Source: Sporanaerobium hydrogeniformans (lineage in GTDB: Bacteria > Bacillota > Clostridia > Lachnospirales > Cellulosilyticaceae). From it: 33,083 nt of DNA. This document shows positions 1 through 33,083 of this stretch, piece after piece. The stretch's first letter is position 1; each line of letters opens with the position of its first letter. The stretch is from NCBI RefSeq assembly GCF_002735925.1, contig NZ_PEDL01000026.1, forward strand, positions 1 through 33,083, in the 5' to 3' direction. Below the pieces are notes generated by a model. That model did not search any database. It saw nothing but the letters and a program-made list of their open reading frames with translations, and was not told the DNA's origin. Made by a program: the position numbers and the translations under genes.

Positions 1-172
<172 letters not shown>

Positions 173-387
173 AAGTTTGTCCATGCAACCTAAGTTGCTG
201 ACTTATTACTTAGTACTTTATAGTACTCACTGAACTTAAAATTAAGTTCATGAATCGACTGGTTTTATGGTTACTATTTTGTTTTCAAAGTTCATTATTG
301 GTTTACTCTATTTAAAAGTAAAATTATCTGTTGCCACTTATTGGTGACGACTTGTATAATATTACACGAGTAATCTACATATGTCAA
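173..387 (-). promoter_or_regulatory. rRNA operon promoter and 16S leader
   Basis: On the minus strand a -35 TTGACA (382-387) is followed after 17 nt by a -10 TAATAT (359-364), giving a start near 352 and a leader of about 180 nt. The leader holds a boxA-like CTTTGAAAAC segment (281-290), typical of Firmicute rRNA leaders and used for antitermination. It also has a hairpin with arms TGAACTT/AAGTTCA (231-250) that could be part of the processing structure. Apart from this leader the stretch 388-490 shows only AT-rich sequence and the ribosome binding site of the next gene. Confidence 0.8.
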
Positions 388-490
388 CACCTTTCATAAA
401 ACTTTTTATAATTTTTTTTTACGCCTAACTTCTTTTTCTATTTTATGATATGATAGAAAAAATATTTGTTCTATAACGAGGTGAATTATA

Positions 491-1372
491 ATGTATATTA
501 TTCAGTTTATCCGTGGTTTCTTTATGGCTCTTGCCGATAGTGTACCCGGAGTATCTGGTGGCTCCATTGCATTTATTATGGGCTTCTATGATGAGTTTAT
601 CGACTCTCTTAATACTTTAGTATCTAATCATTCTTTAGAAGAAAAGAAAAAATCTCTCTTCTTCTTATTTAAATTAGGCCTTGGTTGGATTGTTGGTATG
701 GTTCTTTCTATATTTATTCTTGCTTCACTTTTTGAAGAGCAGATTTATGGTATCAGTTCTTTATTCATTGGTTTTATTCTTTTTTCAATCCCTCTTATTG
801 CTAATGAAGAAAGAAAAACACTTGCTAAAAACTATCGTGGTCTTATTTTTTCTATATTAGGTATTGTCCTTGTCGTACTTATTACTTATTTTAATCCTAC
901 TGGTGGTGGAAGTAGTATTACACTTCATCAATTCTCCTTCCCTCTTGCCATTTATGTTTTTTTTGCAGGTATGATAGCTATTTCAGCTATGGTGCTTCCC
1001 GGTATTTCTGGTTCTACCTTGCTACTTATATTCGGTCTATATGTACCTGTAGTCAATGCCGTAAAACAGCTTTTAACTTTTAATTTTAATGTCTTTCCAT
1101 TACTTTTTTGTTTTGGATTAGGTATTTTAGGAGGAATTATTTTAACTATACGCGGTATCCGCTACCTTCTAGCACATTACCGTACTCAGATGATTTATTT
1201 TATATTAGGTTTGATGCTTGGTTCACTTTATGCTGTTTGTATGGGACCTACTACACTAGAAACTCCTCAACCTCCTATGAGTCTTGATAATTTTAATATT
1301 CTCTTATTTATTACAGGCGGACTACTTATTATAGGTCTTGAAAAAGTAAAAGGTATTTCTACCATCAAATAG
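491..1372 (+). CDS. popT: DUF368 membrane protein, PopT-type undecaprenyl-phosphate translocase
   Basis: A 293-residue polytopic membrane protein of the DUF368 family. Members of this family (PopT) are reported to flip undecaprenyl phosphate back across the membrane so the lipid carrier can be reused for wall synthesis. The sequence shows the family hallmark twice: DSVPGVSGGS at about residues 16-25 and VLPGISGST at about 168-176, an internal repeat as expected for an inverted-repeat transporter. Hydrophobic helices fill the remainder. A ribosome binding site (GAGGTG) lies 8 nt before the ATG. The gene is divergent from the rRNA operon and ends at its own terminator (1425-1460), so it is probably monocistronic. 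Family assignment is sure; the flippase role is inferred from homologues. Confidence 0.88.
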   Translation: MYIIQFIRGFFMALADSVPGVSGGSIAFIMGFYDEFIDSLNTLVSNHSLEEKKKSLFFLFKLGLGWIVGMVLSIFILASLFEEQIYGISSLFIGFILFSIPLIANEERKTLAKNYRGLIFSILGIVLVVLITYFNPTGGGSSITLHQFSFPLAIYVFFAGMIAISAMVLPGISGSTLLLIFGLYVPVVNAVKQLLTFNFNVFPLLFCFGLGILGGIILTIRGIRYLLAHYRTQMIYFILGLMLGSLYAVCMGPTTLETPQPPMSLDNFNILLFITGGLLIIGLEKVKGISTIK

Positions 1373-1424
1373 GTATTCATTTTCTGCTAAAAAACTCTTA
1401 AAGATAATACTTACGTATTTTAAT

Positions 1425-1460
1425 CCTCTATAGTTACTAAATAACTATAGGGGCTTTTTA
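1425..1460 (+). terminator. Rho-independent terminator after popT
   Basis: A 12-bp stem CCTCTATAGTTA/TAACTATAGGGG (1425-1436 with 1442-1453, one T-G pair) with a 5-nt loop is followed by CTTTTTAT. It lies 52 bp after the popT stop. Confidence 0.85.
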
Positions 1461-1495
1461 TATCTATAATAGACCTCTGCTTCATTAATAGACTA

Positions 1496-1530
1496 ATAAA
1501 AAACAGACCCTATAAAATAGAGTCCGTTTT
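1496..1530 (-). terminator. Rho-independent terminator of ptsHI
   Basis: On the minus strand an imperfect hairpin GACTCTAT/ATAGGGTC, extended by AAAAC/GTTTT, ends in a run of six T. It lies about 30 nt after the ptsI stop codon. Confidence 0.75.
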
Positions 1531-1562
1531 ACTTATTAACAAATTTTTACTTTTATAAGCTA

Positions 1563-3176
1563 TTAGTTTTCTAGAAGCTTTTTCTTAGCGCCTAAAATAG
1601 AAGTAGCACTCATGGAAAACTCATCTAATCCATATTCTAAAAGAGTTGGGATTGCCTCTTCATCTCCCGCCATTTCACCGCACATCCCTACCCACTTCCC
1701 TTGACTATGAGCACCGTCTATCGTCATTTTAATAAGACGTAAAACTGCTGGGTGTAATGGATTATAAAGATAGGAAACCTTTTCACTCATTCGATCTGCT
1801 GCTAAAGTATATTGAATAAGGTCATTCGTTCCAATAGAGAAGAAATCGACATGCTTAGCCAGTTCATCTGCCATAACCGCTGCTGCTGGAATTTCTATCA
1901 TGATTCCCCATTCAACAGCCTCTGAATAGCTTCGACCTTCTTTTTCAAGTTCTTTCTTGCATAGCTCCACAATCTCCATAGCTTGTTTAAATTCTTCAAT
2001 GCCTGATATCATTGGGAACATCACTGCTAATTGACCATAAACAGAAGCTCTAAGTAATGCACGTATCTGCACCTTAAAAATTTCTATTTGGTCGAGACAA
2101 AGTCTAATAGCTCTATACCCTAAAAAAGGATTCATTTCTATTGGAAGTGGTAAATAGGGTAAGGTTTTATCTCCTCCTATATCAAGGGTACGGATAACTA
2201 CTTTTTTGCCTTCCATTTTTTCAAGCACAAATTTATAGCTTTCAAATTGCTCTTCCTCAGTAGGTGCTTGTTCTCTATCCATGTATAAGAATTCTGTCCT
2301 AAAGAGCCCAATGCCATCTCCACCATATTCTAGCACTTGAAGTACATCTTCTGGCTTACCAATGTTACCACATACTTCTATTTTTTTCCCTTCTTTAGTT
2401 ACTACCTGTACATCTTTTAATTTTTTAAGTTGTTTTTGATTTTCTTTAAAAGCTATTTGCTTGTCTCTATATGTCCTAATAGTAGCTTCGTCTGGGTTAA
2501 TGATAACCAAACCTTCTGTACCATCTATAATCACTGTATCACCATTCTGTACACAAGAGGTTATATCCTTCAAGCCTACCACAGCTGGAATTTCTAATGT
2601 TCTAGCCATAATAGCAGAGTGAGAAGTTCTACCACCAATATTGGTTAAAAAGCCCACTACTTTTTCTTTATCTAGTTGAGCTGTATCAGAAGGAGTCAAA
2701 TCATGAGCAATCACAATTGTTTCTGGCTCATTAATCTCTAGTCCAATGGTATGACCTGCTAAATTGGCAAGAAGCCTTCTTGAAACATCTTTTATATCTG
2801 CTGCTCTTTCTCTTAGATAAGGGTCATCAATTGCTTCAAAAAGGGCAACTAATCCCTTTGTCACACTTTCTATGGCATGAAGACTATTCGCTTTATTGTC
2901 TTTAATTTCATTTTGTATAGAATCTATATACTCAGGATCCTCTAAAATAAGTAGATGTGCTTCGAATACAGCTGCCTCATCTTCTCCTAAAGAAGCCTTT
3001 GCTTTTTCTTTAATCTGTTCTAATTGCTTTTTTGTAAGCTTTATTGCATGAGTAAGCTTCTCCATTTCTACTGAGGTATCATTAACTAAATCATTTGTAA
3101 TAATCACCTCTTGCTCCTCATACAAAAATACCTTTCCAATAGCATATCCCTTTGATGCAGCAATGCCTTTTTTCAC
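1563..3176 (-). CDS. ptsI: Phosphoenolpyruvate-protein phosphotransferase (PTS enzyme I)
   Basis: Enzyme I starts the sugar phosphotransferase system in the cytoplasm: it takes phosphate from phosphoenolpyruvate onto a histidine and passes it to HPr. Visible are the N-terminal HPr-binding region, the phospho-histidine motif GGRTSHSAIMARTLEIPAVV with His186, and the C-terminal PEP-binding barrel with the signatures FRTEFLYMDR and GIMIEIPAA. At 537 residues it is a little shorter than the usual 570 or so, but both ends look complete. The start is GTG, chosen because AGGAGG lies 8 nt upstream. ptsH ends 23 nt before it, so the two form a ptsH-ptsI operon, ending at the terminator 1496-1530. No sugar-specific EII genes are nearby, so this is the general PTS locus. 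Confidence 0.97.
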   Translation of the reverse strand: MKKGIAASKGYAIGKVFLYEEQEVIITNDLVNDTSVEMEKLTHAIKLTKKQLEQIKEKAKASLGEDEAAVFEAHLLILEDPEYIDSIQNEIKDNKANSLHAIESVTKGLVALFEAIDDPYLRERAADIKDVSRRLLANLAGHTIGLEINEPETIVIAHDLTPSDTAQLDKEKVVGFLTNIGGRTSHSAIMARTLEIPAVVGLKDITSCVQNGDTVIIDGTEGLVIINPDEATIRTYRDKQIAFKENQKQLKKLKDVQVVTKEGKKIEVCGNIGKPEDVLQVLEYGGDGIGLFRTEFLYMDREQAPTEEEQFESYKFVLEKMEGKKVVIRTLDIGGDKTLPYLPLPIEMNPFLGYRAIRLCLDQIEIFKVQIRALLRASVYGQLAVMFPMISGIEEFKQAMEIVELCKKELEKEGRSYSEAVEWGIMIEIPAAAVMADELAKHVDFFSIGTNDLIQYTLAADRMSEKVSYLYNPLHPAVLRLIKMTIDGAHSQGKWVGMCGEMAGDEEAIPTLLEYGLDEFSMSATSILGAKKKLLEN

Positions 3177-3199
3177 GAAACATTCCTCCTCAAATTGAA

Positions 3200-3463
3200 T
3201 TAAGCTTCTTTAATGGACGCAATAAATTCTGCAATTTTTTTTGCAGCTATTTCTTCGTCTTCACCTTCTGCTACTACTTCTACATCAGCATCAGCCGGAA
3301 TCCCTAATGCAAGGATAGCTATTAAACTTTTTGCATTACCTTGTTTATCTTCATACTTTAATGTAATATTCGATTTAAAAGTTGAAGCTTCTTTACAAAC
3401 AAGTGTAGCTGGTCTAGCATGTAAACCTGTTGGATTATTTAGTTTTATTGTGAATGTTGTCAT
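3200..3463 (-). CDS. ptsH: Phosphocarrier protein HPr
   Basis: HPr is the small cytoplasmic carrier that receives phosphate from enzyme I and gives it to the sugar-specific EIIA proteins. The 87-residue protein has the active-site motif TGLHARPA with His15. It also has the regulatory serine Ser46 in NAKSLIAI, the residue that HPr kinase modifies in Firmicutes for CcpA-dependent catabolite control, so this copy appears competent for both roles. It is the first gene of the ptsH-ptsI operon and is the usual length for the family. A promoter and a leader hairpin lie just upstream (3501-3572). No HPr kinase gene is in the window. Confidence 0.97.
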   Translation of the reverse strand: MTTFTIKLNNPTGLHARPATLVCKEASTFKSNITLKYEDKQGNAKSLIAILALGIPADADVEVVAEGEDEEIAAKKIAEFIASIKEA

Positions 3464-3500
3464 GTTGTTTCCTCTTTCTTTATTTAAATTAATGAACTTA

Positions 3501-3572
3501 AGGAAAGAATCTTTTTAACCTATTCTTTCCTAAACACTCTCATATTATAATCAATATTTATAGACTATGAAA
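3501..3572 (-). promoter_or_regulatory. ptsH promoter and 5'-UTR hairpin
   Basis: On the minus strand a perfect -10 TATAAT (3544-3549) is preceded after 17 nt by a poor -35 TTTCAT (3567-3572). The transcript would start near 3537. It would then immediately form a 10-bp hairpin AGGAAAGAAT/ATTCTTTCCT (3501-3510 with 3522-3531, 11-nt loop) about 38 nt before the ptsH start. The weak -35 would suit activator dependence, but no operator is recognised. The hairpin may stabilise the mRNA end. Confidence 0.5.
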
Positions 3573-3626
3573 TAGATAAATTTTAACATATTTGTAAACT
3601 TTTGTAGTTTATTTAACAATCATTTT

Positions 3627-4322
3627 TTACAAACTTTCATCCTGTATCCACAAAGAAGAAGATTTACTTTTGTGGAGCATCTCTCCTAATGTCCATAAAA
3701 ACAGTGCAATAAGGAGTGCACCTATAATAAGCATCGTATTAAAATCTGTCTTTACCCTAAGTAACGAAATTAATTTTAGCATGCCAAATACAAAGAAGAG
3801 AGACGCTGAAAAAATCCTAATCAGCAAAGGCGAAATAAGCTTTCCCATTTTACCACCTATTAAAATACCTAAACTACTTACTACTAGCATGGCACTTATC
3901 GTACCTGCTAATACAATAAGTGGGTAACTCGCCTCCATTCCTAAAGTAACTGCAGCAAGCTGAGTTTTATCACCTAACTCACCTACAAAGAAAGCTGTTG
4001 TTACAATCAAAAATGGCCAATTATATGTTTCTGTTTTTTTTTCATTTTCTTCTTTTTCCTGTTGAAGGGAAGTAAATGCAAAATAAAGAAAAGCAATACT
4101 ACTAACAAAAGATAAGCAACTTATCGAAATAATATTCCCCAACGTAACACCAATGAGTATTGCCAACCCATGATTGAATAATACACCCAAAAATACCCCT
4201 GCTAAAACTTCTTTCATAGAATATCTAGAAGCAAATAGCATGGCTAAAAGTTGTGATTTATCTCCCATTTCTGCCATAAATACAAGAAGAAAAGCACTTG
4301 TCATTTCTTTTAACATTTTCAT
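3627..4322 (-). CDS. GDT1/TMEM165 (UPF0016) family cation transporter
   Basis: A 231-residue membrane protein with about six helices, arranged as two homologous halves. Each half carries the family motif E-x-G-D-K-S/T: EMGDKS at residues 18-23 and ELGDKT at 115-120. This duplicated motif defines the UPF0016/GDT1 family, whose characterised bacterial members export manganese and whose eukaryotic members move Mn/Ca with protons. A lysine- and glutamate-rich loop (about 87-99) joins the halves. The gene is divergent from yjeM. I looked for a yybP-ykoY manganese riboswitch in the 182-bp gap and did not see one, so manganese control is not supported by sequence here. Substrate is inferred from the family. 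Confidence 0.88.
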   Translation of the reverse strand: MKMLKEMTSAFLLVFMAEMGDKSQLLAMLFASRYSMKEVLAGVFLGVLFNHGLAILIGVTLGNIISISCLSFVSSIAFLYFAFTSLQQEKEENEKKTETYNWPFLIVTTAFFVGELGDKTQLAAVTLGMEASYPLIVLAGTISAMLVVSSLGILIGGKMGKLISPLLIRIFSASLFFVFGMLKLISLLRVKTDFNTMLIIGALLIALFLWTLGEMLHKSKSSSLWIQDESL

Positions 4323-4504
4323 TCCCCCTTCGCACTCTTCTCAAAATGCATTTTTGTGACATGTCCCCCTTCTACTATATGCACTATACTTCTAGTCTCA
4401 TTATTACTTTCTATCTAAAAATAAGAATTAATTTTAAAAAATAGTACACTCTAATAACTAGCTTCAATAAATATTTCTCACAGTTTTTATTTGGGAGGCT
4501 CATT

Positions 4505-6016
4505 ATGTCTAATCAAGCTATTAAAAAATTAACTTTATATTCACTTGTCCTAATGATCTTTACTTCAGTTTTTGGCTTTGCTAACATACCTCGTGCCTTC
4601 TTCCTCATGGGTTATGCTGCTGTTCCTTGGTATATTCTTGGTGCTCTAGCTTTCTTTATCCCTTATGCCTTTATGCTGGCTGAATATGGCGCTGCCTTTA
4701 AACAAGAAAAAGGTGGTATTTTTTCTTGGATGCAGCGTTCTGTTGGAGCTAAGTATGCCTTTATTGGTACCTTTATGTGGTATGCTTCCTATCTTGTTTG
4801 GCAGGTAAGTGTCTCTTCTTCTATTTGGATTCCTTTATCCAATGCTATCTTTGGAGAAGACCGTACTTCTCAGCTTACTTTTATGGGACTTAATAGTACA
4901 CAAGTCATTGGTATTCTAGGTATCATATGGATTAATTTGGTTACTTTTATCTCCTCTCGTGGGATGAGTAGTATCAAAAAAGTAACATCTGTAGGAGGCT
5001 TTGCTGTTGCTTTACTCAATGTTGCACTTTTAGTAGGCGGCCTTTTAGTTCTCTTCTTTAATGGTGGACGTCTTGCTGAACCTATAACACACCTTGCACA
5101 TTCTTTGTCTGCTTCACCTAACCCTAAGTATCAATCCCGTCTTTCTATCCTCTCTTTTTTTACTTACGCTCTTTTTGCCTATGGTGGAATTGAAGCTGTA
5201 GGTGGACTTGTAGATCAAACTGAAAAAGCAGAAAAGACCTTTCCAAAGGGAGTTGCCATTTCTGCTATCATTATTTCTATTGGTTATTCTCTTGGAATTT
5301 TTATGATTGGTATCTTTATTAACTGGCAAAATATTTTATCACTTCCTAGTGTAAATACTGCCAATGTTACCTATATTATTATGAACAATCTAGGTTATGA
5401 ATTAGCTAAAGGTCTTGGTATTTCTCAAGCTACAGCACTTATAATAGGTGCATGGATTGCTCGATTTGCTGGACTTGCTATGTTCCTTGCCTTAACGGGT
5501 GCTTTCTTTACCTTGATTTACTCTCCCCTTAAACAACTTATAGAAGGAACACCTGCCGCACTTTGGCCTAAAAGCTGGACTGTTATCAAAAATGATATGC
5601 CTGTTCATGCTATGATTGTTCAATCTCTTGTAGTAAGCCTTCTTATCCTACTCGTTTCCTTTGGTGGTGAAAATGCATCAGCCTTCTTTAACAAACTCGT
5701 TACTATGACTAATGTAGCTATGACTATTCCTTATATGTTCTTATCTATTGCCTTTCCTTTTTTTAAGAAAAAAGCCAGTATTTATCGCCCATTTGAAATA
5801 TATACCACCTACACTTGGGCACTAATCACCTCTATTATTGTTACAGTCACAATAGGTCTAGCTAATATTTTCTCCATTATTGAACCTGCTCTTACAAATA
5901 ATAACTTGATAGACAGCCTTTTAACAGGCGGTGGACCTATACTCTTTGCTTTAGTTGCTTATTTCCTTTATACAAGTTATGAAAATAAAATAAGAAACAA
6001 AAAAATTAAACATTAA
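4505..6016 (+). CDS. yjeM: APC-superfamily amino acid transporter, YjeM type
   Basis: A 503-residue permease with about 12 membrane helices that resembles E. coli YjeM along its whole length. Matching landmarks are LMIFTSVFGFAN at the start, the EYGAAFKQEKGGIFSWM segment after helix 2, FAYGGIEAVGGLVD in the middle and TGAFFTLIYSPLKQLIEGTP near helix 9. YjeM belongs to the amino acid-polyamine-organocation superfamily, close to glutamate/GABA antiporters, and its substrate is not established. The start has a good ribosome binding site (GGGAGG) 7 nt upstream. It appears monocistronic. No clear terminator follows; the next gene converges on it from the minus strand. Confidence 0.85.
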   Translation: MSNQAIKKLTLYSLVLMIFTSVFGFANIPRAFFLMGYAAVPWYILGALAFFIPYAFMLAEYGAAFKQEKGGIFSWMQRSVGAKYAFIGTFMWYASYLVWQVSVSSSIWIPLSNAIFGEDRTSQLTFMGLNSTQVIGILGIIWINLVTFISSRGMSSIKKVTSVGGFAVALLNVALLVGGLLVLFFNGGRLAEPITHLAHSLSASPNPKYQSRLSILSFFTYALFAYGGIEAVGGLVDQTEKAEKTFPKGVAISAIIISIGYSLGIFMIGIFINWQNILSLPSVNTANVTYIIMNNLGYELAKGLGISQATALIIGAWIARFAGLAMFLALTGAFFTLIYSPLKQLIEGTPAALWPKSWTVIKNDMPVHAMIVQSLVVSLLILLVSFGGENASAFFNKLVTMTNVAMTIPYMFLSIAFPFFKKKASIYRPFEIYTTYTWALITSIIVTVTIGLANIFSIIEPALTNNNLIDSLLTGGGPILFALVAYFLYTSYENKIRNKKIKH

Positions 6017-6050
6017 TAAGACCTATTTCCTTTTGTCCTTTTTTCTCTTT

Positions 6051-6263
6051 TTAATAAAACTCCAACTCAAGGTGTACAATAAAAGTATGTACACTAGAGG
6101 TCTCAGTTATTTTCTTTACTTTGCAAATAGGGCAACTTAATGTACACTCTAATGAATGGTGCTGACAAAAAAGATAGTCTTCTTTTCCTCTATGTACCCT
6201 TATTACCTTTTTCCTATAATTTACTACTTCAGGAATAAATAACTCTAGGTGCTTCTCACTCAT
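6051..6263 (-). CDS. Hypothetical small Cys/His-rich protein
   Basis: A 70-codon frame with no family that I recognise. Its middle contains a compact cluster of possible metal ligands, FCQHHSLECTLSCPICKVKK (about residues 32-51), with a CPIC knuckle, so it could bind zinc. The start ATG is preceded by AGGAAA at short spacing, a weak ribosome binding site. It lies downstream of nudC and a smaller candidate ORF on the same strand, and converges with yjeM. The Cys/His cluster is the main argument that it is real. Confidence 0.45.
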   Translation of the reverse strand: MSEKHLELFIPEVVNYRKKVIRVHRGKEDYLFCQHHSLECTLSCPICKVKKITETSSVHTFIVHLELEFY

Positions 6264-6361
6264 TTTCCTAAAAACTTAACTAAGTTCTCTAATTTTTTCT
6301 AAAAAATCCAAAAAGTTACATCTGTGTTTGTACCACACTTTTGCTCTTCTCCAAAAAATTG

Positions 6362-6517
6362 CTAATTTCTTAAGGTTATAACACATTTAAGTAGCCACTT
6401 CATGCTTTTATCGCATCCTATGGCATAACCTCCATAACAAACCCATAGTATGCCTAACGTTAAGATTTCTAGACCATACTCTTCTTGTGTTCTAACCTTC
6501 CCTAGCCTCCACACCAT
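6362..6517 (-). CDS. Candidate 51-residue membrane peptide downstream of nudC
   Basis: An open frame of 51 codons begins 7 bp after the nudC stop. AAAGGGG sits just before ATG GTG, so either of the first two codons could start translation. The product would have one hydrophobic segment (LEILTLGILWVCYGGYAIGC, about residues 16-35) and a basic tail. I recognise no family. Adjacency to nudC suggests translational coupling, but codon use includes AGG and GGG codons that are unusual here, so it may not be expressed. Confidence 0.33.
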   Translation of the reverse strand: MVWRLGKVRTQEEYGLEILTLGILWVCYGGYAIGCDKSMKWLLKCVITLRN

Positions 6518-6524
6518 TTCCCCT

Positions 6525-7361
6525 TTACTTTGATAGACCTAACAAATCCGTAATGATCTGATGAGCAATAGATATAGGTGAGGGTAAAATAGGGAAATTA
6601 TCTTTATCGTACCAATTGGCATCTACTATTTCCTCATGATCCACTGTAATTTCACCACTCTCATATTCAGCGGTAAAACCTAACATAAGAGAATCACCAT
6701 TATACCAAGGTGTACTTCCATAATACTTAATATTTTTCACCTTTATGCCGACTTCTTCTTCTACCTCGCGCCTTACTGCCTGCTCCAAGCTTTCACCTTG
6801 TTCCACATAACCTGCAATAATACTATAGAGTCCTTCTGGAAAATTTGCATTATGAGCAAGTAAAAGCTTATCTCCTTTTGTAACACCTACAATAATCGCT
6901 GGTGCAATATGCGGATAACTCACATTGCCACAACCTAAACAGCGTTTTGCCCGTTCATCTTCCTTAAAAGTAGTTTGCTCCCCACAGTATCCACAAAAGC
7001 GACTCGCATGGTGCCAGTTTAAAAAAGTTCTTCCTCTTACACAAGTAAAAAAGAAATTTTTATCTCCTATCCATGAAGCATCATTTAAGTAGACCCACTC
7101 AAATGCTTCCGGTATCGGTACTTTTTCTTGCCACTCTGTACAGTAGCAAGGCACTTCCCTAAAATAACCCATAAAAAATTTTTCTTTTATTCCTTTTTTT
7201 AATTCGGGATGCTCCTTTTCATCAGGCGCTTCTACATTTTTTCTTGCTTTTAATAAAAGCATATGATTTTTTTTATAAATAAGAAGAATGGTCTTCTCAC
7301 TTCTCGTTTCTAACTCTTTATATTCTGGTCTAAAAGGAATGTCCTCTCTTTTGTATTCCAT
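6525..7361 (-). CDS. nudC: NAD(+)/NADH pyrophosphatase, Nudix family (NudC-like)
   Basis: NudC-type enzymes cleave the pyrophosphate of NAD(H), and NudC also removes NAD caps from RNA. The 278-residue protein has the expected order: an N-terminal domain, a zinc ribbon with Cys123/126 and Cys141/144 (CGYC...CLGC), and a complete Nudix box at residues 184-206 (G-x5-E-x7-RE-V-EEE-V-G). The start ATG at 7361 is preferred over an in-frame GTG six codons upstream because AGAGGGG lies 6 nt before it. Odd point: the motif that marks NAD specificity, SQPWPFPxS in the family, reads STPWYNGDS here (residues 216-224), so substrate preference may differ. Two small candidate ORFs follow on the same strand. 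Confidence 0.87.
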   Translation of the reverse strand: MEYKREDIPFRPEYKELETRSEKTILLIYKKNHMLLLKARKNVEAPDEKEHPELKKGIKEKFFMGYFREVPCYCTEWQEKVPIPEAFEWVYLNDASWIGDKNFFFTCVRGRTFLNWHHASRFCGYCGEQTTFKEDERAKRCLGCGNVSYPHIAPAIIVGVTKGDKLLLAHNANFPEGLYSIIAGYVEQGESLEQAVRREVEEEVGIKVKNIKYYGSTPWYNGDSLMLGFTAEYESGEITVDHEEIVDANWYDKDNFPILPSPISIAHQIITDLLGLSK

Positions 7362-7485
7362 TGCTGTCCCCTCTTTCACACATTTTCCTAAATAGTTATT
7401 TTAACTGGACTCATTTTTCTCATTATACTACCTACCTCTAAGAAAATAAACTTTAAATAATACCACGTCTTTTTACCTAACGTAG

Positions 7486-7506
7486 GGGACGATTCCATAT
7501 CGTCCC
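7486..7506. repeat. Short hairpin repeat, copy 1
   Basis: A perfect 8-bp stem GGGACGAT/ATCGTCCC encloses the 5-nt loop TCCAT, and GTAGG precedes the stem. Two related copies lie at 7632-7652 and 7673-7693. The flanking gap 7362-7733 holds no convincing gene; apart from these repeats it is plain AT-rich sequence. Confidence 0.75.
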
Positions 7507-7631
7507 AAACTCAAATGACTCTATTAGCTTAAATTCACATTTCCTATTAAATAAATGAAATCCAAGCCCTCCAAATATTATTATTTATCTTTTCATAACA
7601 TTTGGGTGAATAGGTAATAGTATGGGGTTAC

Positions 7632-7693
7632 GGACAGATATGGAATCTGCCCCTACGAGGGGGGTGCGGTAGGGGTAGATTCCATATCTACCC
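7632..7693. repeat. Inverted pair of short hairpin repeats, copies 2 and 3
   Basis: Copy 2 (7632-7652) is in reverse orientation: GGACAGAT, loop ATGGA, ATCTGCCC, with one A-C mismatch. Copy 3 (7673-7693) is perfect: GGGTAGAT, loop TCCAT, ATCTACCC. The stems differ between copies but stay paired, while the GATTCCATATC core is constant. The pair is separated by a G-rich 20-bp spacer and flanked by CCCCTACGAGG and CCCGTACGAGG. The arrangement resembles REP-type extragenic palindromes, often mobilised in trans by a RAYT (Y1) transposase; no such gene is visible here. Confidence 0.75.
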
Positions 7694-7733
7694 GTACGAG
7701 GGTGGGGTATGTGCATTATTTAAATAGGTAAAA

Positions 7734-7778
7734 AAAGAGGAGTCTCCCTTCTTGTCTAAGTAAGGGAGACTCCTCTTT
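7734..7778 (-). terminator. Rho-independent terminator of gltX
   Basis: A perfect 17-bp stem (7734-7750 with 7762-7778, core GGAGTCTCCCTT) with an 11-nt loop starts 5 bp past the gltX stop codon. On the minus strand it ends in a run of T (complement of the A run 7730-7736). Confidence 0.93.
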
Positions 7779-7783
7779 AGTCT

Positions 7784-9442
7784 TTATAAACTTAAAAATT
7801 GTGTAAAGCGTTCTCTAACAGCTTCTTCTCCTAAAATATGCATAATCGTATATAAATCAGGTGTATTCGTACGATGAGTAAGTGCTGCTCTTACAACACC
7901 TGCTACATCTGAAACCATGCCTTTGAAAGCAGTTGGGTCCTTTTTAAAAGCTTTACGGTCTGCAGTATAGCCTAAGCCTATTGCTACAGTCTTTAATTCT
8001 TCAAACCATTCCTCTGCAGTGGTATCATAAACGTATGCTTTCGTATAGGTTTCAATGATACGCTTTGCTTCCTCTAATGTCATGTTTTTAGGTAACTCTA
8101 ACGTTTCTATTGTTTCCTTATTGAAAAGTGGTTTAAAGAAATAACAAATTTTTTCTTTTACATCTGACCATTTTGCATAGTCCTTACGTGGTTTAGGGCC
8201 GTCTTTATCAATGGCAAAAATAGCTTTTGCTAAGTCAGCTTGACTGGTTACAAGCTCATACATCTCTTCGTCATATTCTTTCGCCCACTGTGTATAAAGT
8301 TCATATACCTCATGGGCAGGCATTTTACAAATCACATCTTTACTGACATCATTTAATTTAATGATATCAAAAAGTGCACCACTCTTACTCATCTTGTTAA
8401 GAGCTACTGGATAGTCATGATAGTCTGCTTTTGGATTTTCCATACGCCATTCTTCAAAGGATGAATTAATAATATTTAAGAGATACTCTACTACCGAAGC
8501 CTTTGGATAACCTTCTTCTTTATAGTAGGTTACAGCACTTTCTGGATCTTTACGTTTAGAAAGCTTACGTTTAGAATCCCCCTCTAATTTCATGACATTT
8601 GGAATATGGGCATACTCCGGCCTTTCAAAACCAAGTACTTCAAAAAGTTGTACATGGATAGGAAGAGAGGAAAGCCATTCTTCTCCACGAATAACAGTAG
8701 TCGTTCCCATAAGAGCATCATCAATGGCATGAGCAAAGTGATAGGTTGGAAGTCCATCTGCTTTGATAATAACAATGTCTTGATTGTTTTCTGGAAAAGA
8801 AGTTTCTCCCTTAATTAAATCCGTAAAATAAATACGGTTTTCTGGATTTCCTGGTGATTTTAAACGAAGGATATATTTATCTCCCTTTTCAATCTTAGCA
8901 AGGGCCTCTTCTGATGAAAGATTGCGATAAATAGCATACTCTCCATAGCAACCTGGTGTTACTTTTTCAGCCATTTGTTTTTCACGCATAGCTTCTAATT
9001 CTTCTGGCGTGCAAAAGCAGGGATAGGCTAAGCCTTTTTTAACGAGGTCTTTTGCAAAAGTTTTATAAATCTCTTCCCTTTCACTTTGACGATAAGGACC
9101 ATAATTTCCTACTGAAGAATTCTCACCTGTCATTCCCTCATCAAAGTCCATGCCAAAGTTATGCATCGTTTGAATGGTATCAGCAATGGCACCCTCTACT
9201 TCTCTTTTTTGATCGGTGTCCTCAATACGCAGATAGAATACCCCTCCACTTTGAGTAGCTATACGTTCACTTACAAGTGCTGCAAAAACTCCTCCAATAT
9301 GTTGAAATCCTGTTGGACTGGGTGCATAACGTGTAACCTTAGCCCCCTCCTTTAATGTTCTTTTTGGGTATAATGCTTTATATTCCTCAGGTGTTCTTTG
9401 AATGTCTGGAAAAATAACATCAGCTAATTTTTCTAAACTCAT
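7784..9442 (-). CDS. gltX: Glutamyl-tRNA synthetase
   Basis: A class I aminoacyl-tRNA synthetase that charges tRNA-Glu (and possibly tRNA-Gln, where an amidotransferase is used). The HIGH signature reads [11 protein letters not shown] (residues 41-51) and the KMSKS signature reads KRKLSKRKD near residue 295. The catalytic fold shows [12 protein letters not shown] and [17 protein letters not shown]. At 552 residues it is longer than the roughly 485 of Bacillus GltX; it has about 30 extra N-terminal residues and an extended anticodon-binding region. A ribosome binding site (AAAGAGG region) precedes the ATG. Upstream are a good promoter (9676-9704) and an intrinsic terminator inside the leader (9561-9601), which suggests attenuation. 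Confidence 0.95.
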
Positions 9443-9560
9443 GATTCGACCTCTTTTCCTTTGTATTTAAATTGATTATAAAGTATTTTTGTATCTGTAG
9501 CTTATAAGTTTTATATAAAAGTTTTCCAGCTTAAGTACTTTCTAAGCTTTTATAAAGGAT

Positions 9561-9601
9561 AAAAAGCAAAAACCTCTCGCCCTAAATCTTAGGACGAAAG
9601 G
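9561..9601 (-). terminator. Intrinsic terminator in the gltX leader (attenuator or end of a small RNA)
   Basis: On the minus strand the stem CCTTTCGTCCTAA pairs with TTAGGGCGAGAGG (13 pairs, including two T-G) across a 3-nt loop, followed by TTTTTGCTTTTT. It lies about 70-110 nt after the predicted start of the promoter at 9676-9704 and about 120 nt before the gltX start, so transcripts reaching gltX must read through it. Confidence 0.8.
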
Positions 9602-9675
9602 GTCTTTTTTCCTTATCATTTTATCCCAAACCGTGTGCCATCATACATTAAGTGTTTCTTAAGTACGCTTCTTTT

Positions 9676-9718
9676 ATTATACCGAGGCACTTCCTTGTTG
9701 TAAAGTCTTTTAGTGCCT
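9676..9718 (-). promoter_or_regulatory. Promoter upstream of gltX with overlapping inverted repeat
   Basis: On the minus strand a -35 TTTACA (9699-9704) and a perfect -10 TATAAT (9676-9681) are 17 nt apart. An inverted repeat AGGCACT/AGTGCCT (9685-9691 and 9712-9718) brackets the -35 and the spacer, as an operator might. It is the only strong promoter I see between the hydantoinase gene and gltX. Confidence 0.7.
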
Positions 9719-9762
9719 TCTTTCTTAGGTTGCTTGATTACTCTAAAAACTTATAAACCTTT

Positions 9763-11763
9763 TTAAATTCTTCCTGTTACACTTGCCACTACTGTTGTAC
9801 CTAAATCAATAGATGTACCTTTTTTAGAATAAGCAATTTTAGGGATTACTTTAATATCTATATCCAGTTCTCCCAATGCTCCTCGTTTTTTAGCATCAAA
9901 AATAGCCTTATTCTGTGCAGATGATTTTGCAAACTCTATTGCTTCTTCTATGGTATCAAATACTTTATTTCCATTAGTAGCATAAACCGTGTAACTTGTA
10001 ATTCCATCGGGTGTGTAATTAGGTGAAATGGAAATTTTAGAGGAAGCTGAAATATCAGCAATGATTGCACCAACTGCATTGGCCACCTCAGCGTATTTGG
10101 GGATAATACACTCTGTACCAAGTGCATGAGCCACCTTAGGTAGAAAAATATGAATAGGTGCCCCAATACCAACCAGTGTAGCTTGAGTATCAAAATGCAA
10201 ACCAAAAAAATCTTTATTTGAAGTGTCATACCAGCTTTGCTGAATCAATTCGAGAAGTTGATTACTTATACCCTTTTTAAACATTTTCGGATGTTTGTTT
10301 GTTAACATGACCCTGACTATATTTTCATAAAGTTTTCTGCAAACCAAATCATAAATATCATCACAGAGCCTATTTAGATCCATGTTATCTTCTTTGTAAT
10401 CAGGCAACATCTTCAAAAGATATTTAGCACCCAAAATAGAGGCGCTGTTGTCATACTTGTCGAAATCCCCCTTAATGTGCATAATATCAGTGGGTGTAAG
10501 TCCACATCGCATTATAATTCCTTCGTCTTCTAAGCGCTCACTATTCACATTGTATAAATCGATTTCTCCACTCCCTAGCATAATGGGACGTTCTTTTAAC
10601 TTTTTGATCAAATTAATCTCATTTGAACTATAATACTGCAAGTCTTGAGGTTTTTTTGCAAGATATAAAAACTCATAAAGTGGAAATGTGCTTGTTTTAT
10701 TGCTGGCTATCAATTTTTTTAGTTCCTCTTTAATTTGAGGATAATCTATGGCCGCCACACATAATGGTTGTACTCTCCTTGTATTCAACACTAGCTTATG
10801 GTTTTCTATTGTCACTCTACTATCTCCACCTAAACCAAAGGTGTCAATAAAAACCCCTTTAATTTGAGTTTTAAATCCCCCTATACTAATGCCATCTGTC
10901 ACAGCTGGTTCATTATTTTTTACTATTGAAATATCTGTTGTGGTACCACCCATATCTATAATTAAACTATTTTCACCGTCAGCTAATCCTCTGCCGCCTA
11001 TAATGCTAGCAGCTGGTCCACTTAAAATTGTTTTAACAGGATGGATTAAAGCAACTTCATCCGACATTAAACTGCCATCACTCCGCACAATCATTCTTTT
11101 CATATGAAGTTGTCTTTCTTGCAGTACATTTTTTACTGCAATTATAAATTTCTCAATGATAGGTAACAATCTAGCATTGAGGAGTGCAGTGGCACCACGT
11201 TCCATTACATTAAGATCATTTGCAAGTTCACTTGCCATAACAAAAGGAACTTTATATTTTGCAGTCAATTTTTCCTTTGCCATTTTTTCACAAATAGCAC
11301 CATTTTTTAATGCATTTACCTGTGCAACAGCCAATGCTTGTGCATCTGAAAACCATTTACCTTGATTTTTAGTTATATATTCCCAATTAGGATTGTCAAT
11401 AATTTCTCCCTCTAAACTAATTGGGATATCTATACAAAATACATCCTCGTTAGCAAGTCCGTATTTTGTTTTTGCATCAATACGTTCAAGCAATTTGTAT
11501 GAAGTGCCAATCAAAACAAGCTTTGCCCTGCCACCTTTGTTTTCTACACAAGCATTGGTTGCAAGTGTTGTAGAAAGTGAAAGTATAGTCGTTGCTTTTA
11601 CTAAATGAGGTGGTAACCTATCTATTGCATTTCCAATCCCAATTTCCAAATTTTCTTTAGTTGTCAAAGCTTTTCCTTTGGCAACAATTTCTCTTTTATC
11701 AAAATCATAAATCACAGCATCTGTATATGTTCCTCCCGTATCAATACCTATTCCAAGTGTCAT
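9763..11763 (-). CDS. Hydantoinase/oxoprolinase family protein (HyuA-like)
   Basis: A 666-residue protein of the ATP-dependent hydantoinase/5-oxoprolinase A family, which opens cyclic amides such as hydantoins, oxoproline or N-methylhydantoin. The N-terminal actin-like phosphate motif GIGIDTGGTYTDAVIYD is at residues 4-20, and the second signature IIDMGGTTTDISIV follows in the middle, with SGPAASIIGG just before it. The usual partner (HyuB, the B subunit) is not adjacent and the C-terminal region is not a fused B subunit, so it stands alone. Such single HyuA-like genes occur in many anaerobes and their substrates are mostly unknown. The start has a strong ribosome binding site (GAGGGGG). No dedicated terminator is clear before the gltX promoter. 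Confidence 0.85.
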   Translation of the reverse strand: MTLGIGIDTGGTYTDAVIYDFDKREIVAKGKALTTKENLEIGIGNAIDRLPPHLVKATTILSLSTTLATNACVENKGGRAKLVLIGTSYKLLERIDAKTKYGLANEDVFCIDIPISLEGEIIDNPNWEYITKNQGKWFSDAQALAVAQVNALKNGAICEKMAKEKLTAKYKVPFVMASELANDLNVMERGATALLNARLLPIIEKFIIAVKNVLQERQLHMKRMIVRSDGSLMSDEVALIHPVKTILSGPAASIIGGRGLADGENSLIIDMGGTTTDISIVKNNEPAVTDGISIGGFKTQIKGVFIDTFGLGGDSRVTIENHKLVLNTRRVQPLCVAAIDYPQIKEELKKLIASNKTSTFPLYEFLYLAKKPQDLQYYSSNEINLIKKLKERPIMLGSGEIDLYNVNSERLEDEGIIMRCGLTPTDIMHIKGDFDKYDNSASILGAKYLLKMLPDYKEDNMDLNRLCDDIYDLVCRKLYENIVRVMLTNKHPKMFKKGISNQLLELIQQSWYDTSNKDFFGLHFDTQATLVGIGAPIHIFLPKVAHALGTECIIPKYAEVANAVGAIIADISASSKISISPNYTPDGITSYTVYATNGNKVFDTIEEAIEFAKSSAQNKAIFDAKKRGALGELDIDIKVIPKIAYSKKGTSIDLGTTVVASVTGRI

Positions 11764-11930
11764 ACTCTTTCCCCCTCGTATTATAAATCAATTAACCCCA
11801 TCATAGCACTTAGCCTTTAATTGTATCTATAATATTTTCAATATATTTCGTAATTCTTCAAGTAACTTCCAAACTAATGTTAAATACCCTAACACATCAT
11901 TTTTAGCTTCACTCTTTTCATTTTAACCAC

Positions 11931-11975
11931 CAAAAGACGCAAAGTAAGTTCTTATTCCTACTTTACGTGCTTTTG
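11931..11975. repeat. Imperfect inverted repeat downstream of the glycosyltransferase
   Basis: An 18-bp arm (11931-11948, starting CAAAAGACG) pairs with 11957-11975 across an 8-nt loop, with one bulged base and wobble pairs. No clear T run follows on either strand, so it is a poor terminator. It may mark the 3' end of the glycosyltransferase mRNA. Confidence 0.5.
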
Positions 11976-11997
11976 ATGCATTCCTTATTGACTTCTT

Positions 11998-13023
11998 TTA
12001 AGACGAAGAGGTATTTCTACGTGGCCACTTTTCATTAATGAATTCTTTTAGCTCACTTATCTTAACCTGTACATTAGGCTTCTGAATAAATTTCACACGA
12101 TCCATAACAATCTTAAGCTTATCATCTGTACAAATTTGTTTAATGGTTTCTGCTCGATTCTTAAGTTTAGCTTTACCCGAAATATTTGCCTCATTAAAAA
12201 TACTACTAAAGGCCATACTAATATAGCGTAAGTCTAGGCGATTTCGCATTTTTTCTTCTAAACCTGCTGCTATAACAATTTCTTCTAAAGTATTGTGAAC
12301 TTTTACTTGATCTATCCACATATTTTTGTTATAGCTATGCAAAACAGATTTAGGATTTTTGACATAGTGATATTGTACACTATGCTCTATACACATTCCT
12401 TCTGTACTTAATAGTGCTTGTACCATAAAAATAAGGTCTTCCATAATAGAAATACCTTTCTTAAACCGAAGATTTTGCTCATCTATAAAGCTCTTACGGT
12501 AAAGTCCTCGCCAAACACTTCCCATAACATAGATATATTTAGGGGTAATATCTTCTATTCCTATCATATTGGTAATCAGTTTATCTATAATTTGATCATG
12601 TTCAAGACAGGCTTCCTCAAATTCAAACAGCTTAGGTGTACTTGCTCTTTTATTGTCTTTAAAATAATTGCATAAACAAATGGGATAGTCTGAGTTTTGT
12701 AAACGCTTATAAAGTGTCTCATACATCTCTGGTTCTACCCAATCATCTGGGTCTACAAAACCAATGTATTCACCTGTAGCTACTTCTATTCCTGTATTTC
12801 TGGCAACCGAAACTCCTTCATTGACTTTATTAATGACTTTAATACGTGGGTCTGCTTCTTTATAGCACTCACATATTGTTAAGCTATTGTCTTTTGAGCC
12901 ATCATTTATAAGGATAATCTCAAGTTCTTTATAGGTTTGAGCTATTAAGCTATCTAAACATTTTTCTAAATATTTTTCTGCATTGTAGATAGGGACAATC
13001 ACACTAATTGTGTTCACTCTCAT
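11998..13023 (-). CDS. Family 2 glycosyltransferase
   Basis: A 341-residue GT-A fold glycosyltransferase of family GT2. The N-terminal nucleotide-sugar-binding segment SVIVPIYNAEKYLEKCLDSL (residues 8-27) is followed by ILINDGSKDNS and the metal-binding VDPDDW near residues 91-96; all are typical of enzymes that decorate cell-surface polysaccharides. There is no membrane helix, so it is cytoplasmic or membrane-peripheral. The C-terminal part (after about 230) is less conserved. It is a single gene, divergent from two secreted wall hydrolases. Donor and acceptor cannot be told from sequence. Confidence 0.88.
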   Translation of the reverse strand: MRVNTISVIVPIYNAEKYLEKCLDSLIAQTYKELEIILINDGSKDNSLTICECYKEADPRIKVINKVNEGVSVARNTGIEVATGEYIGFVDPDDWVEPEMYETLYKRLQNSDYPICLCNYFKDNKRASTPKLFEFEEACLEHDQIIDKLITNMIGIEDITPKYIYVMGSVWRGLYRKSFIDEQNLRFKKGISIMEDLIFMVQALLSTEGMCIEHSVQYHYVKNPKSVLHSYNKNMWIDQVKVHNTLEEIVIAAGLEEKMRNRLDLRYISMAFSSIFNEANISGKAKLKNRAETIKQICTDDKLKIVMDRVKFIQKPNVQVKISELKEFINEKWPRRNTSSS

Positions 13024-13267
13024 CTTACCTTTCTTTTATCTTCAAGTTCTCTCTCTTATTTCAAGCTATTTCTGTATTTATTTTCTATTTTATCATACCC
13101 TATTTTATAAAAAAAGTCCCTACCTCTACTTACGCTGTTATTATTCTCGTATTTTATCACTTTTTTTAAACTACTCATGCCTTTCATCCAAAATTTCCAC
13201 TTATATTATTTTCAAGTTGGTACAGAATATAGTATGACTAAATTTTTGAATTAAAGGGGATAACACT

Positions 13268-14428
13268 GTGAAATACTTGAAAAAAAATCTCTTACTTATA
13301 GTATGTTTATTATTAACCTGTCCACTGGTTACTTGGGCAGCATCCGAAGACCATGCTTATTATATTACTAGCGAACTTCTAAAAACGAACGAGCAAGTTA
13401 TACCAGCTCCTACACCTTTATCTGAGGATGAATTAAAAAACCAATTTCAAGAAATACTGCAAAACCTTTTTGCTACCCGTAATAAATGTATTCTCAATCT
13501 GGACGCTAAATCTTTGCAGCCTTTTTACAATTTAAAGCTTAAAGTAAGCCTTTGGGCTTATGAAAGTGAAGAACAAAAAATTAAATACTTCAAAAATTGG
13601 TCTGAAAAGCAGGGGATTACTTTTAATGGGATTCAATCTGTCATTAAAATCCGTAAAATTAAAGAAAAAGAACCCGGACTATTTGGTATCCTTTTTTTTG
13701 CTTCTACTGAATTTAGCTATAATTATTTAGACACACCGGATGTCAGTAATCGTTTTCGCCTAGGAACCTCTCACTATATTAATCTTAAACAGGAGGGTGA
13801 TCAATTCATTATTACAAAAGAATGGTATACAGACCCTTTTGCTGATTCACTTAATCTTAATAACCTTAAATCAGATGAGGTAAAAGCTTATATTGCTTCC
13901 CATAAAGCACCAAACTATACACCCGATGAACGCACGCAACGTGCCATTGATTATGCGCATCGCTATTGTGGAGTAAGTACAGACGACAACTATCTCTTTA
14001 AATATAATAAGGATTACAAAAACTTCAATCCTGATGGTGGCGATTGTGCTAACTTTGCATCTCAAATCCTCCACGAAGGTGGTAAATTCAAAAAAACTGG
14101 TGCTTGGAACTATTCAGATAGAGAAGGTACCAAAGCATGGGTCAATGCACAAGCCTTTAAGAATTATATGGTGCATAGTGGTAGAGCTTCTTATATAGCC
14201 AAAGGTAGCTATGGTCAAATTTACAAGGCTTGTTACGAGCTTCGCCCTGGTGACTTTGTAGCCTATGAGAAAAAAGGAAAAATTGTACACATTTCCACAG
14301 TTACAGGCTTAGACTCTAAAGGTTATCCACTGGTAACCTGTCATAATACCGATAGGTTGTTAGTACCTTTTGATTTAGGCTGGAGCAATAGCACTATTAC
14401 TTTTCATTTGATTGATGTGCACTATTAA
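13268..14428 (+). CDS. Secreted protein with Amidase_6 (NlpC/P60-like) domain
   Basis: A 386-residue secreted protein. A signal peptide (hydrophobic residues about 8-22, likely cleaved after TWA at 24) precedes a region of about 170 residues without a recognised domain and then a putative amidase domain (Amidase_6, papain-like superfamily) from about 220 to the end. Catalytic candidates are Cys260 in GGDCANFASQ and His341 in KIVHISTV. Proteins of this kind are thought to act on cell-wall peptides or amides, but few are characterised. Translation starts at GTG with AAAGGGG upstream. The next gene starts 17 nt downstream and is also a wall amidase, so the two are probably one operon ending at 15214-15248. 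Confidence 0.82.
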   Translation: MKYLKKNLLLIVCLLLTCPLVTWAASEDHAYYITSELLKTNEQVIPAPTPLSEDELKNQFQEILQNLFATRNKCILNLDAKSLQPFYNLKLKVSLWAYESEEQKIKYFKNWSEKQGITFNGIQSVIKIRKIKEKEPGLFGILFFASTEFSYNYLDTPDVSNRFRLGTSHYINLKQEGDQFIITKEWYTDPFADSLNLNNLKSDEVKAYIASHKAPNYTPDERTQRAIDYAHRYCGVSTDDNYLFKYNKDYKNFNPDGGDCANFASQILHEGGKFKKTGAWNYSDREGTKAWVNAQAFKNYMVHSGRASYIAKGSYGQIYKACYELRPGDFVAYEKKGKIVHISTVTGLDSKGYPLVTCHNTDRLLVPFDLGWSNSTITFHLIDVHY

Positions 14429-14444
14429 AAATATGGAGGTACTA

Positions 14445-15200
14445 ATGACTAAAAAAAAGCTTCTTAAAACATTCAAAAAAAGCTTAGGCTTATTTTTAGC
14501 CTTAAGCTTTTTAGGGGGATCTGTTCCTATACTCTATGCTGCTAACTCCTTTGTGGTGTGTATTGACCCAGGTCATCAAGCAAAAGGTGATGGCAAAACC
14601 GAACCTATTGCTCCTGGTTCAGGTAACCGTAAAGCCCGGGTTTCTTCGGGTACAAGTGGTGTCGCTACTAAAAATCCTGAATATAAAATCAACTTAGAAG
14701 CAGGGCTTATCCTCAAAGAACTTCTCGAATCGAAAGGTTATAAAGTCGTTATGACTCGTACAACCAATGATGTCAATATCAGCAATGCCGAAAGAGCGCA
14801 ACTAGCCAATGAAGCCCGTGCTGATATGACCATTCGCCTCCATTGTGATAGTATTAATAATGGTGGGAAGTCTGGCTCTGTTCTCTTAGTTCCTTCACAA
14901 AAAGGAACCTATACTTCTAAAATTTATAAAGCTAGCTTTCATTATGCAACTTGCCTAAAAAAGGCTCTTCAAAATAAAGGTATTAAAGTAAATGGTATCT
15001 TTGAACGTAGTGATATGACAGGCTTTAATTGGTCCCAGGTTCCTGTTGTCATCTTTGAAATGGGCTTTATGAGTAACTGGCAAGAAGACCGTATGCTAAG
15101 TGACAAAAACTATCAGAAAAAGCTTATGGAGGCTGTATTAGAAGCCCTAGAAACTTATAAAACAGAAATTACTCCTCCACCCCACTCTTTAACTAACTAA
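14445..15200 (+). CDS. Secreted N-acetylmuramoyl-L-alanine amidase (Amidase_3)
   Basis: A zinc amidase that cuts the bond between N-acetylmuramic acid and the stem peptide of peptidoglycan. The ATG at 14445 is chosen because GGAGGT lies 4 nt before it; this gives 251 residues with a signal peptide (about 1-33, ending near YAA). Zinc ligands of the Amidase_3 family are visible: His44 in DPGHQ, Glu85 in INLEAG and His133 in RLHCDS; the catalytic Glu205 is in VIFEMGFMSN. No SLH, SH3 or PG-binding domain is attached, so targeting is unknown. It follows the Amidase_6 gene closely and ends at a strong terminator. Confidence 0.93.
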   Translation: MTKKKLLKTFKKSLGLFLALSFLGGSVPILYAANSFVVCIDPGHQAKGDGKTEPIAPGSGNRKARVSSGTSGVATKNPEYKINLEAGLILKELLESKGYKVVMTRTTNDVNISNAERAQLANEARADMTIRLHCDSINNGGKSGSVLLVPSQKGTYTSKIYKASFHYATCLKKALQNKGIKVNGIFERSDMTGFNWSQVPVVIFEMGFMSNWQEDRMLSDKNYQKKLMEAVLEALETYKTEITPPPHSLTN

Positions 15201-15213
15201 AATATGCTATATA

Positions 15214-15248
15214 AAAAGAACGGCTACCATCTCCTTAGCCGTTCTTTT
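15214..15248 (+). terminator. Bidirectional terminator between the amidase and DUF554 genes
   Basis: A perfect 13-bp stem AAAAGAACGGCTA/TAGCCGTTCTTTT (15214-15226 with 15236-15248) with a 9-nt loop. A and T runs on both sides let it serve the amidase operon and the converging DUF554/arg operon. Confidence 0.9.
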
Positions 15249-15289
15249 ATCTTATCTTTATTTCTTTAAACTTACCTATTTCATTACTT

Positions 15290-15979
15290 TTAAAAAAAGC
15301 TCCTCACTATATAATAAATCATAGGTATAAAAACAGCAGGCAGTAAATTACCTACTTTAATCTTTGTGATCCCTAATATATTCAAACCAAGGCCGATAAT
15401 AAGTACACTTCCAATACCACCAATATTAGCAATTTGTGTTGTATCTAAAACTGTTCCTAGAAAACTTGAGCTTAGAGCAATAAACCCTTGATAGAGAAAG
15501 ACTGGTACAGCAGAAAATATAACACCAATTCCCATAGTGGAAGTATAGATAATAGAGGTAATACCATCTAACATAGATTTAATATAGAGCATCGTATGAT
15601 TGCCCTCTAAACCACTTTGAATAGCTCCTACAATAGCCATGGAGCCTACACAAAAGAGCAAGCTAGCAGATACAAACCCCTCCGCAATATTACCACCTTT
15701 ACCACTTTTTTTAAATTGCTTCTCAATGTACTGTCCCAGCTCATTGAGTCTCTTATCAATATCTACTCCTTCTCCTATAAGGGCTCCTATAACCAATGAA
15801 ATAATAAGAAGAAGTGTATCTGTTGTTTTAAGACTTCCTTCTATTCCTACAAAAAGAACACTGAGTCCCAATGCTTTCATCAGCATCTCATCAAAGCGTT
15901 TAGGAATGCCCCCTTTAATCAAGAGCCCTAATAAGCTCCCTATTACAATAGTTGCTGTATTTACAATCGTTCCTATCAT
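15290..15979 (-). CDS. DUF554 family membrane protein (YdfK/YqgA-like)
   Basis: A 229-residue integral membrane protein with about six helices. The family start GTIVNTATIVIGSLLGLLIK and the later segments FVGIEGSL and GLNILGITKIKVGNLLPA match DUF554 (B. subtilis YdfK, E. coli YqgA). The function of the family is unknown; a transport role is plausible only from its topology. A ribosome binding site (AAGGAG) is present. The gene begins 16 nt after argD on the same strand, so it may be the last gene of the arg operon, which would be an unexplained but possibly informative link. Confidence 0.85.
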   Translation of the reverse strand: MIGTIVNTATIVIGSLLGLLIKGGIPKRFDEMLMKALGLSVLFVGIEGSLKTTDTLLLIISLVIGALIGEGVDIDKRLNELGQYIEKQFKKSGKGGNIAEGFVSASLLFCVGSMAIVGAIQSGLEGNHTMLYIKSMLDGITSIIYTSTMGIGVIFSAVPVFLYQGFIALSSSFLGTVLDTTQIANIGGIGSVLIIGLGLNILGITKIKVGNLLPAVFIPMIYYIVRSFF

Positions 15980-15995
15980 CCTTTGTACTCCTTGT

Positions 15996-17177
15996 TTAGT
16001 TCACTTTACTTAAGACCTTTTTTAAAATATCTATTGCTTCATCCACTTCAGCTTTGCTTATAATAAGAGGTGGTACAAAACGTACTACATTTAAACCTGA
16101 ACCTACAACAAGCATACCTTTTTCCATGCAAAGAGTTACTACCTCTTTCACTGGTATAGTTAGTTCAATCCCTTGCATAAGTCCCATTCCTCTTACCTCT
16201 TTAATGCAGGAAAACTCTCTTTGAAGCTCCTTCAAACAAGCTTCTAAATAATTTCCTACTTTCTTTACCTGCTTTAAAAGTGGGGTTTCAAGAAGTTCCT
16301 TCAACACAACAGCTGCCGCAGTAGTTGCTAATGGATTCCCTCCAAAAGTAGAGGCATGATCAGCTGGCTCAAAAACATCTGCCTTCTCATTACAAAGCAT
16401 AGCACCAATGGGTACTCCACCCCCTAAGCCCTTTGCTAAAGTAACCACATCTGGTTGAATAGCGAAGTTCTCAAAAGCAAAAAGCTTCCCTGTTCGCCCC
16501 ATACCTGTTTGCACTTCATCTATCATGAATAAAATATTCTTTTCTTTACAAAGTGCTTCTACTGCTTGAAGGTATTCTTTTTGTCCGGGAATAATCCCAC
16601 CCTCTCCTTGAATCACCTCCAACAAAACGGCACAAGTATCCTCATCCACTAAAGCCTTTAAGCTATTAAAATCATTATACTGGGCATAGCTATAACCTGG
16701 CAACATAGGTGTAAAACTTTTTTGATATTTCATTTGTCCTGTTGCACCTAAAGCTCCATACGTTCTCCCATGAAAGGAATGCTCCATCGTTACTACCTTA
16801 TTGCAGGTTGCACTCTTGGTTTTTCCAAACTTTTTAGCGAGTTTCAGAGCTGCTTCATTGGCCTCTGCACCGCTGTTACAAAAAAATGCTTTTGCAAAAG
16901 GGGAGTTTTCTACTAAAAGTCTAGCTGCTTCTACTTGCTGAGGTGTATAATAAAGGTTAGAAATGTGAAGAAGTTCATCTACTTGCTTTTTAAGTGCCTC
17001 ACTTAATCCTTTATGCCCATAGCCTAAAGCATTCACTGCAATTCCTGCACACATATCTAAATATTTCTTACCTGTCTCATCATAAACATAAACGCCTTCT
17101 CCTTTAATCAGTGATAAAGGAAAACGGCTGTACGTATTCATTATATACTTTTGGCCTTGTAAAATAGTCACGCTCAT
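15996..17177 (-). CDS. argD: Acetylornithine aminotransferase
   Basis: A cytoplasmic PLP enzyme that converts N-acetylglutamate semialdehyde and glutamate to N-acetylornithine and 2-oxoglutarate in arginine synthesis. The 393-residue protein shows the class III aminotransferase pattern: NSGAEANEAALKLAKK near residue 101 for PLP phosphate binding, FMIDEVQTGMGRTG near 217, and the Schiff-base lysine Lys249 in TLAKGLGGGVPIGAM. The length is usual. Its start overlaps the argB stop by 4 bp (ATGA), so the two are translationally coupled in the argJ-argB-argD operon. argC, encoding the preceding reductase, is not in the window. Confidence 0.95.
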   Translation of the reverse strand: MSVTILQGQKYIMNTYSRFPLSLIKGEGVYVYDETGKKYLDMCAGIAVNALGYGHKGLSEALKKQVDELLHISNLYYTPQQVEAARLLVENSPFAKAFFCNSGAEANEAALKLAKKFGKTKSATCNKVVTMEHSFHGRTYGALGATGQMKYQKSFTPMLPGYSYAQYNDFNSLKALVDEDTCAVLLEVIQGEGGIIPGQKEYLQAVEALCKEKNILFMIDEVQTGMGRTGKLFAFENFAIQPDVVTLAKGLGGGVPIGAMLCNEKADVFEPADHASTFGGNPLATTAAAVVLKELLETPLLKQVKKVGNYLEACLKELQREFSCIKEVRGMGLMQGIELTIPVKEVVTLCMEKGMLVVGSGLNVVRFVPPLIISKAEVDEAIDILKKVLSKVN

Positions 17178-18049
17178 TTTCTTTCCTCCTTTTTATAGAG
17201 CATGGTTCCAATTCCATTTGGCGTATAAATTTCAAGAATCAATGCATGTTTTTGCCTGCCATCTAAAATATGTACCATCGATACACCTTCTTCAATAGCC
17301 TCCATACAGCACTCTACCTTTGGAATCATCCCCCCAGCAATAATACCTTCTTCAATATATTTTTTTGCCTCTTCATCATTTAAAAAGGAAATAAGGCTAG
17401 AAGGGTCATCCTTATCTTTTAGAACCCCTTCAACATCCGTTAAAAACACAAGTTTTTGAGCCTTCAAAGCACCTGCAATAGCTACTGCCGCATAATCTGC
17501 ATTAATATTATAGGTGTTACCTTCTTCGTCCGAACCAATAGGTGAAATAACGGGTATAAAATCGCTGTTAATCAATGTTTCAATCAACTCTGTATGAACC
17601 TTTTCAATTTCACCTACAAACCCTAAATCAATCTCCCCTTTTTGAAGCTTCTTGGCTCTTAAAATTTTCCCATCCTTACCTGTTAGCCCAACAGCTAAGC
17701 CACCTTGACCAGAAATCATTTCTACGATTTGCTTATTGACTTTACCAGCTAATACCATTTCTACAACTTCCATGGTTTCCTTTGTTGTGACACGTAAGCC
17801 ATTGATGAATTCAGACTGAATATCAAGACGTTTTAGCATATTATTAATTTCTGGCCCACCACCATGTACAATAATTGGCTTAAGCCCCACCAGTTTAAGC
17901 AGAACCATGTCTTGCACAATCGTCTTATTGATTTCTGGATCTAGCATGGCACTTCCACCATATTTAATCACCACTCGATTTCCATTAAATGCTTGTATAT
18001 AAGGTAGTGCCTCAATAAGTACCTGTGCTTTTTCTAAACCCTTATCCAT
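17174..18049 (-). CDS. argB: Acetylglutamate kinase
   Basis: The second step of the acetylated arginine pathway: ATP-dependent phosphorylation of N-acetylglutamate. The 291-residue amino-acid-kinase fold shows VIKYGGSAM with Lys29, the glycine-rich PIIVHGGGPEIN near residue 58, the NADYAAVAIAGAL segment and GGMIPKVECCMEAI near the end. N-terminal helix residues are present, as in the hexameric, arginine-inhibited forms, but feedback inhibition is only inferred. AAGGAG precedes the start at 7 nt, and the gene follows argJ by 14 bp and overlaps argD. Confidence 0.96.
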   Translation of the reverse strand: MDKGLEKAQVLIEALPYIQAFNGNRVVIKYGGSAMLDPEINKTIVQDMVLLKLVGLKPIIVHGGGPEINNMLKRLDIQSEFINGLRVTTKETMEVVEMVLAGKVNKQIVEMISGQGGLAVGLTGKDGKILRAKKLQKGEIDLGFVGEIEKVHTELIETLINSDFIPVISPIGSDEEGNTYNINADYAAVAIAGALKAQKLVFLTDVEGVLKDKDDPSSLISFLNDEEAKKYIEEGIIAGGMIPKVECCMEAIEEGVSMVHILDGRQKHALILEIYTPNGIGTMLYKKEERK

Positions 18050-18063
18050 CTTCTTCTCTCTCC

Positions 18064-19283
18064 TTAGCTTCTATAGTCTCCATTAATTTTTACATAGTCA
18101 TAACTGAGGTCACAACCCCAAGCTGTTACTTCAGCTTCTCCCTCACTCATTTGAATAAGGACTTTGATTTCACTTTCCTCTAGAACTTTTTTAGCCTTTT
18201 CTTCACTAAATTTAACAGGTAAACCTTGTTTTAATAAACTAACAAAGCCACCATTACTTTCAATCGCTATATCGACTTGATTGGGGTCAAAAGCTACACC
18301 TGCATAGCCCATAGCTGCAAAAATACGTCCCCAGTTAGCATCTGCTCCAAAAAAAGCCGTTTTAACAAGACTTGAAGTTAATATGCTTTTGGCTAACATT
18401 TTACCTGCTTCAAAGTCAGCTGCGCCTTTAATAGTTACCTCTAATAATTTAGTGGCTCCTTCACCATCTTTCACAATAGAAATAGCAATATATTTACATA
18501 CCTCATAGAGTGCATTAAAAAACTTATCAAACGCTTCGCCTTCTTCTGCAATAAGCTTGTTACCTGCTTCTCCATTAGCAATAACAAGTACTGTATCATT
18601 GGTACTCGTATCTCCATCTACAGTAATCATGTTAAAAGTCGTATTAATAGCTTTCTGAAGTGCTTTTTGAAGCATCTCGGCAGTAATATTTACATCCGTT
18701 GTAATAAATCCTAGCATTGTTGCCATATTAGGATGAATCATCCCTGAGCCTTTTCCCATTCCACCAATTGTAAACGTAACACCTTCCACTTCTTCCTGTA
18801 CTGCAATGGTTTTACTAAATGTATCTGTCGTTAAGATGGCATCAGAGGCGTTTTTTGCCCCTTCCCCTGTATCACTAACTGTTGCTGCTACCTGTGGAAT
18901 CCCTTTGGTAATCACATTCATAGGAAGATTTACACCAATTACACCTGTTGAACATACCAATACTTCTTCTTTTTGAATATTAAAAACCTTAGCTGTTATA
19001 GCTGCCATTTCAGCAGTATCTTGATAGCCTTGTTCACCCGTTGCCGCATTAGCATTTCCACTATTTGCAACAATTGCCCGTACTTTGCCACCTGCTTTTA
19101 AAATCTCTTTGTTCCATAAAACAGAAGAAGCCTTTACTACATTTGAGTAAATGCTCCTGCCATAACGCAAGGCGTCTTACTATAAATGATCGCTAAGTCT
19201 TTCTTCTTGGATTTAATCCCAATAAAATCTCCATTTGCCAAAAATCCTTTTGCCGCTGTTACACTACCTTGTACAAGTCTCAT
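18064..19283 (-). pseudogene. argJ: argJ, ornithine acetyltransferase, with a one-base frameshift
   Basis: ArgJ moves the acetyl group from N-acetylornithine to glutamate, and can also make N-acetylglutamate, closing the cyclic arginine pathway. The whole 406-codon gene is recognisable: ATG at 19283 after GGAGGG, the opening LVQGSVTAAKGFLANGDF, the self-cleavage site HPNMATMLGF with the nucleophile threonine, and the C-terminal AWGCDLSYDYVKINGDYRS. But the opening frame stops after 48 codons at TAG (19137-19139). The rest continues in another frame. Adding one A in the short A run complementary to 19142-19144 restores a continuous AFTQNVVKASS junction and a length divisible by three. It may be a real mutation or an assembly error; everything else is intact, which favours error or a recent event. 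Confidence 0.88.
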
Positions 19284-19353
19284 AATCCTACCCTCCATAA
19301 CCTGTTCCTATTTCTTCTATAGCAACACCGATAAATTTTCTTATTTATTTATA

Positions 19354-19424
19354 ATTATAAAACTAGTTTTATATTTATTCAATACTTATTTTTATATTTA
19401 TTAATATTTTTGCATCTTTATGCA
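19354..19424 (-). promoter_or_regulatory. arg operon promoter with ArgR-like boxes
   Basis: On the minus strand a -35 TTGAAT (19377-19382) and a -10 TATAAT (19354-19359) are exactly 17 nt apart, about 70 nt before argJ. Upstream lies the palindrome TGCATAAAGATGCA (19411-19424), similar to ARG boxes. A second, weaker TGAATAAATATAAA overlaps the -35. Such pairs are where ArgR/AhrC represses arginine genes; the match is by eye. Confidence 0.6.
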
Positions 19425-19444
19425 TTATTTTTTAAATATAATTC

Positions 19445-19507
19445 AAAACACACCTTACAAAGCCGTTAGTTTTTGTTAAGCTCCAACGACTCTATAAGGT
19501 GTGTTTT
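19445..19507 (-). terminator. Terminator of the recX-metallophosphoesterase unit
   Basis: A 13-bp stem AAAACACACCTTA/TAAGGTGTGTTTT (19445-19457 with 19495-19507) closes a 37-nt loop that can itself fold partly. It directly abuts the stop codon of the phosphoesterase gene and ends in TTTT on the minus strand. Confidence 0.75.
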
Positions 19508-20374
19508 TTACTTACTTCCTACTAAAAATAATGTTACTTCTGGTATGTTCATTAAACGGTAAGGAAGCTGACTTCCCCCTATGCCCCGATTGACATAAAG
19601 TGTCATCCTTGGATTTGCCTCAAATGTATAAAGTCCTTTTATATATTTACGTGCATAAGGAGGTGTAAAGGGGGGACCTAAAAAAGGAAGAGCTACCTGT
19701 CCACCGTGACTATGCCCTGCTACTTGAAGATCAACCGGATAGGCTTTTACTTCATCAGCACAATCGGGTGCGTGAGACATAAAAATATTATATTCTTCTT
19801 TTTTAATTTGCCTTACTGCACTCTTAATATCTGGATTTCCTAATGAATGATCATCTATCCCCATGATACGAATCCTCTCTTCAGATGGGAGTGTAATAAG
19901 TACATCATTGTTTTTAAGCAAAGTAAAGCCACCTTCCTCTATAATCTGCTTATAAAGCTTACTTCCATTGGCACCATGATCATGATTGCCATAGACTGCA
20001 AATTTCCCATAAGTAGCCTTAATCTCTTTTAGTAGCCTTCCTACTTGTTCCCCCTCTCTATACTTTCCTCCTTCGTCTAATAAATCTCCTGTGAAAAGGA
20101 CTAGGTCGGGTGAACACTTATTGATTTGATCCACTAGTTTAACAAGGTCTTGAATACTGTAATATTCTCCTAAATGGACATCACTAAACTGAACAATACG
20201 TAATCCCTCTGCTTCAAAATAATGTGTATCTAAACTTTCCTTTTCTACCACTAATAGACGTGGCTCTATGTATCTTACATAGATATAAAGGCCTACCCCC
20301 ATAAGAAAGAGTGTGAGCACCAGTTGAATGAGTCTAATGATGAGTCTACAGACTCCCTTTATTAATCGAGACAT
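19508..20374 (-). CDS. Membrane-anchored metallophosphoesterase (YkuE-like)
   Basis: A 288-residue calcineurin-like phosphoesterase. One N-terminal membrane helix (about residues 11-33) would hold it at the membrane with the catalytic domain outside. The five metal-binding blocks are visible: FSDVHLG (Asp65, His67), FTGDLLDEGG near 95, YGNHDHG near 132, MSHAPD near 199 and AGHSHGGQ near 219. YkuE-type proteins sit in this family; their substrates are poorly known. A strong AAGGAGGTG ribosome binding site precedes the ATG. recX ends 14 bp upstream, so the two form one transcription unit. Confidence 0.88.
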   Translation of the reverse strand: MSRLIKGVCRLIIRLIQLVLTLFLMGVGLYIYVRYIEPRLLVVEKESLDTHYFEAEGLRIVQFSDVHLGEYYSIQDLVKLVDQINKCSPDLVLFTGDLLDEGGKYREGEQVGRLLKEIKATYGKFAVYGNHDHGANGSKLYKQIIEEGGFTLLKNNDVLITLPSEERIRIMGIDDHSLGNPDIKSAVRQIKKEEYNIFMSHAPDCADEVKAYPVDLQVAGHSHGGQVALPFLGPPFTPPYARKYIKGLYTFEANPRMTLYVNRGIGGSQLPYRLMNIPEVTLFLVGSK

Positions 20375-20388
20375 CTTTCACCTCCTTC

Positions 20389-21030
20389 TTATTCATTATT
20401 CTCTTTTAGAACAAGTTCTATTACCTTTGCAATTGTATCTGCCCCAAAGCCTCTTTGCATTAAAAAACTATAGAGTTTTCCCTTTAAGATATACATATTG
20501 CTCTCTTTACGCCTATAACTTACTAACTTCTTTTCTGCAGCTAGTTTGCAATTTTCCAACTCCTCTTCCTCACTATACTGTGTATTTAAAGCTTCTGTAA
20601 TTTTTTTTGTTGATACACCCTTTTGGCGTAGTGCCTCCTTTATATAATAAGGTCCTTTTTTAGAAAAACGTTTTTTATCATTCACAAAAGCATTCACTAA
20701 TCGCTCCTCATCTAAATACCCATAGCTATTTAGTTTTTCTATTGCAAAATCAATCTGCTCCTCTGTATATTCTTTTGCCTTAAGTTTATTTCTTAAAACC
20801 TTTTCAAAATAATTTTGACGTTCTAAAAGCCAAAGGGCATAATGAAAGCACTGATTGCGTCCTTCTTCTTCTATTAATGCCCTCAGTGTTTCTTCTTCTA
20901 TTTCCATCCCTTTTTTAAGCCCTAACTTCACGAGAGTATCTTCACTTATGCCACAAAAAAATGCTTCATCTAAAAAAAGATTGTATCGTTCGGCATGCTG
21001 TTGACTACTTATTTTTGTAATTTTTTTCAT
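20389..21030 (-). CDS. recX: RecX-family regulator of RecA
   Basis: RecX binds RecA filaments and limits recombination activity. The 213-residue all-helical protein shows the tandem three-helix RecX repeats: ALWLLERQNYFEKVLRNKL, then IEKLNSYGYLDEERLVNAFV and FSKKGPYYIKEALRQKGVS, which is the best-conserved part. The length is usual for Clostridia. AAGGAG precedes the ATG. It is not next to recA, and I saw no LexA box in its upstream region. It is followed by the phosphoesterase gene. Confidence 0.85.
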   Translation of the reverse strand: MKKITKISSQQHAERYNLFLDEAFFCGISEDTLVKLGLKKGMEIEEETLRALIEEEGRNQCFHYALWLLERQNYFEKVLRNKLKAKEYTEEQIDFAIEKLNSYGYLDEERLVNAFVNDKKRFSKKGPYYIKEALRQKGVSTKKITEALNTQYSEEEELENCKLAAEKKLVSYRRKESNMYILKGKLYSFLMQRGFGADTIAKVIELVLKENNE

Positions 21031-21140
21031 CGCAAACTCCTTTTACCATTCTCTTCTCTATTATAGCTAATTCGGTAAAGCTTTTTCTAGTAGGTACTAT
21101 ACAATTTCTGCCAAATAAATATGATTTTACACCTATTATT

Positions 21141-21194
21141 TAATAATAATTATTATTGATTATATTTGAGTTTTGTTCTATAATAAATTATAAT
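21141..21194 (+). promoter_or_regulatory. Promoter and Fur-family-like operator before the small winged-helix gene
   Basis: A -35 TTGAGT (21166-21171) and a -10 TATAAT (21189-21194) are 17 nt apart. Just upstream is a perfect 7-1-7 palindrome TAATAAT-A-ATTATTA (21141-21155), the layout of Fur/PerR/Zur boxes, although two positions in each half differ from the PerR consensus. AT-rich palindromes arise easily by chance. Confidence 0.5.
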
Positions 21195-21227
21195 CATTTA
21201 TTATCCTATTTAGCCAAGGAGGTTTGT

Positions 21228-21407
21228 ATGATGGAAACAATGAATAAAGTACTTGAAACACTTAAGGCAAATGCTGAACCTATGAAAGCTGGAGATATTG
21301 CAGAAGCAACAGGCCTTGATAAAAAAGCTATTACCGCTGCCTTAACAGCTCTTAAAGCCGACGGTTCTATTATCTCTCCAAAACGTTGTTATTACAGTGC
21401 TAAATAA
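21228..21407 (+). CDS. Small winged-helix DNA-binding protein
   Basis: A 59-residue protein starting at an ATG with AAGGAGG 6 nt upstream; a longer in-frame start at 21156 lacks such a site. The sequence is a minimal helix-turn-helix/wing: VLETLKANAEPMKAGDIAEA, then TGLDKKAITAALTALKADGS as recognition helix, then IISPKRCYYSAK as the wing. There is no effector or dimerisation domain, so it may act with a partner or as a small regulator. It has its own promoter and strong terminator, and is therefore a free-standing gene. The target is unknown. Confidence 0.82.
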   Translation: MMETMNKVLETLKANAEPMKAGDIAEATGLDKKAITAALTALKADGSIISPKRCYYSAK

Positions 21408-21422
21408 ACTATTTCTTTCTAA

Positions 21423-21472
21423 AAAACAAAAACACCTTAACTAGTCTGAGACTACTAAGGTGTTTTTGTTTT
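21423..21472 (+). terminator. Bidirectional terminator after the small winged-helix gene
   Basis: A perfect 17-bp stem (21423-21439 with 21456-21472, core AACACCTTA/TAAGGTGTT); the loop can add AGTCT/AGACT. A and T tracts on both sides serve both this gene and the converging SLH gene. Confidence 0.93.
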
Positions 21473-21481
21473 GAAATTTGT

Positions 21482-23548
21482 TTATCTTAAACTATTATAA
21501 ATATATTGAGCTACCTGTGCTCGACTTACTTCTGCTTTTGGATTAAACTCTAAATCTCCTGCTATTAAATCGAGTCCAAAAGCTAACGTAATGTATCCTT
21601 TTAATTCCTCATTTGTTTCTGTTTTAAAAGGATAGTTGTAAATATTTTTAAGCTGCGCTATCTTTTTATACCCTGCGTCATTTATTAAATATTTGATAAG
21701 TGTTTCATGTGTAAGGATAAGTTTAGGGTTTTTCTCTGTTTCTTCAAGGATTCCTTTTTGAATTGCTCTTCGGTAAACTTCTGTTTCATCAATGCTACTA
21801 CTGGTCATTTTTTGTAAATATCTTAAAAAATCAACTTGAGTGACAGATACTTCTGGCTTAAATGTCTTACCTGGTAAAGAGTAACCACTTTCATAAAGCT
21901 TCTTAATAATGGCTTTAGCTGGATGCTTTTCAAGGTCTGTATAAAAGCCTTGTTCTTTTTCTATAGCTGGTTTACCTTGATAATCTATTTTTTCACCTGT
22001 GTAAGGATTAAATAATCCCTGTTCTTCCTCACAGGTATAACTTAATTTACGTTCCTCATTACCTGTACTTACATACATGAGTTTAAGCCCTATATTGCTA
22101 ATGATCTCTTCTTTACTTAATTCGCCCTTTATAGGCTCAAAGTTAAAATCATTCCACATTAGATTATAACTTGTTATCTCGTCATAAACCTTATTGTAAG
22201 TCATACGTATGCCATCTCCACTAACAGGTACGGTATTTTCTAGACGTTCAAAATAAAAACTTTGACTAGGTTGCCCTTTTGTCTCCAATGGCCTAACTTG
22301 CTGCTCAGCTTCTTCTGTATAATGTGTCTTTTCATACTTATCTTTAGCTAATTCCTTTGCAAGAGCCTCCACCTTTGCATGAGTTACTTTTTCATCACGT
22401 TCAGGCACTGTATCAACATAAGGTAAATAGATATTATAATTTAAAACTTCACCTGTTTGAGCATTTACTCTCAGATGAATAGTTCCCTCTCTTTCAAAAG
22501 AATCTTCACTTAGGTCTTTTTTAAGAGGTACTTCACTCTCTTTAAGTGCTACTGTTCCACTAATGTTCCAAATATAACGCTGACTTATTTCATCTTTGTA
22601 AAGTCTGTCATAAGTTACTTTCATCCCGTTTACGCGCGAAAAAGAGTTAGCAACTCTTTTAATAGCTTCTTCTTTTGTCAAAAGTCCTTTTGTTACTTCT
22701 ATCACCTGAGTTTCCTCAGGTGTGAGCCCCGTATCCATTTTGGCATTTTCTGCATACCCTGTTAAATCCTGTGCATAAGGAACTCCATTCATTTCTTCTT
22801 GAGGTACATATACTTCTCCCGTAAAAGCATCAATGACTTTACGTGAACTATTTTGTGCTATATAAGCGGGAAAGCTTTTCATCGTTTTTGTTTTGTAATC
22901 ATAAAAAAGCATATATTTAAGCTGTACACCTATTTTTTCTTTATAAATGGCCTCTGCTTCTTTTAAAGTAAGCTTCGGCTTATGCAAGCTATAGGTAAAC
23001 CGATCCTTATTCATACCAGAAAACTGATATACCTTGCCATCCTGTTTGCTTACCGCTACAGAAATCTCCACATCTTTTACCTTAATGCCATTTGGACAAT
23101 AATCAAAACCAAATTCATAGTAGTACCCATCAAAATACCCACGGTTCTCATTTAACCTAAGCTTCGACTCGTATTCTGGTACCACTTTTTTCAAAAAGGC
23201 ATTAGCATTTTCAAGTGCTTTCTCATAAGAAATCTTGGCTAAGTCCTTTTCATCCCCCTTCTCATTATCGTGGTTATAGCTGTAATTTAGAATCGTTCCT
23301 GTTTCCTTATCAACAACTACACTTATCCTTCTTTCTTGTTTTTGCTTATCTCTCCAAGTAAAATAATACCTATTTTCTTTGTCTCGGCTTCTTAAGTCAT
23401 ATTCAAACTCACTGAGCGCTTCAGGCACCTCAATTCTTTGTTTCGTGCTTAGAATACGTGCTTCTAAATCCTTATCCATTTCCTTTGCCCATAATGAAGT
23501 CGGTAATAATAAAATAAAAGCTAACATTAAACTTAAAATTCTTTTCAT
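21482..23548 (-). CDS. Secreted YcdB/YcdC-repeat protein with S-layer-homology domains
   Basis: A 688-residue exported protein. Start at 23548 is chosen because GAGGGGGAG directly precedes it; an in-frame ATG seven codons upstream has no such site. The signal peptide (MKRILSLMLAFILLLPTSLWA) ends at about residue 21. Next come PepSY/YcdB-like repeats (about 25-220 and 280-480): alternating SYEKALENANAFLKK-like helices and strands such as RYIWNISG and NYNIYLPY. The C-terminus (about 555-688) resembles SLH repeats (EVSRAQVAQYIYNSL at the end), which anchor proteins to wall-linked pyruvylated polymers. The role is unknown; YcdB-type modules are common in spore-formers. It is single, ending at the terminator 21423-21472. 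Confidence 0.8.
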   Translation of the reverse strand: MKRILSLMLAFILLLPTSLWAKEMDKDLEARILSTKQRIEVPEALSEFEYDLRSRDKENRYYFTWRDKQKQERRISVVVDKETGTILNYSYNHDNEKGDEKDLAKISYEKALENANAFLKKVVPEYESKLRLNENRGYFDGYYYEFGFDYCPNGIKVKDVEISVAVSKQDGKVYQFSGMNKDRFTYSLHKPKLTLKEAEAIYKEKIGVQLKYMLFYDYKTKTMKSFPAYIAQNSSRKVIDAFTGEVYVPQEEMNGVPYAQDLTGYAENAKMDTGLTPEETQVIEVTKGLLTKEEAIKRVANSFSRVNGMKVTYDRLYKDEISQRYIWNISGTVALKESEVPLKKDLSEDSFEREGTIHLRVNAQTGEVLNYNIYLPYVDTVPERDEKVTHAKVEALAKELAKDKYEKTHYTEEAEQQVRPLETKGQPSQSFYFERLENTVPVSGDGIRMTYNKVYDEITSYNLMWNDFNFEPIKGELSKEEIISNIGLKLMYVSTGNEERKLSYTCEEEQGLFNPYTGEKIDYQGKPAIEKEQGFYTDLEKHPAKAIIKKLYESGYSLPGKTFKPEVSVTQVDFLRYLQKMTSSSIDETEVYRRAIQKGILEETEKNPKLILTHETLIKYLINDAGYKKIAQLKNIYNYPFKTETNEELKGYITLAFGLDLIAGDLEFNPKAEVSRAQVAQYIYNSLR

Positions 23549-23659
23549 CTTTCTCCCCCTCATTGTCATTTTACTATTAAGACGTTATACTTATTTGTTT
23601 AGTTCCTTATTTGAAAATAATTTTAAAATTTTAATTAATTATAGTATACTCTAGCTTTT

Positions 23660-24640
23660 TTATTTATTAATACCTCTGACTTCTCCTCTAAAACTTTTTT
23701 CCTCCCATTTACAAGCGGTCATCACCTGCTCTACTTGTTTATAATTAAGCTCTGGATGAATGGTTTCTTCATGTGAAATAGTAATATTAGATAAAGTAAT
23801 AGCTAACTTTACTGTTTCTTTTATATTAGTAGCATTCATGTAACCATAGCCAAGACCTGCTACAAAAGCATCACCTGCACCCGTTACATTTTTAACCACT
23901 AAAGGCATACCCCTAATGATGCCCTCTTCTTTACCATTATTGTAATAAATGCCTTCTGTATCTAGGCTAATAAATACATTCTGTACACCAATGGCTCTAA
24001 AATAAGCTCCTGCCTCTCTTATAGTTTCTTCACTATCTAACCTAAAGCCACAAAGTATTTCTGCTTCATACCTATTGGGTTTAATGGTATGAAAATAAGG
24101 AAGTAAATGCTTGACACCTTGTGCTTTGGTTGTAGAAACAGGATCTAATACAAAGTGTGTATACCCTTTATAAGTCTTTACGATGTATTCAATAAGTTCA
24201 GGGTTATCTGCTCCAAAGAACATATATTCTGCCTCTTTAATGATTTTTGACCTTTTATCTACTTCTTCCTTATCAAAGCATTTAGCAATCTCAATGTCTA
24301 CAACAGCAGAAACCATCTCTCCCTTTTCATCCAATATAGCTAGATACGTGGGAGTAGAAGCTCCTTTTATAATAAGGGAATCCTGCATATCTAGTCCAAC
24401 CTTACTAGCTGCCTTCAAAATAGCCTGTCCCTTCTCATCTTCTCCTAAAATGGAAATAAACTTAGTGTTCATCCCTATCCTTGCCATATTTTCAGCAATA
24501 TTTCTACACACACCCCCACAAGAAACCTTTACCTTTCCTGGGTTGGAATCATAAGGGCGATAGTGATTGTTAGTAAAACCAAATATATCATAAATAGAAA
24601 GCCCAAATACAAGGACATAAGGTTTACTGCTATCTGTCAT
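23660..24640 (-). CDS. PfkB-family carbohydrate kinase, pseudouridine kinase-like
   Basis: A 326-residue ribokinase-fold kinase that resembles E. coli PsuK (YeiC) throughout. Shared segments include DSNPGKVKVSCGGVCRNIAEN (residues 31-51), LDPVST and TIKPNRYEAE in the middle, and the PfkB signature NVTGAGDAFVAGLGYG with the catalytic aspartate. PsuK phosphorylates pseudouridine, which PsuG then splits to uracil and ribose 5-phosphate. No psuG or transporter is adjacent, so the substrate may be pseudouridine or another nucleoside/sugar. AGAGGAG precedes the ATG. The gene is divergent from the polyamine operon and has no visible operon partner. Confidence 0.8.
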   Translation of the reverse strand: MTDSSKPYVLVFGLSIYDIFGFTNNHYRPYDSNPGKVKVSCGGVCRNIAENMARIGMNTKFISILGEDEKGQAILKAASKVGLDMQDSLIIKGASTPTYLAILDEKGEMVSAVVDIEIAKCFDKEEVDKRSKIIKEAEYMFFGADNPELIEYIVKTYKGYTHFVLDPVSTTKAQGVKHLLPYFHTIKPNRYEAEILCGFRLDSEETIREAGAYFRAIGVQNVFISLDTEGIYYNNGKEEGIIRGMPLVVKNVTGAGDAFVAGLGYGYMNATNIKETVKLAITLSNITISHEETIHPELNYKQVEQVMTACKWEEKSFRGEVRGINK

Positions 24641-24790
24641 CCAAACTCCTCTTTCCGCATTGTAATCATGTTTTTGAAATCAATACCTATTATGTTATCA
24701 TACCTTTATAGGAATGTGTACTCTCAAATATTGCCTCTTATTTAAAAGCACTATTACTAAACAAAAAATTTTGCAATGTTTTATTTTTAA

Positions 24791-24819
24791 TTGATTTTTA
24801 GAGGTTAATACCTTATAAT
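24791..24819 (+). promoter_or_regulatory. Promoter of the speD-speE-speB operon
   Basis: A -35 TTGATT (24791-24796), 17-nt spacer and perfect -10 TATAAT (24814-24819), about 50 nt upstream of speD. No operator is evident. Confidence 0.75.
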
Positions 24820-24866
24820 AACGCCTAGAAATGTACTGTCAAAATTTAAGTTATTAAGGAGACGAT

Positions 24867-24884
24867 TTGAAATACGATGAATAG
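24867..24884 (+). other. Possible five-codon mini-ORF overlapping the speD start
   Basis: TTG AAA TAC GAT GAA TAG sits 5-6 nt after AAGGAG, ideal spacing, while the same site is 15 nt from the speD ATG (24877), which lies inside the mini-ORF in another frame. Ribosomes may read this peptide first and restart on speD. Short sequences like this can occur by chance. Confidence 0.3.
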
Positions 24885-25707
24885 TGAAAATCCTAGTAAA
24901 CTCCGCCTTTATGGTTTTAACAATCTTACCAAAACACTTAGCTTTAATATGTATGACATTTGTTATACGAAAACTGCAGCTGATCGAATGGCTTATATTG
25001 AGTATATTGATGAACAATACAATGCCGAAAGGCTGACTCAAATTTTATCAACTGTTGCAGAAATGATTGGGGCTACTGTCCTTAATGTCGCCAAGCAAGA
25101 CTATGACCCTCAAGGTGCTAGTGTTACTATTCTTATTTCAGAATGTCCCATGATAGAAGCACAGCCCAGTGCTAAGTCTGCTTCACCTGGTCCTCTTCCT
25201 CATACTGTCCTTGGTCACTTAGATAAAAGTCATATTACTGTACACACTTATCCAGAATATCATCCTTACGAAGGAATCAGTACCTTTCGGGCCGATATTG
25301 ATGTAGCAACTTGTGGTGAAATCTCACCTCTTAAAGCGCTTAACTTTTTGATTCACTCCTTTGATGCAGATATCATGACCATCGATTATCGTGTACGTGG
25401 TTTTACACGTGATATCACAGGACGTAAACTCTTTATCGACCATCCCATTGATTCCATACAAAACTTTATTCCTGAGCACATTCGTATGCTCTACAACATG
25501 ATTGATGTTAATGTGTATCAGGAAAATATTTTCCACACCAAATGCAAATTAAAAGGCTTTGACCTAGATAACTATCTCTTTGGTTATACTAAAGAAGACC
25601 TTCACCCTGGCGAAGCAAAAATGATAGCAAAAAGAGTAAAACGTGAAATGGATGAAATCTTTTATGGCACTACTGTCACTGAAGCTATGTTCCATATTGA
25701 CGATTAA
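24877..25707 (+). CDS. speD: S-adenosylmethionine decarboxylase proenzyme
   Basis: Makes decarboxylated S-adenosylmethionine, the aminopropyl donor for spermidine. The 276-residue protein is of the E. coli type, much longer than the short form of Bacillus. The self-processing site is clear: [13 protein letters not shown], where cleavage before Ser118 gives the pyruvoyl cofactor. [20 protein letters not shown] (127-150) holds the conserved catalytic Cys146. The only good ribosome binding site (AAGGAG) is 15 nt from the ATG, better placed for a five-codon mini-ORF that overlaps the start. It is first in speD-speE-speB. Confidence 0.95.
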
Positions 25708-25745
25708 ATTTCTTTTTCTTAAAACTATAAAGGAGACTCAATCCT

Positions 25746-26600
25746 ATGAATGATTGGTATACTGAAAATCACCAACCTGATGTACACTTTTCCATTCAAG
25801 TTAAGAAGCATCTTTATTCTGAAAAAACACCTTATCAGCAAATTGATTTTTATGAAAGTGAAACCTTCGGAAAGTTTTTTACTTTAGATGGACTTATGAT
25901 GGCTACAGAAAAAGACGAGTTTATTTATCATGAAATGATCGTTCACCCTTCCTTTGCTGTTAATCCTCAAATTAAACGTGTATTAGTTGTAGGAGGTGGC
26001 GACGGCGGAACTTGCCGTGAACTCCTTCGCTATCCTTTTGTTGAAAGCGTAGATCTCGTAGAGATTGACGAGCGCGTTGTACACCTTTGTCAAAAGTATT
26101 TACCTCAAACAGCTTCTTGTTTAGCCAATAACCCTAAAGTTCATCTCTGTTTTGAAGATGGACTTGACTTTGTACAAAAAGCTTCTACTGCTAGCTATGA
26201 CCTTATCATCGTAGACTCGACAGATCCGATAGGACCTGGTGAAGGACTTTTTACCTATGCTTTTTATGAATCTTGTAAACGTCTCTTAACAGAAGAGGGT
26301 ATTCTCATTAACCAGCATGAAAGTCCTTACTACGCTGATGATGCTACTGAAATGAAAAGAGCTCATAGTAAGCTTAAAAAAACCTTTCCTATTGCTAAGG
26401 TTTATCAATTTCATATGCCTACCTATCCTTCTGGTCATTGGCTCTTTGGCTTTGCATCTAAGCGCCTTGACCCTATTAAGGACTTAAAGGCTAAATTTTG
26501 GGAAGAACTTCAGCTTCCTACCCGTTATTATAATACTAAGCTTCATATCGGAGCCTTCATGCTCCCTACTTATGTAAAGGATGAACTAGAAAATGCATAA
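25746..26600 (+). CDS. speE: Spermidine synthase
   Basis: Transfers the aminopropyl group from decarboxylated S-adenosylmethionine to putrescine. The 284-residue protein has the family order: N-terminal beta domain with FFTLDGLMMATEKDEFIYHE (residues 44-63), the nucleotide-binding VLVVGGGDGGTCRELLRYP (79-97), and the catalytic DSTDPIGPGEGLF near 155. An AAGGAG site precedes the ATG by 10 nt. It follows speD by 38 bp and overlaps speB by 8 bp, so the three are one operon covering the last steps of spermidine synthesis. Confidence 0.95.
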   Translation: MNDWYTENHQPDVHFSIQVKKHLYSEKTPYQQIDFYESETFGKFFTLDGLMMATEKDEFIYHEMIVHPSFAVNPQIKRVLVVGGGDGGTCRELLRYPFVESVDLVEIDERVVHLCQKYLPQTASCLANNPKVHLCFEDGLDFVQKASTASYDLIIVDSTDPIGPGEGLFTYAFYESCKRLLTEEGILINQHESPYYADDATEMKRAHSKLKKTFPIAKVYQFHMPTYPSGHWLFGFASKRLDPIKDLKAKFWEELQLPTRYYNTKLHIGAFMLPTYVKDELENA

Positions 26601-27459
26601 TACTTCTCAAACTCATACGTTTATTGGCTTTGATGCCACTTATGAGCAAGCGGAACTCGTCCTTGCTGGTGCTCCTTTTGATGGGACTACAAGCTTTAGA
26701 CCAGGTACGCGCTTTGCTCCTAATCAAATACGCCTTGATTCCTACGGACTTGAAACCTATTCTCCTTATCTCGATTTAGATTTAGAGGATTATGCTCTTT
26801 GTGATATAGGTGATGTAGATTTACCCTTTGGAAATACATCAAGAGCCCTAAGTACGATTCAAGACGTTGCTAAAGGGATTATAGGTGCTCATAAAAAACC
26901 ACTTTTTGTAGGTGGTGAACATCTTATTAGCCTTCCTATTATCACTGAGCTTTATACTAAATACCCTGAACTTCATATCATTCACTTCGATGCCCATACA
27001 GATTTGAGAGAGGATTATTTAGGTGAGACGCTTTCTCATGCGACAGTTTTGCGGCGCGCCTGGGATTTGTTAGGTGATGGACGTATTTACCAATTTGGGA
27101 TTCGCTCAGGTACACGAGAGGAATTTAATTGGGCTAAAAGTCATTTACACCTGAATCTGTTTGATACACACTCTCTAAACACAGTCTTACCTAAGCTTCA
27201 AGGTAAACCCGTCTATCTTACTGTAGACTTAGATGTATTAGATCCTTCTCTTTTTGCAGGTACAGGGACTCCTGAACCCGGTGGACTGACTTTTAAAGAA
27301 TTGATGAAGGCTTTTTATCTTATTCAAAATCTAAACTTTGTAGGAGCAGACATTGTTGAGCTTTCTCCCCACTATGATCCAAGTGGTGTCTCTACTGCTG
27401 TAGCCTGTAAAGTTATTCGTGAAGTGAGCCTGATGCTGTGCAAAAAAACTTCTCTATAA
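26593..27459 (+). CDS. speB: Agmatinase
   Basis: A ureohydrolase that splits agmatine into putrescine and urea, feeding SpeE. The 288-residue arginase-fold protein has the manganese-ligand blocks GGEHLISLP, HFDAHTDLRED and VDLDVLDPS, followed by GTGTPEPGGLTF, a pattern that agrees with agmatinase rather than arginase. Its ATG overlaps the last codons of speE (ATGCATAA), implying translational coupling. Agmatine must come from an arginine decarboxylase encoded elsewhere. The operon ends at 27496-27541. Confidence 0.94.
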   Translation: MHNTSQTHTFIGFDATYEQAELVLAGAPFDGTTSFRPGTRFAPNQIRLDSYGLETYSPYLDLDLEDYALCDIGDVDLPFGNTSRALSTIQDVAKGIIGAHKKPLFVGGEHLISLPIITELYTKYPELHIIHFDAHTDLREDYLGETLSHATVLRRAWDLLGDGRIYQFGIRSGTREEFNWAKSHLHLNLFDTHSLNTVLPKLQGKPVYLTVDLDVLDPSLFAGTGTPEPGGLTFKELMKAFYLIQNLNFVGADIVELSPHYDPSGVSTAVACKVIREVSLMLCKKTSL

Positions 27460-27495
27460 AAAAATTTTAATATATTTCTTATAAGATGCTCTATA

Positions 27496-27541
27496 AAAAG
27501 TACCTATTGATTATTTTAAACACATCAATAGGTACTTTTAT
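27496..27541 (+). terminator. Bidirectional terminator after speB
   Basis: A perfect 16-bp stem (27496-27511 with 27524-27539, AAAAGTACCTATTGAT) with a 12-nt loop. T and A runs on both sides also serve the converging SLH gene. Confidence 0.92.
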
Positions 27542-27542
27542 T

Positions 27543-28439
27543 TTATCTTCGTGGCTCTATAGCTGGTTGCTCATTTTTTACACTGGCACATAAAATAGCT
27601 TGATATGCCCAGTAATTTTCAGGTAAATCACTATAAGGATTTACAATATTTGTTTGTTTGCAAAGGCGATTAAAAAGCTGATTAATAATAACGACAGCTT
27701 GTGCCCTTGATACTAATTTATCTGATTGACTAAGTTTACTTAATTCCTGGGATTCTCCCTTAATATAAGGTGCTAACTTGGATACAACTTCTAAAAATTC
27801 CTTTTCGGTTACCGTATCAAAAGGATTAAATTTTCCTTCTGCATCTGGTGCAAAAATACCTAGTTTAGTAACATAATTGATATTATCTGTACTATAGCGT
27901 GCAGGATTTAAATCTGTATAAATATTAGGCATTTTAGGTACATTGGCATCACTTATAATGCGTGCTAGCATAGAAGCAAATTCTTCCCTTGTTACTGCTT
28001 GATCTGGTCTAAAGGTACCATCTTCATAACCACCTACATAGGGATAATTAATGATACTAGTTGGTGCTTCCTCTATAGTTACACAAACTTTAGTAGAAGC
28101 ACTACATCCATTCTCTGTGTACTTAATCGTTACATTATAGCTACCAAGCTTATCCTTTATGTCTACATAATTGGTTTCATAATTTTTTACCTCTATAGGC
28201 TCCGTTACTCCTTTATAGTAAGCTTCTACCTTAACTTGTTTTTTAAAGTCTTCTTCACTACTTCCTCGTGGGAGTATAAGCTCATTAGGTGTCGCTTTTA
28301 TTTTCTTAAGTACCTTTCCTTTAACGGTATACGTACTAGAAGTGGTCTTATTCACTGTATTAGCAAAGCTGACTTGTGGCACCATCATACCCAAACAAAG
28401 AATTAAGATACTCATTTTCTGAATAGTAGCTTTCTTCAC
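27543..28439 (-). CDS. Secreted S-layer-homology domain protein
   Basis: A 298-residue exported protein. A signal peptide (residues 1-26, ending VSFA) is followed by an Ig-like module of about 90 residues (35-125, ending SYNVTIKY...CVTIEEAP; resembling bacterial Ig-like surface domains). SLH repeats then fill 130-290, the clearest being YPYVGGYEDGTFRPDQAVTR near 137. Such proteins sit on the cell surface via SLH binding to wall polymers; no catalytic domain is present. AAGGAG is close to the ATG. It is divergent from the SOS-controlled radical SAM gene and unlinked to other surface genes. Confidence 0.85.
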   Translation of the reverse strand: MKKATIQKMSILILCLGMMVPQVSFANTVNKTTSSTYTVKGKVLKKIKATPNELILPRGSSEEDFKKQVKVEAYYKGVTEPIEVKNYETNYVDIKDKLGSYNVTIKYTENGCSASTKVCVTIEEAPTSIINYPYVGGYEDGTFRPDQAVTREEFASMLARIISDANVPKMPNIYTDLNPARYSTDNINYVTKLGIFAPDAEGKFNPFDTVTEKEFLEVVSKLAPYIKGESQELSKLSQSDKLVSRAQAVVIINQLFNRLCKQTNIVNPYSDLPENYWAYQAILCASVKNEQPAIEPRR

Positions 28440-28611
28440 TTTTTCTCTCTCCTTTTAACTTATGTTTCTCTCTTATCTGTACTACTCATTACTTTTTGCA
28501 TAAGCCTCATTTTTGAAATACTTTATGAAAATTATTATTCCACTTGCCCATCTAATTATTCTTACTTTATTGTAAAAGTTACATCAACTTACTTTAAATA
28601 AAAAGAGTATA

Positions 28612-28654
28612 TTGCATTTCTAAAAAGCTTATACTATAATAGAACATATGTTCG
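28612..28654 (+). promoter_or_regulatory. Promoter with LexA (SOS) operator for the radical SAM-DUF4130 pair
   Basis: A -35 TTGCAT (28612-28617), 17-nt spacer and -10 TATAAT (28635-28640) are followed at once by AGAACATATGTTCG (28641-28654). This holds the perfect palindrome GAACATATGTTC, matching the Gram-positive LexA box CGAAC-N4-GTTCG except for the first base. The position over the transcription start would block RNA polymerase, so the downstream pair should be induced by DNA damage. Confidence 0.88.
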
Positions 28655-28676
28655 ATTTCGAAAAGAGGGTGAAAAT

Positions 28677-29987
28677 ATGGATATAAAAACAAAACTAGAG
28701 ATTTTATCAGATGCAGCTAAATATGATGTTTCCTGTTCTTCTTCTGGTTCACGTCGTCCTACGCAAAAAGGTGACCTAGGTTCTACAGCAGCAGCAGGTA
28801 TTTGTCATAGCTTTACCCCAGATGGCAGATGCATCTCATTATTTAAAATCCTGTTAACCAATTACTGCCAGTATGACTGCGCTTATTGTATGAATCGTAA
28901 ATCGAATGATATACCTCGTGCTGCCTTTACAGTAGATGAAGTGATCGACCTAACCATCCATTTTTATAGACGTAATTACATCGAGGGACTTTTTTTAAGC
29001 TCTGCTATTTTTAAAAGTCCTAACCATACCATGGAACTTCTCACTACTATTGTAAGAAAGCTCCGACAAGAACAAGGCTTTAAGGGTTATATTCATTTAA
29101 AAGCTATTCCTGGGGCAGATGAAATACTCATTCATGAAGCAGGACTCTATGTAGACCGTATGAGTGTTAACATTGAACTTCCTTCTTCTTCTTCCTTAAA
29201 GCGCCTTGCTCCTGATAAGAAAAAGGAAGAAATTTTTACACCTATGAAAAGTATTAGCACACATATTGTGAGCCATCAAGAAGAGTGGAAAAAGTCTCAA
29301 AAAGCTCCTCTGTTCGTTCCCGGTGGTCAAAGTACCCAGCTCATTATTGGGGCTACCCCAGATAGTGATTTAAATATCCTTACCCTTACCCAAAAGCTTT
29401 ATGATAAATACCGCCTCAAAAGAGTTTATTATTCAGCTTATGTACCTGTTAATAAAGATAAGGAACTTCCTTCTATTGAAAATCCTCCTACTTTAAGGGA
29501 ACATCGTCTTTACCAAAGTGATTGGTTACTTCGCTTTTATGGTTTTAGAGCGAATGAACTACTAGATGAAGAGCACCCTAACCTCGATATCTACTTTGAC
29601 CCTAAAACCTCCTGGGCACTTGCACATCTTGATCAATTTCCTGTAGAAATCAATAAAGCTTCTTATCCTTTACTGCTTCGTGTACCTGGGATTGGTGTCC
29701 GTAGTGCACAGCGCATTATGAGTAGCCGTCGCATTGCTCCACTTGATTACAGTGATTTAAAAAAACTAGGGATTGTATTAAAACGTGCCCAATACTTTAT
29801 CACCTGCAATACTAAATACTATGGTTCTGTAGCTTTAGATGAGGATAGAATACGTAAAGCTTTGAGGCCTACTTCTTTTTCTGCAGATATAGGTAAAACT
29901 TATGAACAGCTTAGTTTGTTTACCTCTTCCCCAAAACCTCTACTTCTTATTGAAGATAGCTTAAGTGCTTTAACAGGCGAAATATAA
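28677..29987 (+). CDS. Putative DNA modification/repair radical SAM protein (TIGR03916 type)
   Basis: A 436-residue radical SAM enzyme. The [4Fe-4S] ligands are Cys64, Cys68 and Cys71 in CQYDCAYC, with a further conserved head CSSSGSRRPTQKGDLG (residues 20-35). A helix-hairpin-helix segment near 330-350 (LLRVPGIGVRSAQRIMSSRR) is typical of DNA-binding repair proteins. Such proteins form a recognised but uncharacterised family paired with a DUF4130 protein and often near uracil-DNA glycosylase genes. The LexA operator in its promoter supports a DNA-damage role. GAGGG precedes the ATG. The partner starts 10 bp after its stop. The reaction is unknown. Confidence 0.85.
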   Translation: MDIKTKLEILSDAAKYDVSCSSSGSRRPTQKGDLGSTAAAGICHSFTPDGRCISLFKILLTNYCQYDCAYCMNRKSNDIPRAAFTVDEVIDLTIHFYRRNYIEGLFLSSAIFKSPNHTMELLTTIVRKLRQEQGFKGYIHLKAIPGADEILIHEAGLYVDRMSVNIELPSSSSLKRLAPDKKKEEIFTPMKSISTHIVSHQEEWKKSQKAPLFVPGGQSTQLIIGATPDSDLNILTLTQKLYDKYRLKRVYYSAYVPVNKDKELPSIENPPTLREHRLYQSDWLLRFYGFRANELLDEEHPNLDIYFDPKTSWALAHLDQFPVEINKASYPLLLRVPGIGVRSAQRIMSSRRIAPLDYSDLKKLGIVLKRAQYFITCNTKYYGSVALDEDRIRKALRPTSFSADIGKTYEQLSLFTSSPKPLLLIEDSLSALTGEI

Positions 29988-29997
29988 AGGAGCAACT

Positions 29998-30741
29998 ATG
30001 AAAGATTATGTTTATGATGGAAGCTTTGAGGGGCTTCTTACCACCCTTTTTTATACTTATAAAGAAAAAGACTCTCTATGTATTTATAAAAAGGAAGATT
30101 ACATCCCAAGTTTAATAGAAGAGGTTCTTACTATTATCACTGAAGAGGATAAAGCAGACCGCGTGTACCGTAGCCTTCTTTCTAAACTTTCTTTTGAAAC
30201 TCTCACCAATGTTTACCATCTTTATTTAAGTGATCTCCCCCAATCCGAAAATCTTATACTAGACTATATACGACTTTGCTATCAGTACTCTGCTACTATC
30301 AACCTCGCCAAAAATAATCCCATCATTCACAAAGTAGAGAACTATACTCGCAAGGTTACCCTTGAAGCCCATCGTATGATAGGCTTTGTACGTTTTAGAG
30401 AAATTCATTCGGGTATCTTTTATGCCCAAATTGAGCCAGATCATCATATCCTGCCTCTCATTATAGAGCATTTCCAAAAACGCTTTAGCAATCAGTATTT
30501 CATTATCCATGATTTAAAACGTGAATTAGCCCTTGTCTATAACAAACAAGAAGCTTACCTAAAAGATTTTTCACCTGAAGAGAAGGAGAAGCTTTTAAAT
30601 TTTGCTAACAAAGATGGATTTGAAGAACTCTTTAAAAGCTATTATAAAGCTACCACTATCCCTGAACGTCTTAATGAAAGACAACGCCGTTCTTACATGC
30701 CTCGTCGCTACTGGAAACATCTTTTTGAAGTCTCATCTTAA
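29998..30741 (+). CDS. DUF4130 family protein, partner of the radical SAM enzyme (TIGR03915 type)
   Basis: A 247-residue protein matching the DUF4130 'probable DNA metabolism' family: the N-terminal YVYDGSFEGLLTTLFYTY, the central KVTLEAHRMIGFVRFREI (about 118-135) with FYAQIEPDHHILPLI after it, and the C-terminal RQRRSYMPRRYWKHLFE. The family is nearly always found with the radical SAM protein encoded just upstream; here AAGGAG and a 10-bp gap suggest co-translation. Its biochemical function is not known. Being in one unit behind the LexA box, it should be SOS-induced too. Confidence 0.85.
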   Translation: MKDYVYDGSFEGLLTTLFYTYKEKDSLCIYKKEDYIPSLIEEVLTIITEEDKADRVYRSLLSKLSFETLTNVYHLYLSDLPQSENLILDYIRLCYQYSATINLAKNNPIIHKVENYTRKVTLEAHRMIGFVRFREIHSGIFYAQIEPDHHILPLIIEHFQKRFSNQYFIIHDLKRELALVYNKQEAYLKDFSPEEKEKLLNFANKDGFEELFKSYYKATTIPERLNERQRRSYMPRRYWKHLFEVSS

Positions 30742-30757
30742 ATCTGTGCACATTAAA

Positions 30758-30797
30758 ACTCACTTAACTCTATATGGGCGTATAGGGTTAAGTGAGT
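30758..30797. terminator. Hairpin terminator between the DUF4130 gene and the minus-strand small ORF
   Basis: A 17-bp stem (30758-30774 with 30781-30797; ACTCACTTAAC core, one T-G pair) and a 6-nt loop. On the minus strand it is followed by TTTTAATG, so it can end transcripts from the small ORF or the PadR unit; on the plus strand no T run follows, but the hairpin may still protect the mRNA end. Confidence 0.65.
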
Positions 30798-30820
30798 CTT
30801 CTATGAGTAATAAAACCTCG

Positions 30821-30901
30821 TTACCGTTTTGGTGGATAAGCTCCGGTTGATGCCGCATAGCTTATACTACGGTTAAGAATGCTTCGGTGAGTATACTTCA
30901 T
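30821..30901 (-). CDS. Candidate 26-residue basic peptide gene, or structured RNA
   Basis: On the minus strand an ATG (30899-30901) follows GGAGGG at 8 nt and opens a 26-codon frame beginning MKYTHRSILNRSISY and ending GAYPPKR. A TATAAT -10 (30944-30949) lies about 45 nt upstream, with only a weak -35, and a hairpin terminator (30758-30797) follows, so a short complete transcription unit is possible. Base composition is richer in GC than neighbours. The same segment can fold: GTTACC/GGTAAC close it, with ATACT/AGTAT and AAGCT/AGCTT arms inside, so it could instead be a three-arm RNA. I recognise no family. Confidence 0.4.
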   Translation of the reverse strand: MKYTHRSILNRSISYAASTGAYPPKR

Positions 30902-31041
30902 GGTAACTTCCCTCCTACATTCAGTATCGGTTTTACAAGATTTATTATATCCTTCTTTATAAAAATTATAAGTTTTTATAACTACCATTTTTAGGTATTT
31001 CTTCTAAGTTTTTATTTGCATTTTCTATATGCATTCATCTG

Positions 31042-32361
31042 TTAATGATAAATAAATAATCCTTTTATAGCCTCTGTACAAGGAGCATTTAGTAGCTCAC
31101 CTTCTTCTCCCATCCCTTCAACTTTTAAAAGAATCTTTCCTTTTTTAAGAAGCAGTACTTCTCTTCCTTTAAAATAATAGGCTTCTTCTACATCATAGAG
31201 TCTTTCATCCAGCATCTGAGGCTCCCATCTTTCTATTTCCTCCAACATATTATTAAAAATAAATTCTGCCAGCCAAGCACTACGTGCCTCAATATATTGT
31301 GTCTCGATAACAGGTATATTTAAATTGGAGTCACGTGGTGCCCTTTCTATGTATTGATAGGAGGCTTTTACAAAAAAGGAATGTCCCTTATCCAACCTCA
31401 CACTTGGTTCCTCTTCCATTTCCTTAACATTCACTTCATTTAAGGTTAAAACAGGATAATATGCCGCTTCCTTTTGAAGCTCCCAGTCATTCTTTGTATA
31501 ATCACCTGTACTAATTAGCCATATACCTAAAAAGGGCCAAGCTAAAATACTTCCTACAATAAACAAAACAGCTATCCAATTAGCCTGCTTATTCTTCTTT
31601 TTCCGGCTCCAAGTTCCTATACCATAGCTTCCTATGGTAATGAATATAATAGGAATAAAACTGGCTATAACAACACGTGGTTCATTTCCAAAGTCACCTA
31701 TAGCACTCCATATAAGTAGAAAAACTATCAAAAGTACATATCCATAAGAAAAATAACCTCTGCATCTTGCTCCTTGTATAGAAGGAACTTTTAAGACTTT
31801 CTCTTCATTAAGTGCCTTAACTGCCTTTCTCCTATAAGTAAGCCATAGACTTAACATCACTATCAAATAACTCATAGCAAGTGGTACCCAAATAAGAGAC
31901 ATACTCCCCAAATAACTTAGTAAGCTTGTATAGTCAAAGTTTTGGATTCCCATTATAAACTGTATAAGTAATAAGGGTGTTAACATAAACCAAGGTAAAA
32001 GCTCCTTATTTAAGAAAGTAGCTGAGGCAAGCTTCGTTTCAATTTCTACATCTGTTTGAATAGGAATTGCTTCTTTCTTCTCTTTTTGTTTAAAGACCTT
32101 CATCACATGAATAGCCCCACTATAAGTCCAACCTGATTCCTCACATAAAGCAATGTAATCTTCCTCTTCTTGCTTGTCAAAAATATCTACATAATAAGAC
32201 CTAGACTTAGCTTCTTCACTCTTTTCAAATTTACCAAAAGGTAGTACCTTGGTTATTTGTTTAAGCTCATAGCCTTTAGCAGCCATTTGATTCAAATATA
32301 TTTGTAACGCCTTATAATCTAAGGTCATAAATCCTAGAAAGCCTATCCTTCCTTTACTCAT
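31042..32361 (-). CDS. DUF2812 domain membrane protein
   Basis: A 439-residue protein. The N-terminal DUF2812 domain (about 1-95, with MAAKGYELKQ and ESGWTYSG as landmarks) precedes a hydrophobic region of about five helices (120-300) and a C-terminal extracytoplasmic or soluble part. DUF2812 proteins are usually encoded next to PadR-like repressors, as here: the padR stop overlaps this start by 8 bp (ATGAGTAA). The function is unknown; envelope-stress sensing has been guessed from the context in other species. The gene is likely repressed by the PadR protein through 32700-32728. Confidence 0.83.
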   Translation of the reverse strand: MSKGRIGFLGFMTLDYKALQIYLNQMAAKGYELKQITKVLPFGKFEKSEEAKSRSYYVDIFDKQEEEDYIALCEESGWTYSGAIHVMKVFKQKEKKEAIPIQTDVEIETKLASATFLNKELLPWFMLTPLLLIQFIMGIQNFDYTSLLSYLGSMSLIWVPLAMSYLIVMLSLWLTYRRKAVKALNEEKVLKVPSIQGARCRGYFSYGYVLLIVFLLIWSAIGDFGNEPRVVIASFIPIIFITIGSYGIGTWSRKKKNKQANWIAVLFIVGSILAWPFLGIWLISTGDYTKNDWELQKEAAYYPVLTLNEVNVKEMEEEPSVRLDKGHSFFVKASYQYIERAPRDSNLNIPVIETQYIEARSAWLAEFIFNNMLEEIERWEPQMLDERLYDVEEAYYFKGREVLLLKKGKILLKVEGMGEEGELLNAPCTEAIKGLFIYH

Positions 32362-32677
32362 TTTTTAACCCCTTCCTATAGCACATCCCATCCTCTAATA
32401 GTTTTTTCAGCCTTTCTTCTTCCTCATAAAGAAGAATCTTCCCTTTATAGGTTAGCTTGTAAATCTTCTTACGCTCTTCTTCCCTAACTTGCTCAATAAT
32501 CCCCTCTTTTTCAAAACGAGATAAAAGAGCATAAAGAGTACCTGCACCTATCACAACTCGTCCTTTTGTAAGTTCAGCAATTTTTTGCATTATGCCATAA
32601 CCATGCTGCTCTTCAAGTAGAACAAGCAATATATAGTACATCGGTTCTGTCAGAGTCTTTAGTTGCTCTCTTGCCAT
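32354..32677 (-). CDS. PadR-family transcriptional regulator
   Basis: A 107-residue short PadR protein, consisting of a winged helix and a brief dimerisation helix. The family pattern EPMYYILLVLLEEQHGYGIM, then RVVIGAGTLYALLSRFEKEG and KIYKLTYKGK, is clear. Such regulators usually repress their own operon and release DNA when a ligand or stress signal is present. It forms one unit with the DUF2812 gene by 8-bp overlap. The promoter directly upstream has two direct repeats over the start region, a likely autoregulatory operator. Confidence 0.92.
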   Translation of the reverse strand: MAREQLKTLTEPMYYILLVLLEEQHGYGIMQKIAELTKGRVVIGAGTLYALLSRFEKEGIIEQVREEERKKIYKLTYKGKILLYEEEERLKKLLEDGMCYRKGLKNE

Positions 32678-32699
32678 ATTTTTATCCTTTCATCTTCAC

Positions 32700-32757
32700 T
32701 TATATCTATTATCGTTATATCTAATATCAATATACTCCTTCATAAATAAGTTGTCAA
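32700..32757 (-). promoter_or_regulatory. padR promoter with tandem-repeat operator
   Basis: On the minus strand a -35 TTGACA (32752-32757) and a -10 TATATT (32729-32734) are 17 nt apart. Immediately downstream are two copies of GATAWTAGATATAA (32715-32728 and 32700-32713) with a 15-bp period and one mismatch. Their place over the start fits repression by the PadR protein. Confidence 0.65.
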
Positions 32758-32862
32758 TTCAACTATACTTTCACTGGCTAAATAATTTAAATTTTAGTTT
32801 ATCGAGGTGTTTTACACATTAGACTACTAAAAGGAAAGGGATAGGGGATGTTCTCAGGGACC

Positions 32863-33055
32863 GCAAGTAAGGGAGCTCTTCGCAAGCTTCTCGGTCCTCG
32901 GATGGGTAAAATCTAAGTTCAGTCCAATAGGCTAACGGTCCTACCTATCACAAGAAAGGCACTTGTGATAACGTCCCTAAAAGCAGCCTATAGGACTTCT
33001 CTAAGATTTTACATCCATCCTGTGGAGGAAGCTTGCGAAGAGCTCCCTTACTTGC
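32863..33055. repeat. 193-nt rod-shaped inverted repeat (possible MITE or structured RNA)
   Basis: Perfect 28-bp arms (32863-32890 with 33028-33055; GCAAGTAAGGGAGCTCTTCG) enclose further nested pairs: GGATGG/CCATCC with GTAAAATCT/AGATTTTAC (32900-32914 with 33004-33020), AGTCC and ATAGGCT paired with AGCCTAT and GGACT (32921-32933 with 32985-32997, one A-A mismatch), and an apical 9-bp stem TATCACAAG/CTTGTGATA (32946-32954 with 32962-32970) with a 7-nt loop. Almost the whole length can form one rod on either strand. No protein or known RNA family is recognised. Confidence 0.7.
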
Positions 33056-33083
33056 TAGCCGAAGCTTTATTCTGTTCCTATTT

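Follow-up and report, generated by a model that had tools for sequence, protein, structure and literature searches.

The stretch of DNA analysed here (the window) comprises 33,083 nucleotides of contig NZ_PEDL01000026.1 (positions 1 to 33,083, forward strand) from Sporanaerobium hydrogeniformans, and the assembly that holds it (GCF_002735925.1; 3.74 Mb) is 99.66% complete. Near the 3' end of the window lies a two-gene unit, with both genes on the + strand and no other same-strand genes in the unit, that encodes a radical SAM protein of the family TIGR03916 (rSAM_link_UDG) and a protein of the family TIGR03915/DUF4130. The features of the locus are as follows.

28612-28617, + strand: possible -35 element TTGCAT, weak (3 of 6 positions shared with TTGACA), with a 17-bp spacing to the -10 element
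28635-28640, + strand: -10 element TATAAT, read from the sequence
28641-28654, + strand: predicted LexA operator AGAACATATGTTCG, a perfect GAAC-N4-GTTC palindrome directly 3' of TATAAT
28665-28671, + strand: ribosome-binding site GAGGGTG, read from the sequence
28677-29987, + strand: gene for the TIGR03916 radical SAM protein (436 aa; 649.6 bits, cut-off 343.5, full model covered)
28734-28832, + strand: codons of C20, C43, H44 and C52, an invariant Cys/His set (59 of 59 proteins in alignment A3)
28866-28889, + strand: codons of the CX3CX2C motif (C64, C68, C71), invariant in alignments A1 and A3
29631-29771, + strand: helix-hairpin-helix region, aa 319-365 (HHH_3 match below cut-off; weak PDB profile matches, including ComEA- and RuvA-type chains)
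29907-29921, + strand: QLSLF, aa 411-415, predicted to bind the beta clamp and located in a tail modelled with low confidence
29998-30741, + strand: gene for the TIGR03915/DUF4130 protein (247 aa; TIGR03915, 240.3 bits, cut-off 112.25; DUF4130, PF13566, 162.8 bits, cut-off 27)
30352-30612, + strand: DHHA1-like part of the DUF4130 protein, aa 119-205, tentative (from the structure model, moderate Z)
30758-30797, no strand assigned: inverted repeat 3' of the operon, a possible terminator without a T run
31042-32361, opposite strand: open reading frame (ORF), the next long one after the pair

This layout bears out the original prediction, which placed a LexA box directly after TATAAT and named the radical SAM and DUF4130 genes as the only genes downstream. 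A promoter scan did not include the promoter of the pair among its predictions, and the same scan reported no terminator after the operon, the inverted repeat included.

Within the window, the pattern CGAACRNNYGTTYG with up to two mismatches has 5 matches against 4.72 expected, 2 of the 5 being the two strands of positions 28641-28654. The core as such is not enriched genome-wide, with 13 exact GAACN4GTTC sites in 3.74 Mb versus 41 sites for a reversed control pattern. Both counts would suit a chance palindrome upstream of a pair that is not LexA-controlled; however, this explanation is very improbable given that the box is conserved across Clostridia despite changing promoter geometry (see below). 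Since the mismatch count in the window alone is close to chance, the case for the box rests on genome context and conservation. By ORF reading, 6 of the 13 core sites fall within long coding frames and 7 fall outside, the latter preceding recA, ruvAB, the radical SAM pair, a mobile-element serine recombinase, two ORFs of 155 and 39 aa (the latter a micro-ORF), and an oxidoreductase-like ORF (locus L010, site ~200 bp upstream). Upstream sites with one mismatch to the core are found at uvrA and dinB, and lexA, whose product is the single LexA match in the genome (242 bits), is preceded by a GAACATATGTTT site; lexA alone was identified by family search, while recA, ruvAB, uvrA, and dinB were named by reading translations. 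The operator in the promoter of the pair resembles these other LexA-type sites, and the core starts 35 bases 5' of the ATG at both recA and the radical SAM gene. The recA gene spans two overlapping frames in the assembly (1536-2042 and 2021-2590 of locus L008), which may reflect either a genuine frameshift or an error of sequencing, and the SOS inducibility of the source strain is therefore in question.

The radical SAM gene is present in 13 of the 24 genomes of the family, and 126 of 291 genomes from the class Clostridia match its profile at E <=1e-3, some of these being weak matches to other radical SAM proteins. Among 42 loci, the best GAACN4GTTC match in the 200 bp upstream has 0, 1, 2, or 3 mismatches in 12, 25, 4, and 1 cases, respectively, and the box rule used in the following counts (GAACN4GTT or AACN4GTTC) was loosened after this result, with its strict core exact in 12 of 42, had been seen. 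The operator recurs upstream of orthologous pairs in other Clostridia, so that the original prediction was not refuted by a lack of conservation of the box: under the loosened rule, a site is present in 62 of 78 promoters versus 26 of 1697 windows of 200 bp taken elsewhere in these loci, and the rate in shuffled promoters is 0.02. These 78 promoters represent 82 loci minus L040, L093, L094, and L097, and the 82 loci are themselves a subset of the matches (the best-scoring plus 39 picked by hand, with L110 excluded as a near-duplicate of L089). Clostridia loci first seen after the rule had been fixed carry the box in 26 of 36 cases. For named genomes, likewise first seen after the rule had been fixed (250 bp upstream; phyla assigned from record names, with L137, recorded as 'bacterium', counted as Bacillota), the box is found in 37 of 55 Bacillota against a background of 37/2150, in 1 of 19 Bacteroidota (background 20/794), and in none of the 6 genomes from the remaining phyla (background 6/236). 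The LexA of Bacteroidota binds motifs of other kinds (PMC8565304), and the near-absence of the box there is thus expected.

Differences in the placement of the box are also observed. In loci from the same family that have a box, TATAAT or TAGAAT stands one base 5' of GAAC in 9 of 12 cases (the window locus included), so that the box directly follows the -10 element, while at many other loci it lies over the -35 element with the -10 downstream, mostly TG-extended. A simple rule assigns 27 and 28 of the 62 boxed promoters to these two geometries (6 in both, 13 in neither), with rates of 0.137 and 0.130 on shuffled sequence. Sixteen of the 78 Clostridia promoters have no box, and under the same rule 16 of 25 lexA loci carry one in the 250 bp upstream. 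When LexA itself was compared in 26 genomes (11 boxed genomes and 15 of the 16 box-less ones), it was absent or under the cut-off in 4 of the 15 box-less genomes (none in G208 and G140, weak in G313 and G095) versus 1 of the 11 boxed genomes (G267), a difference that is suggestive, not strong, as a sign of LexA loss behind the missing boxes. Taken with the other LexA-type sites of the Sporanaerobium genome, the conservation of the box supports the proposed tie between the pair and the SOS response.

To our knowledge, no reaction has been assigned to the SOS-associated radical SAM/DUF4130 pair in family libraries or the literature. The gene CAC3344 of C. acetobutylicum is presumably a DUF4130 gene, and COG4277 is taken here to be the TIGR03916 family. 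SOS control of such pairs is not new, because LexA control has already been proposed for an operon of the same description in C. acetobutylicum (CAC3343-CAC3344; PMC3828012), and a uracil-DNA glycosylase (UDG) operon, COG1573-COG4277, is linked to SOS networks in Bacteroidetes, with Verrucomicrobia and Alphaproteobacteria cited as further cases (PMC8565304). The COG1573-COG4277 operon is likewise an SOS-linked two-gene unit, but the partner of the radical SAM gene in that case is a uracil-DNA glycosylase (PMC8565304). The core Gram-positive SOS regulon includes an unspecified radical SAM protein (PMC7739468). The excerpted text on CAC3343-CAC3344 holds no wide conservation test, clamp motif, or structural reading (PMC3828012); the present analysis adds a test of conservation across many loci, the clamp motif, and a DHH-like model of DUF4130. 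The original prediction mentioned neither the clamp motif nor the earlier C. acetobutylicum proposal (PMC3828012).

The match of the first protein to Radical_SAM (PF04055; 29.2 bits) lies slightly below the cut-off of 29.5. Its AlphaFold2 model (pLDDT 83.6 over the whole chain) has a barrel that resembles those of LipA, HydE, MqnE, and BioB (Z about 16-17), and the cluster motif together with this predicted barrel places the protein in the radical SAM superfamily; the modelled likeness gives no substrate. Searched against the PDB, the radical SAM profile produced only partial matches to the helix-hairpin-helix or cluster regions (best E 0.001). The C-terminal helix-hairpin-helix of the original prediction was recovered as a region, although the HHH_3 match itself (residues 322-351; 25.6 bits) falls slightly short of the Pfam cut-off of 27. 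The conserved residues C20, C43, H44, and C52 could be ligands of a second metal site, and in alignment A1 this Cys/His set is missing from the distant members L093, L095, and L096. An alternative identity for the protein is a SplB-like enzyme that directly reverses UV thymine lesions, as SplB is likewise a radical SAM enzyme and is SOS-regulated in several species (PMC8565304). However, an NCBIfam scan (E <=0.001) returned TIGR03916 and a weak ThiH match with no photoproduct-lyase family, LipA, HydE, MqnE, and BioB head the structural matches, and UdgX adjoins the radical SAM gene in six annotated proteobacterial plasmid regions, a combination that makes a SplB-like activity improbable. No SPL is among the 50 rows listed in each of two structure searches, although the protein may still have an SPL fold.

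The C-terminal tail with QLSLF is probably disordered, as AlphaFold2 assigns a pLDDT below 50 to residues 401-436. Beta-clamp-binding motifs follow the consensus Q-aliphatic-x-[L/M]-[F/L] or its hexamer, and some are located in disordered regions (PMC11139829). The pentapeptide at residues 411-415 fits this published consensus, and binding to DnaN is therefore predicted. The same C-terminal QLSLF is the clamp-binding motif of PolC from B. subtilis (KD 3.8 uM; PMC12309361), a polymerase with measured binding; the PolC of the source genome ends in QLDLLESFGF. Within the last 60 residues, the published consensus is found in 64 of 80 named orthologues (versus 7 of 530 neighbouring ORFs and 5.5% of shuffles) and in 41 of 81 class loci (versus 6 of 229 neighbouring ORFs and 3.5% of shuffles). 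These counts are not independent events because the sequences are related, and some species may be represented in both the named and the class set. QLxLF/QLxLxF, the form with high affinity, occurs in 47 of the 80 named orthologues and 22 of the 81 class loci as compared with 0 of 530 and 0 of 229 neighbouring ORFs, respectively. Many of the class loci outside the consensus have near-motifs (e.g., QLSFF, QLSIF, QLTLW), and no such motif was seen in the last 50 residues of some others, such as L030, L034, L093, and L095. A relaxed tail pattern, devised after alignment A1 had been seen (the main counts use the published consensus), matches 71 of the 80 named orthologues, with a mean of 2.9 and a maximum of 9 in shuffles. 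All 59 aligned proteins have Q411, and the tail around it is poorly conserved.

The motif also occurs outside the Clostridia. A third panel of 13 proteins (10 of them proteobacterial), picked by hand from hits in plasmid and phage records (12 of 158 and 1 of 10, respectively), has the consensus in 11 cases, and 10 of the proteins terminate in the motif itself (QLSLF, QLTLF, QLSLL, QLQLL, QLRLL, or QLSLGF); among those that do not match, the Sulfitobacter protein has no motif and the Gemmatirosa protein has QLSLW, a variant not covered by the consensus. The remaining match of the panel, the Fusobacterium protein, carries QLKLF three residues before its end. The Geotalea orthologue carries the hexamer QLSLPF. 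According to record names, motif-bearing taxa include Bacillota, Bacteroidota, Pseudomonadota, Fusobacteriota, Elusimicrobia, and Lentisphaerae. Alternatively, the tail may dock DUF4130 or another partner instead of the sliding clamp, a possibility favored by the nearly constant presence of DUF4130 nearby and by the weakening (QLTLW, QISIY) or absence of the motif in distant members from DUF4130-less genomes. This possibility is judged to be rather unlikely, however, as the motif agrees with the clamp consensus in the literature down to its hexamer form (QLSLPF, QLSLGF) and lies in a low-confidence tail, and as QISIF (G062) and QLTLW (G116 and G060) persist where no TIGR03915 was found. The conserved clamp tag thus points to the sliding clamp as the probable workplace of the enzyme. 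We know of no radical enzyme riding the sliding clamp from earlier work. The open-licence literature yielded no paper in which a radical SAM protein and QLSLF appear together, and among the open-licence clamp papers in the matches listed, radical SAM appears only in a paper on DnaN-targeting antibiotics.

The expectation that the two families occur together was upheld, with a DUF4130 ORF nearby in 74 of the 82 loci from the class and in 78 of the 80 named ones. The 8 class loci with no such ORF are L041, which lies at a contig end, and the distant relatives L093-L099. Three distant relatives score 312-319 bits, below the TIGR03916 cut-off of 343.5, and one distant relative (L098) retains a LexA-type box 74 bp upstream. 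TIGR03915 is found nowhere in 7 of 12 checked genomes (G025, which is 73% complete, G072, G232, G062, G116, G060, and G088), and in G107, the source of L094, it lies beside the other copy of the radical SAM gene. The UdgX domain (TIGR03914) has no match in the Sporanaerobium genome, and the matches seen in 119 of the 291 genomes from the class all stay below the cut-off, a result expected for other UDGs. The next gene in 7 annotated alpha- and betaproteobacterial plasmid regions is annotated as UdgX (6 regions) or uracil-DNA glycosylase (1 region). The one neighbour gene scanned, that of Leisingera aquaemixtae (L267), encodes a DUF4130 module (TIGR03915, residues 10-237, 195 bits) fused to a UdgX domain (TIGR03914, residues 239-470) and adjoins the gene for a radical SAM protein with QLSLF as its last residues, whereas the clostridial DUF4130 protein has no UdgX domain. 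UdgX and radical SAM did not appear together in the top open-licence literature matches. UdgX excises uracil and then bonds covalently to the abasic site (PMC10359453).

The structure model of the DUF4130 protein (pLDDT 93.6) tentatively suggests a RecJ/Cdc45-like fold. Foldseek returned four chains at E <=1e-3 (two of a PggH phosphodiesterase and two of a PAP phosphatase, which we take to be DHH members), the best at 3.3e-4, and the top 30 rows of a second structural aligner consist of PAP phosphatase, RecJ, and Cdc45 structures, with Z from 9.1 to 6.8 over 171-199 residues. The model thus resembles RecJ, Cdc45, and the DHH phosphoesterases in fold, but DUF4130 has no conserved DHH-type metal site: the catalytic Asp/His set is not in the invariant columns of alignment A4, and the literal letters DHH at residues 148-150 are not conserved. 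The assignment of the fold is tentative because the Z values may reflect a common arrangement, the profile comparison gave a P of 0.12, and the catalytic set is not conserved. Membership of DUF4130 in the DHH group was not supported by profile comparison, with hhalign giving that P only locally, and no global alignment, against 15 proteins of DHH kind (NrnA-type and a few others). A Pfam scan of 64 DUF4130 proteins showed no DHH or DHHA1 among the 25 of 36 families listed, and the DUF4130 profile found no solved relative in the PDB, its single match being at chance level (E 0.36).

The available data are best explained by a LexA-repressed SOS operon for DNA repair, in which a clamp-tethered radical enzyme acts on damaged DNA at stalled forks (probability roughly 0.7). 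Three features support the role in DNA repair or modification put forward in the original prediction: the helix-hairpin-helix region, the conservation of the clamp-binding peptide, and the proteobacterial association with UdgX. Under the proposed mechanism, RecA filaments would trigger the cleavage of LexA, allowing the pair to be made, and the radical SAM enzyme would dock on DnaN by inserting the QLSLF of its flexible tail into the peptide-binding pocket, as do PolC and the SOS polymerases. Helix-hairpin-helix contacts would seat the enzyme on the DNA at the stalled fork, where a 5'-deoxyadenosyl radical would then repair or modify the damaged nucleotide. DUF4130, with its RecJ/Cdc45-like modelled fold and no conserved phosphoesterase centre, would most likely serve as a DNA-binding adaptor, and in Proteobacteria the same adaptor would go with UdgX, which captures uracil or abasic sites. 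Alternatively, the pair may promote SOS mutagenesis (lesion tolerance or base modification) instead of repair, given that DUF4130 has been called a predicted mutagenesis-related enzyme (PMC3765255) and that translesion polymerases typically bear clamp tags. However, no polymerase or deaminase family was matched in the pair, and the combination of a radical SAM protein, a helix-hairpin-helix region, and a UdgX link appears to fit base processing better, so that a mutagenic role is held to be unlikely while retaining some weight.

If the clamp-tethered repair operon is accepted, the association of DUF4130 with UdgX makes a lesion derived from uracil, an abasic site, or an oxidised base the likeliest substrate, although this is a guess with the odds well against it. 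A broader proposal, put forward tentatively and with the odds somewhat against it, is that the pair lies at the heart of a radical DNA-repair machine tethered to the replisome and present in at least six phyla, in which the SOS-induced radical SAM enzyme is carried by the sliding clamp and works with a Cdc45/RecJ-like DNA adaptor that has been fused in some Proteobacteria to UdgX; at stalled forks, such a machine would perhaps process abasic sites or adducts formed from them. If the tail does bind DnaN, this would mean that a radical SAM enzyme is brought to the replisome, and its candidate substrates would narrow to the lesions of stalled forks.

Across the clostridial loci L028-L109, the position of the LexA-type box upstream of the radical SAM (TIGR03916) and DUF4130 gene pair varies by lineage, lying directly 3' of the -10 element in some and over the -35 element in others, and the box itself is retained despite these differences in promoter placement. 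Seven loci within this set (L093-L099) encode distant relatives of the TIGR03916 protein, with identities of 35-38% for those included in the protein alignment and, for the three that were scanned, scores of 312-319 bits against the family cut-off of 343.5. Most of their source genomes lack DUF4130, and the N-terminal Cys set (C20, C43, H44, C52) is missing from L093, L095 and L096. The radical SAM gene, whole or partial, was also observed in unannotated faecal records from a phage collection.

Records titled 'Bacteriophage sp.' in which a complete or partial copy of this gene occurs: MT839076.1, MT835935.1, MT835514.1, MT839232.1, MT838308.1, MT839858.1, MT837097.1, MT835750.1

Elsewhere in the S. 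hydrogeniformans genome, LexA-type boxes precede several other genes. The recA gene (contig C22, about 241.6 kb) is split over two overlapping frames of 168 and 189 aa (1536-2042 and 2021-2590 of locus L008), with an intact LexA-type box upstream; the split seen in this assembly reflects a frameshift that may be either genuine or a sequencing error. On contig C11 (about 289.8-291.4 kb; L005 and L018), the serine recombinase of a mobile element adjoins the tmRNA gene and smpB and has a perfect LexA-type core upstream, and excision of this element is possibly SOS-induced. Another perfect core (contig C11, about 94043; L003) lies upstream of a 39-aa micro-ORF, MSVAGTIDDVLKQIQLLIRIYGDVTLRDIERSVLAIRNK, possibly a small SOS protein. 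On contig C4 (about 78235), the perfect core CGAACATATGTTCT is found ~20 bp upstream of a 155-aa ORF (1014-1481 of L001, minus strand) that has no Pfam match and that, judged by eye, resembles ComK.
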